Shown here piece by piece: positions 1 through 64,000 of a stretch of 64,000 bases of DNA. Each line of letters opens with the position of its first letter. The stretch's first letter is position 1. Origin of the DNA: Mesobacillus persicus (GTDB lineage Bacteria > Bacillota > Bacilli > Bacillales > Cytobacillaceae); assembly GCF_900109925.1 (NCBI RefSeq), contig NZ_FOBW01000003.1, positions 310,001 through 374,000 of the forward strand, written 5' to 3'. The position numbers and the translations under genes were made by a program. The notes under the pieces were generated by a model. It had not been told where the DNA came from, made no database searches, and saw nothing but the letters and a program-made list of their open reading frames with translations.

Positions 1-3
1 CCC

Positions 4-1188
4 TTAGTCTATTAAAGGATAACGAAGTGGGGGACTGCCCTTTTTTTCGAAGCAGGAGAACCGTCCCCATTCTTCCCGAAGCGCCTCGATTAGCACATCC
101 ACTTCTTTTTTTGTATTCATGTGTGAAAAGCTGACCCTTAGTGCACTTTCTGCTAACTCCCGGCTTAACCCGAGGGATTCTAACATGGAAGGCCCTCGGG
201 AATAATTGGATTTGCAAGCGGCTGCACTGGAAATGAAAATCTCTTTTTGATCAAGCACATGTACAACGTCTCGGTTATTCAGACCAGGTAACGAGAAATT
301 GACGATATGAGGTGCTCCAAGTTTAGTTGAATGGATGACAACTTCAGGTATCTGATCGGCTAATCTTTCGATGCAATAGTCCCGAAGTTCTTTCATATGG
401 GTGGTGTCCTTGATCATGTTTGCAAAGGTGATTCGTATAGCATCACCAAAGGCTGCGATAAAAGGAGTGTTTTCTGTCCCCGAGCGCAAACCACGTTCCT
501 GGCCACCACCGAGATTATTAGAAAACATCTTCGTCCCATTCTTTACATAAAGGGCACCGATCCCTTTCGGACCATGAATCTTATGGGCGCTTATGCTAAT
601 CAGGTCAGCACCGAGGTCTGCAGCAGTGAAGTTTAATTTCCCATAGCCTTGAACCGCATCACAATGTAATAGCGCAGGGGAGTTTTTATCGGTAATGATT
701 TGTTTTATTTTATTGATAGGAAAAATAGACCCGATCTCATTGTTAACTAACATCGCGCTAACTAGAACGGTGTTTTCTCCAATGGCATTTTCAAGTTCTT
801 CTAGGTCCAGCTCACCATTGTGTGCTGAAATATAGCTTACCGTCCAGCCTTGTTTTTTAAGGTCGCGGATGGTTTTTGTTACCGCTGGGTGTTCTGCCAC
901 TGTGGTTACGACATGCTTTCCATGCTTAACGTTAGCAAGACATGCGCCCTTAATGGCAAGATTATCAGATTCTGTCCCACCCGAAGTAAAATAGATTTCA
1001 TCAGAATCTACCTCAAGAGAATCGGCAATGATTTGTCGAGCCTTTTCAACCTCAGATTTGCTTTCTTTCCCTAAGCGATGTAGTGACGAGGGATTGCCAT
1101 ATAACTCCGTAAGCATTTTTACAACCTTCTCTGTTACTTCTGGGTAAGGTTTGGTTGTGGCACTGTTGTCTAAATAGATTTCTGGCAT
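4..1188 (-). CDS. Cysteine desulfurase, IscS/NifS family (aminotransferase class V)
   Basis: A 394-residue PLP-dependent enzyme of fold type I. Such enzymes take sulfur from cysteine to form an enzyme persulfide used for Fe-S clusters, thiolated tRNA and similar products. Visible landmarks are the N-terminal LDNSATT, the TSGGTESDN cofactor loop (about 69-76), H100, the PLP lysine K203 in SAHKIHGPKG, the GGGQERGLRSGTEN segment, and C325 in the SSAAACKSN loop as persulfide cysteine. The last roughly 20 residues (after REEW) are unlike the family and coincide with a copy of a dispersed palindromic repeat, so the natural C-terminus was probably replaced. It stands alone with its start near 1188 and a good RBS (gagggatt) just upstream. 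The sulfur acceptor cannot be told from the sequence; there is no iscU or thiI beside it. Confidence 0.93.
   Translation of the reverse strand: MPEIYLDNSATTKPYPEVTEKVVKMLTELYGNPSSLHRLGKESKSEVEKARQIIADSLEVDSDEIYFTSGGTESDNLAIKGACLANVKHGKHVVTTVAEHPAVTKTIRDLKKQGWTVSYISAHNGELDLEELENAIGENTVLVSAMLVNNEIGSIFPINKIKQIITDKNSPALLHCDAVQGYGKLNFTAADLGADLISISAHKIHGPKGIGALYVKNGTKMFSNNLGGGQERGLRSGTENTPFIAAFGDAIRITFANMIKDTTHMKELRDYCIERLADQIPEVVIHSTKLGAPHIVNFSLPGLNNRDVVHVLDQKEIFISSAAACKSNYSRGPSMLESLGLSRELAESALRVSFSHMNTKKEVDVLIEALREEWGRFSCFEKKGSPPLRYPLID
28..80. repeat. Dispersed palindromic repeat copy inside the 3' end of the cysteine desulfurase gene
   Basis: Contains GAAGCAGGAGAACCGTCCC followed by CATTCTTCC, matching the arms of the perfect palindrome at 56933-56978 and the copy at 55239-55268. 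On the minus strand GGGGAC and GTCCCC can pair around the insert. The repeat is read as protein here. Confidence 0.7.
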
Positions 1189-1378
1189 GTGTAATCCCTC
1201 TTTCTAATGATAAAGAAACCATTTCGTTCTAGTTGATCTACCTAGATATTTTATCAGGTTTCAGAATAAGGAATCTAGAGGTTTTAAGTAAAGACGTTTC
1301 CTGTTTATTTGGATGACCCGGATTATAGTGTCCATGATTTCCGTTCTTCCACTTGTGCTTGGGTTACCGCTACATCTC

Positions 1379-1583
1379 ATTGGTGACCTAACTCCGTCTA
1401 ACCGCTTCAACTTAGGTCATCAATCTACCTTATTGGTGCCCTATCTTTGTCTAACCGCTCTGAGTTAGGTCACCAATGCGCCTTGTTGGTGCCCTTTCTT
1501 GGTGTAACGACTCTGAGTTAGGGCACCAATACGCCTCATTGGTGCCCTATCTTTGTCCAACCGTTCCGAGAAAGGTCACCAAT
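1379..1583. repeat. Array of four 46-bp imperfect palindromes with a 53-bp period
   Basis: Units start at 1379, 1432, 1485 and 1538 and each is 46 bp. Each begins near ATTGGTGNCCTA and ends near TAGGTCACCAAT, so each can fold on itself. The 7-bp spacers are ctacctt, gcgcctt and acgcctc. The array fills most of the gene-free 1189-1707 stretch; the rest holds only the start region of the desulfurase and a low-complexity leader before the lipoprotein. No ORF is supported in it. Function unknown; a mobile palindrome family or an mRNA/terminator structure are both possible. Confidence 0.85.
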
Positions 1584-1707
1584 TAGTTGAAATCTAGTAT
1601 ATTTTTACAGGAATAGGGAACCCTAATTTTATTGTGTCTATCGGAGCGAACCTAAACTTTCTTTAAAATTTTTACCAGTCTTACATAGATGTAAAGGAGG
1701 AAAATGC

Positions 1708-2232
1708 TTGCGTCAGTTTACAAAAGGTTTAATGACGATTAGTTTATTAGTCGTCGTGATTGTTGGATGCAGTAATAATGAAGTAAAGCAACATTCTACA
1801 GAGAATTCAAAGGTTTTGGAGACGAGGAATAGCGGCGAGGTTGAGATTCTTCGGGGGAAGTATCCATTTCCTAATGGTGTGACGGAAACGGGAAGTGGGG
1901 ATCTTGTTTTGACAACTCCAGCGGGGACATCTAGAAACGGAAAAACTCCAGCATTTTATATCGATCAGGATGATGAGCTGATTCAAATTGGGTTTGATGC
2001 GGACGAGTTTGATGGAAGCAGGCAAACGTTTATTTATGTAGATAAGGTGTATGTAAAACCAGATAATTTTGACAATCGAAAAGACTCATCCATCGATTTG
2101 CAGGGAACGATGTTGACACCTGGAAGACATACGGTCTCATTTATCCAGTTTGAAAATGATGATCCGAACGGTGGGGCGGTTACTAGTTATAACGAGGCTC
2201 ATTATGAGGTAAGGGAAAAAGATAGAAGGTGA
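1708..2232 (+). CDS. Putative secreted lipoprotein
   Basis: A 174-residue protein with a typical lipoprotein signal: basic start (MRQFTKG), hydrophobic core, and a lipobox ending VIVGC with the modified cysteine near residue 21, followed by a polar linker. It is therefore expected to be anchored on the outer face of the membrane. The mature part is rich in beta-prone, acidic segments and I do not recognise a named domain. The start is TTG at 1708, chosen because AAAGGAGG (1693-1700) lies 7 nt upstream, while the ATG at 1704 is in another frame and stops quickly. Downstream a lysine riboswitch begins a separate transcription unit. Confidence 0.75.
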   Translation: MRQFTKGLMTISLLVVVIVGCSNNEVKQHSTENSKVLETRNSGEVEILRGKYPFPNGVTETGSGDLVLTTPAGTSRNGKTPAFYIDQDDELIQIGFDADEFDGSRQTFIYVDKVYVKPDNFDNRKDSSIDLQGTMLTPGRHTVSFIQFENDDPNGGAVTSYNEAHYEVREKDRR

Positions 2233-2235
2233 ACG

Positions 2236-2265
2236 TTATTGTTGCTCATCGGAAAATGCTATGAT
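2236..2265 (+). promoter_or_regulatory. Candidate sigma-A promoter for the lysine-riboswitch transcript
   Basis: TTATTG (2236-2241), an 18-bp spacer and TATGAT (2260-2265), about 25 nt upstream of the riboswitch aptamer. Weak -35, good -10. Confidence 0.45.
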
Positions 2266-2289
2266 ACTATGGCGTTAATTTCATAATTG

Positions 2290-2487
2290 CCTTATCAGAT
2301 CGGTGAGGTAGAGGAGCGGATAATAATAGTAATTCATCGGAGTATGACATCGATGAGGATGGATGAAAGGATTGTTCGCCGAAGCGCCATTCGGAGTCAA
2401 ACGATTGGTTGCTGGGATGCTTTCTGAATAAGAAGCAGACTGTCATGCTTTTTGTATGTGCATGGAGGACTACTGATCGAAATGGAG
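2290..2487 (+). promoter_or_regulatory. Lysine riboswitch (L box)
   Basis: The stretch contains the conserved L-box blocks in order: GGTGAGGTAGAGGAGCG, AGTA, GAAAGG, CGCCGAAGCG, GGTTGCTGGG, ACTGTCA and ATGGAGGACTACTGAT, closely matching the Bacillus lysC leader I know. P1 can form between ATCAG near 2294 and CTGAT near 2473. An intrinsic terminator follows, so lysine should switch transcription off. The first downstream gene is an amidohydrolase at 2667, not a known lysine biosynthesis or transport gene. Confidence 0.9.
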
Positions 2488-2508
2488 GATAACGTATATT
2501 GTCATATT

Positions 2509-2543
2509 GCAATGATAGGTTATTTTCTATCATTGCTTTTTTG
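2509..2543 (+). terminator. Expression-platform terminator of the lysine riboswitch
   Basis: Hairpin GCAATGATAG / CTATCATTGC with a short loop followed by a T run. It lies directly after the aptamer and before the amidohydrolase. Confidence 0.85.
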
Positions 2544-2666
2544 CGTTTTTTAGGAATAGCTTTGAAGCCTCCTATCCCCCTTCAATCGACTCCTCTACAT
2601 AGTTCGTTTTACATCACTCAGCATTGGCCTCTCGTTATGATTAGCTTTTAAAAGGGGAGAAACATC

Positions 2667-4262
2667 TTGCGAAAAATCTACACGAACGGGAAAATCTATA
2701 CATTTAATCCACGTAAGCCGATTGTCCAAGCGGTTGTTATCGATAACGGGCGATTCACGGATATGGGATCAACGGAAGAGATGCTGCTTCAATGGGGCAG
2801 ATCTGGCGATGTGGTTGATTTAGAAGGAAAAACGGTGACACCGGGTTTGATTGATAGTCACCTTCACCTTTCAATCATTGCTGATAGTTTTACCAACCTA
2901 GACTTATCAGGGGTGACATCGAAGAATGCAATGCTTGAACAAATTCAGGAACGTGCCAATCAACTAGAACCGGGTCAATGGTTACTTGGAATCGGTTGGG
3001 ATGAGAACCTGTTTACCGACGGAAGAATTCCGACGATTGCTGAACTAGATTTTGTCTCGCCAGCAAACCCGCTTCTGTTAACGAGAACTTGTCAGCATGC
3101 GGCGGTGGTCAATAGTAAGGCACTTGAAATTAGCCAATATCATCCGGCAATGACGGTTCCAGAAGGCGGAACGATTGTCCTTGATGAAAGAACGAAGCAA
3201 CCGACTGGTTTGTTACTTGAATCTGCGATGACCTTAGTAAGAGAGCATATCCCGGGCCATTCTTTCGAGACGTGGAAGGATGTTATGCGTAAGACGATGC
3301 ATTTTGCGATGTCAAAGGGATTAACAAGTGTGCATACGAATGATCCCTTGTACTTGGGAGAGTTTGAGAAAACTTGGAAGCTCTTTGATGAGCTTTTAAA
3401 TGGAGAACAAGTGGGGTTGCGGAGTAATCTTTTAATCAATCATGAGTTTTTACCTGAATTAAGAGAGTTTGGAATGTATACAGGTTACGGAAATGACACC
3501 TTGCAAATCGGTGCCGTAAAAATCTTTGCTGATGGGGCGTTTGGACGAAGAACCGCACTTTTATCACAACCTTACCATGATGACCCAGAAAATTATGGTG
3601 ATGCGATGTATGATCAAGAGCATTTATACGATATTGTCAGACGAGCACGTGAGTTGGATATGCCCATTGCCGTTCATACGATTGGTGATAGAGCATTGGA
3701 GAATGTGCTTGATGTGTTGGACCGAGTCCCTGCAACTATGTACCGTGATCGACTCATTCATGCTCAAGTTCTTCGCGAAGAATTGATTATGCGTCTTGCT
3801 CATCCTAGTAGAATTGCTGATATTCAGCCACGCTTTTTGGCCAGTGACTTCCCTTGGGTGGAGGAGCGGCTTGGAAAAGAGAGAATGAAGCTTTCGTATG
3901 CCTGGAAAACATTGATGGATGCAGGAGTGATTTGTGCAGGAGGGTCGGATTCGCCGATTGAACCGCTTGATCCACTCCTTGGAATCCATGCAGCTGTTAC
4001 CCGTAAAAAGCCTGGCCAAACGCATAATGGATATTATCCAGAACAAAAACTTTCAATGGTTGAAGCTTTCCGTTTGTTTACAGAGCTAGGAGCGTATCCT
4101 ACGAATGAGGAAACCGTGAAAGGGACGATTGCCCGGGGCAAACTCGCGGACATGACGGTGTATTCGGCCAACCCTTTTGAAATGGACGATGCGGATGAAC
4201 TGTTAACAACAGATATTGAAATGACGATTATTGGTGGGGAAATAAAATATCGTAGGAACTAA
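2667..4262 (+). CDS. YtcJ-like amidohydrolase
   Basis: A 531-residue metal-dependent amidohydrolase. The N-terminal beta domain (NGKIYTFNP) is followed by the metal motif DSHLHL (about 63-68); later come the probable bridging-lysine region VKIFADGAFG, AVHTIGDRA, IHAQVL and the C-terminal catalytic aspartate in GGSDSPIEP, with IARGKLADMTVY closing the composite domain. It resembles YtcJ/exoenzyme regulatory amidohydrolases acting on N-acyl or amide substrates; the substrate is unknown. The start is TTG at 2667 with AAGGGGAG 9 nt upstream. It is the first gene after a lysine riboswitch, so its substrate may be linked to lysine (inference). A DUF429 gene follows after 62 nt. Confidence 0.88.
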   Translation: MRKIYTNGKIYTFNPRKPIVQAVVIDNGRFTDMGSTEEMLLQWGRSGDVVDLEGKTVTPGLIDSHLHLSIIADSFTNLDLSGVTSKNAMLEQIQERANQLEPGQWLLGIGWDENLFTDGRIPTIAELDFVSPANPLLLTRTCQHAAVVNSKALEISQYHPAMTVPEGGTIVLDERTKQPTGLLLESAMTLVREHIPGHSFETWKDVMRKTMHFAMSKGLTSVHTNDPLYLGEFEKTWKLFDELLNGEQVGLRSNLLINHEFLPELREFGMYTGYGNDTLQIGAVKIFADGAFGRRTALLSQPYHDDPENYGDAMYDQEHLYDIVRRARELDMPIAVHTIGDRALENVLDVLDRVPATMYRDRLIHAQVLREELIMRLAHPSRIADIQPRFLASDFPWVEERLGKERMKLSYAWKTLMDAGVICAGGSDSPIEPLDPLLGIHAAVTRKKPGQTHNGYYPEQKLSMVEAFRLFTELGAYPTNEETVKGTIARGKLADMTVYSANPFEMDDADELLTTDIEMTIIGGEIKYRRN

Positions 4263-4324
4263 TTTCTGTTCCTATTGAATTTAAATCATCCCGGTCTAAT
4301 TAGTTTGAAAGAGTAGGTGGGATC

Positions 4325-4984
4325 TTGAAAGTAATTGGGATTGATTTATCTGGCCCTGCAAATCACAAGGATACGGTTTTGAGTGTTTTTCAAGTGAAGG
4401 ACAACCGATTAGTTTTTGAAGAAATGGTTGTCGATGCTAATGATGAAATGATTATCTCGACGATTAAGGCAGCGGCTTCAATAGGAGAAGTTGTGATTGG
4501 AATCGATGCGCCGCTGTCCTATCAGGATGGTGGGGGAGATCGTCCTCAGGATAAAAGCATTCGTCAGATCATGAAAAGTTATGGACTTTCAGGGAGTAGC
4601 ATCATGCCGCCAACCTTAACGCGCATGGTTTATCTAACACTGCGTGGAGTGAGTTTGACGCGGCGAGTAATGATGATGGATTTTTATGAGAACATTCAGT
4701 TAGTTGAAGTGCATCCAGGTGCGGCTATTGGAACTCGCATTGGCAAAGAGCATTTAAGTCATGCTCTTTTATATAAAAAAAATGAAGGATCCAGTAAATT
4801 CGTTCTAGAGTGGTTTGATAAGGTTGGTATGGTTGGGGTGCCGGAAACATTGTACTTTAGTTCCCATCAAATCGATGCATGTGCGGCAGCTTTGGCGGCC
4901 TGGCATTGGGCGGATTCGGACAAACAACCAACATGGCATTGGAAAACCACTTCTGCTGCTCATCCTTTTGAATTTTGCTGCTAG
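4325..4984 (+). CDS. DUF429 family protein
   Basis: A 219-residue protein starting GIDLSGPANHKDT, typical of DUF429, an RNase H-like fold family predicted to be nuclease-like. Further conserved-looking segments are IGIDAPLSY, a DR-rich loop, VEVHPGAAIG and the C-terminal HQIDACAAALAAW, which carry the acidic residues expected in this fold. No experimental role is known to me. The start is TTG at 4325 behind GGTGGGAT. It is probably co-transcribed with the upstream amidohydrolase and therefore under the lysine riboswitch. A terminator follows at 5010. Confidence 0.8.
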   Translation: MKVIGIDLSGPANHKDTVLSVFQVKDNRLVFEEMVVDANDEMIISTIKAAASIGEVVIGIDAPLSYQDGGGDRPQDKSIRQIMKSYGLSGSSIMPPTLTRMVYLTLRGVSLTRRVMMMDFYENIQLVEVHPGAAIGTRIGKEHLSHALLYKKNEGSSKFVLEWFDKVGMVGVPETLYFSSHQIDACAAALAAWHWADSDKQPTWHWKTTSAAHPFEFCC

Positions 4985-5009
4985 GTTTGAGCGTCATTCT
5001 GATTTAGTT

Positions 5010-5041
5010 AAGTCCCCACTTTTTAAAGCGGGGACTTTTTA
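5010..5041. terminator. Bidirectional terminator
   Basis: AAGTCCCC / GGGGACTT hairpin (5010-5017 / 5030-5037) with T run on the plus side, between two converging genes. Confidence 0.8.
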
Positions 5042-5050
5042 ATACCAGTT

Positions 5051-6319
5051 TTAAAGAACAACCTTCTCGACTTCCAATGGATGTAGGGCGTTTGTGGTGT
5101 TGATATAAAGAAACGCATCGTATCTTTCTGACATGACGGATGGGACATAGTTTCCGTATTGTTCGTGCATAGGATTATAAACCACGCCAATCGCACGGTG
5201 GCCAATTCTTCCTTTATAATCATCCTGATTATTTTTAGTGAAAATCAGCAACTTGTCATGCGGACCGGCTTGGTGCATGCAGTCCTCCCAGCTTCCTTGT
5301 TGAGCTGGTGGGGCAATCATTCGCTCGAATTCCACTCCCCATTCATCCGCGGCAATGACTGTGCCACGATGGGTGCCAAATCCAAGGATAAAGACATTTT
5401 CTTCTCCTTCTTGTTCTCGCATAAGCTGTCCGACATTGACCATCCCTTCGTCGGCCATGTCGGTGGCTCGCGCATCTCCAACATGGGTATTATGTGCCCA
5501 AATAATGCCTTTCGCTTGTTCGCCATAATAGGAACTGATTTTATTAATCACGGTCACCATGTGGCGATCCCGTATATTCCACGACTCATTATTGTCGGTG
5601 ACCATGGTTCGATAATAGGTTTCGGCATTTGCGGTGATGAGCGCATTGACTTCAAGGTTTAACCGACCTTCTTCATAGTAGCTCGTATATCGCTTCTTAT
5701 TTAATGTGATATCGGTGAGAAGCTGCACGACTTCGTCTTTACAGTCTTCAGCGTAAAAAGCTCCTGAAACCCCATATAATTGCGGATCGCGGTTAAACGG
5801 TTCAAAACAAGCAAAGGCTTTTCGTGCGGTTTCGAGATCAGGAGAGTTTGTTTTTTCTAAATAGGCGATGACTTCTTCCATTGACTCCCACAAGCTGTAG
5901 ACATCAAAACCATAAAAGCCGACTTTTTGCTCGGTAGGCAGTTTCTCGTTATAAGTTTTCAACCATTCGACAAGATCAATCATTTCTTCATTCGACCACA
6001 TCCATGTGGGCCATCGTTCAAAAGCGGTTAAGGCTTCTTGGGCACTTTTGTGTGTGGTGTCGTAGCCTTTTATGTAACGGTTCACTTGTTGACAGGCTGG
6101 CCAGTCGCCTTCGACAACAATAAAGTTATAGCCTTTTTCCGTGATTAGTCTTTTAGAGAGTTCGGCACGGGTTTTGTAATACTCAGAGGTGCCGTGAGAG
6201 GATTCTCCGAGTAAGGCATACTTAGCCTGACTCATCTGATCTAAAAGGAGATTATAATCTTCTTCTTTATTCAGAGCAGTTGCATCCCTTTTGATTGCTT
6301 GAACTAGGTGATCAGTCAT
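5051..6319 (-). CDS. Erythromycin esterase-like family protein
   Basis: A 422-residue protein of the EreA/EreB-like family (Pfam erythromycin_esteras). Motifs seen are LLGESSHGTSEYY (about 36-48) with the glutamate and histidine thought to be catalytic, VVEGDWPACQQVNRY (about 68-82), YGFDVYSLWESM and WAHNTHVGDAR. The length fits full family members. Characterised relatives open macrolide lactones, but many Bacillus members are chromosomal proteins of unknown substrate, so resistance should not be assumed. ATG start with GAGGGATATT just upstream. It is monocistronic and converges on the DUF429 gene. Confidence 0.88.
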   Translation of the reverse strand: MTDHLVQAIKRDATALNKEEDYNLLLDQMSQAKYALLGESSHGTSEYYKTRAELSKRLITEKGYNFIVVEGDWPACQQVNRYIKGYDTTHKSAQEALTAFERWPTWMWSNEEMIDLVEWLKTYNEKLPTEQKVGFYGFDVYSLWESMEEVIAYLEKTNSPDLETARKAFACFEPFNRDPQLYGVSGAFYAEDCKDEVVQLLTDITLNKKRYTSYYEEGRLNLEVNALITANAETYYRTMVTDNNESWNIRDRHMVTVINKISSYYGEQAKGIIWAHNTHVGDARATDMADEGMVNVGQLMREQEGEENVFILGFGTHRGTVIAADEWGVEFERMIAPPAQQGSWEDCMHQAGPHDKLLIFTKNNQDDYKGRIGHRAIGVVYNPMHEQYGNYVPSVMSERYDAFLYINTTNALHPLEVEKVVL

Positions 6320-6522
6320 GTAATATCCCTCGCTTTGATTGTTGTTGTATCTTTATTACTCCTCGTTGGTTGGGAATTGAGCGTTAGTGTATTAACAGTG
6401 GTTTCGTGTAGTTGATGAGAAAATAGACAAAAAACTCAGCATTAATTGTATTTTCCGCACGAAGGTTCGGTTTTAACCAATAACAGCCATGAAAAATATT
6501 GTCAAAAGTGCTCAGGTGCTTC

Positions 6523-6556
6523 CAGAAAACTGGATGGTGCCTGGCACCTACCAGAA
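6523..6556. repeat. GGTGCCTGGCACC palindrome, copy 1
   Basis: Core at 6536-6548 inside CTGGATGGTGCCTGGCACC. It lies in the 6320-6832 gene-free stretch, which otherwise holds the upstream regions of two divergent genes. The plus-strand 72-codon ORF across it has no RBS. Confidence 0.75.
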
Positions 6557-6600
6557 ATTGGTGGTTTTCTTATGGGCGGGGTTGGGGAAAAAGGCTTTAT

Positions 6601-6624
6601 GTTTACGAAAAGGTCATAGGGTGA
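6601..6624 (+). promoter_or_regulatory. Weak sigma-B-like promoter candidate
   Basis: GTTTAC, 12-bp spacer, GGGTGA, compared with the general-stress consensus GTTTAA-N12-14-GGGTAT. It lies upstream of the SulP/UspA genes. Two mismatches; tentative. Confidence 0.25.
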
Positions 6625-6832
6625 AAAATTTTTTTCAAAAAGGAATCATTTTCAATGTTTATATAGTAATAACGAGAAAAACGAAGAAAATCGATGTAAT
6701 ACACTGATATAAACGCTTTCATCTGTTTTGTGAAAAAATAAAAATCATGGTAAGGTTTTTTTATCTATGACGGCTCGACTTTGATGAGAGTTCAAGGTCA
6801 ATAATAAAAAAAATTATAAAAGAGGTGTTTTT

Positions 6833-8305
6833 TTGAGTTCGAAAGTCAACTTAATAAAAGAAGAGTGGTTCGGCAATGTCAGAGGAGATGTACTGGCAGG
6901 CATTGTTGTTGCTTTAGCTCTGATCCCGGAAGCGATTGCGTTTTCGATTATTGCTGGTGTCGATCCGATGGTTGGATTGTACGCTTCGTTTTGTATTGCT
7001 GTTGTGATTGCCTTTGTAGGTGGAAGGCCTGGGATGATTTCTGCTGCTACTGGAGCAATGGCGTTACTAATGGTGACGTTGGTCGCTGATCATGGTTTGC
7101 AGTATTTATTTGCTGCGACGATTTTAACGGGAGTTTTACAGATTCTATTCGGTGTCCTTAAATTGTCGCGGTTTATGAAGTTCATTCCTCGTTCCGTGAT
7201 GATTGGATTTGTAAATGCCCTAGCGATACTGATTTTCATGGCGCAATTGGACCAGTTCATTGATGCGACATGGGTGATGTATACAATGGTTGCGGGGGCT
7301 CTTGCTATTATTTATTTATTGCCTAGAGTAACCAAAGCCGTGCCTTCGCCATTAGTGGCTATCGTTGTGATTACCGTGATTGCGATTATGACGAACAGTG
7401 GTGTGAAAACAGTAGGGGATATGGGAGCTATAACTTCCGCTTTACCAGCTTTCTTCATTCCAAACGTACCTCTTAATCTAGAAACCTTACAGATTATCTT
7501 TCCATACGCATTGGCATTATCAATCGTAGGTTTACTTGAATCTTTATTAACAGCTAATATCGTTGATGATATGACGGATACGGCGAGCGATAAAAATAAA
7601 GAGTCAAGAGGACAGGGGATTGCGAACATTATTGCTGGATGTTTCGGCGGGATGGCTGGATGTGCGATGATTGGTCAGTCCGTGATCAATGTAAAATCCG
7701 GTGGTCGAGGTCGACTTTCTACCCTCGTTGCTGGTGTGTTTTTACTTTTCTTAATTTTAGTATTAGGAAATATCGTTGTTCAAATTCCGATGGCTGCGTT
7801 AGTAGGGGTTATGATTATGGTTTCCATTGGAACCTTTGATTGGTCATCTGTTAAAGGGCTAGCTAAGACGCCAGTGACTGACTCCATTGTCATGGTTACC
7901 ACGACATTAACAACGGTAATTACTCATGATCTGTCTAAGGGTGTGTTTGCTGGAATTATTTTAAGTGCGATTTTCTTTGTTGCGAAAATCTCGAAAGTTC
8001 ACGTTACTTCTCGAATTGAGGGGGATCAGAAAATCTACTCTGTCACAGGGCAGGTGTTCTTTGCCTCCGTTGATGAACTGATTGCCGCTTTCGATTACAA
8101 TGACGAGCATAAAGAAGTTGTCATTGATTTTACACAGGCGCAAATTTGGGATGACTCAGGTGTTGCAGCCTTAGATAAAATCGTTCTTAAACTAAGAGCC
8201 AACGATGTTCACGTTCGTTTAACAGGACTAAATCCACCAAGCTCTAAATTAATCGATAGGCTCGCGGTTCACCGTAAGCCAGGTGCAAAATTATCAGGAC
8301 ATTAA
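6833..8305 (+). CDS. SulP family anion transporter with STAS domain
   Basis: A 490-residue membrane protein. Residues about 15-380 form the many transmembrane helices of the SulP/SLC26 fold, with the opening signature [21 protein letters not shown] and the later [19 protein letters not shown]. The C-terminal 100 residues are a STAS domain ([20 protein letters not shown]). Family members move sulfate, bicarbonate or other anions; the substrate is not fixed by the sequence. The start is TTG at 6833 behind AAAGAGGTG. Two UspA genes follow on the same strand, each after its own terminator; SulP-UspA pairing is common in bacteria and suggests stress-linked anion uptake (inference). Confidence 0.92.
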
Positions 8306-8331
8306 GCACGTGTTTTTCACGTGCTTTTTTT
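8304..8331 (+). terminator. Terminator after SulP gene
   Basis: AAGCACGTG / CACGTGCTT hairpin with a five-T loop and trailing T run. Confidence 0.88.
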
Positions 8332-8420
8332 ATAATTTATATCGTTTTAACCGATTGTAAGACTACTTCTTGATTAAACAGATGCTTTAATAAAAAGAAA
8401 AATTGGGAGTGGAGATTTCG

Positions 8421-8840
8421 ATGTTTAAAAATATCATGCTTGCTTACGATGGCTCGAAACATGCATTAAGGGCAGCCGAAAAGGCAGCCTTTTTGGCAGA
8501 GAACACAGAAGGAGCGAGTATCACCATCGTATATGTGGTAGATAGTGCAACTTCTAAAGAAGATGTTCTTCATTTCGCTTCTAAGGAAGTCATTAATGAA
8601 ACGAGACGGAAGCGTTTGAAAACCGTTGAAGACCTTTTAGAGGAGAAAGGCGTTTCCTATAAACACGAAATTTTACATGGGGAAGCTCCAGAGCAAATTG
8701 TCGGTTTTGCTAATTCTCAAGAGTTTGACTTAGTGGTGGTTGGAAGTCGTGGGCTGAACGGTCTTCAAGAAATGGTATTAGGTAGTGTTAGCCACAAAGT
8801 CGCTAAACGCGTAAAGTCACCAGTGATGATCATTAAATAA
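8421..8840 (+). CDS. Universal stress protein A (UspA) family, copy 1
   Basis: A 139-residue single Usp domain. The N-terminal MFKNIMLAYDGSKHALRA and the C-terminal ATP-binding signature GSRGLNGLQEMVLGSVSHKVAKRVKSPV (G-2x-G-9x-G-S/T pattern) are clear, so it probably binds ATP and is cytoplasmic. ATG at 8421 is chosen over the TTG at 8403 because GGGAGTGGAG precedes it at normal spacing and the protein then aligns with its neighbour copy. Its paralogue lies 190 bp downstream and both are probably stress-induced, although no strong promoter is evident. Confidence 0.92.
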   Translation: MFKNIMLAYDGSKHALRAAEKAAFLAENTEGASITIVYVVDSATSKEDVLHFASKEVINETRRKRLKTVEDLLEEKGVSYKHEILHGEAPEQIVGFANSQEFDLVVVGSRGLNGLQEMVLGSVSHKVAKRVKSPVMIIK

Positions 8841-8850
8841 GAATAATGGA

Positions 8851-8878
8851 AGGACTCCAAAGTGGGGGTCCTTTTTTT
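8851..8878 (+). terminator. Terminator after first uspA
   Basis: AGGACTCC / GGGGGTCCT hairpin followed by a T run. Confidence 0.85.
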
Positions 8879-9027
8879 ATGGGGAAATCATAACGAAAAA
8901 AGCGTAAGCGCTTTCTTCGTTCGTGTGGTAAAATATAGAAATAACAGATGCAACGTGCAAACATTCATATAACTTCTTTTGAAACACATCAATTGAAAAT
9001 TGATCGTTTGATAGAGGAGGTTGATTG

Positions 9028-9447
9028 ATGTTTAAAAATATTCTTTTAGCTTTTGATGGATCAGAAAGTTCTTTACGTACCGTTTCTCAAGCATTAGAAA
9101 TTGCCAAGTTAACGAGTGATTCTAAAATCTGGGTTGTGTATGTACTCACGGATAAAACATCAAGCACAGAGGTACTCCATCTTTGGGAGGCTGAAGGAAT
9201 CAAAGAAGACCGACTACACAGATTTAAGTTAGCCGAAGAGGCTGCTGTGGGACATAACATCAACTATGAAATTAAACTTTTAAGAGGAGAACCAGAATCG
9301 AAAATTATTGAATTTGCCACTGAGAAACAGATGGATATTATCGTTATCGGTTCAAGGGGGCTGAATCCTTTTCAAAGCATGATTTTAGGAAGTGTTAGCC
9401 ATAAGGTAATGAAAAAGGCAACGTGCCCTGTCATGATTATTAAATAA
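9028..9447 (+). CDS. Universal stress protein A (UspA) family, copy 2
   Basis: A 139-residue Usp domain protein, clearly paralogous to the gene at 8421: MFKNILLAFDGSESSLRT at the N-terminus and GSRGLNPFQSMILGSVSHKVMKKATCPVMIIK at the C-terminus, with the same nucleotide-binding pattern. The start is ATG at 9028 (GAGGAGG 7 nt upstream), although the preceding codon TTG at 9025 is also in frame. A tandem duplication with divergence is the simplest explanation for the pair. A strong terminator follows. Confidence 0.92.
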   Translation: MFKNILLAFDGSESSLRTVSQALEIAKLTSDSKIWVVYVLTDKTSSTEVLHLWEAEGIKEDRLHRFKLAEEAAVGHNINYEIKLLRGEPESKIIEFATEKQMDIIVIGSRGLNPFQSMILGSVSHKVMKKATCPVMIIK

Positions 9448-9467
9448 AGTGTGCTCTAGATAATAAG

Positions 9468-9518
9468 AATGCCAGCAGGTCTATTTAAAGTTTTAAATAG
9501 ATTTGCTGGCATTTTTTT
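9468..9518 (+). terminator. Terminator after second uspA
   Basis: Long hairpin AATGCCAGCA...TGCTGGCATT with inner ATTTAAA pairing and a seven-T tail. Confidence 0.9.
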
Positions 9519-9605
9519 CACTTCTAGGCACTCAAATATGAATCAATTACCACTCCATTTATTATCTATAAATGGAGTGAATGGTGGTTCCTATTGAAGT
9601 GTCAA

Positions 9606-9734
9606 TTAATAAAATCCACGGCCGTATCCGCCGCCATAACCTCCACCAACGTAGCTAGAACCAACGATGATTAAGAGGATAAACAGGACAACAATCAACG
9701 CAAATCCTGATCCATAACCTGCTCCTGCACTCAT
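9606..9734 (-). CDS. YjcZ-family sporulation peptide
   Basis: A 42-residue peptide read from ATG at 9734 with GGGGGTGA just upstream. It begins [20 protein letters not shown], a single hydrophobic segment, and ends in Gly/Tyr repeats ([13 protein letters not shown]). This is the pattern of the YjcZ family, small membrane peptides common in spore-formers and reported as sporulation-associated. It stands alone between converging units. It is too short for ordinary ORF lists but the frame, RBS and composition are convincing. Confidence 0.88.
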
Positions 9735-9834
9735 GAACTTCACCCCCTTCAGGGAAGGATTACGATATTCTATGTATCAACTAAAATCTGTGTGTGGACG
9801 ATGACAGACGATATCAAATTTATATGCAAAAAAA

Positions 9835-9868
9835 GGCACCATCCAGAAACTGGATGGTGCCTGGCACC
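9835..9868. repeat. GGTGCCTGGCACC palindrome, copy 2
   Basis: GGCACCATCCAG, three-base loop, CTGGATGGTGCC, continuing into the core at 9856-9868. Lies between the yjcZ and nitroreductase genes and could act as a terminator. Confidence 0.8.
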
Positions 9869-9884
9869 TGACAGTGTTTTTCCA

Positions 9885-10508
9885 TTAGTGGAAAGTGACG
9901 GTCTTATCTAGGGCAAGGCGGTGGTGTTCATAGCCTTCTGCATCCGCACGGCCAAATGGGACCATTGAAGCGAATTTGATATGTTCAGGTAGATCAAGTA
10001 GTTCTTTTACCTTTTCTTGATCAAACCCGAGCATTGGGACACTTGAATAGCCGAGTCCTTCAATTGCCAATAGTAAGAAACCAAGGGCAATATTCGTTTG
10101 TGTTAACCCCCATTGAGCTCTCTCCTCGACACTCATACCGCCAAAAATAGAGGAAAGATTGGCTACTTCTTGCTGTTTTCGGTCATCTGGTAAGCCAGGG
10201 TGGACCGTTTCAGTTAAATTGGCTAAAACATCTTCCATATCGCTTATCGCGAGGATAACAGCGGGAGCCGATGTGACTTGCTGTTGTCCATAGGCTGCTT
10301 CTTGAAGTTTTTCCTTTAAATCTGAGTCCGTTACGACATGAAAACGCCAAGGCTGAAGATTCCATGCACTCGGTGCTAGCCTGACGAGTTCAAAGATTTG
10401 ATTGAGGTCTTCCTTTGGTAACGGTTCTTGTACAAATCGACGAATGCTATGACGGGACTCGATGGCATCTTTAACAGAAAGAACTTTTTGCGTTGTTTGA
10501 ATAGCCAA
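9885..10508 (-). CDS. Nitroreductase family protein
   Basis: A roughly 207-residue FMN-dependent NAD(P)H oxidoreductase. Signatures are SRHSIRRF (about 20-27, phosphate-binding arginines), APSAWNLQPWRF (about 47-58) and the C-terminal VPFGRA. Such enzymes reduce nitroaromatics, quinones or related compounds; the physiological substrate is not clear. The annotated ATG at 10517 overlaps the RBS (AAAGGAG), so the TTG at 10508, 9 nt further, is the better start. It is monocistronic and followed by palindrome copy 2. Confidence 0.88.
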   Translation of the reverse strand: MAIQTTQKVLSVKDAIESRHSIRRFVQEPLPKEDLNQIFELVRLAPSAWNLQPWRFHVVTDSDLKEKLQEAAYGQQQVTSAPAVILAISDMEDVLANLTETVHPGLPDDRKQQEVANLSSIFGGMSVEERAQWGLTQTNIALGFLLLAIEGLGYSSVPMLGFDQEKVKELLDLPEHIKFASMVPFGRADAEGYEHHRLALDKTVTFH

Positions 10509-10634
10509 AAGTAACATCTCCTTTCGATTTGAAAAACCACGTAGGGAAAACCTACAGAATTATTATGTACACACAGCTCTAGATGAAACGAAAGACTTGC
10601 TGGTAATTAGGAAGATCGTGTTGGTGTAAAAAAA

Positions 10635-10658
10635 TGGATGGTGCCAGGCACCACCCAT
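10635..10658. repeat. GGTGCCAGGCACC palindrome, copy 3
   Basis: Core at 10640-10652 flanked by AAAATGG and CCATTTTTT; resembles a terminator stem. The 10509-10760 gap holds little else apart from upstream sequence of the cytochrome gene. Confidence 0.75.
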
Positions 10659-10760
10659 TTTTTGGCATTAGAATGAAGTGGTGGTGAAGTAGGACAAGAT
10701 AACTTTGTATTCATATTGTCTATGATTGTAGGGCGAAAAGCTGAATTAGAAGGTGATTTT

Positions 10761-12722
10761 GTGAAAAAATTTCCAAGGATTATTGTTGGTTTGCTGTTCA
10801 TAGTCGTGGCAGGGTTTGGTATTCTTCAATTTGTTCATTTCGATTATGGCTATGTACCAGCAGAAGATAAGATTGTCTCCTATCAATCCAACAAGCGAAA
10901 CAGCTATGATTTGTGGGGAGAGCATATCACAGATGATCAAGCAAAGGAGATTAAAAAAACAGAGGAAGGTCGTCAAAAACTTTCAGCAAAAAATGGAGCG
11001 ATTGAAATTGATGAAGACCTTCTTGAATTGGGACGGAAAACCTTTTATGAGGAGACGTTTGGAAATGAATATTTCTTTACGGATGTGCTGGGTGTACTTG
11101 ATGGCCCATTTACTCTCGGAAATATTACCAAAGCGATTCTCGCTCTGAAGGGAGAAGGGACGAGTAATTTACGGGTGGAGCTTGCAGAGGACATCACGCT
11201 AGGGGACAAAACATTTAAAAAGGGTGAAAAGATTGATACGGGGATTGATGTAGCGAAAGGGAGTCATGTTCCACTTGGTATGCCCGTTTCGGTAGGAGAC
11301 GGCCGCGTGCGAGTGGGAGTTAGTTGTGCCGCCTGCCATGCCACGGTTGACCCTGGTACGAAAAGGATTATCGAAGGGGCACCAAATCAGGATTTTGATG
11401 TCGGATTGTTATTGGCAATGGGCACAAACTCAACAGCATTTTTTACTCACACAGATGTAGAAAACATCAAGCAGTATATGGCGGAAAAGACTCGAACGGT
11501 AACCAATACAGAAGGGAAAGCAGAGGCATTGCCAGATATTCACCAACTTGAAAAAGCGGTTGATGATAATTTTGTCAATTGGCCAAAAGGTAGTGTGGAT
11601 TCTACAATTGATTTAGAAAGCAATCCCGCGCAAATTCCAGATTCTTTTACTTTAAAAGATCATCCATATGGATGGAGCGGTTTCTCGATGGCTGGACCTT
11701 TCAAAGGGTTGTCGGTCTTTAGTCATAATGTTCATTCACAAAATACCGACTCTTTATCACAAGCGGAAATAAGTGAGCCTATTCTTGGAATCGATAAAGA
11801 AGTCTACTATGGCACCATCCTTCAAAATGCTGCCAACCCAGATTTTCGTTATGACCCAAGTACAGAAGGTAAACCATCGGAATTTTTTAAGAAAATTGAT
11901 CCAACACCAAATGCGGTTGGAATTAATGAACTCGTAGTAAACCCAAACTACCTGAAGGTTTCCCTTGCTGTACCTGATGGGGTGATTGTCAGTAGTCCAG
12001 GATATAATTTCAACGAACAAATCAATGGTGCTGCTGCTTGGCAAAATACGATTCAACCACCGAAGCCGAAGAAGAAATTCAATCAAGATACGGTCAAAGC
12101 TGGGCGAGAAGTTTTTGAAAAGGCAAATTGTATCTCTTGTCATGCAGGTAAAGAGTTATCGAATCATAAAATCATTTCGGTGAAAACAATCAAAACAGAA
12201 CCATCCAGGGCGAAGGCATTAAAAAACACGGAAAGAATCTTTGGAGAAGCTCTTTATTATTCACCTGACACGCCCGTCCCATTACCAAAAGATCCAACCA
12301 TACTTAAGGTCCCAACAGACCATTTAGATCCTGAACAAATCAAACTGGCATTTGGCCACGGGGACTCACCTGGTGGGTATAAAGTCCCGAGTATCATCGG
12401 TTTGTATTGGACAGCTCCCTATTTGCATGATGGCGGAGTTTCGATTGGTCCAGACTTACACAAGGATATAGGCGTCCCAGGTACGCTTCGAAAAGGAATT
12501 CTGCCCGACCCAGCTAACAGTATACGAGCAATGGTGGATAAGGAAATACGGGAGAAAGTCGTCAGGGAAAATAAGAAAGATGCCGGCTTGAAAAAAACCC
12601 ATATTACTGGGGAAGGGCATGAGTATTGGGTAGACGAAACGACAGGCTTTACGAAGGTAGAGCAGGATTCATTAATCGAATATTTGTTGTCTGTCTATAA
12701 AATTGAAGATAAAGAGGAATAA
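10761..12722 (+). CDS. Membrane-anchored di-heme cytochrome c
   Basis: A 653-residue protein with an N-terminal membrane segment (about 5-27, FPRIIVGLLFIVVAGFGI) and two c-type heme sites, CAACH at about 189-193 and CISCH at about 457-461, so the body lies outside the membrane. Near the C-terminus APYLHDGG resembles the heme-ligand region of di-heme oxidases. The start is GTG at 10761 with GAAGGTGAT upstream; the longer frame from 10716 has no RBS. I do not recognise a named family. It ends 15 nt before the DsbA-like gene, so the two probably form an operon linking electron transfer with thiol (or selenol) chemistry outside the membrane. Confidence 0.85.
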   Translation: MKKFPRIIVGLLFIVVAGFGILQFVHFDYGYVPAEDKIVSYQSNKRNSYDLWGEHITDDQAKEIKKTEEGRQKLSAKNGAIEIDEDLLELGRKTFYEETFGNEYFFTDVLGVLDGPFTLGNITKAILALKGEGTSNLRVELAEDITLGDKTFKKGEKIDTGIDVAKGSHVPLGMPVSVGDGRVRVGVSCAACHATVDPGTKRIIEGAPNQDFDVGLLLAMGTNSTAFFTHTDVENIKQYMAEKTRTVTNTEGKAEALPDIHQLEKAVDDNFVNWPKGSVDSTIDLESNPAQIPDSFTLKDHPYGWSGFSMAGPFKGLSVFSHNVHSQNTDSLSQAEISEPILGIDKEVYYGTILQNAANPDFRYDPSTEGKPSEFFKKIDPTPNAVGINELVVNPNYLKVSLAVPDGVIVSSPGYNFNEQINGAAAWQNTIQPPKPKKKFNQDTVKAGREVFEKANCISCHAGKELSNHKIISVKTIKTEPSRAKALKNTERIFGEALYYSPDTPVPLPKDPTILKVPTDHLDPEQIKLAFGHGDSPGGYKVPSIIGLYWTAPYLHDGGVSIGPDLHKDIGVPGTLRKGILPDPANSIRAMVDKEIREKVVRENKKDAGLKKTHITGEGHEYWVDETTGFTKVEQDSLIEYLLSVYKIEDKEE

Positions 12723-12737
12723 AGAAGGGGGCGTATA

Positions 12738-13340
12738 GTGACAGTTCAAATAAAGATTTACTCAGATTATGTTTGACCGTTTTGCTTTTTAGCGGAGTTT
12801 CCGCTTGAACAGGCAATTGAAGAAAAAGATGTCGAGATTGAGTGGATGCCTTTTGAGCTGCGCCCTTATCCGACGGAAACGTTAAAACCTGAAGGAAACT
12901 ATCTGCAGTCCGCATGGAAAAATAGCATCTATCCAATGGCCGAGCAGATGGGGGTGAAAATCGGTTTGCCTACCGTATCACCACAACCATATACACATTT
13001 AGCTTTTGAAGGATACCAATATGCAAAGGCTAACGGCAAGGGAAATGAATACAACCATCGCATGTTTACGGCCTTTTTTCAGGAAAGTCAGGATATTGGA
13101 GATATCGAGGTGCTCACTAAGTTAGCAGGGGAACTTGGACTAAATATAGAGGAATACAGGCAGGTACTCGAAACTAGAAAATATAAAGAGGTACATGAAA
13201 TGGCGTTGGAGCATGCTTATTCTGAAGCTAAAATTAAAGCTGTACCGACGTTTGTCATCGGTGACACTGTTCTTCAAGGGATGCGACAGAGAGAAGTGTT
13301 TGAACAAGTAATTGAAAATGAAATGAAGAAACACGAGTGA
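12738..13340 (+). CDS. DsbA/FrnE-like thiol oxidoreductase, candidate selenoprotein (in-frame TGA at active-site Cys)
   Basis: The frame runs from GTG 12738 (RBS AAGAAGGGGG) to 13340, 200 residues, interrupted only by TGA at 12774-12776, codon 13. Upstream it reads VQIKIYSDYV and downstream PFCFLAEFPLEQAIE, so the TGA takes the place of the first cysteine of the CPFC motif of FrnE-like DsbA proteins. The rest is intact: WMPFELRPYP, SPQPYTHLAFEGYQYAKA and the cis-proline segment AVPTFVIG. A hairpin with a GTT loop lies 20 nt after the TGA, fitting a bacterial SECIS. I read it as Sec13 in a UPFC redox motif. The alternative is a nonsense mutation, with at most a catalytically dead product from ATG 12846. 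Probably co-transcribed with the cytochrome c gene. Confidence 0.78.
12791..12805 (+). promoter_or_regulatory. Candidate bacterial SECIS element (DsbA-like gene)
   Basis: AGCGGA (12791-12796) pairs with TCCGCT (12800-12805) around the loop GTT. Exactly 20 nt separate the TGA from the loop. A TTGC/GCAA outer pairing (12782-12785 / 12813-12816) is possible. This fits the published bSECIS model of G in the first loop positions and 16-37 nt spacing. Confidence 0.7.
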
Positions 13341-13350
13341 AAATACAGAG

Positions 13351-13390
13351 GAGGACAGATTGTTCATCAGGACAATTGTCCTCTTTTTTT
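13351..13390 (+). terminator. Terminator after the DsbA-like gene
   Basis: GAGGACA plus ATTG pairs with CAAT plus TGTCCTC, followed by seven T. Confidence 0.87.
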
Positions 13391-13485
13391 GGTTGGTTCT
13401 TTTTGAACATTATTGAGGTATGTATCGGTATTTAGTAGTTGTTGAGCTAGCTGAGTTCGGGATTTTTCTAAAAGACATATTTCTG

Positions 13486-13521
13486 TCAAGATGTTTTTAA
13501 CATCTTGTGAACTTGTTCACG
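13486..13521 (+). promoter_or_regulatory. Rex-like operator and adjoining hairpin upstream of doxX
   Basis: TTGTGAA-CTTG-TTCACGT (13504-13521) matches 16 of 18 positions of the Rex box TTGTGAA-N4-TTCACAA. Rex is the NADH/NAD+-sensing repressor of Gram-positive bacteria. It overlaps the end of a perfect CAAGATGTT / AACATCTTG hairpin (13486-13506). A -10-like TAGAAT lies at 13539-13544. Confidence 0.6.
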
Positions 13522-13607
13522 TACCCATCATTTTTACGGTAGAATCTGATATATTAAGAGTGTAATCAAATAAATCATTTATTCGAAAACGAAAGGAAGC
13601 GATCTTC

Positions 13608-14123
13608 ATGTTCGCCACATTTTTAAGAGAAAACAAAATTGCAGCAGGTATTCTTACCGTTATTCGCTTATATCTTGGGTACGCTTGGATGGTAGCAGGT
13701 TGGGGAAAGTTAACAGGAGGCTTTGACGCTTCAGGTTACCTAAATAATGCAGTAGCCAATCCGGTGAAAGGTCCAGATGGAAATGCTGTGTATGGCTGGT
13801 ATGTAAACTTCTTAGAGGCATTTGCCATTCCAAATGTTGGACTGTTTAACTTTATCGTTCCACTCGGTGAATTCCTAGTTGGTGTTGGTTTACTACTCGG
13901 CTGCCTAACAACTGCAGCAATGTTCTTTGGACTTGTGATGAACTTCAGCTTCTTCTTAGCAGGAACCGTATCTCATAACCCAACAGACATCTTCCTTGGC
14001 GGAATTATCCTATTCGCAGGCTACAACGCTGGCCGCTACGGCTTAGACCGCTGGGTGATTCCATTCATCCGCAAAACCATCAACAAAAAAGCAGAAACAA
14101 ACACACTAAGCAAAACTGCCTAA
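13608..14123 (+). CDS. DoxX family membrane protein
   Basis: A 171-residue protein with about four transmembrane helices: ILTVIRLYLGYAWMVAGWGKL near the N-terminus, then FIVPLGEFLVGVGLLLG, AAMFFGLVMNFSFFLAG and IFLGGIILFAGYNAGRYGLDRW. The arginine and the AWMVAGWGKLTGG segment fit DoxX/DoxD-like proteins, whose relatives include the thiosulfate:quinone oxidoreductase subunit and the mycobacterial redox-stress protein DoxX. The exact role here is unknown. The RBS is GAAAGGAAG. A Rex-like operator upstream suggests induction when NADH/NAD+ is high, as under low oxygen (inference). Confidence 0.88.
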   Translation: MFATFLRENKIAAGILTVIRLYLGYAWMVAGWGKLTGGFDASGYLNNAVANPVKGPDGNAVYGWYVNFLEAFAIPNVGLFNFIVPLGEFLVGVGLLLGCLTTAAMFFGLVMNFSFFLAGTVSHNPTDIFLGGIILFAGYNAGRYGLDRWVIPFIRKTINKKAETNTLSKTA

Positions 14124-14134
14124 CTCCCAAATTC

Positions 14135-14157
14135 TGGATGGTGCCTGGCGCCATCCA
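14135..14157. repeat. GGTGCCTGGCGCC palindrome, copy 4
   Basis: TGGATGGTGCC, T, GGCGCCATCCA, directly after doxX. Confidence 0.8.
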
Positions 14158-14178
14158 ATATTTGTAATTTTAATAATA

Positions 14179-14219
14179 AGCCGAAGTTAGCGTCCCCCTC
14201 GCTAACTTCGGCTTTATTT
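14179..14219. terminator. Strong terminator after doxX
   Basis: Fourteen-pair stem AGCCGAAGTTAGCG / CGCTAACTTCGGCT with a seven-base loop and TTATTTG tail. Confidence 0.9.
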
Positions 14220-14239
14220 GTTTTTCCATTAAACTGGAA

Positions 14240-14252
14240 GGTGCCTGGCACC
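14240..14252. repeat. GGTGCCTGGCACC palindrome, copy 5
   Basis: Core only, preceded by AACTGGAA and followed by TATTTTTTTT; about 85 nt upstream of the sigma factor gene. Confidence 0.75.
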
Positions 14253-14270
14253 TATTTTTTTTGAGATAAT

Positions 14271-14299
14271 TGAAATGAATGAGGGAGAATTCTCGTTAT
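14271..14299 (+). promoter_or_regulatory. Candidate ECF-type autoregulatory promoter
   Basis: TGAAAT, 17-bp spacer, CGTTAT, similar to the TGAAAC...CGT pattern used by Bacillus ECF sigma factors, 40 nt upstream of the sigma gene. Confidence 0.5.
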
Positions 14300-14338
14300 A
14301 CTGTATGAAGAACGGTACCGTTTTGATAGGAGGGCATT

Positions 14339-14905
14339 ATGGAAGAGGAACGGCAGTGGATTGAAGAGGTGCTGGCTGGCAATAAGCAGGCCTATGCACA
14401 GATTATTAATAAATACAAAAATCAATTATATGCGACGATTCTTAGGATGACAAAAAATCCTCAGGATGCACAGGATTTGGTTCAGGAAGCCTTTATTAAG
14501 GTCTATCATCAACTGGGGAAATACGAGGGGAAAGGCACGTTTTCTAGCTGGATCTATCGTGTTGCCATCAATCATTGTATGGACGAGTTTAGAAAGAAAC
14601 GCTATAAAATGCAGCAGCTTGAGATCAGTGAAGATCAAGTGGTGAATTCAAATCATCCTGAAGTGATTTTTATGAAAAAAGAGAAAAATAGGCAGCTAGA
14701 AAAGTTAATTGGCACTTTGCCTGAAGAAGAACGAATCATTATCCTTTTGCGATATGTAAACGAGTTAAGCTATAGCGAAATCAGTGAACTAGTCGAAGTT
14801 CCTGTTTCAAGTGTACGAAACAAGCTGCATCGAGCAAAGAAAAAGCTCCGAGAAACAATCAAGCGAGAAGGAGGCGATTTTCATGAATTGTCCAACAACA
14901 GATGA
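14339..14905 (+). CDS. ECF subfamily RNA polymerase sigma factor
   Basis: A 188-residue sigma-70 group 4 protein. Region 2 spans about 20-85 (NKYKNQLYATILRMTKNPQDAQDLVQEAFIKVY...GTFSSWIYRVAINHCMDEFRKKR) and region 4 about 120-175 (LPEEERIIILLRYVNELSYSEISELVEVPVSSVRNKLHRAKKKLRE) with its helix-turn-helix. RBS GGAGGGC. The 3' end overlaps the next gene by 23 nt, typical of a sigma/anti-sigma pair. An ECF-like promoter upstream suggests autoregulation. The paired gene's zf-HC2 plus DUF4179 layout resembles Bacillus ECF systems of cell-envelope stress; the exact group is not assigned. Confidence 0.94.
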   Translation: MEEERQWIEEVLAGNKQAYAQIINKYKNQLYATILRMTKNPQDAQDLVQEAFIKVYHQLGKYEGKGTFSSWIYRVAINHCMDEFRKKRYKMQQLEISEDQVVNSNHPEVIFMKKEKNRQLEKLIGTLPEEERIIILLRYVNELSYSEISELVEVPVSSVRNKLHRAKKKLRETIKREGGDFHELSNNR

Positions 14906-16505
14906 ACTTTTCGATTACCTAGATGACCAGTTAACAGAACAAGAGCATGCCAACGTCAAAGCTCATCTACGATTTTGTAGCGAATGTAGGAATCTAGTTG
15001 ATACCTTAAAAGAGGATCAACAATTTTTAAAAGAAACATTGCACTCTCCAACCTTACCAGATCATTTTGCGTCAATGATCTTAGATGAGCTTGAGCCCTA
15101 TGAACCGCAACTGAAACGACCGAAAAAGAAACCATGGAAACGGGTGATGATGCTAGCCGCGGGAATCGTGTTAGCTGTGGGGCTTACGACGACCTTAAAT
15201 TCTAGCTTTGCGGAGTGGATTGGTGGGTTGTTCACAACCGAGCAAGTCGATGAAGGGTTACGAATGGCGTCGGATGCAGGACTTGCAGAACGAGTGAATC
15301 TCGAGGTGACCAACGAGGACCTTACCTTCAAAGTGGAAGACATCATCGCCGATACTTCACGGGTGGCACTATCCTATCAAATTTTAAATAATAATGGAAA
15401 AATTCAAGATACCTATCTTGAATTGGGTGAAGGTGGGAATGAAATCACCGCCATCGACCAAAATGGCAGCAAACTCGAGATGTTAAGCATGGGTTGGCAA
15501 GACGGATCGGACTACGGGTTAATTGAATTTTCATTACGAGAGCAGGAAGGGTTAGAAGCGCTAACGATCAAATTCGATTTAGTCGAGCTCGATGGGAAAA
15601 AGGGTCATTGGGAACTTGAGGTCCCAGTTGATTTAAAAGAAAGCCTAAAGTACACCAAAAGCCTCCCATTAGCGGATGCTGTTACAGATAAAGAAGGGGT
15701 TACAATTCAAATGAAGGAGGTTCAATTCGCACCTTCTGCGAACGAATTACTTTATGAAACCTCCTTCACGAACGAAGAGCAAACAAGGATTGAGGCTGAA
15801 ATCAAGAGGCTGGAAATGGCCTTTGGCGAGGAAAGCACAAATTCCTTTACCAATTATGGGACAGCCATTCAATATCATATAGAAAATGAGCAAGGGGAGA
15901 CGCTCTATTACCATAATACTTTCCACGAGCAAGGGCATCCGAGTGATCGAGGGTTGTTGCAAGGGTCAGGACGGCCAACCGATAAACTAGGTCACATTGC
16001 TTGGAATGAATCTTTTGTTCCACAAAAAGTGGAGGACAAACTAACTTTTGTCTTAGATGGAGTGATTAAAACCGTTCCTTCTGACTTTTCGATTAAAATA
16101 AAGCCAAAGGAACTAAGGAAGTATCCCGTTTCATTCGCATACGAGGGGAATTTTATGACAATTAAAAAGGCCGAAACGGAAAATCATTACTCCCTTCGCA
16201 AGTCACTCATCCCAATTGAAAAGGAAACCATTTTTACAATAAAAATGGAAGGCGGGAAAGAAGCCCCCTCATCAGATTTGGGAGCTTGGGTACTAGTAGA
16301 TGACAAAGGAAAAACGTACATGACCTACCATCGCGGGTCGATCCTAGATGAAAAAGATGAAAACGGTCGCTTTAAAACAGACACGGAACTCATCACATAT
16401 GATCTCGAGGAAGTTCCTGAAGAATTAACGTTACACCTCCTTTCTGTTACACGATATGAGGAATTGAAGGAGAAGTGGGAAGTTCCGTTGTATGAAGTGG
16501 ATTAA
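14883..16505 (+). CDS. Anti-sigma factor: zf-HC2, one TM helix, DUF4179 extracytoplasmic domain
   Basis: A 540-residue protein starting at ATG 14883 (GAAGGAGGCG upstream), inside the end of the sigma gene. Residues 1-45 form a zinc-binding anti-sigma domain with H-x3-C-x2-C (HLRFCSEC). A single membrane helix follows at about 82-99 (VMMLAAGIVLAVGLTT), then a large extracellular part beginning SSFAEWIGGLFTT, typical of DUF4179. It should hold the sigma factor at the membrane and release it on an envelope signal. The unit ends with a terminator at 16606. Confidence 0.92.
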   Translation: MNCPTTDELFDYLDDQLTEQEHANVKAHLRFCSECRNLVDTLKEDQQFLKETLHSPTLPDHFASMILDELEPYEPQLKRPKKKPWKRVMMLAAGIVLAVGLTTTLNSSFAEWIGGLFTTEQVDEGLRMASDAGLAERVNLEVTNEDLTFKVEDIIADTSRVALSYQILNNNGKIQDTYLELGEGGNEITAIDQNGSKLEMLSMGWQDGSDYGLIEFSLREQEGLEALTIKFDLVELDGKKGHWELEVPVDLKESLKYTKSLPLADAVTDKEGVTIQMKEVQFAPSANELLYETSFTNEEQTRIEAEIKRLEMAFGEESTNSFTNYGTAIQYHIENEQGETLYYHNTFHEQGHPSDRGLLQGSGRPTDKLGHIAWNESFVPQKVEDKLTFVLDGVIKTVPSDFSIKIKPKELRKYPVSFAYEGNFMTIKKAETENHYSLRKSLIPIEKETIFTIKMEGGKEAPSSDLGAWVLVDDKGKTYMTYHRGSILDEKDENGRFKTDTELITYDLEEVPEELTLHLLSVTRYEELKEKWEVPLYEVD

Positions 16506-16605
16506 TTCAATTCTCAGCAATGAAAACAAGCTAAGTTCAATGAAAAAAGACGTGATCACATAACGGGTTCCGTTTCCTCTCACAAACATTAAAAATGTAC
16601 GTTAA

Positions 16606-16646
16606 AATGAGTGCCAATTCACATAGGAAATTGACACTCATTTTTT
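16606..16646 (+). terminator. Terminator after the anti-sigma gene
   Basis: AATGAGTGCCAATT / AATTGACACTCATT with one mismatch, then a T run. Confidence 0.85.
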
Positions 16647-16706
16647 ATTGGTGTAAAGCCATTTGGGCGGAAATTGCATATGAATTTGTTTAGGAAAATG
16701 CACCCC

Positions 16707-16758
16707 AAATTGTAGAGGTAAAATGGCTAGTGTACCCCTACAATTTTACCTACAATTT
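16707..16758. other. Long AT-rich inverted repeat
   Basis: AAATTGTAGAGGTAAAAT (16707-16724) pairs with ATTTTACCTACAATTT (16743-16758), leaving a two-base bulge and an 18-nt loop. No T tail, so not an ordinary terminator. The 16506-16902 stretch has no supported gene. Confidence 0.6.
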
Positions 16759-16902
16759 GATATACAAATTGTCTTACCATAATGCTTAGAAAGCAAGTTG
16801 TAATTGGATATATATGTTAAAATGAAATAAAGTTTGTGAAAAAATGCACTCATACTAACGAAGCAGTTTAATGCAAGAAGGAGAATGAAAGGTGGCAATA
16901 AT

Positions 16903-17088
16903 TTGTTTAAGGAAAGCATTAGATTTCCGTTAATATTTTTTGTAGTATCAGTTATTTGGCAGTTAATTGCTAAAAAAGAGGTTCAGTGGATTGATAATAT
17001 AGGGGTATCTTTTATAATGTTCTTGATGTTTCTACTTTATAATTGGTCAAAGAAACCCTATAAGTGGAAGAAGAACAGTGATGAATAA
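16903..17088 (+). CDS. Small membrane protein, function unknown
   Basis: A 61- to 67-residue protein with two hydrophobic stretches (FPLIFFVVSVIWQLIA and IGVSFIMFLMFLLYNW) and a basic tail. I do not recognise it. The TTG at 16903 has AAAGGTGG seven bases upstream; the ATG at 16885 overlaps its own purine-rich region, so either may be used. The next small membrane gene lies 43 nt downstream, suggesting a bicistronic unit. Confidence 0.6.
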   Translation: MFKESIRFPLIFFVVSVIWQLIAKKEVQWIDNIGVSFIMFLMFLLYNWSKKPYKWKKNSDE

Positions 17089-17131
17089 GTATTTTCTAAA
17101 CGGGATGCTATAACAAAAGAGGGGAAATTAG

Positions 17132-17425
17132 ATGTTATTAGAGATTCTACGGATAATTATTATTTTTATGATACTTGGTGGAGTAGGAGGGGCGATTATA
17201 GGAAACATTTACACAATCAATGAGGCAACTGAATCTTATTCGTGGCTTGGTGCAGTAGCTATTTTATTACTACTATTTGTTTTGTATAGAAATAAATTAC
17301 AATTCTCAGGATGGTATAAAGGAGAAGGTAGAGCAAAACTTCCAAAGTCTGTCTCCTTAACATTAATTTTGAGTTCAATACTGCTCATTCTATTACCATT
17401 TGTATTAGGTGCTTTATTAAGCTAA
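17132..17425 (+). CDS. Small membrane protein, function unknown
   Basis: A 97-residue protein with about three transmembrane segments: ILRIIIIFMILGGVGGAIIG, WLGAVAILLLLFVLY and LTLILSSILLILLPFVLGALLS, with a short basic loop (RNKLQFSGWYKGEGRAKLPK) between the second and third. RBS GAGGGGAAA. Family not recognised. Probably co-transcribed with the gene at 16903 and ended by the terminator at 17471. Confidence 0.65.
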   Translation: MLLEILRIIIIFMILGGVGGAIIGNIYTINEATESYSWLGAVAILLLLFVLYRNKLQFSGWYKGEGRAKLPKSVSLTLILSSILLILLPFVLGALLS

Positions 17426-17470
17426 CGAGCAGCTTTACTTCAACAGGAAACAAAAAATGGATATATTAAA

Positions 17471-17508
17471 AATGGGCTCAGTGTGAACTGAGCCCATTAA
17501 TTTTTTAT
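17471..17508. terminator. Terminator between converging units
   Basis: AATGGGCTCAG / CTGAGCCCATT stem with a six-base loop and T-rich tail. Confidence 0.85.
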
Positions 17509-17612
17509 TGCAAAACATCTACAAAAGGGAGTACAAATTGGGTTGCATTTTCGACTGCATTTTCGGATTTTGTGATAGGAACGGAACCCTTTATGATCAC
17601 CACGTCTTTTTT

Positions 17613-18206
17613 TTATTCCATCGCAGCCGTTAAATTTTCCATCATCGCTCCGTCCATTGGACCAACAATTTTCTTAGTGATGACTCCATTTGTATCAATC
17701 ATATAGCTTGTCGGAATGCTAAATGCTTGATATTGCATGCCGATGGATCCGTCTTCGTCTAACGGGATTTCGAAGGTGAGACCATAATCGGTTACAAACT
17801 CTTCAATTGCGGCTTGACCTTTATCCATGTTTGTTAGGTTGACGGCTAAAATTTCAATATCATTTTCTTTGTTCTTCTCATAAAAGTCTTGCATGTGAGG
17901 CATTTCTGCTTTACAAGGAGGGCACCATGTCGCCCAAAAATTCAAAATGACCTTTTTTCCTTGGTAATCAGAAAGCTTCACGGTTTCTCCATCTGGGGTT
18001 GTAAGTTCAAAGTCAGGCGCCGCTTTTCCTTCCTTTACCTCGGAGAGATCAGCTCCTGGAATCTCCTCACTTGTCGGATCTAATTCTTCCGTTGAAGGCT
18101 CTGCCACCTCTTTCTCGCTTTCTATTGAGGATGGCTTCCATAGATTAACGAATACAATAGCAACAGCCAGTAAAATAATTGCGATTGATAATAGATTTTT
18201 ATTCAA
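17613..18206 (-). CDS. TlpA/ResA-like membrane-anchored thioredoxin
   Basis: A 197-residue thiol-disulfide oxidoreductase. An N-terminal signal anchor (about 5-21) is followed by an acidic linker and a redoxin domain starting at GKAAPDFELTTPDG. The active site is WCPPC (C95, C98), with cis-proline in FSIPTSYMID. It should reduce disulfides outside the membrane, as ResA and CcmG do, receiving electrons from the CcdA-like protein of the same strand group. It overlaps the upstream membrane protein by 4 nt. After the TAA stop the same frame stays open for about 34 codons with protein-like content, so an earlier longer C-terminus may have been lost. Confidence 0.9.
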   Translation of the reverse strand: MNKNLLSIAIILLAVAIVFVNLWKPSSIESEKEVAEPSTEELDPTSEEIPGADLSEVKEGKAAPDFELTTPDGETVKLSDYQGKKVILNFWATWCPPCKAEMPHMQDFYEKNKENDIEILAVNLTNMDKGQAAIEEFVTDYGLTFEIPLDEDGSIGMQYQAFSIPTSYMIDTNGVITKKIVGPMDGAMMENLTAAME

Positions 18207-18823
18207 TGATTCCGTCCTCCTTGTTCATATCTAGATAATAAAAAGGCAGTGATACCAAGCCAAAGGAAGGTAAGTGCCTCGACAGAAAGGATCGTGTCAA
18301 ACATGCTTAACATCAAAAGCTCTAGTAAAATAAATAGGATAAATGGCTGAGCTGTTAGGCGTTTTTGCTTCCTTTTAATTGAAGTAAGCAGAAATAAATA
18401 GCTTACTAGTAAGATAAACTGAAGAACAAGCCCCACCACATCTTTTTCCAAAATGAAACTTAGTGCTTTGTAGCTAATGAAGAAAGATAGCAAGACTTCC
18501 GCTGATTCAGCATAAACAGTAGGATATTTCTTCCCCGCGAAGAAAAGTAAATAAACGGATAGAAGGGCTAAGGCAATGAAATGACCTGCTGTTCCCCCAT
18601 TAAAATAAACAATCGATAGGGGCATATCTAGAAATAATTGAAAGTTAAAGAGAATATAAGTAAGTTTCCAAGTCAGAAAATAGAGGAAGAAACCATTCCA
18701 ATACCAATCTTCCAGCTTCGTGCGTGTAATCGCCCAATGTAAAACCGACGTAATAAAAAGAGCTGCCACAACAGCTAGCCAAATGGTAGGAAGCGATAGG
18801 CTACCAATTTGCAGATAACTCAT
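18203..18823 (-). CDS. Polytopic membrane protein of the thiol-redox operon
   Basis: A 206-residue protein with about six hydrophobic helices and a conserved-looking TRTKLEDWYWNGFFLYFLTWKLTYI segment. I do not recognise an established family from sequence alone; similar proteins occur beside redoxins in Bacillaceae. The gene overlaps the OsmC gene upstream and the TlpA-like gene downstream by 4 nt each, so translation is probably coupled. It may bring reducing power or a partner to the TlpA-like protein (inference). Confidence 0.7.
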   Translation of the reverse strand: MSYLQIGSLSLPTIWLAVVAALFITSVLHWAITRTKLEDWYWNGFFLYFLTWKLTYILFNFQLFLDMPLSIVYFNGGTAGHFIALALLSVYLLFFAGKKYPTVYAESAEVLLSFFISYKALSFILEKDVVGLVLQFILLVSYLFLLTSIKRKQKRLTAQPFILFILLELLMLSMFDTILSVEALTFLWLGITAFLLSRYEQGGRNH

Positions 18824-19224
18824 CGTCCTTTACCATGAAGGGGGACGGACTGAATGGTAAAAGTAATGTCAATCGTGTTGATGACAGATTGAATCATTCC
18901 GCAATTTTTGACCACTAAATGAGCAATCTTCTCCGCTTGTTGAGCTAATAAAGCTTCTTCGGTATGGACGAAGGCGGTAAAGGAGAGCTTTTCAATTCGA
19001 TTCGAGTCATACGGATTTCGAACGGCGTCGACCTCGATCTCAAGTGACTGATAAGGAACGTGCTTTTTCGTTAAAATAATTCGTAGCAAATTTCCGCTAC
19101 ACCCGGTTAAGGAAGACAAAAAGAGCTCAAACGGACGAAAACCATTGCGTTCGTTAGGCGAAATGGGAAGGGAACCAAAACCCAAATCGCCACTAATTTT
19201 TTCATTTTCGATGATAAATTTCAT
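18820..19224 (-). CDS. OsmC/Ohr family protein
   Basis: A 134-residue OsmC-fold protein with the two expected redox cysteines, C42 in LTGCSGN and C108 in VKNCGMIQS. Family members reduce organic hydroperoxides or, for YhfA-type members, have less certain roles. The short N-terminus and the GFRPFELFLSSLTGCSG motif are closer to the YhfA-like branch than to Ohr. RBS AAAAGGAGTG. It begins a translationally coupled trio with the membrane protein and the TlpA-like thioredoxin. A thiol-redox operon role is inferred. Confidence 0.85.
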   Translation of the reverse strand: MKFIIENEKISGDLGFGSLPISPNERNGFRPFELFLSSLTGCSGNLLRIILTKKHVPYQSLEIEVDAVRNPYDSNRIEKLSFTAFVHTEEALLAQQAEKIAHLVVKNCGMIQSVINTIDITFTIQSVPLHGKGR

Positions 19225-19302
19225 GTGAACACTCCTTTTAACATGATTATCGCTAGTGATTGTTAAGGAATGATTAAAATTAGAATTTAAAATAGGAGTA
19301 TT

Positions 19303-20361
19303 CTATTCCTTAACCGGCAATTCAATCGAAAATGCATGGTTGGTCCCGTTCGTCTCCAGCGCAATTTTTCCATGATGAGCAGTGATAATGCTTTTCGCGA
19401 TGGCAAGGCCTAAACCTGCACCGTCAGCCTTCGTACTTCTTGATTCCTCAATCCGATAAAAACGTTCAAAGATTTTTTCCTTTTTATCTGGATCAATCCT
19501 TTGTCCTTCATGGGAAAAGCGAATCTTGTATTGATTCCCCTCCATTGCTCCGTGGACCTGCAACCGACTCCCGATGTTATAATTGAGAATATTTTGCAGA
19601 AGGTTGGTAACTACCTGCTTAAGCCCGTCGGGATTTCCTACAATCACGGCTTGATTAATGTCGATATCAATATCGACAAATTTTTCAGCTAGCTTCAATT
19701 GAAAGGTCGTTAAGGTTTCTGTTAAAAGCGGTTTCATCTCAACTGAGACAAACTCTTTTTCTAAAAAATAGTTCCCATGGTTCCAGAAGTTCAACTCGGT
19801 AATGAGTTCAACAATGCGGGTAATTCTACGAGATTCTTCGAGTAGGGAACCAAATAATTCTGGGTCTCCCTCGACTACGTTGTTTTGCAAAGCTTCTAAA
19901 TACCCATTGATGTTTGTCAGAGGGGTGCGAAGCTCATGGGCAATGTCGCGAAGCATTTTTTCTCGTTGTTCCTGAACTGAAATCAGGGTTTCAGACATAC
20001 TGTTAAAGTTCTCAATCAATTCTTTCATCTCGCCTGATGATGTTATCTTCACGATAGCAGGGGATTTGCCCTCTTTCATTTCCTTGGCCGCCCTCGACAA
20101 ATGATTGATGGGACCGATGATTTTTTTGACCGTGAAATAATGGAATAAGCCAGCGATCACAAAAGCAAAGATTCCTACTTTCCATAGAAACCCATTTAAT
20201 GTCGCTACTAATTCCTGGCCAACGACTTGTTCGGAATTCACCAAGTAGCAGGCATAATCTTTAACGGACAATCCCGCAAGCAGAATCACAAATAAAATAA
20301 CGATGCTATTAAGGGCAACAAGCCTTGATAAAAGGTTGGATAACTTCTTATAAAGCCACAA
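19303..20361 (-). CDS. Sensor histidine kinase
   Basis: A 352-residue membrane kinase. Two transmembrane helices (about 16-34 and 59-76) flank a short outside loop of roughly 25 residues; then HAMP (about 77-130), HisKA with H142 in RDIAHELRTPLTN, and a HATPase_c domain with the N box near VTNLLQNILNY and the G box DGAGLGLAIAKSI. The small sensor loop suggests sensing within the membrane or via a partner. The gene overlaps the response-regulator gene by 14 nt. Because that regulator is interrupted by a stop codon, the pathway may be inactive or work through separate fragments. Confidence 0.9.
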   Translation of the reverse strand: MWLYKKLSNLLSRLVALNSIVILFVILLAGLSVKDYACYLVNSEQVVGQELVATLNGFLWKVGIFAFVIAGLFHYFTVKKIIGPINHLSRAAKEMKEGKSPAIVKITSSGEMKELIENFNSMSETLISVQEQREKMLRDIAHELRTPLTNINGYLEALQNNVVEGDPELFGSLLEESRRITRIVELITELNFWNHGNYFLEKEFVSVEMKPLLTETLTTFQLKLAEKFVDIDIDINQAVIVGNPDGLKQVVTNLLQNILNYNIGSRLQVHGAMEGNQYKIRFSHEGQRIDPDKKEKIFERFYRIEESRSTKADGAGLGLAIAKSIITAHHGKIALETNGTNHAFSIELPVKE

Positions 20362-21046
20362 ACTTATACCCCATTCCTCTTACCGTCTGAATATAATCCT
20401 TTGGAGTCTTTTCCTTAATCTTTTCGCGTAAATGCTTGATATGGACATCAATGGTTCGGTCCGATACACTCTTCTCATTCTTTTCATAGATAGACATAAG
20501 AATTTGTTCACGTGATAAAACTTGATCAGGGTGCTGCATGAAAGTATGAAGCAGCTTAAATTCAAAGTGTGTTAGCTCTAGTTGTTCTCCGTTAATCCAG
20601 GCTTCACCTTTTGCGGGTTTAATGGTGAATCCAGTAAAACTTAACTTGCCACAGCGGCTTGCCGTTCTTCTTAAAACAGCTTCAACTCTTCCCATCAGTT
20701 AAGCAGGACTGAACGGTTTGACCACATAATCGTCAGCACCTAGTTTAAATCCTTGAATTCGGTCCTTTTCAGAGACCTTTGCTGTAAGCATAATGATGGG
20801 CATCATGCTTTTTAAGTCTTCTCGAACCCATTTGGATATTTCCTCGCCACTTACTTTCGGAAGCATCAAGTCGAGAATTAAGATGCAAGGATCCAGCGCT
20901 TCGATTTTTTCTTTTGCTTCTAACCCGTCCACTGCTTCGGTCACTTCATATCCTTCTTTTGATAAATAGATTTTTAAAAGTTGCCGGATCTTTGGATCAT
21001 CCTCGACTACTAAAACGGTTTTTCCAATCAAGCTTTTTTGGCTCAC
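20348..21046 (-). pseudogene. OmpR/PhoB-type response regulator split by an in-frame TAA
   Basis: The first part (21046-20699, 115 codons) is a full receiver domain: acidic EDD, phospho-acceptor D59 in LILDLML, T in MLTAK and K in VVKPF. It stops at TAA (20699-20701) after KPFSPA, exactly where relatives have glutamate (SPxEL), so GAA to TAA is the simplest change. The same frame then reads MGRVEAVLRR and a complete winged-helix DNA-binding domain (LTHFEFKLLHTFMQHPDQVLSREQIL...VRGMGYKF) to 20348. ATG 20695 lies 3 nt after the stop, so reinitiation could give a separate DNA-binding fragment. It is TAA, so selenocysteine is excluded. A sequencing error is also possible. Confidence 0.8.
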
Positions 21047-21058
21047 CCTTGCTCCCCC

Positions 21059-21772
21059 TTATAAATCAAATAAACTAAAAGCCGAAAGCCAAGCACTGAT
21101 TTTCTGCATTTGTCCACTTAAGACGAGAAAACCAAGCCCGACCATAATCATCCCATTTACAACGGCAAGTTTCGCTAAATATTTGTTTATGGTTCTTATT
21201 GTTTTTAAAGAATAAGAAATCACAATCGAAATAATTAAAAATGGGATCGCCATCCCTAATGAATAGGCTCCTAACAAGAAAACGCCTTGCGATAACGTAT
21301 CCGATGAACTCGCTAGTAATAATATCGAAGACAGGGCTAGTCCCACACATGGAGACCAACCAGTAGCAAACGCCATCCCTAGCAAGATCGAGCTAAAAAT
21401 ATTTTTGGACTTTTGTTCCGACTGAATTCGTTTTTCCTTCATTAATACCTTGAATTTTAACAGTCCCGCCATCTGTAAGCCAAAAATAATGATAAGTAAG
21501 CCCGCGATTTGCATAATCAACACGCGGTATTCTGAGAGGATTTGGCCAATAAAGCTAGCAGATGCGCCAAGAGCAACAAAAATAATACTAAAGCCAATAA
21601 TAAATCCGATGGATCTTAAATAAAGGGTTGTTCGATTCACAAGCAATTTGGAGTCTTCAATCTTTCCTCCTGTTAAATGGGTAATATAGGCTGGCAGGAG
21701 GGGGAAGACACATGGAGAGAAGAAAGAAAGGATGCCACCTGCTAAAGCAAAAAATATTCCGATATCATTCAT
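21059..21772 (-). CDS. CcdA-family cytochrome c biogenesis/thiol transporter
   Basis: A roughly 237-residue protein with six transmembrane helices of the DsbD/CcdA family. The first helix carries SFFSPCVFPLLPAY and the fourth FATGWSPCVGLALSS, giving the pair of membrane cysteines that carry electrons across the membrane. It would pass cytoplasmic reducing power to outside thioredoxins such as the TlpA-like protein of this group. ATG at 21772 is preferred (AAAGGAG 9 nt upstream). It precedes the two-component genes on the same strand with a 12-nt gap, so all may share one transcript. Confidence 0.9.
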   Translation of the reverse strand: MNDIGIFFALAGGILSFFSPCVFPLLPAYITHLTGGKIEDSKLLVNRTTLYLRSIGFIIGFSIIFVALGASASFIGQILSEYRVLIMQIAGLLIIIFGLQMAGLLKFKVLMKEKRIQSEQKSKNIFSSILLGMAFATGWSPCVGLALSSILLLASSSDTLSQGVFLLGAYSLGMAIPFLIISIVISYSLKTIRTINKYLAKLAVVNGMIMVGLGFLVLSGQMQKISAWLSAFSLFDL

Positions 21773-21846
21773 CAACACTCACTCCTTTTCAGGTTGATTA
21801 TGAGTGCCAATTGTTAAAGTTTAATTAAAAGCAAGTGAAATATCGC

Positions 21847-21889
21847 AAAAAAGCAGAAACCAAAAATCATGAATTGGTTTCTGCTTTTT
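21847..21889 (-). terminator. Terminator downstream of the DUF2892 gene
   Basis: GCAGAAACCA / TGGTTTCTGC stem flanked by A and T runs on both sides; works in minus orientation before ccdA. Confidence 0.8.
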
Positions 21890-21896
21890 ACTCACA

Positions 21897-22313
21897 TCAG
21901 TCTTCAAGAAGTTCCTTCAATCCATTTCTTTCTAGATTGATTTCGGCAGCTGTTCGTACTTTTAACCTTCTAATTACAGCTAACGGTGGGCACCAGCCTT
22001 GCAGAGCGTGCTGAATCATAAAGACACTCGCAATTCCGGAAAGGACCAGCCATTTTTTCCTTCCTAAAAGTCCGTATAAAGATGAAATCAAAACGATAGA
22101 GGCAAAATTCACTTCAAGGACTCGTTCCGTATCCCATTCATGATCCAATTTGTGGAGACGCGCTTGTATTTCTTCCTTACTTTTTGTTTTATAGTCGTTT
22201 AGGTTCAAATTCGTTTGTTCTTGTATGGAATCATTAATGGAATCAGCAGTGTTCCTGTTTACTTTTGTAGTGGTAGGGGGAAGAAAGGTGCTTCTAAATT
22301 GCAAAAGTATCAC
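21897..22313 (-). CDS. DUF2892 (YgaP-membrane-domain-like) protein
   Basis: A 138-residue protein. The N-terminal half is polar with a predicted coiled region (SKEEIQARLHKLDHEWDTERVLE). The C-terminal half has two hydrophobic segments and ends with GWCPPLAVIRRLKVRTAAEI, the signature of DUF2892, also found as the membrane part of YgaP-type rhodaneses. The start is GTG at 22313, with a TTG nine bases later also possible. It is divergent from the sulfurtransferase cluster, and DUF2892 proteins often accompany persulfide enzymes, so a linked role is plausible. Confidence 0.75.
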   Translation of the reverse strand: MILLQFRSTFLPPTTTKVNRNTADSINDSIQEQTNLNLNDYKTKSKEEIQARLHKLDHEWDTERVLEVNFASIVLISSLYGLLGRKKWLVLSGIASVFMIQHALQGWCPPLAVIRRLKVRTAAEINLERNGLKELLED

Positions 22314-22547
22314 TCACTTTCAAGTTGTCGGGATGATTTCTCACTATTTTTCAACTCATTTATTTTAGCATTTCCTCATTAAATGGTTTTATCAATTGAA
22401 GGAATAGGGTCAGCCTAATAATTGCTATCAGGACATCGTTTTCTGACCAAAATACTATGTATTGTTTCAATAACTGGAAGAGGTAAAAAGGCATTAATTT
22501 TTAGCGGGAAAGGATAATAAAGAAGATGAAAGGAAGGGAGGATGGTT

Positions 22548-23114
22548 ATGGACGTTAATAAAGTACTTGATGCAAAAGGGCTCGCCTGCCCAATGCCAAT
22601 TGTCAAAACAAAAAAAGAAATGACCACGCTTGAACCAGGGCAAGTCATGGAAATTCAGGCGACAGATAAGGGATCGACAGCAGACCTCAAAGCCTGGGCG
22701 CAGAGCACGGGAAACCAATACCTAGGGACCGTTGAGGATGGCGATACATTAAAGCATTATCTTCGCAAAGCGAGTGCGGAGGAAGAGAAAGAGGAAAGCA
22801 AGCATCCTCATGTCATGAACCTTGGGGATTTGCAAAACAAGATTGAGGGAAATGAAAAAATTACAATTTTAGATGTCAGAGAGCCGGCGGAATATGCCTT
22901 CGGTCACATTCCCGGGGCTATTACCATACCCCTAGGGGAACTTGAGAAAAGGTTTGAAGAACTGAATAAAGACGATGAGCTCCATATTATTTGCCGAACG
23001 GGTAGCCGAAGTGATTTGGCCGCTCAGCAACTAACAGAAAAGGGATTTAAAGATGTTAAAAATGTCGTGCCAGGAATGAAAGAATGGACAGGCGATGTGA
23101 ACCAAAAACACTAG
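22548..23114 (+). CDS. yrkF: TusA-rhodanese fusion (YrkF-like)
   Basis: A 188-residue two-domain sulfur carrier. Residues 1-75 are TusA/SirA-like with the persulfide cysteine in LDAKGLACPMPIVKTKK (C14); residues about 85-188 are a rhodanese domain with the active cysteine in IICRTGSRS. The same order is seen in B. subtilis YrkF. It should move sulfane sulfur between partners. The start is ATG at 22548, since GGGAGG is adjacent to the earlier ATG at 22542. First gene of the first of two related blocks (TusA-rhodanese, DsrE-like, rhodanese-MBL), 20 nt before the next gene. Confidence 0.9.
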   Translation: MDVNKVLDAKGLACPMPIVKTKKEMTTLEPGQVMEIQATDKGSTADLKAWAQSTGNQYLGTVEDGDTLKHYLRKASAEEEKEESKHPHVMNLGDLQNKIEGNEKITILDVREPAEYAFGHIPGAITIPLGELEKRFEELNKDDELHIICRTGSRSDLAAQQLTEKGFKDVKNVVPGMKEWTGDVNQKH

Positions 23115-23134
23115 TTCAATAAGGAGGAAATAGA

Positions 23135-23524
23135 ATGAAGGTAGCAATTATTGCAGCAAATGGTGGGATGTTTGACGCGTATAAAGTCTTTAATATTGCC
23201 ACAGCGGCGGCTGCAACAGACGCAGAAGTGGGCATCTTTTTTACATTCGAAGGATTAAATCTTATTCATAAGGAAGGGCATAAAAATTTGCCAATGCCTG
23301 CTGGTACTGAGCATTTTCAAGAGGGCTTTAAAAAAGCAAATGTCCCACCGGTTGAAGAACTCGTAAGTATGGCAACAGAAATGGGTGTGAAAATGATTGC
23401 CTGTCAAATGACGATGGATGTTATGAGTTTGGAAAAAGAACAATTTGTAGAGGGAATTGATGTTGGTGGTGCAGTTACTTTCTTAACCTTCGCTAAAGAT
23501 GCCGATGTTACCTTAACTTTCTAA
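23135..23524 (+). CDS. yrkE: DsrE/DsrF-like (YrkE-type) protein, copy 1
   Basis: A 129-residue protein of the DsrE/peroxiredoxin-like family: N-terminal VAIIAANGGMFDAYKVFNIATAAAATDAEV, then a cysteine in MIACQMTMDVM that is the likely persulfide site. B. subtilis YrkE is the closest named relative I can point to. It lies between a TusA-rhodanese and a rhodanese-MBL gene, so it is expected to exchange sulfur with them in the cytoplasm. RBS AAGGAGG. A paralogue with very similar sequence lies at 25721. Confidence 0.9.
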   Translation: MKVAIIAANGGMFDAYKVFNIATAAAATDAEVGIFFTFEGLNLIHKEGHKNLPMPAGTEHFQEGFKKANVPPVEELVSMATEMGVKMIACQMTMDVMSLEKEQFVEGIDVGGAVTFLTFAKDADVTLTF

Positions 23525-23554
23525 ATCTATCTTAAACAGCTAAGGGGTGAGAAA

Positions 23555-24691
23555 ATGGCTGAAGAGCAAGCAGTAAAAACAATTAGCGTAAAAGAGTTAA
23601 CTAGAAAAATTCTGGACCACGAAAAGGTATTTATTTTAGATGCCAGAAACACTGATGATTTCGATGACTGGAAAATTGAAGGGGAAAACGTAGAGGTCAT
23701 CAATGCCCCTTATTTTGATCTGCTTGATGGTGTCGAAAGTATTGTGGACAAGATGCCTAAAGAACAGAACATTTACGTGGTTTGTGCGAAAGGTGGCTCT
23801 TCGGAATTCGTCGCAGAACAATTGGTCGAGGCTGGTTTTCCTAATGCCTTTTCTGTTGAAGGAGGCATGAAATCATGGAGTGAACATTTAGAACCGATAA
23901 AAGTGGGCGATTTAACCGGTGGCGGTGCCATCTATCAATTTGTTCGAATTGGGAAAGGCTGCTTATCTTATTTAGTTGAATCAAATGGTTCATGTGCGCT
24001 AATTGATACCAATCGAATGCTTGAACCTTATGAGGAGTTTATAAAAGAACATCAGTTAAAGTTGACGCATACACTCGACACCCATCTCCATGCGGATCAT
24101 ATTTCTGGTGGTAGAAAACTAGCAGAAAACCATGGGGCTAAGTATTATCTTCCCCCTAAAGATGCGGATGAAGTTCAATTTGAGTACAATCATGTTCATG
24201 ACGGGGATGAATACAAGATTGGCGACAAAACCATAAAAGCTATATACTCCCCGGGGCATACAATTGGGAGTACCTCTTATATAGTAGATAATCAATATTT
24301 ACTGACAGGAGACATCCTGTTTATCGATTCCATTGGCCGTCCAGATTTGGCTGGTAAGGCAGAGGACTGGGTTGCCGATTTAAGGGAAACGCTCTATAAA
24401 CGCTATAAAGAATTAGCTGATGATTTAATTGTTCTGCCGACTCATTTTATGACCCATCATGAAATGAATGCAGATGGATCCGTTTCAGAAAAGCTTGGGG
24501 TTTTATTTAAAGAAAACCATGGGTTGAATATTGAAAGCGAAGAGGAATTTAGAAAAACCGTAAGTGAAAACCTTCCACCGCAACCGAATTCTCATCAAGA
24601 AATTCGGGAAACCAATATGGGCAAGATCACTCCAGAAGAAGAGCAACAGAGAGAAATGGAGATTGGTCCAAATCGTTGTGCGGTTAGATAG
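23555..24691 (+). CDS. yrkH: Rhodanese-MBL-fold persulfide enzyme (YrkH-like), copy 1
   Basis: A 378-residue fusion. Residues 1-115 are a rhodanese-like domain with cysteine in [11 protein letters not shown]; residues about 125-345 are a metallo-beta-lactamase domain with [10 protein letters not shown] (metal ligands), a GHTIGSTSY histidine and [18 protein letters not shown]. This MBL group includes persulfide dioxygenases (ETHE1/CstB-type), which oxidise persulfides to sulfite; CstB also carries rhodanese domains. RBS AAGGGGTGAG. It ends the first block, followed by a terminator. The tail ends with IGPNRCAVR, like copy 2. Confidence 0.9.
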
Positions 24692-24727
24692 TTAGGATGG
24701 AATGAACGTAAAAAAGAGAGACCGATT

Positions 24728-24756
24728 GGCGTGAATTCGCAATTCACGCCTTTTTT
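24728..24756 (+). terminator. Terminator ending the first sulfurtransferase block
   Basis: GGCGTGAATT / AATTCACGCC with three-base loop and six T. Confidence 0.92.
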
Positions 24757-24866
24757 GAGTATTACCCTGTTAGGTATTTTACAAACCACAAATACTATGA
24801 AATAATGGTTTTCCTTAGCTAAAACTAAATAAACGGATTCGTTTTAAAAAAAATTCATTAATACTG

Positions 24867-24895
24867 TTGACATTATACCTATAGGGGTATATTAT
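24867..24895 (+). promoter_or_regulatory. Promoter with CsoR/CstR-type operator in its spacer
   Basis: TTGACA (24867-24872), 17-bp spacer, TATTAT (24890-24895). The palindrome ATACCTATAGGGGTAT (24875-24890) fills the spacer and resembles the TACCC...GGGTA operators of the CsoR/CstR family, of which CstR senses persulfides. The repressor gene is not in this window. Confidence 0.72.
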
Positions 24896-24977
24896 TAACC
24901 TTGTCAGCACGACAATGACCAATCAACATAACCATGAAAACTTGGTTATGAAAACAATACTGAAAGGTGGAGTCAAG

Positions 24978-25340
24978 TTGGAATACGTTAATTATGTCCT
25001 CATTGCGATCATCGCTTTTGTTTTTATCAAGCGACTGATTCCTGTTAAAGGAATTAGGCATATATCAACAGGTGAGCTTAAGAATGAATTAAAGGATAAA
25101 AACAAACAGTTCATCGATGTTCGTACCCCAGGAGAGTTTAAAGGAAATCATATTCGGGGATTTAACAACCTTCCTTTACATCAATTGGCTCAGAAATCCA
25201 ACAGTCTGCAAAAGGATAAGGAAGTTGTGGTCATTTGTCAGAGTGGAATGAGAAGCCAAAAGGCATGTAGCCAATTAAAAAAACTAGGATTTACAAATAT
25301 AACGAATGTAAAAGGCGGAGTTAGCGCCTGGAGACCATAA
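24978..25340 (+). CDS. Membrane-anchored rhodanese-domain protein
   Basis: A 120-residue protein: one N-terminal membrane helix (YVNYVLIAIIAFVFIKRLIP) followed by a rhodanese domain, HISTGELKNELK through the active cysteine in VVVICQSGMRSQKA to GGVSAWRP. TTG at 24978 is preferred because AAAGGTGGAG is correctly placed and the ATG at 24915 lies only about 13 nt after the expected transcription start. Such proteins are common in Bacillus next to persulfide genes. It is the first gene of the operator-controlled second block. Confidence 0.85.
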   Translation: MEYVNYVLIAIIAFVFIKRLIPVKGIRHISTGELKNELKDKNKQFIDVRTPGEFKGNHIRGFNNLPLHQLAQKSNSLQKDKEVVVICQSGMRSQKACSQLKKLGFTNITNVKGGVSAWRP

Positions 25341-25357
25341 GGAGGCAACGAAACGAT

Positions 25358-25654
25358 ATGAAACAATTATCTGTTAAGGAAGTTGAAAATTTATTAAAAG
25401 AAAAGCAACCGATAAATATCATAGATGTAAGAGAAGTGGATGAGGTGGCAACAGGTAAAATCCCAGGAGCGATTCATATTCCGCTTGGGCTATTAGAATT
25501 CCGTATGCAAGAGTTAGATAAAGCAAAAGAATACATCATGGTGTGCCGCTCAGGTGGTAGAAGTGCTAGTGCTGCTCAATTGCTTGACTACCATGGTTAT
25601 AAGGTAATCAATATGACAGGCGGCATGATGTTGTGGGAAGGTCCTACTGAATAA
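25358..25654 (+). CDS. Single-domain rhodanese sulfurtransferase
   Basis: A 98-residue stand-alone rhodanese: VKEVENLLKEKQPINIIDVREVDEVATGKIPGAIHIPLG, with the active-site cysteine in YIMVCRSGGRSASA and the closing GGMMLWEG. RBS GGAGGCAAC. It lies 17 nt after the membrane rhodanese and is probably in the same operon. PspE/GlpE-like activity (sulfane sulfur transfer to a thiol) is expected; the partner is probably the downstream DsrE-like or TusA protein. Confidence 0.9.
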   Translation: MKQLSVKEVENLLKEKQPINIIDVREVDEVATGKIPGAIHIPLGLLEFRMQELDKAKEYIMVCRSGGRSASAAQLLDYHGYKVINMTGGMMLWEGPTE

Positions 25655-25671
25655 TTTTTTTATCACTTTCA

Positions 25672-25686
25672 ATACCCCTAGGGGTT
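25672..25686 (+). promoter_or_regulatory. CsoR/CstR-type operator upstream of second yrkE
   Basis: ATACCCCTAGGGGTT contains the perfect palindrome ACCCCTAGGGGT (25674-25685). It abuts a -10-like TAAAAT (25686-25691). The -35 is weak. Confidence 0.65.
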
Positions 25687-25720
25687 AAAATATAAACAAC
25701 GTAAAATAGGAGGAAGAAAA

Positions 25721-26116
25721 ATGAGTAATAGAGTCGCGATTATTGCTAGTAATGGTGGGTTATTTGATGCTTATAAGGTGTTTAATATCGCAACGGCTGC
25801 AGCTGCAACCGATCAAGAGGTAGCTATTTTCTTCACATTTGAAGGATTAAACCTCATTCATAAAGAAGCGAACCAACAGCTTCCAATGCCTGAAGGCAAA
25901 GAACATTTTGCTGAAGGATTTGCTAAAGCCAATGTTCCTGGTATTCCGGAAATGGTTGAAATGGCTCAAGATCTAGGTGTAAAACTAATTGGTTGCCAAA
26001 TGACAATGGATGTTATGGGATTAGAAAAAGAAGCATTTGTTGATGGCATTGAAGTCGGAGGAGCAGTAACCTTCTTAGAGTTTGCACAAGATGCAAATGT
26101 AACTCTCACATTCTAA
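25721..26116 (+). CDS. yrkE: DsrE/DsrF-like (YrkE-type) protein, copy 2
   Basis: A 131-residue paralogue of the protein at 23135, with the same VAIIASNGGLFDAYKVFNIATAAAATD start and the cysteine in LIGCQMTMDVMGLEKEAFVDGI. The likely function is persulfide carriage in the cytoplasm. RBS AGGAGGAAG, with a perfect CsoR/CstR-type palindrome upstream, absent before copy 1. Duplication with different control suggests one constitutive and one inducible set (inference). Confidence 0.9.
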   Translation: MSNRVAIIASNGGLFDAYKVFNIATAAAATDQEVAIFFTFEGLNLIHKEANQQLPMPEGKEHFAEGFAKANVPGIPEMVEMAQDLGVKLIGCQMTMDVMGLEKEAFVDGIEVGGAVTFLEFAQDANVTLTF

Positions 26117-26123
26117 ATAAGTG

Positions 26124-26200
26124 ATTGTTTTCTTAAAGTTGTTGTTAAAATCTTAAAGCCGATTTTAACGTGTAAAAAGCTATTTTGTAAGAATCATATT
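26124..26200 (+). repeat. About 75-bp dispersed repeat, copy A
   Basis: Related to copies at 40815-40892 (same strand) and 35435-35512 (opposite strand). Shared order: TTGTTGTTAAAATC, short spacer, GATTTTAACGTGTAAAAAGCT. The GTTAAAATC / GATTTTAAC arms form a hairpin. Confidence 0.65.
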
Positions 26201-26210
26201 AAGTTTGCAT

Positions 26211-26256
26211 GCTCTTTTCGAATAGTGTTAAAAGTCCGTTTATACGCGAAAAGAGC
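26211..26256 (+). other. Hairpin upstream of second yrkH
   Basis: GCTCTTTTCG (26211-26220) pairs with CGAAAAGAGC (26247-26256). Another partial operator-like sequence, ATACCCTAGGAGGTAA (26279-26294), overlaps the RBS of the next gene; it may be chance. Confidence 0.45.
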
Positions 26257-26299
26257 CTAAAAAATTTTACATTAAAATATACCCTAGGAGGTAAGATAG

Positions 26300-27427
26300 A
26301 TGACAGTAAAAGCAATGAATTCAAAAGAAGTAACAGCTAAGGTGTTTAACAAAGAAACTATGTTTATTCTAGATGTTCGTAACGAAACGGATTTTCAGGA
26401 TTGGAAAATTGAAGGAGAAAACTTTCAATACTTCAACATTCCTTACTTTGAGTTACTAGATGGTGTGGAAGAAATCATGGATAAAATTCCAGCTGATATG
26501 GATGTTTTGGTTGTCTGTGCAAAAGAAGGGTCTTCTGTGATGGTTGCGGAAATGCTTTCTGAGGAAGGTCGCGATGTGGCTTACCTTGAAGGTGGTATGA
26601 AAACTTGGAGTGAACATTTAGAGCCAGTTAAGGTTGGCGATTTAAAAGATGGCGGAGAGCTTTACCAGTTTGTACGGATTGGAAAAGGGTGTCTATCTTA
26701 CATGGTTGTATCAAATGGCGAGGCAGCCATCATTGACTCTACTCGTATGACGGATATCTACCTTGATTTTGCAAAGAATATGAATGTTAACATCACTCAT
26801 GTTTTTGATACTCATTTACACGCTGATCATATTTCTGGTGGTCGTGTGATTGCAGAGCAAACAGGTGCAACTTACTGGTTACCACCGAAGGATGCAACAG
26901 AAGTTGTATTTGAATACCAGCCACTTGAGGGTGGGAATGATGTGAAGATTGGTGAAACGAACATCAATATTCACTCTCTATACTCACCAGGACACACAAT
27001 CGGGTCAACGTCCTTTGTAATTGATGAAAAGTTCCTTCTATCTGGTGATATCTTGTTTATCGATTCAATCGGAAGACCTGACCTTGCTGGTTTAGCAGAA
27101 GACTGGGTTGGCGATTTAAGAGAAACGCTTTACAAGCGTTACCGTGAGTTATCAGATGAACTAGTGGTACTTCCAGCCCACTTTATGATTATCGATGAGT
27201 TAAATGAAGATGGAAGTGTCTCTGAAAAGCTAAGTACATTGTTTGCTAAAAACCATGGCTTGAACATTGAAGACGAAAACGAGTTCAGAAGTTTAGTGAC
27301 GGAAAATCTGCCACCGCAACCAAATGCATACCAGGAAATTCGTGAAACGAATATGGGTAAAATTACCCCAGATGCAGAGCAGCAACGTGAAATGGAAATC
27401 GGACCAAATCGCTGTGCGGTACGTTAA
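26300..27427 (+). CDS. yrkH: Rhodanese-MBL-fold persulfide enzyme (YrkH-like), copy 2
   Basis: A 375-residue paralogue of the gene at 23555: N-terminal rhodanese-like domain ([16 protein letters not shown]) and C-terminal MBL domain with [40 protein letters not shown] and PAHFMI. It ends with the same [10 protein letters not shown]...IGPNRCAVR tail. A persulfide dioxygenase-type or related thiosulfate-forming reaction is likely. RBS AGGAGGT overlaps an operator-like sequence. It is followed 37 nt later by a stand-alone TusA, giving the yrkH-yrkI-yrkJ order of B. subtilis. Confidence 0.9.
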
Positions 27428-27464
27428 ATCATAAATTATTTTTTACAACAGGGGGATGTTTTGA

Positions 27465-27692
27465 ATGGAATCAACAAAAGTATTAGATGCAAAAGGGCTT
27501 GCATGCCCAATGCCAATCGTAAAAACAAAAAAGGCAATGAATGAGCTTGAAGCAGGTCAAGTACTAGAAATTCACGCGACGGATAAGGGTGCGAAGAATG
27601 ACCTACAAGCTTGGGCAAAATCTGGCGGTCATGAACTTGTTAAACATGAAGATGAAGGCGATGTTCTGAAATTCTGGATTAAAAAGGGGTAA
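27465..27692 (+). CDS. yrkI: TusA-family sulfur carrier (YrkI-like)
   Basis: A 75-residue TusA/SirA-like protein with the persulfide cysteine in LDAKGLACPMPIVKTKK (C13), nearly identical in that region to the TusA half of the fusion at 22548, and a C-terminal DVLKFWIKKG. It should accept sulfur from rhodanese or DsrE-like partners. RBS GGGGGA. A short terminator separates it from the transporter gene, which may lower expression of the latter. Confidence 0.92.
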   Translation: MESTKVLDAKGLACPMPIVKTKKAMNELEAGQVLEIHATDKGAKNDLQAWAKSGGHELVKHEDEGDVLKFWIKKG

Positions 27693-27698
27693 ATCATA

Positions 27699-27722
27699 GG
27701 GAACCAATTTGGTTCCCTTTTT
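27699..27722 (+). terminator. Intra-cluster terminator
   Basis: GGGAACCAA / TTGGTTCCC stem followed by five T, between yrkI-like and the TauE/SafE gene. Confidence 0.8.
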
Positions 27723-27739
27723 AAAAGGGGGGAAACTTG

Positions 27740-28516
27740 ATGGACTTTGGCTTTATACTTACAATCTTTTTAATTGGTTTTATCGGTTCATTTATATCCG
27801 GGATGCTGGGTATAGGTGGTTCGATTATTAAATATCCGATGTTATTATATATTCCACCGATGCTAGGTTTCGCTGCATTCACTGCCCATGAAGTTTCGGG
27901 AATTAGTGCCGTGCAAGTGTTTTTCGCGACCATTGGTGGGGTTTGGGCTTACCGTAAGGGCGGCTATTTAAATAAATCGTTAATTACTTATATGGGTGCT
28001 AGTATTTTAATTGGTAGTTTTATTGGTGGGTACGGTTCTAAGCTGATGTCGGAAGCTGGAATCAACTTAATCTATGGAATCTTGGCACTAATTGCTGCCG
28101 TGATGATGTTTATTCCTAAGAAAGGCATTGACGATATTCCACTTGACCAAGTAACGTTTAATAAATGGATTGCGGCTACGCTATCTTTAATTGTCGGAGT
28201 CGGTGCCGGGATTGTTGGGGCAGCTGGGGCGTTCTTACTCGTTCCGATTATGCTTGTTGTCTTAAAAATCCCAACGAGGATGACGATTGCCTCCTCATTG
28301 GCAATTACCTTGATTTCTTCCATTGGAGCAACGGTCGGAAAAGTCACGACAGGACAAGTGGATTGGGGTCCTGCTGCCGTGATGGTTATTGCTAGTCTAA
28401 TTGCTTCTCCAATCGGAGCGATACTCGGGAAGAAAGTGAATACGAAAGTGCTCCAAATTATTTTGGCCGTGTTGATTTTGGCTACAGCAATTAACATCTG
28501 GATGGATATTTTATAA
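27740..28516 (+). CDS. yrkJ: TauE/SafE family anion exporter (YrkJ-like)
   Basis: A 258-residue membrane protein with about eight helices. The repeats show the family motifs [24 protein letters not shown] and [22 protein letters not shown]. TauE/SafE proteins export sulfite, sulfonates or similar anions; next to persulfide-oxidising enzymes, sulfite or thiosulfate efflux is the natural guess. ATG at 27740 is preferred over TTG 27737, with AAAAGGGGGG upstream. The micro-gene at 28536 follows 19 nt after its stop and shares its terminator. Confidence 0.92.
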
Positions 28517-28535
28517 TAAAGGTCAGGTGATCTCG

Positions 28536-28694
28536 TTGGAAAAGGAAAAGAGAAATGATTGTGGACCTACTGGTTCCTGAGGAATCAATTCTAAGCCAAT
28601 CCCAGGTCGTCGTAAAAGCGTTCCGCCCGTTTGACCTGGTGTTTGGGTGTGGCTCCTGGTAGGAGCCGGTATGTTGATATCGAATTGGTTATAA
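28536..28694 (+). CDS. Candidate 52-residue membrane micro-selenoprotein (two in-frame TGA codons)
   Basis: A frame starting at TTG 28536, with AGGTGATC just upstream matching the ribosomal anti-SD, runs to TAA 28692-28694. It reads LEKEKRNDCGPTGS, TGA (28578-28580), GINSKPIPGRRKSVPPV, TGA (28632-28634), then PGVWVWLLVGAGMLISNWL, a plausible C-terminal membrane helix. If both TGA are selenocysteine it is a 52-residue protein with C9, U15 and U33. The second TGA is followed by a perfect seven-pair hairpin with loop GGT, 23 nt away. The first has only weak structure of its own, so it is less certain. It lies 19 nt after the TauE/SafE gene, before the shared terminator at 28700. The family is not recognised. 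Without Sec decoding only a 14-residue peptide is made. Confidence 0.55.
28651..28667 (+). promoter_or_regulatory. Candidate bacterial SECIS element (micro-gene)
   Basis: GGCTCCT (28651-28657) pairs perfectly with AGGAGCC (28661-28667), loop GGT. The spacing from TGA 28632-28634 to the loop is 23 nt, inside the bSECIS range. The second TGA also forms part of another stem, CCAGGTC (28602-28608) with GACCTGG (28633-28639). Confidence 0.6.
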
Positions 28695-28699
28695 AAAAG

Positions 28700-28724
28700 G
28701 AGGCTGATTACAGTCTCTTTTTTT
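28700..28724 (+). terminator. Terminator ending the sulfur-relay cluster
   Basis: GAGGCTG / CAGTCTC (one G-U pair), ATTA loop, seven T. It places the micro-gene inside the transcript. Confidence 0.85.
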
Positions 28725-28746
28725 GTACTTTTTTTGAAAGTGTAAC

Positions 28747-29169
28747 TTACTTAATACCTGTAGAGTCAATTTCAATAATGGTCGGTTCGTATCTTGAGAT
28801 GACATCCACTTTGTGATCAATACAAGCTAAAGAGTAATGAGTTAATTTTTCTTTTGATTCCTTATGGATACGATCTAAGTAATTAGATTGCTGATAGATT
28901 CGAAAGGCTTCACCCTGGAAGGTCTCCGTATTGTTCCAAGTTGTAAAATCGTCATAGATGACCGAATAGGTAACATAATTTTTAAAGTCGATTTGTAAGG
29001 TTTTAACTTTGCTATCTGGGTGGGGGAAAATGAGTAAGTCAGTTGGATTCTCGCTTTTATTAACGATGATCCTCAGTTTTACTTCATTTGTTCTTGGTTC
29101 TAAGATCTGCTCAAATGAAATATGGTCCCCCGTTTCTTTGGTTAACTCCTCGAAAGTCATGTTCGTCAC
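28747..29169 (-). CDS. Hypothetical protein
   Basis: A 140-residue soluble, mixed alpha/beta-looking protein with no signal peptide or membrane segment. It contains KLRIIVNKSENPTDLLIFPHPDS and YVTYSVIYDDFTTWNN, and two cysteine-poor halves. I do not recognise the family. ATG at 29169 with GAGGTGACGAAC upstream supports translation. It converges on the sulfur-relay cluster and lies just downstream of the zinc-finger gene at 29197 on the same strand (27-nt gap), so they may be co-transcribed. Confidence 0.6.
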   Translation of the reverse strand: MTNMTFEELTKETGDHISFEQILEPRTNEVKLRIIVNKSENPTDLLIFPHPDSKVKTLQIDFKNYVTYSVIYDDFTTWNNTETFQGEAFRIYQQSNYLDRIHKESKEKLTHYSLACIDHKVDVISRYEPTIIEIDSTGIK

Positions 29170-29196
29170 CTCAAATGTACCTCACAGATGGAATGG

Positions 29197-29406
29197 TCAA
29201 GCAATAAACCGGCATTTAGGAAAGCTACTACAGCCTTTGAACTTGCCCTTTTTTCCTGTTCTTACAACCAATTGACCACCACACCGAGGGCAAATATTGT
29301 TCAATACCTTTTGATTTCGTGTGTTTTTATCAGTTTTGAGATCTTCTACATGCTGTTTACTTTGCTCTTTTTTCGCTTTGCGGTCTTTTAAAATAAATCG
29401 AGACAA
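29197..29406 (-). CDS. Small topoisomerase-type C4 zinc-finger protein
   Basis: A 69-residue basic protein. The C-terminal half is a C4 zinc finger of topoisomerase I type, CPRCGGQLVVRTGKKGKFKG followed by CSSFPKC, which binds single-stranded DNA in larger enzymes. The N-terminal half is lysine-rich and probably disordered. The start is uncertain: TTG at 29406 has no clear RBS. It may be a stand-alone nucleic-acid-binding peptide or a leftover of a larger protein. Confidence 0.6.
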   Translation of the reverse strand: MSRFILKDRKAKKEQSKQHVEDLKTDKNTRNQKVLNNICPRCGGQLVVRTGKKGKFKGCSSFPKCRFIA

Positions 29407-29551
29407 TAAATGATTTATTTTTTGTCTTTCCCAATATAATAGTAGAATACCATACTTAAGTCCTATATTAGGTTAATATATTCTATTATTATCCAATTTG
29501 TTTGTGGTAGTCTTATACATATAAAAATTCGGTTGAAAGGGAGAGATTTCT

Positions 29552-30037
29552 TTGCCACAAATAAAAACGGAAAGACTTGAAATGGTTACACTAACGGCTG
29601 ATATGATGGAGGCGATTTTAAAGGGAGCAACGGAGGATTTCGACTATCAGTTAGCAGCTGAGTGGCCCTTAGATGTATATAAACAATTTTTCAACTACAA
29701 GATTGAGAGATTTCGTAAGTATCCTCATGAGAACGAGTGGGAAGGTGTCATCATTGATAAACAAGAGCAACTCATTGTTGGGGATATGGGATTTAAAGGT
29801 GGACCTGATCAAGAGGGGATCATTGATCTTGGGTACAGCATTGTCCCTAGCTATCAGGGAAGAGGCTATGCTACGGAAATGGGGAAAGCGATGGTAGAGT
29901 GGGCAGAGGCCAATCCAAATGTAAAAAAGATCGTCGCTACTTGTGACCCGGATAATCTTGCCTCGATTCGGGTGTTGGAGAAAATAGGGTTTAAGCGAAC
30001 GAAGCAGACGGAGGAAAGTATTTTTTGGGTTTACTAG
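29552..30037 (+). CDS. GNAT family N-acetyltransferase
   Basis: A 161-residue RimJ/RimL-like acetyltransferase (Acetyltransf_3). It begins IKTERLEMVTLTADM; the acetyl-CoA-binding motif is SYQGRGYATEMGKAMVEWA (about 111-129), and PDNLASIRVLEKIGFKRT (about 137-154) is the conserved terminal motif. The substrate is unknown. The start is TTG at 29552 with GGGAGAGA upstream. Monocistronic, followed by a terminator near 30183. Confidence 0.88.
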   Translation: MPQIKTERLEMVTLTADMMEAILKGATEDFDYQLAAEWPLDVYKQFFNYKIERFRKYPHENEWEGVIIDKQEQLIVGDMGFKGGPDQEGIIDLGYSIVPSYQGRGYATEMGKAMVEWAEANPNVKKIVATCDPDNLASIRVLEKIGFKRTKQTEESIFWVY

Positions 30038-30182
30038 GGAAAGGTTCTCTGTTTTTACTATGGGGATCGGTGGTTCAATGCACTCGTTTTGAGTGTTTCG
30101 GAGGGAGTTAGGAATGCTAGTGTTAGACGCCCAGTTTGATTTTTATGTTAAGGGATCAACTCAAAATCAAGCTTCTGCTTTT

Positions 30183-30221
30183 GCAACCGTTGTCGGAGAA
30201 CCGATACGGTTGTATTTTTTT
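30183..30221 (+). terminator. Terminator before the solute-binding protein gene
   Basis: CAACCGTTGTCGG pairs with CCGATACGGTTG (slight bulge), then seven T. Confidence 0.75.
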
Positions 30222-30275
30222 ACATGACTTCTCCAATTTAAGAATATATATAACCAAACGAAAGGAGGCGGGATA

Positions 30276-31889
30276 ATGACATCAAGGAATCCAACTGATA
30301 AACCCGTGGGCACAATCCATGTGGTGGATCCTTCTCCTTATAATTGGCTTTATGTATTATTCCATACAATGGAAGAACCGGTTCGAGCCGACCGAGCGGG
30401 GCGTGTGATTGCGTCACTGGCCTCAAAGGCAAAATGGATAAACCAGACAACTCTTAAAATCGAACTGCGAAAAGGCGTCCTTTTTCATGATGGTGAAGAA
30501 TTCACCGCAAAGACAGTGAAGAGGAATTTCAACGAGCTTCAGAAATGGAACGCGCCGCACCCACCGGGGACTTGGCTCAACTTTCCGACCGGAACGACTT
30601 TGAAGGTAGTCGATGACTATACCGTCCAATTTCATTTTCCCAAGCCTGATGGTCTTGCGCTTGGCAAAATGCGTGGCAACCATATGGGGAACTCGCAGTT
30701 TTATCAGTCGATTGGCTTTGGTTATGCAAAGCTTGGCACAGGTGAGGGACATTGGTGAGTATTGGATGCACCAGGCCCGTGGGGCACTGGACCATTTTTG
30801 TTATCAAAAGGGTACTCTTCGATCAACAATGTACCAGCCATCATAAAAAAGAAACCGTTTGAAGCCACGTGGTTGACGGTAAAGGAAAACAGGACTCCCA
30901 GCGTGGTGCTTGATGCCAATCAAAACTATTGGAATAAGAATCGTGGACCAAGATTGAATAAAATTGTTTTTCGGAATGATGTATCTCAAGAGCAGGCGCT
31001 GCATTTATGTACAACAGCAGAGGGGCAAGTCGATATCGTGACACAGGTTCAGCCAAAAGATGCAAAAAAGGTCATCATGTCAAGCTACGCCAAGTTAGTC
31101 ACCGCCAAGGGAAACCAAGTTCTTGCCGGCGTATTTAATCGGTTTAAAAAGGATGTTAATTTTAATGATCGTAACCTGCGCTTAGCTTTGAATTTAGCGG
31201 TGGACCGAGAGGAATTGGTTCAACGTGGTTTTCATGGCTATGCCGACCCTGTCCCAGCGATGACGCCACCTTGGGCGATTGATTACCCTGAAGATTTGAC
31301 ACCAAGGGCGTATGATCAAGAAAATGCTCGTGCGTTATTAAAAAAGGCAAACTGGCCTGAGGGAAGAAAACTTAAACTGGCTGCCACTAAAAAACAAACG
31401 GCGATTGCAAAACTCATCGCAAACCAAATACAAAGGACGTTGCGTCTGCGTGTTGATGTAATCATCATACCCGAGGAGCACGAAGTCAATTGGATGCGCA
31501 TAGTAGCCGAGAAAAAGCTTGTTCCTGCTTGGGATATTCTGTTGGCGAATGCAACCGCGTTATTTTATGAGGATACGCCAGCTTTTTTCCACCGGGAATT
31601 TTTCGGAGCGAATGGGGCGTTAAGAGCGGGGCCAGAACTCCCCCAATTTAATCAATTGTTTCAGAACATGGCTGGAGAAGTAGACAAGAAGAAGCGGGTG
31701 GAGGTAGCAAAGGAAATCGATCGCTATGCGTTTAAGGAAGTTCTTGCTCTCTTCCTTTGTATCCCACAGTCTCTCTATGCGGTAAACAAACAAGTGAAAT
31801 TTCACCCATACAGAACTACCTTTGAATTAGCAGAAACCGAAGTCACAGTGGACCATTGGTCGAGACGGAATTATCCAGGGCGTGCGTAG
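30276..31889 (+). CDS. SBP_bac_5-type solute-binding protein, candidate selenoprotein (in-frame TGA at codon 161)
   Basis: A single frame of 537 residues from ATG 30276 (RBS GAAAGGAGGCGGG) to 31889, broken only by TGA at 30756-30758. The text on each side is continuous for the family: GYAKLGTGEGHW, TGA, VLDAPGPWGTGPFLLSKG. The fold is that of peptide/nickel/oligopeptide-binding proteins (SBP family 5): FHTMEEPVRADRAGRVIASLA, FHDGEEFTAKTVKRNF, LALNLAVDREELVQRGFHGYADPV. Unlike normal family members it has no signal peptide or lipobox and no permease genes beside it, so it may be cytoplasmic. A strong hairpin starts 12 nt after the TGA with its loop at 20 nt, fitting a bSECIS, so U161 is proposed. 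Alternative: a nonsense-mutated gene, with a second start at TTG 30762 unsupported by any RBS. Confidence 0.75.
30771..30790 (+). promoter_or_regulatory. Candidate bacterial SECIS element (solute-binding protein gene)
   Basis: CCAG-GCCC (30771-30778) pairs with GGGC-A-CTGG (30782-30790), an eight-pair GC-rich stem with one bulged A and loop GTG. Spacing from TGA to loop is 20 nt, the same as in the DsbA-like gene. A bulged base in the stem is also known in the E. coli fdhF element. Confidence 0.72.
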
Positions 31890-31909
31890 GCATGACCTGG
31901 ATTTTTTTA
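31873..31909 (+). terminator. Terminator after the solute-binding protein gene
   Basis: ATCCAGG / CCTGGAT stem followed by seven T; the stem overlaps the last codons of the gene. Confidence 0.8.
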
Positions 31910-31929
31910 TGGGTAAAAAACGCTGAAAA

Positions 31930-32424
31930 TCATGTTAACGGCTTCAAGCTAAAATAATCTAAAGCTTGATTCACAGAATCGAGATCATAGATTCTTTTCT
32001 CAAGACAAAATTGAATGACTAAATCATAAGTATCACTTTCCGACAAGGAATAGCCTGCCGCACTTAAAAGCTCATCGGTATTGTCGTAATCCAACTCAAG
32101 GGCCAAGGCAAGAGCAATCACGGTATTTTTACGAGGACGGTAGTTTGGAATCGAACGGATTTTCGAAAAGTGTTTACGATCCATGCCTGCACGTTTATAA
32201 ACATCTGCATCACGATAGCCTTTCTGGTCGATAAATCCAAACAGCACTTGGCTAAGTGTTGGCTTACGATTGGCGTCAATAAAATCTTTTAGTTCACTAT
32301 GTTGGACATTCTCAAGAATATTGAAGTCGCTGTCCATGTTCATTTCAGAGGATTTACAAATCATTTCGTTTTGGTAACTATGTATATACCTTTCTAACTC
32401 TAGTAAAATCTCTTTTTCGAGCAT
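31930..32424 (-). CDS. Helix-turn-helix regulator-like protein next to vWA gene
   Basis: A 164-residue protein. The N-terminal about 50 residues are helical and polar. The middle resembles an XRE-type HTH: SQVLFGFIDQKGYRDADVYKRAGMDRKHFSKIRSIPNYRPRKNTVIALALALELDYDNTDELLSAAGYSL, a layout often seen in appended HTH domains. RBS AGGAGGT at about 32435. It is divergent from the vWA gene at 32522, with both starts within 100 bp, so it probably regulates that pair. The short palindrome GTCGC...GCGAC between them may be the site (inference). Confidence 0.78.
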   Translation of the reverse strand: MLEKEILLELERYIHSYQNEMICKSSEMNMDSDFNILENVQHSELKDFIDANRKPTLSQVLFGFIDQKGYRDADVYKRAGMDRKHFSKIRSIPNYRPRKNTVIALALALELDYDNTDELLSAAGYSLSESDTYDLVIQFCLEKRIYDLDSVNQALDYFSLKPLT

Positions 32425-32521
32425 AGGGTCTACCTCCTAAAATGTCGCTTTACAGGCGACCAAAAAATGGATGAACTTAAGTACTATTGTATCAGAAAGA
32501 ATTATTAGGAGGATGAATTCT

Positions 32522-33118
32522 ATGAATACTAACTTAACTGAGATTATTTTTTTATTGGACCGTAGTGGCTCAATGGCAGGGCTTGAAAAAGATACAATTG
32601 GTGGCTTTAATTCTTTTATTAACAGGCAGAGTCAACTAGAGGGAGAAACGCTTGTTACCGCTGTTCTGTTTGATGATGAATATGAAGTGTTGTGGAATGG
32701 GGGTGCAGCAAAGGATATAAAATTAACCGAAGAAGACTATTATGTGAGAGGATGCACAGCCCTTTTAGAAGCGGTAGGTAAAACCATTCTAGATGTCGGC
32801 TATCGCTTATCGAAAACGGATGAGGAACAACGACCGGGAAAGATTTTGTTTGTGATAACGACAGATGGAATGGAAAATGCCAGCCGTGAATTCACTTATA
32901 AAAAAGTAAAAGAATTGATTCGCCATCAGCAAGAGAAATATCGCTGGGAATTTATTTTTATGGGCGCCAATATCGATGCAGCGGAAGAAGCCGATCAACT
33001 CGGCATCGCAAAGGAAAGTGCCTTCACCTTCGAAGCCTCCGAAAAAGGCGTCGAAGTCATGTACGAGAAGGTGGATGAGATTGTGTCGGTAAAGCGGAGG
33101 GGAATTTCGGACTTTTAA
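32522..33118 (+). CDS. von Willebrand factor A (vWA) domain protein
   Basis: A 198-residue cytoplasmic vWA protein. The MIDAS metal site is complete: DRSGS (D13), the threonine in GCTALLEAVG and the aspartate in ITTDGMENAS. Such stand-alone vWA proteins act as metal-dependent protein-binding modules, in some cases in tellurite/stress or chelatase-like systems. ATG at 32522 is best, 9 nt after AGGAGG; ATG at 32513 is too close. Function unknown; it is paired divergently with an HTH gene. Confidence 0.85.
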   Translation: MNTNLTEIIFLLDRSGSMAGLEKDTIGGFNSFINRQSQLEGETLVTAVLFDDEYEVLWNGGAAKDIKLTEEDYYVRGCTALLEAVGKTILDVGYRLSKTDEEQRPGKILFVITTDGMENASREFTYKKVKELIRHQQEKYRWEFIFMGANIDAAEEADQLGIAKESAFTFEASEKGVEVMYEKVDEIVSVKRRGISDF

Positions 33119-33154
33119 GATTGGTTCTGTTCAAGGAAATTGATTTCACTCAAT

Positions 33155-33346
33155 GTTGATAGGAGCGGAAGGCACTCGACTCCTCGAAAATGAAAAACGC
33201 ATTTTCTCGTGCGTGGGCAGATTCAAAGATGTAAAATTCAATGTCCTGCGGGAGTACGGGGCAGGGGAGACCCCACAGGCGCTTCAAGCGCCGAGGAGGC
33301 TCCCCGGCACGCCCGCGGAAAGCGAGTGCCTGGAGCGGATATCAAC
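33155..33346. repeat. Large GC-rich structured repeat, copy 1 (192 bp)
   Basis: Bounded by GTTGAT and ATCAAC, with GGCACTCG / CGAGTGCC next inside. It contains CCTGCGGGAG, GGGGAGACCCCACAGG, GAGGAGGCTCCCC and CCCGCGGAAAGCG. Compared with copy 2 it carries about 60 bp of extra, less GC-rich sequence. ORFs across it lack RBS and are not genes. Confidence 0.85.
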
Positions 33347-33399
33347 ATAGGTTTAACTGAGTCTAAAAACTTAAATGTTAAAATTGGTAATTTAACTGA

Positions 33400-33429
33400 T
33401 TGACAAACCACAGCGAACTAGTATATATT
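33400..33429 (+). promoter_or_regulatory. Promoter of the Mn2+ riboswitch transcript
   Basis: TTGACA (33400-33405), 18-bp spacer, TATATT (33424-33429), about 20 nt before the aptamer. Confidence 0.75.
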
Positions 33430-33448
33430 AATATTAATTATTTGAATA

Positions 33449-33569
33449 GTTCTCCTAAAGGGGAGTAGCTTTTACAGCAGAGTCGTCATTTCGGAGGTCA
33501 CGAATCTCCCGGCTTTGTTGGCAACGATACCGTTGTTAGCAAGACCTTTACCAATCTGGTAAAGGTCTT
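33449..33569 (+). promoter_or_regulatory. yybP-ykoY (manganese) riboswitch with terminator
   Basis: Conserved blocks are AAAGGGGAGTAGC, AGTCGTCA, TCCCGGCTTTGTTGGC and TAGCAAGACCTTTACC. The 3' strand of P1 (ACCTTTA) is also the 5' arm of the terminator AAGACCTTTACC / GGTAAAGGTCTT (33541-33569), so Mn2+ binding should allow read-through. The TerC/YkoY-type gene at 34507 is the classic target, although two other small genes intervene. Confidence 0.9.
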
Positions 33570-33580
33570 TTATTGTTTTT

Positions 33581-33617
33581 AAAACCTTTACCATAGTCTG
33601 GTAAAGGTTTTTTATTT
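33581..33617 (+). terminator. Second terminator in tandem with the riboswitch terminator
   Basis: AAAACCTTTACC / GGTAAAGGTTTT with seven-base loop and T run, 11 nt after the first; the arms share ACCTTTACC with it, so it looks like a duplication. Confidence 0.85.
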
Positions 33618-33649
33618 GTTCTGTTAAATAGTATTAATTTTCACGAAAA

Positions 33650-33777
33650 GTTGATTGTAGCGGAAGGCGGTTGACTCCTGCGGGAGCAGCGGGACAGGTG
33701 AGACCCCGCAGGAGCGCAGCGACGAGGAGGCTCACCGCCCGCCCCGCGGAAAGCAAACGCCTGGAGCGTAAATCAAC
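33650..33777. repeat. Large GC-rich structured repeat, copy 2 (128 bp)
   Basis: Bounded by GTTGATT and AATCAAC; contains CTCCTGCGGGAG, GTGAGACCCCGCAGGAG, GGAGGCTCACCGCCC and CCCGCGGAAAGC. It lies between the riboswitch terminators and the first gene, inside the leader RNA. It is the same family as 33155-33346 and a repeat type familiar from many Bacillus genomes. Confidence 0.87.
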
Positions 33778-33874
33778 ATACTAGTTAAGCAGAGCCAAAT
33801 CTTAAAGACCTGATTCAGACCAAACTACGAACATTCAATAATAGAAAACTTTTAAATGAATGGAGAGAGGGTAA

Positions 33875-34000
33875 ATGAAAAAGAAAAAAGTAACTTTTAT
33901 TGAATTGGTGAAGAAAAACAAGGAAGCGCTGATGAACGATCCGAAAGAAATAGCTAGAATCGAAGAGCGACTAGAGGCTAAGCATTCAAATAAACGTTAG
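33875..34000 (+). CDS. FbpB-like small basic protein
   Basis: A 41-residue basic peptide, MKKKKVTFIELVKKNKEAL then MNDPKEIARIEERLEAKHS, matching the pattern of FbpB, the Fur-regulated basic protein of B. subtilis that helps the FsrA sRNA in iron sparing. Members are also seen without Fur control. RBS GGAGAGAGGG. It is the first gene after the Mn2+ riboswitch leader, which links it to metal status, though manganese rather than iron here (inference). Confidence 0.78.
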   Translation: MKKKKVTFIELVKKNKEALMNDPKEIARIEERLEAKHSNKR

Positions 34001-34030
34001 GATAACGATAAAAAAACCAGGAGGGTATTC

Positions 34031-34447
34031 ATGTTACTAAGAAAATACATGTCACTTGTAGGAATTGGTTCAGCACAAATTGATCTCATTCTTGAAAAGG
34101 AAACCTACTATCCTGGTGAAACGGTAAAAGGAGATTTTCAGATTAAAGGCGGGACCATCGAGCAGCAGTTGAAACGGATTGAGTGTGACCTGATCAGAAA
34201 GGACGAAATATTGGGGAAAGAGGAGGTTATTCACACCGCTACCATTTTAACCTCCTCAAAGATTCAAGCGGAAGCAGTCAATCAGATTCCATTTGCATTT
34301 ACGCTCCCCGAGGAGATGGATGTTTCCACTGAAACGCAACTTTACCGGTTTACCACAAGGTTGTTTTTTACCCAAGGTGTAGCGAGTGCGGATCAGGATG
34401 CTATCAAGATTGTCAAGCCGGCCGATGGAGAGGTAGCGGAGGCGTAG
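34031..34447 (+). CDS. Spo0M-like (arrestin-fold) protein, short form
   Basis: A 138-residue protein with the beta-sandwich pattern of the N-terminal half of Spo0M: GSAQIDLILEKETYYPGETVKGDFQIKGG, IECDLIRKD and IPFAFTLPEEMDVST. B. subtilis Spo0M is about twice as long, so only one arrestin-like domain is present here and the C-terminal domain is missing. The frame ends cleanly and the RBS (CCAGGAGGGT) is strong, so a genuine short member is as likely as a truncation. It sits between the FbpB-like and TerC genes. Confidence 0.78.
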   Translation: MLLRKYMSLVGIGSAQIDLILEKETYYPGETVKGDFQIKGGTIEQQLKRIECDLIRKDEILGKEEVIHTATILTSSKIQAEAVNQIPFAFTLPEEMDVSTETQLYRFTTRLFFTQGVASADQDAIKIVKPADGEVAEA

Positions 34448-34506
34448 CCCTACAGAAAACATAAACTCAAAGACCAGACATAATGATATTTAGGAGGAAA
34501 AAATAA

Positions 34507-35271
34507 TTGGAACTTTCGATTTTACTAGAATATGGCGGAGTGTTATTACTCCTCATTGCCCTTGAAGGCTTGCTTGCTGCCGATAACGCATTGGTACTGG
34601 CGATTATGGTTAAGCACCTTCCAGAAGAACAAAGGAAAAAGGCGCTGTTTTATGGTCTTGCTGGGGCGTTTGTGTTCCGTTTTGCATCCTTATTTGCGAT
34701 TTCCTTCCTTGTAGATGTTTGGCAAGTTCAGGCGCTTGGAGCCTTATACCTCCTATTTATCGCGATTAATCATATCGTAAGGAAACTCTATTTTAAAAAA
34801 CTTGAGGGGCAAGTTGAGAAGGAAAAGAAAAAATCAGGATTTTGGGGTACGGTATTTAAGGTGGAATTGGCTGATATCGCGTTCGCGATTGATTCGATCT
34901 TAGCTGCATTTGCTTTAGCGATGACTTTACCAAATACAAACCTACCAGCAATTGGTGGAATGGATGGCGGAAAGTTCCTAGTGATCTTTGCTGGTGGTTT
35001 AATCGGATTGATTATCATGCGTTTTGCCGCAAACCTATTTGTTACCTTGCTTAATTCGAGACCGGGGCTTGAAATTGCTGCCTTTGCGATTGTTGGTTGG
35101 GTAGGTGTGAAGTTATCAGTGTTAACATTAGGGCATAAGGACATTGGCGTTATTCCATATGACTTTGCCCACTCCACTGAGTGGAAGTTATTCTTCTATA
35201 CCGTATTGATTGGAATAGCTGCAGTGGGTTGGTTCTTGTCGAAAGAGAAGCAGGAACAGCGAGCAGCGTAA
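34507..35271 (+). CDS. ykoY: TerC/YkoY family membrane protein, probable Mn2+ exporter
   Basis: A 254-residue membrane protein with about seven to eight helices. TerC signatures are ALEGLLAADNALVLAIMVKHLP (acidic residue in the first helix) and VELADIAFAIDSILAAFALAM (aspartates in a middle helix), likely metal-binding. TerC proteins MeeF/YkoY and MeeY export manganese and metallate secreted enzymes in B. subtilis. TTG start at 34507 with AGGAGGAAA upstream. The Mn2+ riboswitch at the head of this transcript supports a manganese role. A terminator follows. Confidence 0.9.
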   Translation: MELSILLEYGGVLLLLIALEGLLAADNALVLAIMVKHLPEEQRKKALFYGLAGAFVFRFASLFAISFLVDVWQVQALGALYLLFIAINHIVRKLYFKKLEGQVEKEKKKSGFWGTVFKVELADIAFAIDSILAAFALAMTLPNTNLPAIGGMDGGKFLVIFAGGLIGLIIMRFAANLFVTLLNSRPGLEIAAFAIVGWVGVKLSVLTLGHKDIGVIPYDFAHSTEWKLFFYTVLIGIAAVGWFLSKEKQEQRAA

Positions 35272-35286
35272 CATAATACAATAGTT

Positions 35287-35335
35287 AAGCATGCGGGTTC
35301 AGTTAGAATGCAACTCGCATGCTTTGATTTTTCTA
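35287..35335 (+). terminator. Terminator after the TerC gene
   Basis: AAGCATGCG / CGCATGCTT stem with a long loop and TTGATTTTT tail. Confidence 0.8.
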
Positions 35336-35434
35336 GAGGGCTCTATTCTCAACCTTTGTTGCTAACTGTTATAAATAGAACTTTAGAGCTAATTTTCCCA
35401 CGAAAAATACCTATAATATAATGAGGGAAAGAGC

Positions 35435-35512
35435 TTGCAACTTACTTTAAGCGTACCAAATAGCTTTTTCATCGTTAAAATCGGGTTTTGGATTTTAAAC
35501 AACAATCTTTAC
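35435..35512 (-). repeat. About 75-bp dispersed repeat, copy C (inverted)
   Basis: On the minus strand it reads GATTGTTGTTTAAAATCC, then CCGATTTTAACGATGAAAAA and GCTATTT, matching copies at 26124 and 40815. Confidence 0.6.
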
Positions 35513-35549
35513 GAAAAACAGCCTTATAGACTGGAAAGGGGGAATTGGG

Positions 35550-36164
35550 TTGAAATCATTCAGTGAATTAGCTAAAAGTGTGTCGTTCACGAGGAAGGGC
35601 TCGAAGGTAAAACTGAATGACAAAGATCCTGCTCTCGAATTGATTGGTACAGGGAGAAGCGCCTACGTTTTTAAAATTAAAGACACGAACAAGGTTTTAA
35701 AGGTATTCTTTCCTCCTTATGAACAGATTGCGCAAAAAGAAGCAGAGATTTATAAAATGCTTTCAGGTAACATTTATTATCCATCGATTTATGATTCAGG
35801 TGAACACTACTTAGTTATCGATTATATTGCTGGAAATACATTGTTTGATTGTTTGGTAAAAGGAATTGAGGTAACCGCGAACGAAATCAGGGAAATTGAT
35901 AAGGCTCTATCGATGGCAAGAGAAAAAGGGTTGAATCCCTCTGATATCCATTTGCGAAATATTATCCTAACAAAAGATGACCAAGTCAAAATCATTGATG
36001 TGGCTAGGTTTAAACAAACAAAAAAATGTAAGCAATGGGCCGATATAAAAGCGGCATATAAGAAGTTTTATCATAGAAGACTATTTCCCAAAAAGGCTCC
36101 AGAACTGATTTTAAATTTAATTGCTTTTTTATATAAGAAGAAAATGATTCCGTATTTTCGGTAG
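35550..36164 (+). CDS. Small protein-kinase-like protein (YrzF-like)
   Basis: A 204-residue kinase-fold protein. A nucleotide loop GTGRSAYVFKIK (about 32-43) precedes a lysine in KVLKVFFP; the catalytic loop appears as NPSDIHLRNIIL and the metal site as VKIIDVARF, a D-x-A-R-F variant in place of DFG. This resembles the small YrzF/Bud32-like kinases of Bacillus spore-formers, some of which work in sporulation. Activity is not proven by motifs. TTG start at 35550 with GAAAGGGGG upstream. Confidence 0.75.
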   Translation: MKSFSELAKSVSFTRKGSKVKLNDKDPALELIGTGRSAYVFKIKDTNKVLKVFFPPYEQIAQKEAEIYKMLSGNIYYPSIYDSGEHYLVIDYIAGNTLFDCLVKGIEVTANEIREIDKALSMAREKGLNPSDIHLRNIILTKDDQVKIIDVARFKQTKKCKQWADIKAAYKKFYHRRLFPKKAPELILNLIAFLYKKKMIPYFR

Positions 36165-36211
36165 GACGCTAACGCTTTTAGGAGCCACTCGGTCTAAATA
36201 ATAGTACCGAA

Positions 36212-36243
36212 CCCTAGTCTGAATAGTAGGCTGGGGCTTTTTA
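36212..36243 (+). terminator. Terminator after the kinase-like gene
   Basis: CCCTAGTCT / AGGCTGGGG stem (two G-U pairs), then CTTTTT. Confidence 0.7.
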
Positions 36244-36320
36244 CTTTGGTCAATGAAAGGTATGTATATGAATGTGCTTGTAGAAAATATAGGCAGCATG
36301 ATGAATGAGGAGGAATTGAA

Positions 36321-36749
36321 ATGAGTGAAAAAAACTATCAAGCTTTGATTAAGGATCGGGTCTTTATTGGAGGTGCGGATGATGTCCAAGACGTAATGGA
36401 AACTGAAAAGGCGGATGTCATTTTTGATTTGCGGGCAGAAGCACCAACAGAGAACTCTGATTTTAATCGAATTCATCGGCCGATTGTTGATGATAAAGAA
36501 AATCAAGAGGAATCAGTTAAGCAAGCAATTGATCATGTGTTAGATGCTTATCATAAGGGGAAAAAGGTTTATTTTCATTGTGGGGGTGGAAGTAACCGAA
36601 CGGGAACAGTGGCAATTGGGACTTTGCTTGCGTTAGGTGAGGCGAACACCATTGACGAAGCTGAAGCAAAGGCACAGTCCGTTCGTCCGAAAATTAAGGT
36701 GAAGCCAGAAATGAAGGAAGCTTTGAAGCGGATTTTTCCGGAGGCTTAA
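36321..36749 (+). CDS. Dual-specificity/tyrosine phosphatase-like protein
   Basis: A 142-residue protein with the cysteine phosphatase signature HCGGGSNRTG (C-x5-R, about residues 91-100) and an upstream aspartate-containing loop (HRPIVDDKEN) that could act as general acid. The fold resembles small bacterial DSP-like enzymes (ADP-ribosyl or protein-tyrosine phosphatase-like). Substrate unknown. RBS GAGGAGGAA. The aldo-keto reductase gene starts 144 nt downstream. Confidence 0.83.
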   Translation: MSEKNYQALIKDRVFIGGADDVQDVMETEKADVIFDLRAEAPTENSDFNRIHRPIVDDKENQEESVKQAIDHVLDAYHKGKKVYFHCGGGSNRTGTVAIGTLLALGEANTIDEAEAKAQSVRPKIKVKPEMKEALKRIFPEA

Positions 36750-36893
36750 TGAGTAAAAGGAGTCAAATGAATAAGGCTGACTTGGGCGTTGACGATAAGC
36801 TTTTGAAACTGCTGGGCATGAAAATTGCTGTTTAACTTTTACAACGTTAAAATAATACAGTGTTTCAAAGTTAAACATGAGGAGGAATGGTTT

Positions 36894-37718
36894 GTGAACG
36901 TTAAATTAAACAATGGCGTAGAAATGCCTCAGCTTGGTTTTGGTGTTTTTAAAGTAGAAGAAGGCGAAACGGTTGTAGAAGCAGTAAAAAAGGCGATTGA
37001 AGTTGGCTACCGATCAATCGATACAGCGGCCATCTATAAAAATGAAGCAGGGGTCGGACAAGCGATTAGTGAATCAGGAGTTCCGCGTGAAGAACTTTTC
37101 ATTACCTCTAAGGTTTGGAATAGTGATCAAGGGTACGAATCCACACTAAAAGCATTCGATGCGAGTCTTGAAAGACTCGGGTTGGATTATTTAGATTTAT
37201 ATCTTGTTCACTGGCCAACACCTAAACAAGATAAATATGTTGAAACGTATAAGGCGTTAGAAAAATTGTATGCGGATGGAAAAGTTCGTTCCATTGGTGT
37301 ATCGAATTTCAAGATTTCGCATTTGGAAAGACTTTTTTCAGAAACGACTGTTAAACCTGTCGTCAACCAAGTGGAATTGCACCCATATCATTCACAGTCT
37401 GAGCTAAGAAAGTTTTGCCGTGAAAATGGGATTTATGTAGAAGCTTGGGGCCCATTAATGCAAGGGGGAGAGGCTCTTAACAACGAAGTGATTGCAAAAA
37501 TCGCTGAACAACATGGCAAGACTCCTGCCCAAGTGATTCTACGCTGGCATTTGCAAAGTGAAATCATTGCGATTCCGAAATCAATCACACCTAGCCGAAT
37601 TGAAGAAAACTTTCAAGTCTTTGATTTTGAATTATCAGGCGCTGACATGGAACAAATTGATGCACTTAATGAAAACAAGCATCAGGGACCAGACCCAGAT
37701 GATATGAATGTATTTTAA
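36894..37718 (+). CDS. Aldo/keto reductase
   Basis: A 274-residue AKR (TIM barrel, NADPH-dependent). The catalytic tetrad is visible: D43 and Y48 in SIDTAAIYKNE, K in ITSKVWN and H in LVHWPTP; the cofactor site is IPKSITPSRI. It is closest to B. subtilis YvgN/YtbE-type enzymes that reduce methylglyoxal and other aldehydes. GTG at 36894 with GAGGAGGAA upstream is the natural start; the longer frame has no RBS. Confidence 0.92.
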   Translation: MNVKLNNGVEMPQLGFGVFKVEEGETVVEAVKKAIEVGYRSIDTAAIYKNEAGVGQAISESGVPREELFITSKVWNSDQGYESTLKAFDASLERLGLDYLDLYLVHWPTPKQDKYVETYKALEKLYADGKVRSIGVSNFKISHLERLFSETTVKPVVNQVELHPYHSQSELRKFCRENGIYVEAWGPLMQGGEALNNEVIAKIAEQHGKTPAQVILRWHLQSEIIAIPKSITPSRIEENFQVFDFELSGADMEQIDALNENKHQGPDPDDMNVF

Positions 37719-37744
37719 GGAATACTAGTTACATAAATGGAAAG

Positions 37745-37775
37745 CAAATGGAAGGTGCCTGGCACCTTCCATTTG
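37745..37775. repeat. GGTGCCTGGCACC palindrome, copy 6 (perfect)
   Basis: CAAATGGAAGGTGCC, single T, GGCACCTTCCATTTG: fifteen-pair perfect inverted repeat followed by TTTTCC; can act as a terminator for the AKR gene. Confidence 0.85.
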
Positions 37776-37842
37776 TTTTCCACTGAGCGATGTATGGTAA
37801 AATGAGGGGACGAATAATGGATCATGATATAGAGGTGTAAAG

Positions 37843-39228
37843 ATGAAAACAGTTGTAGTAGTTGGTGGTGGGGTAACAGGTTTAGCTGCCATGTATGAAT
37901 TACATAAATGGAAACAAGCGAACCAAGCAGATGTTAGGCTTGTTTTAGTTGAGCAGTCAAATGAGCTTGGTGGAAAAATCTGCACAGTGAATCAAAACGG
38001 GTTTGTCATGGAAGCTGGGGCCGATTCAATGGTCGCCCGGAAAATAGAGACGATGTCGTTTATTGAAGAGCTCGGTTTGGAGCAAGAAGTTGTCTATAAT
38101 ACGACGGGTATTTCTTTTATCTATACTGACGGCGAGCTGAAGCCGATTCCGGCGGATTCGGTTTTCGGTATTCCGGCAAGCATCGAATCTTTGGCGACCA
38201 GCACGCTTGTTTCTGCCGAAGGAAAAGTCGCGGCGTTGAAGGATTTTTATACGAAGAATGAAGGCTTTACGAAAAACGATTCTGTCGGCTCATTTCTTGA
38301 ACATTGTTTTGGAAAAGAATTAGTTGAAAAACAAATTGCTCCTGTTCTGTCTGGAGTTTATTCAGGCAAGCTTAGTGATTTAACGATATCTTCCACTTTG
38401 CCCTACCTGATCGATTATAAGGAACAATACGGAAGCATCATCAAAGGCTTGGAAGCGAACAAACAGAAGTTCAAAGGGGGAGAAAGAAAGTTTCTTTCTT
38501 TTAAAAATGGCTTAAATTCGCTGATTAAGGGGTTTGAAGACAAGCTTGATGAAGTGGAAATTTTAAAGAACACGAAAGTAGAAAAAATCGAAACCAGCAA
38601 CGATGGTTATCAAGTTAGATTAAACAATGAGGAAATTATTGAAGCCGATCATGTCGTCCTAAGTATCCCGCATACGGCGGCTGAAAAAATCCTAGAGGAC
38701 CCTGAGCTCGACGCAGGGTTTGCAGGATTAAAGAATAGCTCCCTTATTAGTGTGTATGTAGGTTTTGATGTTCCAGATGAGATTCTGCCAGCCGATGGTA
38801 CAGGCTTTATCACCGCCAACACGGACGAATTATCCTGTAATGCCTGTACATGGACAAGTAGGAAGTGGGAACATACATCCAAGTCTGGGAACTTATTAGT
38901 AAGGCTATTTTATAAAAGTAGCCACCCAGCCTTTGCATCACTAAAGGATAGCACCAAGGAAGAGCTGCTTAGGGTTGCACTTGATGACATTCATAAAAGT
39001 CTAGGAATCACTGCGGAACCTGTGGCGAGTGAGGTAACTAGTTGGTCTGAACAAATGCCGAATTATTTAATCAATCATCCTAAAAGCTTGCAAGCACTTG
39101 AAAGCAAATTAGCGGCCTCTTTCCCAGGGATTTATTTAGCAGGGAGTTCCTATTATGGAGTGGGGATCCCTGATTGTATCGAAAATGGATTTGAGACGGC
39201 AAGGAAGATTTCGGAGTTGCTGGCCTAA
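37843..39228 (+). CDS. hemY: Protoporphyrinogen/coproporphyrinogen III oxidase
   Basis: A 461-residue FAD enzyme. The N-terminal VVVVGGGVTGLAAMYEL is the dinucleotide-binding motif, followed by LVEQSNELGGKICTV and MEAGADSMVARK; the C-terminus has YLAGSSYYGVGIPDCIENGFETA for FAD binding. In Gram-positive bacteria this family (HemY/CgoX) oxidises coproporphyrinogen III in haem synthesis. It stands apart from hemE/hemH here, so it may be a second copy. RBS weak (AGAGGTG). Terminator shared with the converging MarR gene. Confidence 0.9.
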   Translation: MKTVVVVGGGVTGLAAMYELHKWKQANQADVRLVLVEQSNELGGKICTVNQNGFVMEAGADSMVARKIETMSFIEELGLEQEVVYNTTGISFIYTDGELKPIPADSVFGIPASIESLATSTLVSAEGKVAALKDFYTKNEGFTKNDSVGSFLEHCFGKELVEKQIAPVLSGVYSGKLSDLTISSTLPYLIDYKEQYGSIIKGLEANKQKFKGGERKFLSFKNGLNSLIKGFEDKLDEVEILKNTKVEKIETSNDGYQVRLNNEEIIEADHVVLSIPHTAAEKILEDPELDAGFAGLKNSSLISVYVGFDVPDEILPADGTGFITANTDELSCNACTWTSRKWEHTSKSGNLLVRLFYKSSHPAFASLKDSTKEELLRVALDDIHKSLGITAEPVASEVTSWSEQMPNYLINHPKSLQALESKLAASFPGIYLAGSSYYGVGIPDCIENGFETARKISELLA

Positions 39229-39233
39229 GCCAT

Positions 39234-39272
39234 AAAAAAGGAGCGTTCATCAATGGATGATTGCTCCTTTTT
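39234..39272. terminator. Bidirectional terminator
   Basis: AAAAAGGAGC / GCTCCTTTTT with inner ATC/GAT pairing, between converging hemY and the MarR gene. Confidence 0.87.
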
Positions 39273-39283
39273 ACTGCTTCAAC

Positions 39284-39718
39284 TCAGGTTCGCCCTTTTA
39301 ACTTCTCCTGCAATCCTTTCAATCCCCGCATCAACTGTATATATTCTTCGATTTCGATATGACAGTCTAGGATTTCTTCAGCAATCTTATTGGTGATGGC
39401 TTGTTTCTCTTTCCGTGCTTTATCTTGTAAAAAAATAAGTACGTTTCTTTCATCGGTCTTTGACCGTTCTTTACGAAGCCAGCCGTTTGCTTCCATTCTT
39501 GTTAGCATAGGGGTTAAAGTTCCTGTCCCAAGATTCAAGGTCTGTCCCAACTCTTTTACGGTTACTTCGTCCTTTTCCCATAATGCTAATAGCAGCAAAT
39601 ACTGGGGATAGGTCAAACCGAATGTCTGCAGGACGCTTGTATATAACTTAGTAAATTCACTTGAAGTTTGATAGATGGCAAAGCATAGTTGTTTTTCTAA
39701 AGTTAAGAAGTCTTTCAT
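39284..39718 (-). CDS. OhrR-like MarR family peroxide-sensing repressor
   Basis: A 144-residue MarR protein. The N-terminus LEKQLCFAIYQTS carries the lone peroxide-sensing cysteine (C12) seen in OhrR. The winged helix follows (VTVKELGQTLNLGTGTLTPMLTRMEANGWLRKERSKTDERNVLIFL). It should release DNA upon oxidation by organic hydroperoxide. It lies 20 nt after the glutathione peroxidase gene on the same strand, so regulator and enzyme are co-transcribed and probably autoregulated from the operator near 40263. Confidence 0.9.
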   Translation of the reverse strand: MKDFLTLEKQLCFAIYQTSSEFTKLYTSVLQTFGLTYPQYLLLLALWEKDEVTVKELGQTLNLGTGTLTPMLTRMEANGWLRKERSKTDERNVLIFLQDKARKEKQAITNKIAEEILDCHIEIEEYIQLMRGLKGLQEKLKGRT

Positions 39719-39738
39719 ATTTCATCTCCGGATAAATC

Positions 39739-40215
39739 TTATAATAGTTTCGTTAAATCTGCTTCGATTTTACTTGGCTCAATAGTGGGACCATAACGTT
39801 CAACTACCTGACCATTACGGTCAACTAGGAATTTGGTGAAATTCCACTTAATTCTTTTAGATAAGAGACCTCTCTTCTGTTCCTTTAGGTAAGTGAACAA
39901 AGGATCGGCCTTGCTTCCATTAACGTCAATCTTTGCAAAGATGGGAAAATTGACTCCGTAGTTTACTTGGCAAAATTCAGTCGTTTTTTCAATATTATCA
40001 TATTCTTGATTGTTGAATTGATCACATGGGAAACCTAGAATCTCTAAATCTTTGTCACTGTATTTTTCATATAACTCCTGAAGTCCTTTAAATTGGGGAG
40101 TGAGGCCGCATTTACTGGCTGTATTGACAATAATCAACGGCTTTCCTTCGTATTCTTTTAAAGATAGTTCCTCACCATTGGGCTTTTTTACTTTAAAATC
40201 GTATACATTTTGCAT
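39739..40215 (-). CDS. Glutathione peroxidase-family thiol peroxidase
   Basis: A 158-residue GPx-type peroxidase, starting at the ATG at 40215 (GAGGGGGC upstream) rather than 40248. Signature segments are IVNTASKCGLTPQ with catalytic C36 (cysteine, not Sec), ILGFPCDQFNNQE and WNFTKFLVDRNG. Bacillus has no glutathione, so it likely uses thioredoxin or bacillithiol. It is the first gene of a unit with the OhrR-like repressor. Confidence 0.93.
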   Translation of the reverse strand: MQNVYDFKVKKPNGEELSLKEYEGKPLIIVNTASKCGLTPQFKGLQELYEKYSDKDLEILGFPCDQFNNQEYDNIEKTTEFCQVNYGVNFPIFAKIDVNGSKADPLFTYLKEQKRGLLSKRIKWNFTKFLVDRNGQVVERYGPTIEPSKIEADLTKLL

Positions 40216-40262
40216 TTGCTCATGCCCCCTCTTATTATTGCAGATCATTCTGATATTATTGT

Positions 40263-40289
40263 ATCGTGTACGATTTAATCTTACACGAT
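40263..40289 (-). promoter_or_regulatory. Candidate operator for the peroxidase-OhrR unit
   Basis: ATCGTGTA (40263-40270) and TACACGAT (40282-40289) form an inverted repeat; on the minus strand AATCGTGTAAGATT is followed by the related AAATCGTACACGAT. It lies about 50-75 nt upstream of the peroxidase start, as expected for a MarR site. Confidence 0.6.
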
Positions 40290-40333
40290 TTATTTATGGA
40301 TGGCAAATATCACTAATTAATTGGGAAAACAGG

Positions 40334-40438
40334 TATGGAGAGGAAGTTACATGAATTAGATAGAAAACAATAAAGTAGAAGAAGTCGAGGCTGCAGTCCA
40401 CCAGCTGGTGCCTATGAGTAATTGGGGAGGTGAATGAA
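40334..40438 (+). pseudogene. Possible small gene remnant
   Basis: MERKLHELDRKQ from 40334 stops at TAA; in the next frame NNKVEEVEAAVHQLVPMSNW continues to TGA at 40436-40438. A one-base shift would join them into one helical peptide. Too short to be sure. Confidence 0.25.
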
Positions 40439-40571
40439 TAGAAGAAACTACAATTAGGTTAAGCTGAAGGACGTTTTCAAAATATCATTTATCCTCTATA
40501 TTTTATTATCGAAAACTATGATATGTTTACTGTAAGCCAACCTAAATGGGGCTTGGGAAGGATGTGAAGGT

Positions 40572-40694
40572 ATGAACGACCAGCAATCCGAAGAAATGGT
40601 AAAGAACCTAAAAAGGATCGCCGACGCATTAGAACGTTTATCGCCACCACCACAACCTAAGGAGTCTACAGACACAGAAGATGTTAAAGGCTAG
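40572..40694 (+). CDS. Small hypothetical protein
   Basis: A 40-residue acidic peptide, MNDQQSEEMVKNLKRIADAL then a proline-rich ERLSPPPQPKESTD tail. An amphipathic helix followed by a flexible tail is all that can be said. ATG at 40572 with GAAGG-type purines upstream (weak SD) and a terminator at 40774. It looks like a real short Bacillus gene, function unknown. Confidence 0.55.
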   Translation: MNDQQSEEMVKNLKRIADALERLSPPPQPKESTDTEDVKG

Positions 40695-40773
40695 TACTTC
40701 CCCTTATCGTTCTGATATCTAACGTAGAAACATTCACGTGAGCAGTAAAACTAAATCTTGAAGCACAAAAATG

Positions 40774-40798
40774 AAAAGCCGCTAATCTGCGGCTTTTT
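40774..40798 (+). terminator. Terminator
   Basis: AAAAGCCGC / GCGGCTTTTT stem with six-base loop. Confidence 0.88.
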
Positions 40799-40814
40799 CT
40801 TTTGGCTGTTTTTA

Positions 40815-40892
40815 TAATGATTGTTGTTGAAATCCTAAGACAGATTCTAACGTGTGAAAGCTTTATTAAACGCAAAAAAAGTAAGTTCGTTC
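40815..40892 (+). repeat. About 75-bp dispersed repeat, copy B
   Basis: GATTGTTGTTGAAATCC, then GATTCTAACGTGTGAAAGCT; related to copies A (26124) and C (35435). Confidence 0.6.
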
Positions 40893-41004
40893 GAATCTCT
40901 TTTCCTTAAGGTTCGGCTTGCCTTAGTGAATTGAAAAGTTAACTTATCTCAACCCCTTTAAAAAGAAGTCATGTCCTAAATTAAGTAACCAGCGAGCGAT
41001 AGAG

Positions 41005-41195
41005 AAATAAGCGGAGATTTTCCCGTTAAATTCAGATTAGAGCTCATTTTAGGATAAATAGGGGGAGTTTTTCCGCCTATTCATAGAAAAATTACCTATT
41101 TCACGTTTTTCGAATCAAATAAGCGGAATTTCTCCCGCTATTTAAGTTATTTTCAGTGCCGTTTATTAATTAAGGGGAATTTCTCCGCCTATTTA
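41005..41195. repeat. Cluster of four degenerate 28-bp palindromes
   Basis: Units near 41005, 41055, 41117 and 41167 share the form AATA-GCGGAATTTCTCCCGC-TATT with mismatches, spaced 50, 62 and 50 bp. They occupy the middle of the 40695-41466 stretch, which has no gene; the rest of it holds palindrome copies and the leader of the kinase-like gene. Confidence 0.7.
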
Positions 41196-41267
41196 TCAGG
41201 TCAAAGTGCCTAACTTCCCCCCAACCGATAAGTGACTTTCTTTCTAAGTAGAAAAACTGGAAATAAC

Positions 41268-41292
41268 CTGGATGGTGCCTGGCACCTTCCAG
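41268..41292. repeat. GGTGCCTGGCACC palindrome, copy 7
   Basis: CTGGATGGTGCC, T, GGCACCTTCCAG. Confidence 0.8.
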
Positions 41293-41466
41293 CTCAATGG
41301 AACCGTCCAACGGCATCCTCCATTTTGCTAGGTAAAGGTACATTTTTCCAAGTTAGGGATACTCGTCCGGTCACTTTTTACCCTCGTTGAATTTATTGTA
41401 TTAATGGGATTTAGACAATCTGTTTATCCAAGGGTAAAAATTGATACTTCTGGAGGGAGTGCATGT

Positions 41467-42513
41467 ATGGATCCGAATTATTTGGAAGAATGTGTTGCGA
41501 ATATAAAGGTTCGTAATTTAGTAGATGAAGATGTCGAGGTGGAGAATGGTTCACCGCTTTTGATGATGGGGAAAGGTCGCCAGGGGGCGGTTTTTCAAGT
41601 GACAGATGATATTTGTGTGAAGGTGTTTGGAAATACTGATGATTGTGATCGAGAACATTACGCGTTGATGCTCGGACAAGAGACGAATCTATTTCCGAAG
41701 GTACATCACAAAGGTCCGCTCCATATCGCGATGGACATCATTAGAGGAGTCGATTTACGAGAGTACCTTCAATCTCAGCCACTGTCAAAAGAACTTTCGG
41801 TCAAATTAATTGAAATGCTCATTACGTTTAAAGAAATAGGCTATGAACGAATTGACCACCACAAACGGCAAGTATATTTGCAAGAGGATGGGAGCCTAAA
41901 GGTCATTGATGTTGCACGGACGGTATGGCGCGACCGGGTCTATCCTTATCCTCGTAAACTGTTGAATTCGTTAGGGAAAGATAATAAGGAAGTGTTTTTA
42001 GCTCATGTTGAAGAGTTGTCTCCAGCTTTGTATGAAGAATGGAGGCACTATATCCGTATGGAGGAAATCGCTCGTGAAATCTATCAGATTTTGCTAGAGT
42101 CCCCGAAAGGAAATGTCGATACGGTAAAAATTTTAAGTGACAAGCTGCTCACAACGGAAGACGAAGAACGTTATGTGGTGCTGATGTCAGGATTAATGCA
42201 CAAGGTCTTTAAAGAACAGTGGGTAAGAACGATGATGGCACGCGGAAAGGACTCTGACGCCATCATTAAAAAAATCGATAAGCATTGGGATGCGCGCAAG
42301 GCTGAATTCAAGGAATTAACCACAACTGAAACCAACGCTCAAGACAACAATACAGATGGCCCACCTAAAAAGGGAAAAGGGAAGCAAGCTGCTAAGTCCA
42401 AACGAACTAAGGCAAATAAATCTACGAACAAAGGTAAGGGAAAGAAGAAAAAGTCAAATGGCAAATCAACCACTAGTAAACTAAAAAAGTGGTTAACGTT
42501 TGGTTTGCTTTAA
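41467..42513 (+). CDS. Kinase-fold protein with lysine-rich tail
   Basis: A 348-residue protein. The first two thirds look kinase-like: MMGKGRQGAVFQV (glycine loop), DICVKVFG (lysine), HIAMDIIRGVDLREYL (hinge), an unusual YERIDHHKRQVYLQ catalytic loop and LKVIDVARTVW in place of DFG. The last about 60 residues are almost wholly Lys/Thr/Ser/Gly (GKGKQAAKSKRTKANKSTNK) and should bind acidic polymers. ATG at 41467 has GGAGGG 9 nt upstream. It starts the putative coat/sugar cluster. The domain resembles CotS/YrzF-like spore proteins only loosely. Confidence 0.65.
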   Translation: MDPNYLEECVANIKVRNLVDEDVEVENGSPLLMMGKGRQGAVFQVTDDICVKVFGNTDDCDREHYALMLGQETNLFPKVHHKGPLHIAMDIIRGVDLREYLQSQPLSKELSVKLIEMLITFKEIGYERIDHHKRQVYLQEDGSLKVIDVARTVWRDRVYPYPRKLLNSLGKDNKEVFLAHVEELSPALYEEWRHYIRMEEIAREIYQILLESPKGNVDTVKILSDKLLTTEDEERYVVLMSGLMHKVFKEQWVRTMMARGKDSDAIIKKIDKHWDARKAEFKELTTTETNAQDNNTDGPPKKGKGKQAAKSKRTKANKSTNKGKGKKKKSNGKSTTSKLKKWLTFGLL

Positions 42514-42566
42514 TTCATTTTATGAAACATGAGGAGGGCCTTAAATGAAAGCGAGGAGAGACCAAC

Positions 42567-43679
42567 ATGAAAGTATTGATTATCTGGCGATTGCTCACGG
42601 TTGGTGGCGTCAACGCTGGATGGAGGAACCGAGCGATCTATTTTAAGAAGCACGGAATTGAGACAGAATTTCTTTACACGACGGATCATGGTGGCCTTCA
42701 TATTATGGAGGACGTTGCTCCCGTTTATTTAACCAAGGATGAAGAGGAAATCGTCAATATTATCCGTACGAATCAGTATGATGCCATCATTGTCGTTGAC
42801 ACCGGAAAAGCGTATAAATGGCTGAACAAGGCAGACTACAAAGGGCCAGTTATTATTGAAGCCCGCACACCTGAACTTATTAAACTATCCCCGCATGTAA
42901 AATCCTTCAGAGGTATCACTCCGGAAGCGATAATTGTTCCATCCCATTATCAAGAGCGACTGGTTTCGATTTTAACAGACGGTATACCTGTTCATGTGAT
43001 TTACAATGGCGTCGACACGTCCTTTTTCCGAGCATTGAACTCTGACGAGATTGATTATACCAGCGAGCCGCTTCCACCTGAGAATAAAAAAATCGTCGCT
43101 TATATTGGAAGACTAGATAAGCGGAAAAATTGGCCGATGCTTCTTGAAATCGCAAAAAGAATGAAGCAAGAGCGAGAAGATGTGGAGTTCTGGATAATCG
43201 GTGGGGCTCAAAGTGTCCAACGTGAGGAGTTTGAGGTTCAATGGAAAGCAGAACAACTAACAGATATCGTTAAATGGTTCCCGGTCATTCCCTATCAACA
43301 AATGCCTCATATGTATGCAAAGATTCGTGAATCAGGCGGATGTACGCTGGCGACAACAAAGTCCGAGTCGTTCGGCAATACGTTTATTGAATCGATGGTA
43401 TGTGGCGTCCCGGTTGTTGCCTCAAGGATGATGCCAGTTACGGAACTAGTGAAGGAAGGGGAAACGGGGAGACTCTATCGTGGGCAAAATGTCGATGACG
43501 CTGTAAAGCAGATTCATAGTATTCTAGATGATCCGGTTGCGCATCAGAGGATGTCGGAGGAGGCCATTCAGCGTGTTCATCAGTACTTTTCCATCGAGAC
43601 GGTGGCGCATCAATATGTTGAGTTGCTAAAAAAATTCGTTCCGACCAATGAAGGTGACAGTGAGGTGAATTCCAAATGA
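42567..43679 (+). CDS. Glycosyltransferase family 4 (CotSA/YtcC-like)
   Basis: A 370-residue GT-B glycosyltransferase. The N-domain begins VLIIWRLLTVGGVNAGWRNRAIYFKKHGI; VIYNGVDTSFF and IAYIGRLDKRKNWPMLLEIA mark the linker and nucleotide-sugar domain, and ESFGNTFIESMVCGVPVVASRM is the E-x7-E donor-binding motif. B. subtilis spore-coat proteins CotSA and YtcC are this type. The start RBS is GAGGAGAG. It overlaps the next gene by 4 nt and may use UDP-sugars made by the downstream GtaB and dehydrogenase. Confidence 0.88.
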   Translation: MKVLIIWRLLTVGGVNAGWRNRAIYFKKHGIETEFLYTTDHGGLHIMEDVAPVYLTKDEEEIVNIIRTNQYDAIIVVDTGKAYKWLNKADYKGPVIIEARTPELIKLSPHVKSFRGITPEAIIVPSHYQERLVSILTDGIPVHVIYNGVDTSFFRALNSDEIDYTSEPLPPENKKIVAYIGRLDKRKNWPMLLEIAKRMKQEREDVEFWIIGGAQSVQREEFEVQWKAEQLTDIVKWFPVIPYQQMPHMYAKIRESGGCTLATTKSESFGNTFIESMVCGVPVVASRMMPVTELVKEGETGRLYRGQNVDDAVKQIHSILDDPVAHQRMSEEAIQRVHQYFSIETVAHQYVELLKKFVPTNEGDSEVNSK

Positions 43680-44494
43680 TAAAGCCTGTTCGTTATCATA
43701 AAAAACTAGAAGGGAAATCGAATGCTCATTTGATAACGTTTGATGATGGCAACGATTATGTCGTGAAATTTTATCAGCCTGGTTGCGAAAAAACGTTACC
43801 AAATGAATGGATTGGCTATTGCCTCGCTAGGTATTTGCAATTACCTGTTCCATTCGGGCGGATTGTTGAAATACCGGAAGACTTTCTTGAGACATGTCCA
43901 CAGGAGAACAGGGAAACGGAGCACAAAACAGAAAGGGGCGAACGCCGCGAGATTCCCTATCAATTTGCCTCCCGATATGTCCCAGATTGTGTAGATGGTC
44001 ACGAGGTAGCCGAGATTTCGAAGCTGACCAATTCCGCGATGCTAGCAAGAATTATTTTATTCGACTATTGGTTATGGAATCGAGACCGGACCCGAAAGAA
44101 CATGCTCTTCGAGAAGGAGAACGATGGTGTTTTCGCTTTATGGGCGATTGACCAGGCGGAGATTTTAGGCGGTTTTAATTGGGAACAAGATGATCTCGAA
44201 TCATTGCCGTCAGGGCTGATTAAAAGTACGGCCCATAAAATGATGACCAGTTTTATTGACAGTGAGGAAGACTTTTACGAACAACTCGAGGTCATCCAAA
44301 CGATGCCCATCTTATTAATGGAAGAAATCGTCGCCCTCATCCCTGAAGAATGGGGAGTAACAAAAGCGGAAAGAAAATCGATTGTTACCACACTTCTCCA
44401 CCGTCGACATAAGGTTTTGCCGAAGCAGATGAGGCGTTTCATCCACAAAATCTATCGACCGCTAAAAGAAGAAAAGGGTTCCGTAAAAGATTAG
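43676..44494 (+). CDS. HipA-like kinase domain protein
   Basis: A 272-residue protein of the HipA-like kinase group: NAHLITFDDGNDYVVKFYQPG (ATP-lysine region), LPNEWIGYCLARYLQLPVP, YWLWNRDRTRKNMLF (catalytic-loop like N-x-D-R-x4-N) and LWAIDQAEIL (metal-binding D). No HipB partner is present, so it is not a classical toxin pair. It overlaps the glycosyltransferase stop by 4 nt, so the two are translationally coupled. A role in modifying a surface polymer is inference. Confidence 0.8.
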   Translation: MIKPVRYHKKLEGKSNAHLITFDDGNDYVVKFYQPGCEKTLPNEWIGYCLARYLQLPVPFGRIVEIPEDFLETCPQENRETEHKTERGERREIPYQFASRYVPDCVDGHEVAEISKLTNSAMLARIILFDYWLWNRDRTRKNMLFEKENDGVFALWAIDQAEILGGFNWEQDDLESLPSGLIKSTAHKMMTSFIDSEEDFYEQLEVIQTMPILLMEEIVALIPEEWGVTKAERKSIVTTLLHRRHKVLPKQMRRFIHKIYRPLKEEKGSVKD

Positions 44495-44629
44495 ATGAAA
44501 AGATAGGAGGACTGGTCGACATTAGTAAAATCTCCTATTAGGTGAATGAAGGATTCATAGGCTACTAGTGCGACCGGTACGTGCCCACTTGACTTACTAG
44601 TTTTGAAGTTAATCAAGGAGGGAGAGCGT

Positions 44630-45529
44630 ATGAAAGTTAGAAAAGCAATTATACCCGCGGCGGGACTGGGAACCCGTTTTTTACCAGCGACAAAGGCGCA
44701 GGCGAAAGAAATGCTTCCAATCGTCGATAAACCGACGATTCAATATATTGTCGAAGAAGCACTGGCCTCGGGAATTGAAGAAATTCTCATCATCATCGGA
44801 AGAGGAAAAAGGTCAATCCAGGAGCATTTTACAAAATCATATGAGCTCGAAGAAATGCTGTTAAAAAAGCAGAAGATGACCACGTTAATGGATATACAAA
44901 ACATCTCTAGTTTGGTGCAAATTTATTATCTTTATCAAAAAGAACGCAACGGGCTAGGGGACGCCGTTCTCTGTGCGAAAAAGTTTGTTGGCAATGAGCC
45001 TTTTGCCGTCTTGTTAGGGGATGACGTGGTTCGAGCGAATACACCTTGCTTGAAGCAATTAATTGGTGCTTTTGAATATAGCAACAGTTCGGTGATTGGC
45101 GTCCAAAAGGTTGCCAAACAGGATGTGAGTAAATATGGAATCATTAAACCAAAAGGGATGATGCTGTCCTCTAATCTCCATTTGGTTGAATCTCTAGTTG
45201 AAAAGCCAAAAGAAAAGGAAGCCCCTTCCCAATACGGAATTATGGGTCGATACGTATTAAGACCAGAGATCTTTGACATCCTTGCCAACACACCGATTGG
45301 TTCAGGAGATGAATTGCAGCTGACGGATGCACTAAATGAATTAGCGCAGAAACAGGCAGTATTCGCTTATGAGTTCGAGGGACAGCGGTATGATATTGGC
45401 GATAAATTAGGATTTATAAAAGCAACCATTGATTTTGCGTTAGAACGAGAGGACCTCCGAGAAGAGGTTTTAGCTTTTTTAAAGAGCAAAAATGTACAAG
45501 ACCCATTGTGTAAGAGCGAGTTGAATTGA
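44630..45529 (+). CDS. gtaB: UTP-glucose-1-phosphate uridylyltransferase
   Basis: A 299-residue nucleotidyltransferase. AAGLGTRFLPATKAQAKEMLPIVDKPTIQYIVEEA is the GalU/GtaB signature and LLGDDVVRANTPC the metal/nucleotide site; FEGQRYDIGDKLGFIKA ends the domain. It makes UDP-glucose from UTP and glucose-1-phosphate. Start ATG 44630 with GGAGGGAGAG upstream; the earlier frame start is not supported. It lies 1 nt before the UDP-glucose dehydrogenase gene, giving a UDP-glucuronate supply operon. Confidence 0.94.
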   Translation: MKVRKAIIPAAGLGTRFLPATKAQAKEMLPIVDKPTIQYIVEEALASGIEEILIIIGRGKRSIQEHFTKSYELEEMLLKKQKMTTLMDIQNISSLVQIYYLYQKERNGLGDAVLCAKKFVGNEPFAVLLGDDVVRANTPCLKQLIGAFEYSNSSVIGVQKVAKQDVSKYGIIKPKGMMLSSNLHLVESLVEKPKEKEAPSQYGIMGRYVLRPEIFDILANTPIGSGDELQLTDALNELAQKQAVFAYEFEGQRYDIGDKLGFIKATIDFALEREDLREEVLAFLKSKNVQDPLCKSELN

Positions 45530-45530
45530 G

Positions 45531-46844
45531 ATGAAAGTCGCTATTTTAGGAACAGGGTATGTAGGATTGTCGACAGGAGTTGCCTTGGCAGAAATCGGGC
45601 ACGATGTGTGTTGCATCGATGTCGATGGTGAAAAAATCAAGCAGTTGAACCAAGCGGTATCCCCGATCTATGAACCGGGACTTGAAGAGCTGCTTATTAG
45701 GAATCTAGCTTCGGATAGGTTAAAGTTTACGACCTCACATCGTGATGGGGTCTCGGGAGCGGAAATTGTGATTCTCGCAGTCGGAACACCCCAAGGGGAA
45801 GATGGGGCAGCCGATTTAACCTTTCTCGAACAAGCGGCGAAGGATTTGGCGGCCCATCTTGAACCGAATACAATTGTTGTAATTAAAAGCACGGTACCCG
45901 TTGGGACGAATGACGAAGTGAAACGAATCATAGAGGCCAACTGTAGTGAGGAAGTTTCGGTTCGAATCGTTTCTAATCCAGAGTTTTTAAGACAAGGTTC
46001 AGCGATGAAAGATACGTTGGAGGCAGAACGAATCATTATTGGAAGTGATGATCAAGGGGCGGCTGAAAAGGTGAAAGAAATGTACCGCCCGTTACATGTA
46101 CCATGCATTGTGACGACGTTAAGAAGTGCCGAGATGATTAAGTATGCATCCAATGCGTTTTTAGCAACAAAGATTAGTTTTATTAATGGAATCGCAAACC
46201 TTTGCGAAGCAGTTGGGGCGGATGTGAACGATGTGGCCAGAGGAATGGGGATGGACAAAAGAATCGGTGAGGCCTTCCTGCAAGCGGGGATTGGCTATGG
46301 CGGATCTTGTTTTCCGAAGGATGTCAAAGCACTATATCATGCGGCCAAACAATCTGGTAAAGACTTGGGGCTTTTGGCTGAAACGATGAAAATCAATGAA
46401 GAACAACGGGTGCTCTTGGTAAAAAAAGCGTTGAACCGTTTTAATGGGAAGTTAACTGGTAAAAAAATCGCGATGCTTGGTCTAGCGTTTAAGCCGGAAA
46501 CGGACGATATGCGGGAAGCACCTTCGATTGAAATGGCAAAGTTATTGCATGAACATGGTGCCGAGGTGATTGCCTATGATCCGGTTGCTACTAAAAATGC
46601 AAAAAAAGTCATCGGGGATCGTGTGAGTTATGCTTGCAGTATCCTTGAGGCAGTAAACGGTGCGGATGCCGTATTGATTGTGACCGAATGGGACGAAATC
46701 AAGCAACTTGATGTAGCAGGGTTGGTGGAAAAAATGAAACATCCAATTATCTTTGATGGGCGAAACTGTCTTGATGAAGAAAAAATTCGAGCGTGTCAGA
46801 ATATCGAATATTATCCTGTAGGTAGACCGGCGATTATCCTGTAA
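45531..46844 (+). CDS. UDP-glucose 6-dehydrogenase
   Basis: A 437-residue enzyme converting UDP-glucose to UDP-glucuronate with two NAD+. N-terminal VAILGTGYVGLSTGVALAEIGHDV is the NAD site; GIGYGGSCFPKD holds the catalytic cysteine C260; KKIAMLGLAFKPETDDMREAPS starts the UDP-binding domain. B. subtilis has TuaD and YtcA of this type; the glycosyltransferase and kinase-like neighbours resemble the spore-related ytcA-C/cotS setting more than teichuronic acid synthesis (inference). Confidence 0.93.
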   Translation: MKVAILGTGYVGLSTGVALAEIGHDVCCIDVDGEKIKQLNQAVSPIYEPGLEELLIRNLASDRLKFTTSHRDGVSGAEIVILAVGTPQGEDGAADLTFLEQAAKDLAAHLEPNTIVVIKSTVPVGTNDEVKRIIEANCSEEVSVRIVSNPEFLRQGSAMKDTLEAERIIIGSDDQGAAEKVKEMYRPLHVPCIVTTLRSAEMIKYASNAFLATKISFINGIANLCEAVGADVNDVARGMGMDKRIGEAFLQAGIGYGGSCFPKDVKALYHAAKQSGKDLGLLAETMKINEEQRVLLVKKALNRFNGKLTGKKIAMLGLAFKPETDDMREAPSIEMAKLLHEHGAEVIAYDPVATKNAKKVIGDRVSYACSILEAVNGADAVLIVTEWDEIKQLDVAGLVEKMKHPIIFDGRNCLDEEKIRACQNIEYYPVGRPAIIL

Positions 46845-46862
46845 GGTTAATCGCTTTTCCCA

Positions 46863-46909
46863 TTGACAATCTTTGATAAATTATGATATTAATTAATTAA
46901 GCGTTTACA
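46863..46909 (+). promoter_or_regulatory. licT promoter and cre-like site
   Basis: TTGACA (46863-46868), 16-bp spacer, GATATT (46885-46890). ATTAAGCGTTTACA (46896-46909) matches 12 of 14 positions of the CcpA cre consensus. Confidence 0.5.
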
Positions 46910-46920
46910 ATAATATAAAT

Positions 46921-47007
46921 AGGATTGTTACTGCTTTGCAGGCAAAACCTAAGTTTGTGTAAGAATGGCCGACATGGTATTCTTATGTACAAATTTAGGT
47001 TTTTTTG
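46921..47007 (+). promoter_or_regulatory. RAT antiterminator and terminator, site 1 (licT leader)
   Basis: AGGATTGTTACTGC then TTTGCAGGCAAAACCT is the LicT/BglG-type RAT sequence; its 3' end overlaps a terminator formed by AACCTAAGTTTGT and ACAAATTTAGGTT with T run. Confidence 0.85.
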
Positions 47008-47041
47008 TTTTTAAGTAGCGTTTTTCCAGGGGGAGTGAGAA

Positions 47042-47890
47042 ATGAAGATAAATAAAATCCTAAACAATAATGTCGTAGTATCAACGAATGAATCGAATCA
47101 GGAAATCGTCGTTATGGGAAGAGGACTAGCTTTTCAGAAGAAGGTTGGAGAATCCATTGATGCTTCTAAAATAGAAAAAACCTTTGTATTGGAAACGCAT
47201 GGGATTGCTGAAAAGCTGGCGAAAATCCTGCGAGATACTTCTGAACTATATTTGAACATCTCGTCAAAGATCATTGAGTCTGCTCAGTCAGAACTGCCCT
47301 ATAAACTGGATGAATACCTGTATGTGGCGTTAACCGACCACATAAGCTTTGCGATTAGTAGGCATCAACAAGGAATTCAGTTGAAAAACCCGATGCTCTG
47401 GGAAATTCGAAAATACTATAAGCAAGAATATCAGGTCGCTTTAAGAGCACTTGCTATCATAAAAATAGAAACTGGAGTTGAGCTTGGAGAGGATGAGGCT
47501 GCTTCCATTGCTTTGCATTTAGTAAACAGCCAGATTTCGGGTGAAAATATGGCATCTGCTGTTCAAGTTACTGAAATGGTGAATACGATTTTAAATATTG
47601 TAAAATACCATTTTAAAATGGAGTTGGACGAGAGTTCGGTTAACTATGAACGTTTTTTAACCCACCTTCGTTTTTTTGCGGTTCGCTTTATTCGGAAAGA
47701 AAAATTGGAAGATACGGTGGATTTATTTCTTTATGAACAGATTCAACAAAAGTATCTCGATGCCTACCGATGCACGAAGAAAATCACAACCTATTTAGAA
47801 AATCATTTTAAGTGGAGTCTATCAAAAGATGAAGAAATCTATTTAACCTTGCATATTCATCGGGTGACCAACCGTCATAAATTCGAGTGA
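47042..47890 (+). CDS. licT: BglG/LicT family transcription antiterminator
   Basis: A 282-residue RNA-binding antiterminator. Residues 1-55 form the CAT RNA-binding domain (MKINKILNNNVVVSTNE..EIVVMGRGLAFQKK). PRD1 spans about 70-165 with conserved histidine in ALTDHISFAISRH, and PRD2 about 175-280 with HLRFFAVRF and LTLHIHR. EII and HPr phosphorylate the PRD histidines to set activity. It is preceded by a RAT/terminator and so controls its own transcript as well as those at 48051 and 53261. Confidence 0.93.
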   Translation: MKINKILNNNVVVSTNESNQEIVVMGRGLAFQKKVGESIDASKIEKTFVLETHGIAEKLAKILRDTSELYLNISSKIIESAQSELPYKLDEYLYVALTDHISFAISRHQQGIQLKNPMLWEIRKYYKQEYQVALRALAIIKIETGVELGEDEAASIALHLVNSQISGENMASAVQVTEMVNTILNIVKYHFKMELDESSVNYERFLTHLRFFAVRFIRKEKLEDTVDLFLYEQIQQKYLDAYRCTKKITTYLENHFKWSLSKDEEIYLTLHIHRVTNRHKFE

Positions 47891-47977
47891 GTGGAGGCGT
47901 TTTTTGCCGTGGAGGGAACTGAAAATAGACTTTTAGAAACATTAAAATTTTTTTAAAAATAAATAAAATACTTTTAT

Positions 47978-48015
47978 TGAAAGCGTTGACATGGGCGAAA
48001 AAGCCATGGTATCTT
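47978..48015 (+). promoter_or_regulatory. bglP promoter overlapped by cre-like site
   Basis: TGAAAGCGTTGACA (47978-47991) matches 13 of 14 cre positions, and its last six bases are the -35 TTGACA (47986-47991). The -10 is TATCTT at 48010-48015 (18-bp spacer). CcpA binding should block RNA polymerase. Confidence 0.65.
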
Positions 48016-48050
48016 TTACTCACAGAAACAAAAAAAACAAATATCCTTCG

Positions 48051-50113
<2,063 letters not shown>

Positions 50114-50146
50114 AAGTAATAGGGAAAGTAGTGATTATAAAAAATG

Positions 50147-50180
50147 ATATGGTATCCGAAAGATACCATATTATTTTTTT
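50147..50180 (+). terminator. Terminator between PTS and first GH1 gene
   Basis: ATATGGTATC / GATACCATAT with five-base loop and T run; may reduce read-through. Confidence 0.85.
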
Positions 50181-50203
50181 AGACATAAGTGGAGGGTTGG
50201 ATT

Positions 50204-51604
50204 ATGAAGTATGCTAATGCAAAAAAATTTCCTGACAATTTTCTGTGGGGAGCATCAACTTCAGCTTATCAAGTTGAAGGGGGAGCGGGCCAGGACGGCA
50301 AGGGACCATCTGTCATTGATATAAAAAGAATTCCAGAAGGAACAACTGATTATAAAGTAGCAAGTGATCATTACAATCGATACAAAGAAGACGTGGCATT
50401 ATTTGCCGAAATGGGATTTAAAACTTATCGTTTTTCCATTGCTTGGTCCCGTATTTTTCCAAACGGAACAGGTGAAGTCAATCAACAGGGAATCGAATTT
50501 TACAATAATCTTATCAATGAACTATTAAAATACGATATTGAACCTTTGGTTACGATGTACCATTTTGATTTACCGCTTTCCCTTCATGAAAAAGGAGGCT
50601 GGGGAAATAGGGAAACCGTTGACGCCTTTGAGACCTATGCTAAAACATTATTTGAATATTACGGTGACCGAGTGAAATATTGGCTTACGATTAATGAACA
50701 GAACATGATGATTTTACATGGTTCAGCCATTCTTGGAAGTGATGTTAGCAAAAAGGAACTGTATCAACAAAATCATCATATGTTGCTCGCCCAAGCCAAA
50801 GCGATGGTTTTGTGTCACAATATGCTTCCTAATGCGAAGATTGGACCTGCACCGAACATTTCCTATATTTATCCTGCAAGTTCCAAACCAGAGGATATGC
50901 TCGCGGCGAATAATTTTAATGCCATTCGCAACTGGTTGTATCTAGATATGGCAGTATACGGCCGTTATAACCATGTTGCATGGAGTTATATGGAGGAACA
51001 TGGATACACGCCAACTATACTAGACGGTGATATGGAAATGCTTAGAAATGCCAAACCTGATTTTATTGCATTCAACTATTATACATCAAAAACCGTGGCG
51101 GAAAGTAAAGGGGACGGTCAGGATGTAAACAACACAGGTGATCAAGAAATTGTCATTGGAGAAGCTGGTGTCTATAAGGGGCATACAAACGAGAATTTAC
51201 CTAAAACTGAGTTTGGTTGGGAAATCGATCCAGTTGGATTCCGAATAACGTTTCGTGAAATCTATAGCCGTTATAATCTTCCTTTGATCGTAACCGAAAA
51301 CGGGCTTGGAGCCTTCGATCGTTTGGAAGAGGACGGGACGGTTCGTGATACCTACCGAATCGAGTATTTGCGGAAACACATCGAGCAAATTCAATTGGCC
51401 ATTTCGGATGGTGTTGAAGTGTTTGGATACTGTCCATGGGCTGCAATTGACCTCGTAAGTACTCACCAAGGTTCTAAGAAGCGATATGGTTTTATTTTTG
51501 TCAATCGTGATGAATTTGATTTAAAAGACATGAAGCGAATTCGAAAAGAAAGCTTCTATTGGTATAAAAAAGTGATTGAAACTAATGGTGATGATTTGAA
51601 ATAA
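50204..51604 (+). CDS. GH1 family 6-phospho-beta-glucosidase, copy 1
   Basis: A 466-residue GH1 TIM barrel. NFLWGASTSAYQVEGG opens the barrel, acid/base E lies in WLTINEQNM, and the nucleophile E in LIVTENGLGAFD; HQGSKKRYGFIFV near the end fits phosphate-recognising members. Neighbouring PTS means phosphorylated glucosides (salicin, arbutin, cellobiose-type) are the likely substrates. ATG at 50204 with GGAGGG is preferred over GTG 50189. Confidence 0.92.
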   Translation: MKYANAKKFPDNFLWGASTSAYQVEGGAGQDGKGPSVIDIKRIPEGTTDYKVASDHYNRYKEDVALFAEMGFKTYRFSIAWSRIFPNGTGEVNQQGIEFYNNLINELLKYDIEPLVTMYHFDLPLSLHEKGGWGNRETVDAFETYAKTLFEYYGDRVKYWLTINEQNMMILHGSAILGSDVSKKELYQQNHHMLLAQAKAMVLCHNMLPNAKIGPAPNISYIYPASSKPEDMLAANNFNAIRNWLYLDMAVYGRYNHVAWSYMEEHGYTPTILDGDMEMLRNAKPDFIAFNYYTSKTVAESKGDGQDVNNTGDQEIVIGEAGVYKGHTNENLPKTEFGWEIDPVGFRITFREIYSRYNLPLIVTENGLGAFDRLEEDGTVRDTYRIEYLRKHIEQIQLAISDGVEVFGYCPWAAIDLVSTHQGSKKRYGFIFVNRDEFDLKDMKRIRKESFYWYKKVIETNGDDLK

Positions 51605-51679
51605 TATTTAACCTTGAAAAGGCTATGTTAGCAATTACTGTACTTTACTGAAGTAATTAAACTAATAATCTGTCATTAA

Positions 51680-53191
<1,512 letters not shown>

Positions 53192-53260
53192 CTAGAGATA
53201 ATGTTTCAAAATACACAAGCTTTAATGAGTGAAAGTCTTTAATATCAGAAAAATGTTTTT

Positions 53261-53344
53261 AGGATTGTTACTGGTAAGCAGGCAAAACCTAAGTAAGTAT
53301 TGGATCTTTGTTTTAAATGGTCCTGCTTATTTAGGTTTTTGTTT
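53261..53344 (+). promoter_or_regulatory. RAT antiterminator and terminator, site 3 (HPr/GH1 leader)
   Basis: AGGATTGTTACTGG then TAAGCAGGCAAAACCT, nearly identical to site 1; terminator arms AAACCTAAGTAAG and CTTATTTAGGTTT with T run. Confidence 0.85.
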
Positions 53345-53442
53345 TGGTTCATATTAGGGAATGTGTTATGAACTAAATGTAGTTTTTGTGAGAGACTATG
53401 TACGCTTTAAAATAAATCCTTATAATAAAAGGAGTTATTATC

Positions 53443-55184
<1,742 letters not shown>

Positions 55185-55234
55185 ATAGACTTTGTAGCGT
55201 GATAAAAAGATAACACTCTTGATTATTCCAAGGG

Positions 55235-55444
55235 CTAGGAGGAAGCAGAAGAACTGTCCCTATTCTTCCTTGCCCATTTTTTATATCTGAGTGTTTCTGC
55301 TACTCCGAAGCTTACAACAAAGCAGAAGATTCCAAATGGATAGTCTGGTTCATCTACCATCATTTCAGCTAGAAGTAACCCGAATAGAAAGGCTATGGCT
55401 ACGAGGATATATTGTTTAAATCTGTATCTAAAGTAAACCTGCAC
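55235..55444 (-). CDS. Small membrane protein with repeat-derived C-terminus
   Basis: A 69-residue protein with two hydrophobic segments (YILVAIAFLFGLLLAEMM and YPFGIFCFVVSFGVAETL). Start GTG at 55444 with AAAGGAGATC upstream. The last residues NRDSSSASS are encoded by a copy of the dispersed palindrome at 55239-55268, so the original end was probably replaced by it. Function unknown; it stands between the GH1 and MFS genes. Confidence 0.6.
   Translation of the reverse strand: MQVYFRYRFKQYILVAIAFLFGLLLAEMMVDEPDYPFGIFCFVVSFGVAETLRYKKWARKNRDSSSASS
55239..55268. repeat. Dispersed palindromic repeat copy (GAAGCAGAAGAACTGTCCC family)
   Basis: GGAAGCAGAAGAACTGTCCC then TATTCTTCC, the same family as 28-80 and 56933-56978, translated as the end of the small membrane protein. 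Confidence 0.75.
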
Positions 55445-55524
55445 TAGATATCGATCTCCTTTCTATGTATGAAACTTAATATTACCATAATTTAGAATAT
55501 ATGTGGGTAGCATTTAAACCAAGG

Positions 55525-55558
55525 CCTCCATTCCGTTAAGGAATGGGGGTTATTTTTT
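55525..55558 (+). terminator. Terminator-like hairpin upstream of the MFS gene
   Basis: CCTCCATTCC / GGAATGGGGG with five-base loop and TTATTTTTT tail. Confidence 0.75.
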
Positions 55559-55676
55559 CACTATAAAAACAACCAAAAATTTCAAAAAAATAGCTTGATT
55601 GGATCTTCGAGACGCAGTATTATTAGTTAGATATTTCGTGACTAGAAATAATTTAGAATGGGAAGAAGAGTGACAG

Positions 55677-56924
55677 ATGAACAGTCGTTCTAATGTGAAT
55701 CAGTTGAACGAGAAGAATAGTAAACTGAATGGTGCTGCCACGACCATCGTGTTATCGATGAGTAATAATTACTTTGCTTTATTTGCAATTAGTGTACTTG
55801 GGGCGACGAATTATCAGGTTGGATTGATTAGTTCCTTGCCGCAAATTGTTGGGATGATTGCGATGGTGCTTGGAACGATTTTGATGGGAAGGCTAGAGGA
55901 AAAGAAAAAATTCACAAGCTTTTCATTCCTTTTCACTCGAATCTTTTTACTCGGGATGTTTATGGTGTTGTATCTCCCTGAAGACTATCGTGCATGGGTG
56001 TTTGTCATCCTTGTGGGGTTGATGAATCTTCCCGGATCGTTCGCGAACCTTAGTTGGCAGTCCTTTATTGGCGACTTAGTCCCGGACAGTCGTCGGAGTG
56101 GTTTTTTTAGTGAGCGGAATCGGGTGCTAACGATCGCTGGGATGATTACCACTTTGTTGATTGGATTGGCGTTGCAGATGTTTCATCCAAGTAATCCGGT
56201 TCCTTATCAGGCATTGTTTATCCTCGCGTTTATGTTTGGGCTCATTGAAGTCTATTTTTTAAATCGTCATATTGAGGTAAAAAAACAAAAGGCGATCGAA
56301 AAAAAGAAGCTTCATTTTGGTTGGGATGCCTATAAGCATAAACCGTTTATCTATTTTTTAATTGCAGGTTTGTTCTTTAACTTCGGTTGGCAAATGGCTT
56401 GGCCGCTGTTCAATATATACAATATTAATGTTGCTCATGCGACGGGGTTTTGGATTAGTTTATTTACAGTCGGCAATCAAATTGGTCAGGTGATGAGTTT
56501 CAAATGGTGGGGCAAAATGGCGGACAAATATAGCAATGCGAAAATGCTTGCTGTGTGCGCCGTTGGGATGGCTGTCGCGCCAACGATGAATATTCTTTCC
56601 ACGAACCTAATCTACTTGACGATGGTCAATGTCTTTAGTGGGGTTTTTGTTGCAGGGACGATTCTGCTGTTGTTCAATCAGCTCCTTGAGGTGACAAAGG
56701 AGGACAATCGGAGTAGTTGTATATCTCAATATAACATCCTTCTCGCAATTGTCGGTTTTGTCGCCCCGCAGGTTGGGGTATTTCTGCTTGAACAGACTAG
56801 TATGAACATTGCCATGAATACTTCGAGTCTATTGAGATTGGCTAGTGGTGCAGTCTTTTTGGTGTTCTATGTATATGTTAGGAAACAAAAGGTTTTGCAA
56901 AGGAATGGAGGTCAACCTGTTTAA
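55677..56924 (+). CDS. MFS transporter
   Basis: A 415-residue protein with 10-12 hydrophobic helices. The cytoplasmic loop after helix 2 reads GTILMGRLEEKKKFTS, a weak MFS motif A, and SQYNILLAIVGFVAPQVG lies in the second half. It resembles drug-type exporters by topology, but no substrate can be assigned. ATG 55677 overlaps a stop of an upstream reading frame; RBS GGAAGAAGAG. A perfect repeat palindrome lies after it, and an ABC exporter pair follows. Confidence 0.85.
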   Translation: MNSRSNVNQLNEKNSKLNGAATTIVLSMSNNYFALFAISVLGATNYQVGLISSLPQIVGMIAMVLGTILMGRLEEKKKFTSFSFLFTRIFLLGMFMVLYLPEDYRAWVFVILVGLMNLPGSFANLSWQSFIGDLVPDSRRSGFFSERNRVLTIAGMITTLLIGLALQMFHPSNPVPYQALFILAFMFGLIEVYFLNRHIEVKKQKAIEKKKLHFGWDAYKHKPFIYFLIAGLFFNFGWQMAWPLFNIYNINVAHATGFWISLFTVGNQIGQVMSFKWWGKMADKYSNAKMLAVCAVGMAVAPTMNILSTNLIYLTMVNVFSGVFVAGTILLLFNQLLEVTKEDNRSSCISQYNILLAIVGFVAPQVGVFLLEQTSMNIAMNTSSLLRLASGAVFLVFYVYVRKQKVLQRNGGQPV

Positions 56925-56932
56925 AGGCAACA

Positions 56933-56978
56933 TAGGGACGGTTCTTCTGCTTCCTTGGAAGCAGAAGAACCGTCCCTA
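56933..56978. repeat. Perfect 22-bp inverted repeat (GAAGCAGAAGAACCGTCCC family)
   Basis: Arms 56933-56954 and 56957-56978 are exact complements separated by two bases, followed by AAAAAATG. This is the full form of the family whose partial copies are at 28-80 and 55239-55268. Confidence 0.88.
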
Positions 56979-57039
56979 AAAAATGTGGTGATTATTTCTA
57001 ATATTTGTAATAAAATAAAATCTTGCGAGGGGGATGAGT

Positions 57040-58779
57040 ATGAATTTATTTAAAACGACGGTGGATCATTTTAAGCCGTATTGGCGGAAGCTTTTAGTGG
57101 CTTTGGTCTTTTCTTTGGTGGGTGGAGCATTTACGATTTTGCCGCCAATCTTGACGGGGAAATTAGTGGATGAAGTCATTGGGGAGAAGGAGACCACATT
57201 CCTACTTTGGGTTGCCGGTGGAATTCTTGTTGCATTTTTAGGTAAGTCGTTGTTTGAGACGATGCAGGAATATGTACAGGTGAAAATCGGACTCGATGTC
57301 ATTACCGATATGCAGATTCGGGCGTTTAGAAGATTGCACCGTACACCGATGTCGTTTTTTTCGAACACGCCAAGAGGGGATATGTTGTACCGACTGACGC
57401 ATGACGTGGAGTCGATTCAAAACTTGAACAATACGGTCGTTCCGCGTATTTTGCAACAAATCATCGGAGCGATTGCTGCTTTTGCAGCGGTGTTTGTGTT
57501 ATTTTGGCCGGCTGCGATTGTGATGTTTGCCGTGTTTGCGATTTATATTTTGCCGTCGTTTAAATTGGGGAAAACGATGAGGAAGATGAGTGCCGTTCAA
57601 CGGGAAATGAGTGCGGATATGTACCATCATCTTCAGGAAAGCATTGAGAGTGTTCGATTGGTTCGAACATTCCAAACACAAGAGGATGAACTAGAAACAC
57701 AGCGAAGAAAATTATCTGATTGGAAAACGTACTCCATTCGTGCCGCATTGATTGGAAAGGTCAACTGGCGGCTGGGGAATCTGTTTAATATCGCGACTCC
57801 AGGGGTGGTCATGCTAGTCGGGGGCCTAGCTATCTGGAGAGGGGATATTACGGTTGGAACACTGGTCGCTTGCCTAAGTTTTATTCCAACAATGTTTTTA
57901 CCAGTAAGATCATTGGCTGAAAATGCCTTGACGATTCAACAAGCGATACCAGCGTTGCAGCGAATCTATGAATATTTTGATTTACCGGAAGAACATGAAG
58001 AGAATCTCCCTGCGTTTGGTAAGGTCGAGGGGAAAATAGATTTGGAGAATATTTGGTTTACATATCCTGGTAGTGATAAAAAGGTTCTCAAAGGCGTTTC
58101 GGTTGCGATCGAACAAGGAAAGCATATAGGGATTGTCGGTACAAGTGGCGGCGGAAAAAGTACCCTTGTGCAAATTCTGCTAGGTTTGTATGAACCAGAT
58201 CAGGGTTCCGTGTTAATCGACGGGAAGGATCTATTTTCCTATAATCGAAACAGCTTTCGTCAACAAGTTGGTGTCGTTTCGCAGGAAACCTTCCTATTAA
58301 ATAGTACGCTTCGTAACAATCTTTTATATGGAAAAGTGGATGCAACCCAAGAGGAGTTAGATCGAGCAGTTGAAGCTGCGGGTCTAAAGGAGCTAATCCA
58401 ATCCTTAGATGAAAAATACGAAACAGTTGTCGGTGAACGCGGCTTAAAGCTCTCCGGCGGGCAAAGACAAAGGGTAGCTCTAGCCCGAGCGATTCTGCGC
58501 CAACCACCCGTGTTAATTTTCGATGAAGCGACGTCCTCTTTAGATGGTGAGACCGAGGAAAAGGTGCAGGAAGCTTTGGAACAATTAATTCCGGGAAGAA
58601 CGACCATCACGATTGCCCATCGGCTTGTCACGGTCAGAAATGCGGATAAAATTCTCCTTCTTGACCAGGGGGTCGTAGCTGAACAAGGGACACATGAAGA
58701 ACTGCTTGCTCGAAGAGGCCAGTATTATCAATTATATACAGCCCAATATAGCGAACTGGAGAAGGAGTTGATTGGATGA
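57040..58779 (+). CDS. ABC exporter half-transporter (TMD-NBD), subunit 1
   Basis: A 579-residue type-I ABC exporter subunit. Six helices cover about 15-300; the NBD has Walker A GTSGGGKST (about 369-377), Q loop near VVSQETFLL, signature LSGGQRQRV, Walker B VLIFDEATSSLD and the H loop IAHRL. Start ATG 57040, since GAGGGGG directly abuts the earlier ATG. It overlaps the next gene by 4 nt, so the pair forms a heterodimer like YheI/YheH or BmrCD. Substrate unknown. Confidence 0.92.
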   Translation: MNLFKTTVDHFKPYWRKLLVALVFSLVGGAFTILPPILTGKLVDEVIGEKETTFLLWVAGGILVAFLGKSLFETMQEYVQVKIGLDVITDMQIRAFRRLHRTPMSFFSNTPRGDMLYRLTHDVESIQNLNNTVVPRILQQIIGAIAAFAAVFVLFWPAAIVMFAVFAIYILPSFKLGKTMRKMSAVQREMSADMYHHLQESIESVRLVRTFQTQEDELETQRRKLSDWKTYSIRAALIGKVNWRLGNLFNIATPGVVMLVGGLAIWRGDITVGTLVACLSFIPTMFLPVRSLAENALTIQQAIPALQRIYEYFDLPEEHEENLPAFGKVEGKIDLENIWFTYPGSDKKVLKGVSVAIEQGKHIGIVGTSGGGKSTLVQILLGLYEPDQGSVLIDGKDLFSYNRNSFRQQVGVVSQETFLLNSTLRNNLLYGKVDATQEELDRAVEAAGLKELIQSLDEKYETVVGERGLKLSGGQRQRVALARAILRQPPVLIFDEATSSLDGETEEKVQEALEQLIPGRTTITIAHRLVTVRNADKILLLDQGVVAEQGTHEELLARRGQYYQLYTAQYSELEKELIG

Positions 58780-60566
58780 GTGTAAATACTGTTTCTCCAC
58801 AAAAGAAAATGGGCGACGGCAAAAGGGTTTTAGCCTTTTTAAAGCCCTATAAAAAATGGGTTATCGCCGACTCAATCGTCATTGCGATTAGTCAGGTATT
58901 CTCAGCCTTGATTCCAACCTTAGCGCTAGGCTGGCTAGTTGATACGATTTTACCGGGTGAAAACTCGCAATGGCTTTGGGGATTGATGTGGTTACTTATC
59001 TTTGCAGGGTTGATGGATCTCATCATGATGGTTATTGATGAATACTTCTGTCATCAGACCGCCAAGACGGTAACCAATTGGCAAAAGCTTCGTCTATTCA
59101 ATCATTTACAAGTGTTGCCGTATTCTTTTTACCATAATAATTCCTCAGGTGAGCTGTTGGCGAGGGTTTCGGACGATCCGGATACACTGCATAATTTCCT
59201 CGCTTGGGAAGGGTCAACTTTTATGGCCAGTGTTCAAGGTGTATTCATTTATAGCTTAGTACTATTATGGATTCACCCTTATTTGATGATTACCAGTGTT
59301 GTTTTAGGGGTGATTTTCTATTGGACCTCCAATTATGTCGGAAAGAGAACAAGAGCTGCTTCGGCTGATGCGCGAACCGAGGCTTCCCGCTATCTTGAGA
59401 GACTAAGAGAATCGGTGACAGGAATTCATTTGTCTCGCGTAATGGGGGTTTCCGACAGTGAGGTCCAAAGTGTGGTTGCTATCAGGGATACGTTTGTAAA
59501 GCATTCGATTAGAGAATTAAAAGCAAGAATGCAATCGGTCGTAGTCATTGCTAGCTATAACGGATTTGCACTTGGTTTGGTCTATTTCATTAGTACGTTA
59601 TTAATTTGGAATCAAGGCTTGACGAGTGGGCAGATGTTGACTGCTGGCGGACTAGTAACGATCGCAGCAAACGAAATGCAAAGATTACTTCGGAACTGGC
59701 TTTCTGTCAGGAGAACAGGCCCGGCATTGGACCGCTCTGACATTCTTCTTTCGCATCAGCCATCAGAGGCAGAAACACAAGAGGGTGTCAAAGGTGGGAG
59801 GGCCAGCGGTGAAATCGGTCTGAACGATGTAACGTTTGCCTACCCAGGGAAAGAAGAAACGGTGTTATCAGGCGTTTCTTTTCAAATCCTTGCGGGTGAA
59901 AAAGTCGCCTTAGTTGGACCAAGTGGTTCCGGGAAATCAACGATTGTCGACTTACTATTTCGATTATATGATACGAAAAATGGCGCAATTGAGGTGGATG
60001 GTCGGAACATTGCTGAATGGGATACAGCTTGGCTCCGGTCACAAATGGCCATCGTTACCCAGGATGTTCAATTGCGCAGCGGTTCATTGGCAGATAACTT
60101 AAGAATTGGAAAGCCAGATGCCACCGATGAAGAACTACTCAAGGCTTTACACGATAGCGGGCTCGATGATCTGATTGAAACGCTCCCAGAAGGATTAAAT
60201 ACGAAAGTAGGGGAAAGAGGAAGCCTGCTTTCGGGAGGACAAAAGCAGCGCTTGTCGTTAGCGCGAGCGATTTTAAAAGATTCACCAATCCTCATTCTAG
60301 ATGAAGCCAGTTCGGCGCTTGATCCAATTACTGAAACGAAAATCAATGAAGCGGTATTAAGGTCGGGGAGGAAACAAACGATCCTGATTATCTCTCACCG
60401 TCTGTCCACGGTGCTTTCAGCCGATAAGATTATTGTGCTTGAGAATGGCCGGATTGTTGAAATGGGCAGTCATGCTGATTTGCTTCATAACCATGATGGC
60501 GTTTATTCGAGGTTGTTTGGAAGAGAGGCAGGAATTGGGGAGAAGACCTTTACAGTGGAAGGTTAG
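58776..60566 (+). CDS. ABC exporter half-transporter (TMD-NBD), subunit 2
   Basis: A 596-residue partner of the previous protein. Membrane domain about 20-320; NBD with Walker A GPSGSGKST, signature LSGGQKQRL, Walker B ILILDEASSALD and ISHRLSTV. In many heterodimeric exporters one ATP site is degenerate; here both subunits keep the glutamate after Walker B, so both sites may be active. Multidrug or lipid export is likely from family knowledge, but the substrate is not seen. Terminator at 60588. Confidence 0.92.
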   Translation: MSVNTVSPQKKMGDGKRVLAFLKPYKKWVIADSIVIAISQVFSALIPTLALGWLVDTILPGENSQWLWGLMWLLIFAGLMDLIMMVIDEYFCHQTAKTVTNWQKLRLFNHLQVLPYSFYHNNSSGELLARVSDDPDTLHNFLAWEGSTFMASVQGVFIYSLVLLWIHPYLMITSVVLGVIFYWTSNYVGKRTRAASADARTEASRYLERLRESVTGIHLSRVMGVSDSEVQSVVAIRDTFVKHSIRELKARMQSVVVIASYNGFALGLVYFISTLLIWNQGLTSGQMLTAGGLVTIAANEMQRLLRNWLSVRRTGPALDRSDILLSHQPSEAETQEGVKGGRASGEIGLNDVTFAYPGKEETVLSGVSFQILAGEKVALVGPSGSGKSTIVDLLFRLYDTKNGAIEVDGRNIAEWDTAWLRSQMAIVTQDVQLRSGSLADNLRIGKPDATDEELLKALHDSGLDDLIETLPEGLNTKVGERGSLLSGGQKQRLSLARAILKDSPILILDEASSALDPITETKINEAVLRSGRKQTILIISHRLSTVLSADKIIVLENGRIVEMGSHADLLHNHDGVYSRLFGREAGIGEKTFTVEG

Positions 60567-60587
60567 AAACTCGCAACTAAATAATTA

Positions 60588-60617
60588 GGAAGTGTGAATC
60601 CTTCATGCTTCCTTTTT
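60588..60617 (+). terminator. Terminator after the ABC exporter operon
   Basis: GGAAGTGTGAA / TTCATGCTTCC (two G-U pairs), then TTTTT. Confidence 0.78.
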
Positions 60618-60695
60618 GTTTTTAAAGCTTTATAGGAATGAGAGGAAAACTGATTTCACATGTTCGATTAATTAAGCCAAAAGTGTGGTGTTATA

Positions 60696-61466
60696 GTGAA
60701 TATCCAATTGATAAAGAAGGTCGAAGAAATCGTAGGTGAGGTTAAAAGGTTCATCCCGTTAGATGAACAAGGTTGTACTTCTATAGTACAAAAAGTGAGA
60801 ACGAAAAATGGTTGTTTCTTGCTTAAAAGTTCATTTGAGGAAAAATATAGAGAGTGGTTAAGGAATGAGGCACAGGTCCTAGAAAAGCTAAATCACCAAA
60901 AGCAGATATCGGTTCCTAAATATTACGGTTTTATCGAAGAAAAGCTCGGAAGCCACTTAATCATGTCCTATGAGGACGGTATTACATTAACTAAAGCTCT
61001 AGAACAAGCGAAATGTAAAACAGAGAAACAATCGTTAATTAGAAGTTTTGGGTCTTTTCTTCAACAGCTCCATGAAACAAAAATCTTAGAATCGCAAAAT
61101 CATCATTCTGATTGGTTAGATTCTCAGTTAGTTAAAGCAAACGGGTATGTGGAACGCGGACAAACAGAAGGTAATTTTCAACTTTTAGAGAAATTAAAAT
61201 CAAATAAACCTTCCCCAGTAAAACAGACATTCATTCATGGAGATTGTACAACTGATAATGTACTAGTGGTAGATGGTGAAGTGAAAATATTCATTGATGT
61301 AGCAGGCATGACAGTTGGGGATCCTCGGTATGATGTATCATTGGCGATTAGTAGTTTCTTCAATGACGAAGAGTTAAAAGATTCTTTTTATGAAGGGTAT
61401 CGGCGGTATAACGTTTCAAAAGAAGAGTTTATCTATTTCGATGAGGGGCTTTATGAATTTTTTTAA
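60696..61466 (+). CDS. Aminoglycoside phosphotransferase (APH) family protein
   Basis: A 256-residue kinase-fold protein: FLLKSSFEEKYREWLRNEAQVLEKL (lysine and glutamate), FIHGDCTTDNVLV (catalytic HGD...N) and IFIDVAGMTVGDPRYDVSLAIS (metal D and the DP motif). APH-fold proteins phosphorylate small molecules such as antibiotics, choline or sugars; resistance cannot be concluded. GTG start at 60696 lacks a strong RBS. The C-terminus seems a little short (APH proteins are usually 260-300 residues). Confidence 0.83.
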   Translation: MNIQLIKKVEEIVGEVKRFIPLDEQGCTSIVQKVRTKNGCFLLKSSFEEKYREWLRNEAQVLEKLNHQKQISVPKYYGFIEEKLGSHLIMSYEDGITLTKALEQAKCKTEKQSLIRSFGSFLQQLHETKILESQNHHSDWLDSQLVKANGYVERGQTEGNFQLLEKLKSNKPSPVKQTFIHGDCTTDNVLVVDGEVKIFIDVAGMTVGDPRYDVSLAISSFFNDEELKDSFYEGYRRYNVSKEEFIYFDEGLYEFF

Positions 61467-61502
61467 ATTCATTTTACTGGCTCAACGATTTAATTAACAA
61501 AA

Positions 61503-61545
61503 AAAAGCCAGTATCAAGATTATGTAATCGTCGATACTGGCTTTT
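61503..61545. terminator. Bidirectional terminator
   Basis: AAAAGCCAGTATC / GATACTGGCTTTT stem between converging genes. Confidence 0.88.
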
Positions 61546-61566
61546 ATGTGTTAATGCTAGTCACTT

Positions 61567-61725
61567 TTAATCTTGCATCGATCCAGCCTCTCGTGAAGTC
61601 ATGGCACCGTCTCCTTCACGAACATCCTTTTGGATTTCTTGTTTCACTTTTTGTGCATCCGTACCTGCATATCCCGGTGTCATAATGGAATCAGCATTGT
61701 GATTCACTTTTTGATCTTTTCGCAT
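61567..61725 (-). CDS. Small hydrophilic protein, SASP-gamma-like
   Basis: A 52-residue hydrophilic peptide from ATG 61725 (CAGGAGGG upstream) to TAA 61567: MRKDQKVNHNADSIMTPGYA then GTDAQKVKQEIQKDV and a Gly/Ser/Met-rich tail. The AGTDAQKVKQE portion recalls gamma-type small acid-soluble spore proteins (SspE), but only one such unit is present. A spore-associated role is a guess. The frame and RBS are convincing. Confidence 0.65.
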   Translation of the reverse strand: MRKDQKVNHNADSIMTPGYAGTDAQKVKQEIQKDVREGDGAMTSREAGSMQD

Positions 61726-61950
61726 AGAACCCTCCTGTATAAAAATGGTACAAACTTATTATTCACATAAAAACACTCCGTATCCTGATGATTAGAGCAA
61801 ACATAATGATACTTTAGGAAAGGGGACTTGTTTTTCAACCATCTACCACTGAACTAAAATATCCTTCGTAATAAAAAGATACGAATAGAAGGTTGCTATC
61901 AAAAGGTATATAATTTTAAATGGAATGATTGGTTTAGAAAGGAATCGAAA

Positions 61951-62868
61951 ATGACATTACAACAACTAAAATATGTGATTGAAGTAGCACGAAGTCGGTC
62001 AATTAATAAGGCGGCACAGAGCTTGTTTATTAGTCAGCCAAGTCTTTCAAACGCACTAAAAGAGCTGGAAGAGGAAATCGGGATTACGATCTTTTCACGA
62101 ACCAATAAGGGAATTGTCATCACTCCTGAAGGCTCGGAGTTTTTAGGGTATGCAAGGCAGGTCGTGGAACAGGCAGAGCTTCTTGAGAATCGCTATACGA
62201 AAACTCGAACGCTGCAGCAAAATTTCTCTGTATCCGGCCAGCACTATGCTTTTGCGGTAAGCGCCTTTGTCCGTCTGTTAAAAGAGTATGACCGCGAGGA
62301 ATATGAGTTTACTTTACGAGAAACGAGAACTTATGAAATCATTGATGATGTGAAAAACCTACGCAGTGAGATTGGAGTTTTATATCTGAATGATTTTAAT
62401 AAAAATGTGATATCCAAGTTTCTAAGAGAAGGAAATTTAAAGTTTCATGAGTTGTTTGAAGCGAAGCCTCATATCTTTATAAGCTCAAGCAATCCACTGG
62501 CAAAACAAGATTATGTCACCTTAGAAGATTTGGATCCGTATCCATACCTTTCGTATGAGCAAGGAGATTATAATTCTTTTTACTTTTCGGAGGAAATTCT
62601 TAGTACGCTTACGAGACCGAAGAATATCAAGGTGAGTGATCGGGCCACTTTGTTTAATCTTTTGATTGGTTTAAATGGTTACACGATTTCAACAGGTGTG
62701 ATTAGTCATAAATTAAACAGCAAAGACATCATTGCCGTGCCATTGAAGGTGGATGAGCGGATTCATGTTGGCTATATTACTCATAAAAATGTCGCGACCA
62801 GTAAGTTGGGCAACATCTACATTCAATATTTAAAAGAATCCATTGATGAGGAATTGCTAGGGTTATAG
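61951..62868 (+). CDS. LysR family transcriptional regulator
   Basis: A 305-residue LTTR. HTH at about 1-60: LQQLKYVIEVARSRSINKAAQSLFISQPSLSNALKELEEEIGITIFSRTNKG. The remaining 240 residues form the effector-binding domain, with no recognisable effector. RBS GAAAGG. The MetE-like gene starts 118 nt downstream in the same direction, so the regulator may control it, perhaps through the repeated TTACGTTA at 62903 and 62932. Confidence 0.92.
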   Translation: MTLQQLKYVIEVARSRSINKAAQSLFISQPSLSNALKELEEEIGITIFSRTNKGIVITPEGSEFLGYARQVVEQAELLENRYTKTRTLQQNFSVSGQHYAFAVSAFVRLLKEYDREEYEFTLRETRTYEIIDDVKNLRSEIGVLYLNDFNKNVISKFLREGNLKFHELFEAKPHIFISSSNPLAKQDYVTLEDLDPYPYLSYEQGDYNSFYFSEEILSTLTRPKNIKVSDRATLFNLLIGLNGYTISTGVISHKLNSKDIIAVPLKVDERIHVGYITHKNVATSKLGNIYIQYLKESIDEELLGL

Positions 62869-62986
62869 TTTAAACCTATAACAAGGAATAGATTTTATGT
62901 GTTACGTTATAATGATTTTCCTATGCTACACTTACGTTACACAAATCAAGAAGATTTCAAATCTTATAGAAGGTAGGAGAATCATT

Positions 62987-64000
62987 ATGACAAAAACACT
63001 CGTTAAAGCTCCATTTAGAGCCGATCATGTAGGAAGTTTATTACGCCCAGAGAGAATTCATCAAGCTAGAAAGGACTTCCAAGCAGGGAATCTTTCAGCT
63101 CAAGAACTACACACAATTGAAACCGAAGAAATTATAAAAATCGTTGATAAGCAAATCGAAGTTGGACTACAAGCTGTGACAGATGGTGAATTCCGTCGTC
63201 GTTTCTGGCACACAGATTTCCTTGAGCACCTTAACGGAGTAGAAGGCTATGTTCCAGAAAGCGGCTTTTCTTTTAAAGGAGAAGAAACAGAACGTTATGA
63301 TGTGCGTGTTATTGGAAAAATCTCGTTTAACCAAGATCACCCACATGTGAAGGACTTTATAGAATTTAAAGAAATCGTTGGCGATCGTGCGGTTGCTAAG
63401 CTAACGATTCCAAGTCCAAACCAAATGTTTAACGCTGGAATCCGTAATCAAGAAATTTATCCGGATATTGAAGAGTACACAAAGGATATTATTCAAACTT
63501 ACAAGGATGCCGTTCAAGCTTTCTATGATGCTGGTTGCCGTTACTTACAATTTGATGATGTGTACATTGCCGGGCTAAACGCACCTGAAATTCCATTTAA
63601 TGATAGTGGCTACTCTCGTGAACAATTAATTGATTTGGCACTACGTGTAGCGAATGGCGTTTTAGAAGATAAGCCTGAAGATCTTGTCATCACAACGCAC
63701 CTTTGCCGTGGAAATTATCGTTCGAAATGGGCATTCGAAGGCAGCTACGCAAAAATTGCGCCAACTCTATTTGCGAAAGAAAAAGTAAATGGCTTCTTCC
63801 TAGAATACGATGATGATCGTTCAGGAGATTTCGGACCATTAGAGCATATACCAAATGGAGGGGCACAAGTCGTTCTAGGTGTATTCACATCCAAGCATGG
63901 AACACTAGAAGACAAGGAAAATATTAAAGCTCGTGTCGAAGAGGCAACAAAATATGTGCCACTAGAGCAAATATGCATCAGCCCTCAATGCGGCTTTGCT
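62987..64000 (+). CDS. MetE-like (cobalamin-independent) methyltransferase, truncated by window end
   Basis: Starts at ATG 62987 (AGGTAGGAG upstream) and has no stop by 64000, so at least 338 residues are present. It opens APFRADHVGSLLRPERI and contains ATP-independent methionine-synthase C-domain features: TDGEFRRRFWHTDF, LTIPSPNQMF, LQFDDVYIAGL, HLCRGNYRSKW and QCGF at the window edge (His/Cys/Cys zinc ligands). B. subtilis YxjG/YxjH are this type; they are normally controlled by an S-box, but no S-box leader is seen here. Confidence 0.9.
   Translation, partial: MTKTLVKAPFRADHVGSLLRPERIHQARKDFQAGNLSAQELHTIETEEIIKIVDKQIEVGLQAVTDGEFRRRFWHTDFLEHLNGVEGYVPESGFSFKGEETERYDVRVIGKISFNQDHPHVKDFIEFKEIVGDRAVAKLTIPSPNQMFNAGIRNQEIYPDIEEYTKDIIQTYKDAVQAFYDAGCRYLQFDDVYIAGLNAPEIPFNDSGYSREQLIDLALRVANGVLEDKPEDLVITTHLCRGNYRSKWAFEGSYAKIAPTLFAKEKVNGFFLEYDDDRSGDFGPLEHIPNGGAQVVLGVFTSKHGTLEDKENIKARVEEATKYVPLEQICISPQCGFA

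Follow-up and report, generated by a model that had tools for sequence, protein, structure and literature searches.

The question raised by this locus is whether a reading frame of 52 codons, interrupted twice by TGA, is a gene and, if so, how a bacterium could read both codons as amino acids. The frame lies in the window, by which we mean the whole stretch of 64,000 nucleotides of Mesobacillus persicus analysed here (contig NZ_FOBW01000003.1, positions 310,001 to 374,000). A first-pass annotation of the letters had described a TTG start preceded by a Shine-Dalgarno sequence, two in-frame TGA codons and a TAA, and took the product for a membrane-anchored mini-selenoprotein with one Cys and up to two selenocysteines (Sec). 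All of these signals are present, and the features of the gene are the following.

28536-28694, + strand: putative two-Sec mini-selenoprotein gene, 52 codons plus TAA (homologues and selection)
28525-28530, + strand: Shine-Dalgarno-like AGGTGA, 5 nt 5' of the TTG start (sequence, and upstream sites of 29 relatives)
28536, + strand: TTG start codon (read from sequence)
28560-28562, + strand: Cys9 codon (alignment of relatives)
28578-28580, + strand: TGA1, codon 15, putative Sec15 (kept in homologues)
28632-28634, + strand: TGA2, codon 33, putative Sec33 (kept in homologues; Cys in locus L064)
28635-28691, + strand: C-terminal hydrophobic segment, residues 34-52, predicted single membrane anchor (hydropathy, predicted helix)
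28692-28694, + strand: TAA stop (read from sequence)
28700-28724, + strand: terminator-like GAGGCTG-ATTA-CAGTCTC followed by a T run (read from sequence)

With TTG taken as Met, the translation is MEKEKRNDCGPTGSUGINSKPIPGRRKSVPPVUPGVWVWLLVGAGMLISNWL. Relatives of this protein, with U read as C, occur in 75 of the 193 genomes of the family at E<0.01 (a hand count that includes the window genome); among these 75 matches the first TGA lies just beyond the aligned part in G024, and those of G182 and G059 also contain a TAA. With a profile built from 29 family relatives, 51 of the 397 genomes of the order were matched at E<1e-5, and in 49 of these the matched stretch contains at least two TGA codons; this count omits matches with E above 1e-5, such as that of G319 (L156), a member with SelB, and the order sample shares some genomes with the family sample. 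At class level 14 of 398 genomes matched (E<=0.01), and the members recognised beyond three known family genomes and G194 were G592, G682, G651 and a form with Ser in G751, while at phylum level three of 398 matched, one of which, G1269, was new and lies outside the class. A TGA-specific DNA pattern led to 68 named contigs, many of them from Neobacillus, Mesobacillus and Cytobacillus; loci found by this pattern were selected by a TGA at site 2 and by design cannot reveal Cys there, and those from the family, order and class searches were not selected in that way. Before the class and phylum searches 96 distinct matched DNA stretches had been collected, of which 94 remain after a motif filter and de-duplication. 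Searching for related loci by Cys codons yielded none, and no phage match was found. A group of weak matches (L144-L147, L149-L153, L172 and L174-L178) was read by eye and judged to consist of non-members, including L147 and L152, whose E of about 2e-5 refers to that small set. Seven of these weak, unrelated-looking matches (L144, L145, L151, L153, L172, L174 and L177, from seven genomes) have the stretch CPGVCPGVWIH in common.

Both TGA codons are retained across the family. TGA1, which was looked for as a TGA, is present in 93 of 94 genes, the exception being the L022/L158 type, which a TAA severs from site 1. The second site is TGA in 93 of 94 genes and TGT in one, L064, so that Cys replaces Sec there in a single gene. 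The first-pass annotation had suggested looking for homologues with Cys at positions 15 and 33; such a homologue exists for position 33 (L064), but none was seen for position 15 among the relatives, in which site 1 was sought as TGA. Cys9, Sec15, Sec33-Pro34, Trp39, Leu40, Leu41 and Gly43 are invariant in the 29 aligned sequences, and a Cys stands at most eight residues before Sec15 in 89 of 93 genes. The two UGAs are separated by 14 to 22 codons, depending on the gene. In a set of 204 pairs with 75-97% identity, which are related and hence non-independent and in which RNA constraint acts on the same stretch, dN/dS is 0.28 before TGA1, 0.19 between the TGAs and 0.12 after TGA2. Purifying selection acts on all three parts of the protein.

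A few copies are broken. L022/L110/L158 carries a TAA between the two sites in a genome that also has an unbroken copy, L157, and L161, which cannot pass the motif filter, has a TAG replacing the conserved Trp. In L171 (G751) Ser replaces the second Sec and no first site is recognisable, with the hairpin that follows TGA2 (P2, described below) retained; judged by its sequence, this gene looks recently decayed. Broken copies, with TAA in L022/L158 and TAG in L161, might be expected of a chance open frame or a decayed gene within non-coding DNA, and the plasmid records, whose gene table is incomplete, show no gene over the frame. This reading is nevertheless exceedingly improbable in view of the conservation across genomes of the family and order, the frozen P2 codons and the purifying selection; moreover, L199, a distant relative outside the class, has within a stretch of 70% GC the same P2 core as the window. 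In the comparison between species the frame and the Cys and Sec sites persist, and the region does not vary as non-coding DNA would, the two outcomes on which the first-pass proposal had been staked. The segment 28536-28694 represents a genuine unannotated gene family of Bacillus-like bacteria, not a chance frame.

Carriers of the gene also tend to carry the machinery for reading UGA as Sec. The window genome has a tRNA-Sec (63.5 bits) and a SelB over the cut-off, and its formate dehydrogenase, FdhA, contains one in-frame TGA followed by a hairpin with the loop GGTCT. A second, partial formate dehydrogenase-like match in the same genome (G000:C33:114955-115707) also has one in-frame TGA and lies below the family cut-off. 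SelB was found in 48 of 51 order-level carriers against 131 of 346 non-carriers (Fisher 2.4e-15, in a test that ignores kinship), and at family level the gene is present in 73 of 170 genomes with SelB against two of 23 without (p 8e-4). One carrier, G389, has no SelB over the cut-off but does have tRNA-Sec. Four others (G171, G175, G452 and G523) have neither, and these are the main puzzle for the Sec reading. Their genes, L142 and L143 (G171 and G175), L051 (G452) and L052 (G523), are all one closely related variant, and the gene DNA of G171 and G175 is identical to the copy on plasmid pBO1 (L105). Transfer into hosts that lack the Sec machinery may explain the four exceptions, and the gene may go undecoded there; the variant may be a mobile persulfide island which has spread further than the machinery needed to decode it.

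The same evidence bears on the possibility that the UGAs are true stops and that what is conserved is an RNA, either a leader peptide or a selenium-responsive regulatory element. The gene stands last in its cluster, with a terminator-like site close behind it, and the RNA has structure, the folding of 28575-28700 beating 200 of 200 dinucleotide shuffles (z -3.8). Neither explanation of this kind would call for purifying selection on the protein after each TGA, a conserved hydrophobic helix, a Cys replacement at site 2 or an association with SelB, and we regard it as very improbable. The retained TGAs, the Cys at site 2, the SelB link, the selection and the helix support the membrane-anchored mini-selenoprotein first proposed, and the family very probably encodes a protein with two Sec. 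The cell's SelB and tRNA-Sec would then decode both UGAs.

For the second UGA, a candidate signal is readily seen.

28650-28668, + strand: P2, hairpin resembling a SECIS (28651-28657 paired with 28661-28667; GGT as apical loop at 28658-28660)

The hairpin described in the first pass, with seven pairs and the loop GGT 23 nt after the second TGA, does exist, but it is the loop and not the stem that begins after 23 nt. The bacterial SECIS (bSECIS) model, as given in section 5 of PMC13188914, specifies a loop of 3-9 nt, a stem of 4-16 bp, a G in the first two loop positions, a distance of 16-37 nt from the UGA and a minimum free energy of at most -7.5. With 7 bp, the loop GGT at 23 nt from TGA2 and -10.7 kcal/mol, the window hairpin (28651-28667) agrees with every constraint stated there for UGA2; some relatives have energies above -7.5 kcal/mol, and thus weaker hairpins (for instance L064, -6.7, and L103, -4.0). 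Across the family the best hairpin has its loop at +23 from TGA2 in 93 of 94 genes, each of the seven inner pairs is standard in 92-94 of the 94, and the mean energy is -9.5 kcal/mol against -2.1 in synonymous controls. An early shuffle control that drew codons from the family itself understates P2 and was set aside. The loops are GGT (48), GGC (40), GGG (5) and AGC (1), and in two genes a C-G pair has become G-C by a double change. The codons of the W-L-L-[VAG]-G stretch are nearly frozen, with CTC in 85 of 89 genes (background 0.08), CTG in 92 of 93 (0.13) and GGA in 92 of 94 (0.35), unlike those for the Leu at codon +14 after TGA2, where five different codons are used.

The first UGA is the harder case. 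A local hairpin within the bSECIS limits of PMC13188914 is absent after TGA1 in 57 of 93 genes, and none is common to the family. The first-pass annotation had asked whether conserved structure follows the first TGA; the family has no common local element there, and the structure predicted in its place is a sequence-variable bracketing helix (P1) that the first pass had not seen.

28593-28607, + strand: 5' arm of bracketing helix P1 (family-wide pairing tests)
28635-28649, + strand: 3' arm of helix P1, ending against P2 (pairing tests)

P1 joins a segment about 14 nt downstream of TGA1 to the one that directly follows TGA2, and its sequence differs by clade (AAACCCC with GGGGTTT, for example, or CGTAC with GTACG). 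With P2 excluded, the mean folding z is -0.54 for the stretch between the TGAs, -1.59 once 15 nt after TGA2 are added and -2.02 for the core stretch starting at the fourth codon after TGA1; control stretches give -0.15 upstream and +0.10 downstream. The predicted fold places at least four pairs enclosing or overlapping TGA2 in 93 of 93 genes, a count without a control of its own. Exchanging arms between genes weakens the pairing, from -16.8 to -13.4 over the whole stretch in 93 genes and from -12.3 to -7.9 kcal/mol (p 1.1e-8) in 42 representatives of less than 70% identity; this last test used 17 nt after TGA2, two of them belonging to P2, and the other arm tests used 15. Only in 44% of genes does the gene's own 3' arm rank among the best 5%, and it brings no advantage in six of the 42 representatives. 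Dinucleotide shuffles of the 5' arm give z -1.89, and 41% of genes reach p<=0.05. Segments from other parts of the gene make poor partners for the 3' arm (-3.95 and -3.78). P1 reaches -10 kcal/mol or lower in 72 of 93 genes; the corresponding share is 15.4% for synonymous randomisations and 21.6% for swaps. Outside the sample it is clear in L168 (rank 0 of 76) and moderate in L169 (20 of 76) and L199 (15 of 76). RNAalifold applied to groups of equal spacing did not find P1 in most groups, and column-wise pairing is weak (0.57 against 0.48 in permutations), both because the helix has no fixed register and slips.

Formation of P1 would bring the first UGA to a distance from P2 close to that of the second. 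Along the sequence, TGA1 and P2 are 60-81 nt apart; once P1 had formed, the median separation would fall to 15 nt (quartiles 13 and 18, range 9-27), or to 14 in the window, and TGA2 lies 15 nt from P2. Shuffled arms give a median effective distance of 17 with a wider spread, the segments searched limiting the possible values, and the match of distances is therefore suggestive only.

We propose the following mechanism. P2, the sole classical SECIS hairpin seen, stands 15 nt after UGA2. For UGA1, P1 would loop out most of the spacer, including UGA2 itself, so that P2 would be brought to about 15 nt from UGA1; after insertion of Sec15 the ribosome would melt P1, and the same P2 would then serve UGA2. 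Judging from the structure, we infer with moderate confidence that one SECIS, P2, is shared by both UGAs. Such sharing would account for the lack of a common second SECIS, for a spacer free to vary between 14 and 22 codons and for the retention of P2 by L064. This last is one case, and the Ser form L171 keeps P2 too; retention may therefore reflect recency only.

Alternatively, the two-Sec protein could be made with P1, or a lineage-specific hairpin in the spacer, acting as an unusual SECIS for UGA1 and with P2 serving UGA2 only. P1 starts mostly 13-15 nt after TGA1, in some genes (L020, for example) a local hairpin does place its loop at about +23 to +25 from TGA1, and some bSECIS elements are stated in PMC13188914 to deviate from the consensus. 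Besides lacking a common hairpin within the limits given above, however, the family has a P1-closed loop that is variable and contains UGA2, and P1 ends near P2, which makes the effective distance resemble that of UGA2. We consider this alternative possible but doubtful. The best explanation of the locus as a whole is likely to be a two-Sec membrane protein, with P2 shared, that works as a thiol/selenol relay.

The product would be a single-pass membrane protein of about 52 residues with one Cys and two Sec, its N-terminal part having the Cys shortly ahead of Sec-Gly and a P-[PI]-[IV]-Sec-P motif standing at the membrane border. The C-terminal hydrophobic helix proposed in the first pass recurs in the AlphaFold model, which has one confident helix (residues 34-51), an N-terminal part of low confidence and a mean pLDDT of 69.9. 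Across the two-Sec family the N-terminal part is basic on average. Under the positive-inside rule a basic segment lies at the cytoplasmic face, which suggests that the Cys and Sec residues are at that face.

Its chemistry may be read from the genes around it, which in the window are as follows.

22542-27692, + strand: persulfide/sulfurtransferase cluster (Pfam: TusA-rhodanese, DsrE, MBL-rhodanese, two rhodanese genes, DsrE, MBL-rhodanese, TusA)
27737-28516, + strand: TauE/SafE exporter gene, directly upstream (Pfam PF01925)

BLAST comparison with the genes of the window places a TusA, rhodanese, DsrE, metallo-beta-lactamase/rhodanese (MBL-rhodanese) or TauE gene near 63 of 96 loci, in flanks of up to 4.5 kb on each side and less at short loci; a persulfide gene was found in none of 20 control regions of 9 kb each, taken at set points of carrier contigs. 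In the remaining 33 of 96 loci the examined flank holds no persulfide gene. Counting also six redox-type clusters (the control comparison covers the persulfide genes only), 80 of 96 loci have a neighbour of one kind or the other. For several of the neighbour clusters one member each was scanned, which gave glutaredoxin, a pyridine nucleotide-disulfide oxidoreductase-like protein, DsbD_TM (CcdA type), OsmC, a metal-sensitive-type repressor, DUF302 and one without a match. On pBO1 the gene sits between a rhodanese gene and a group of hypothetical, CcdA and redoxin genes, and it is absent from the listed annotation, which is stated to be incomplete. A recurring hydrophobic protein (cluster c1, e.g. 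L130_169_781) is encoded near the gene at 22 loci, the 203-residue example having no Pfam match.

Persulfide and thiol-redox genes predominate around the gene, so that its likeliest role is that of a thiol/selenol relay tethered to the membrane, and on this gene context we lean slightly towards a tethered persulfide/thiol relay. The protein would pass on persulfides or disulfides on behalf of the TusA, rhodanese, DsrE, MBL-rhodanese and TauE proteins encoded nearby and of associated redox proteins. The first pass had spoken of persulfide or selenide chemistry: the persulfide half is matched by the setting (63 of 96 against 0 of 20), and on the selenide half the evidence is neutral apart from a selD-like gene, of which one member was scanned, lying shortly upstream on the same strand in four of 96 loci (L085, L115, L119 and L136). 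Two Sec within 52 residues, together with that selD-like gene, could point away from a sulfur/redox relay and towards selenium trafficking or sensing. With persulfide genes near 63 loci, and these or redox-type clusters near 80, we think this unlikely.

Set beside known systems, the family resembles several and coincides with none. Animal selenoproteins K and S are likewise short, with one membrane helix and the Sec outside it, a likeness in general description; they differ in having a eukaryotic SECIS and one Sec each. Searches of Pfam-A (E up to 0.001) and NCBIfam (E up to 10) with the window protein, U read as C, gave no match, nor did Rfam over 22000-29500 of the window at E up to 1. The table of 119 prokaryotic selenoprotein families and subfamilies in PMC13188914, compared by eye, lists no corresponding name or motif, and searches of the open-licence literature, at the level of titles and abstract openings, turned up no report of this family or of one bacterial SECIS serving two UGAs. 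Bacterial selenoproteins of the FdhA type share with this one the UGA, SelB, tRNA-Sec and a hairpin with a G-rich loop 16-37 nt downstream; here, in contrast, there are two UGAs 14-22 codons apart, one common SECIS-like hairpin and a sequence-variable helix that brackets UGA2. Double selenoproteins with two Sec are catalogued in Table 1 of PMC13188914, among them MbdU, the UXPK-star fusion, TsoB and selenobacteriocin (motif SGUG), the last of which the first site here (GSUG) faintly recalls; no motif listed there joins both of our sites, and the table gives no lengths. In animal selenoprotein P the UGAs also outnumber the SECIS elements but, according to PMC5133445, these lie in the 3' UTR, whereas the hairpin considered here is part of the coding sequence and would require a helix to loop the RNA.

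We are inclined, by a small measure, to see in this locus both a single SECIS that serves two UGAs in turn via a looping helix and an undescribed membrane-anchored double-selenol protein of persulfide metabolism. The family adds to the known selenoproteins one that is common in Bacillaceae and escapes gene finders, to which both Sec codons appear as stops. It points to a possible bacterial route from one SECIS to two UGAs, with a bearing on how SelB and the ribosome gauge SECIS distance, and if the hairpin is indeed shared, the genetic code would be read here in a new way. It also links selenium use with persulfide handling, and provides a compact test system in environmental bacteria.

Some smaller features of the sequences may be recorded. 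Among the 86 genes in which Ile precedes TGA2, 84 use ATA for it (background 0.18), and in 88 of 93 genes TGA1 is followed by GGN, which encodes Gly; P2 explains neither preference. At L031/L101 two divergent copies of the gene lie about 270 nt apart, one of them without a Cys near the first Sec.
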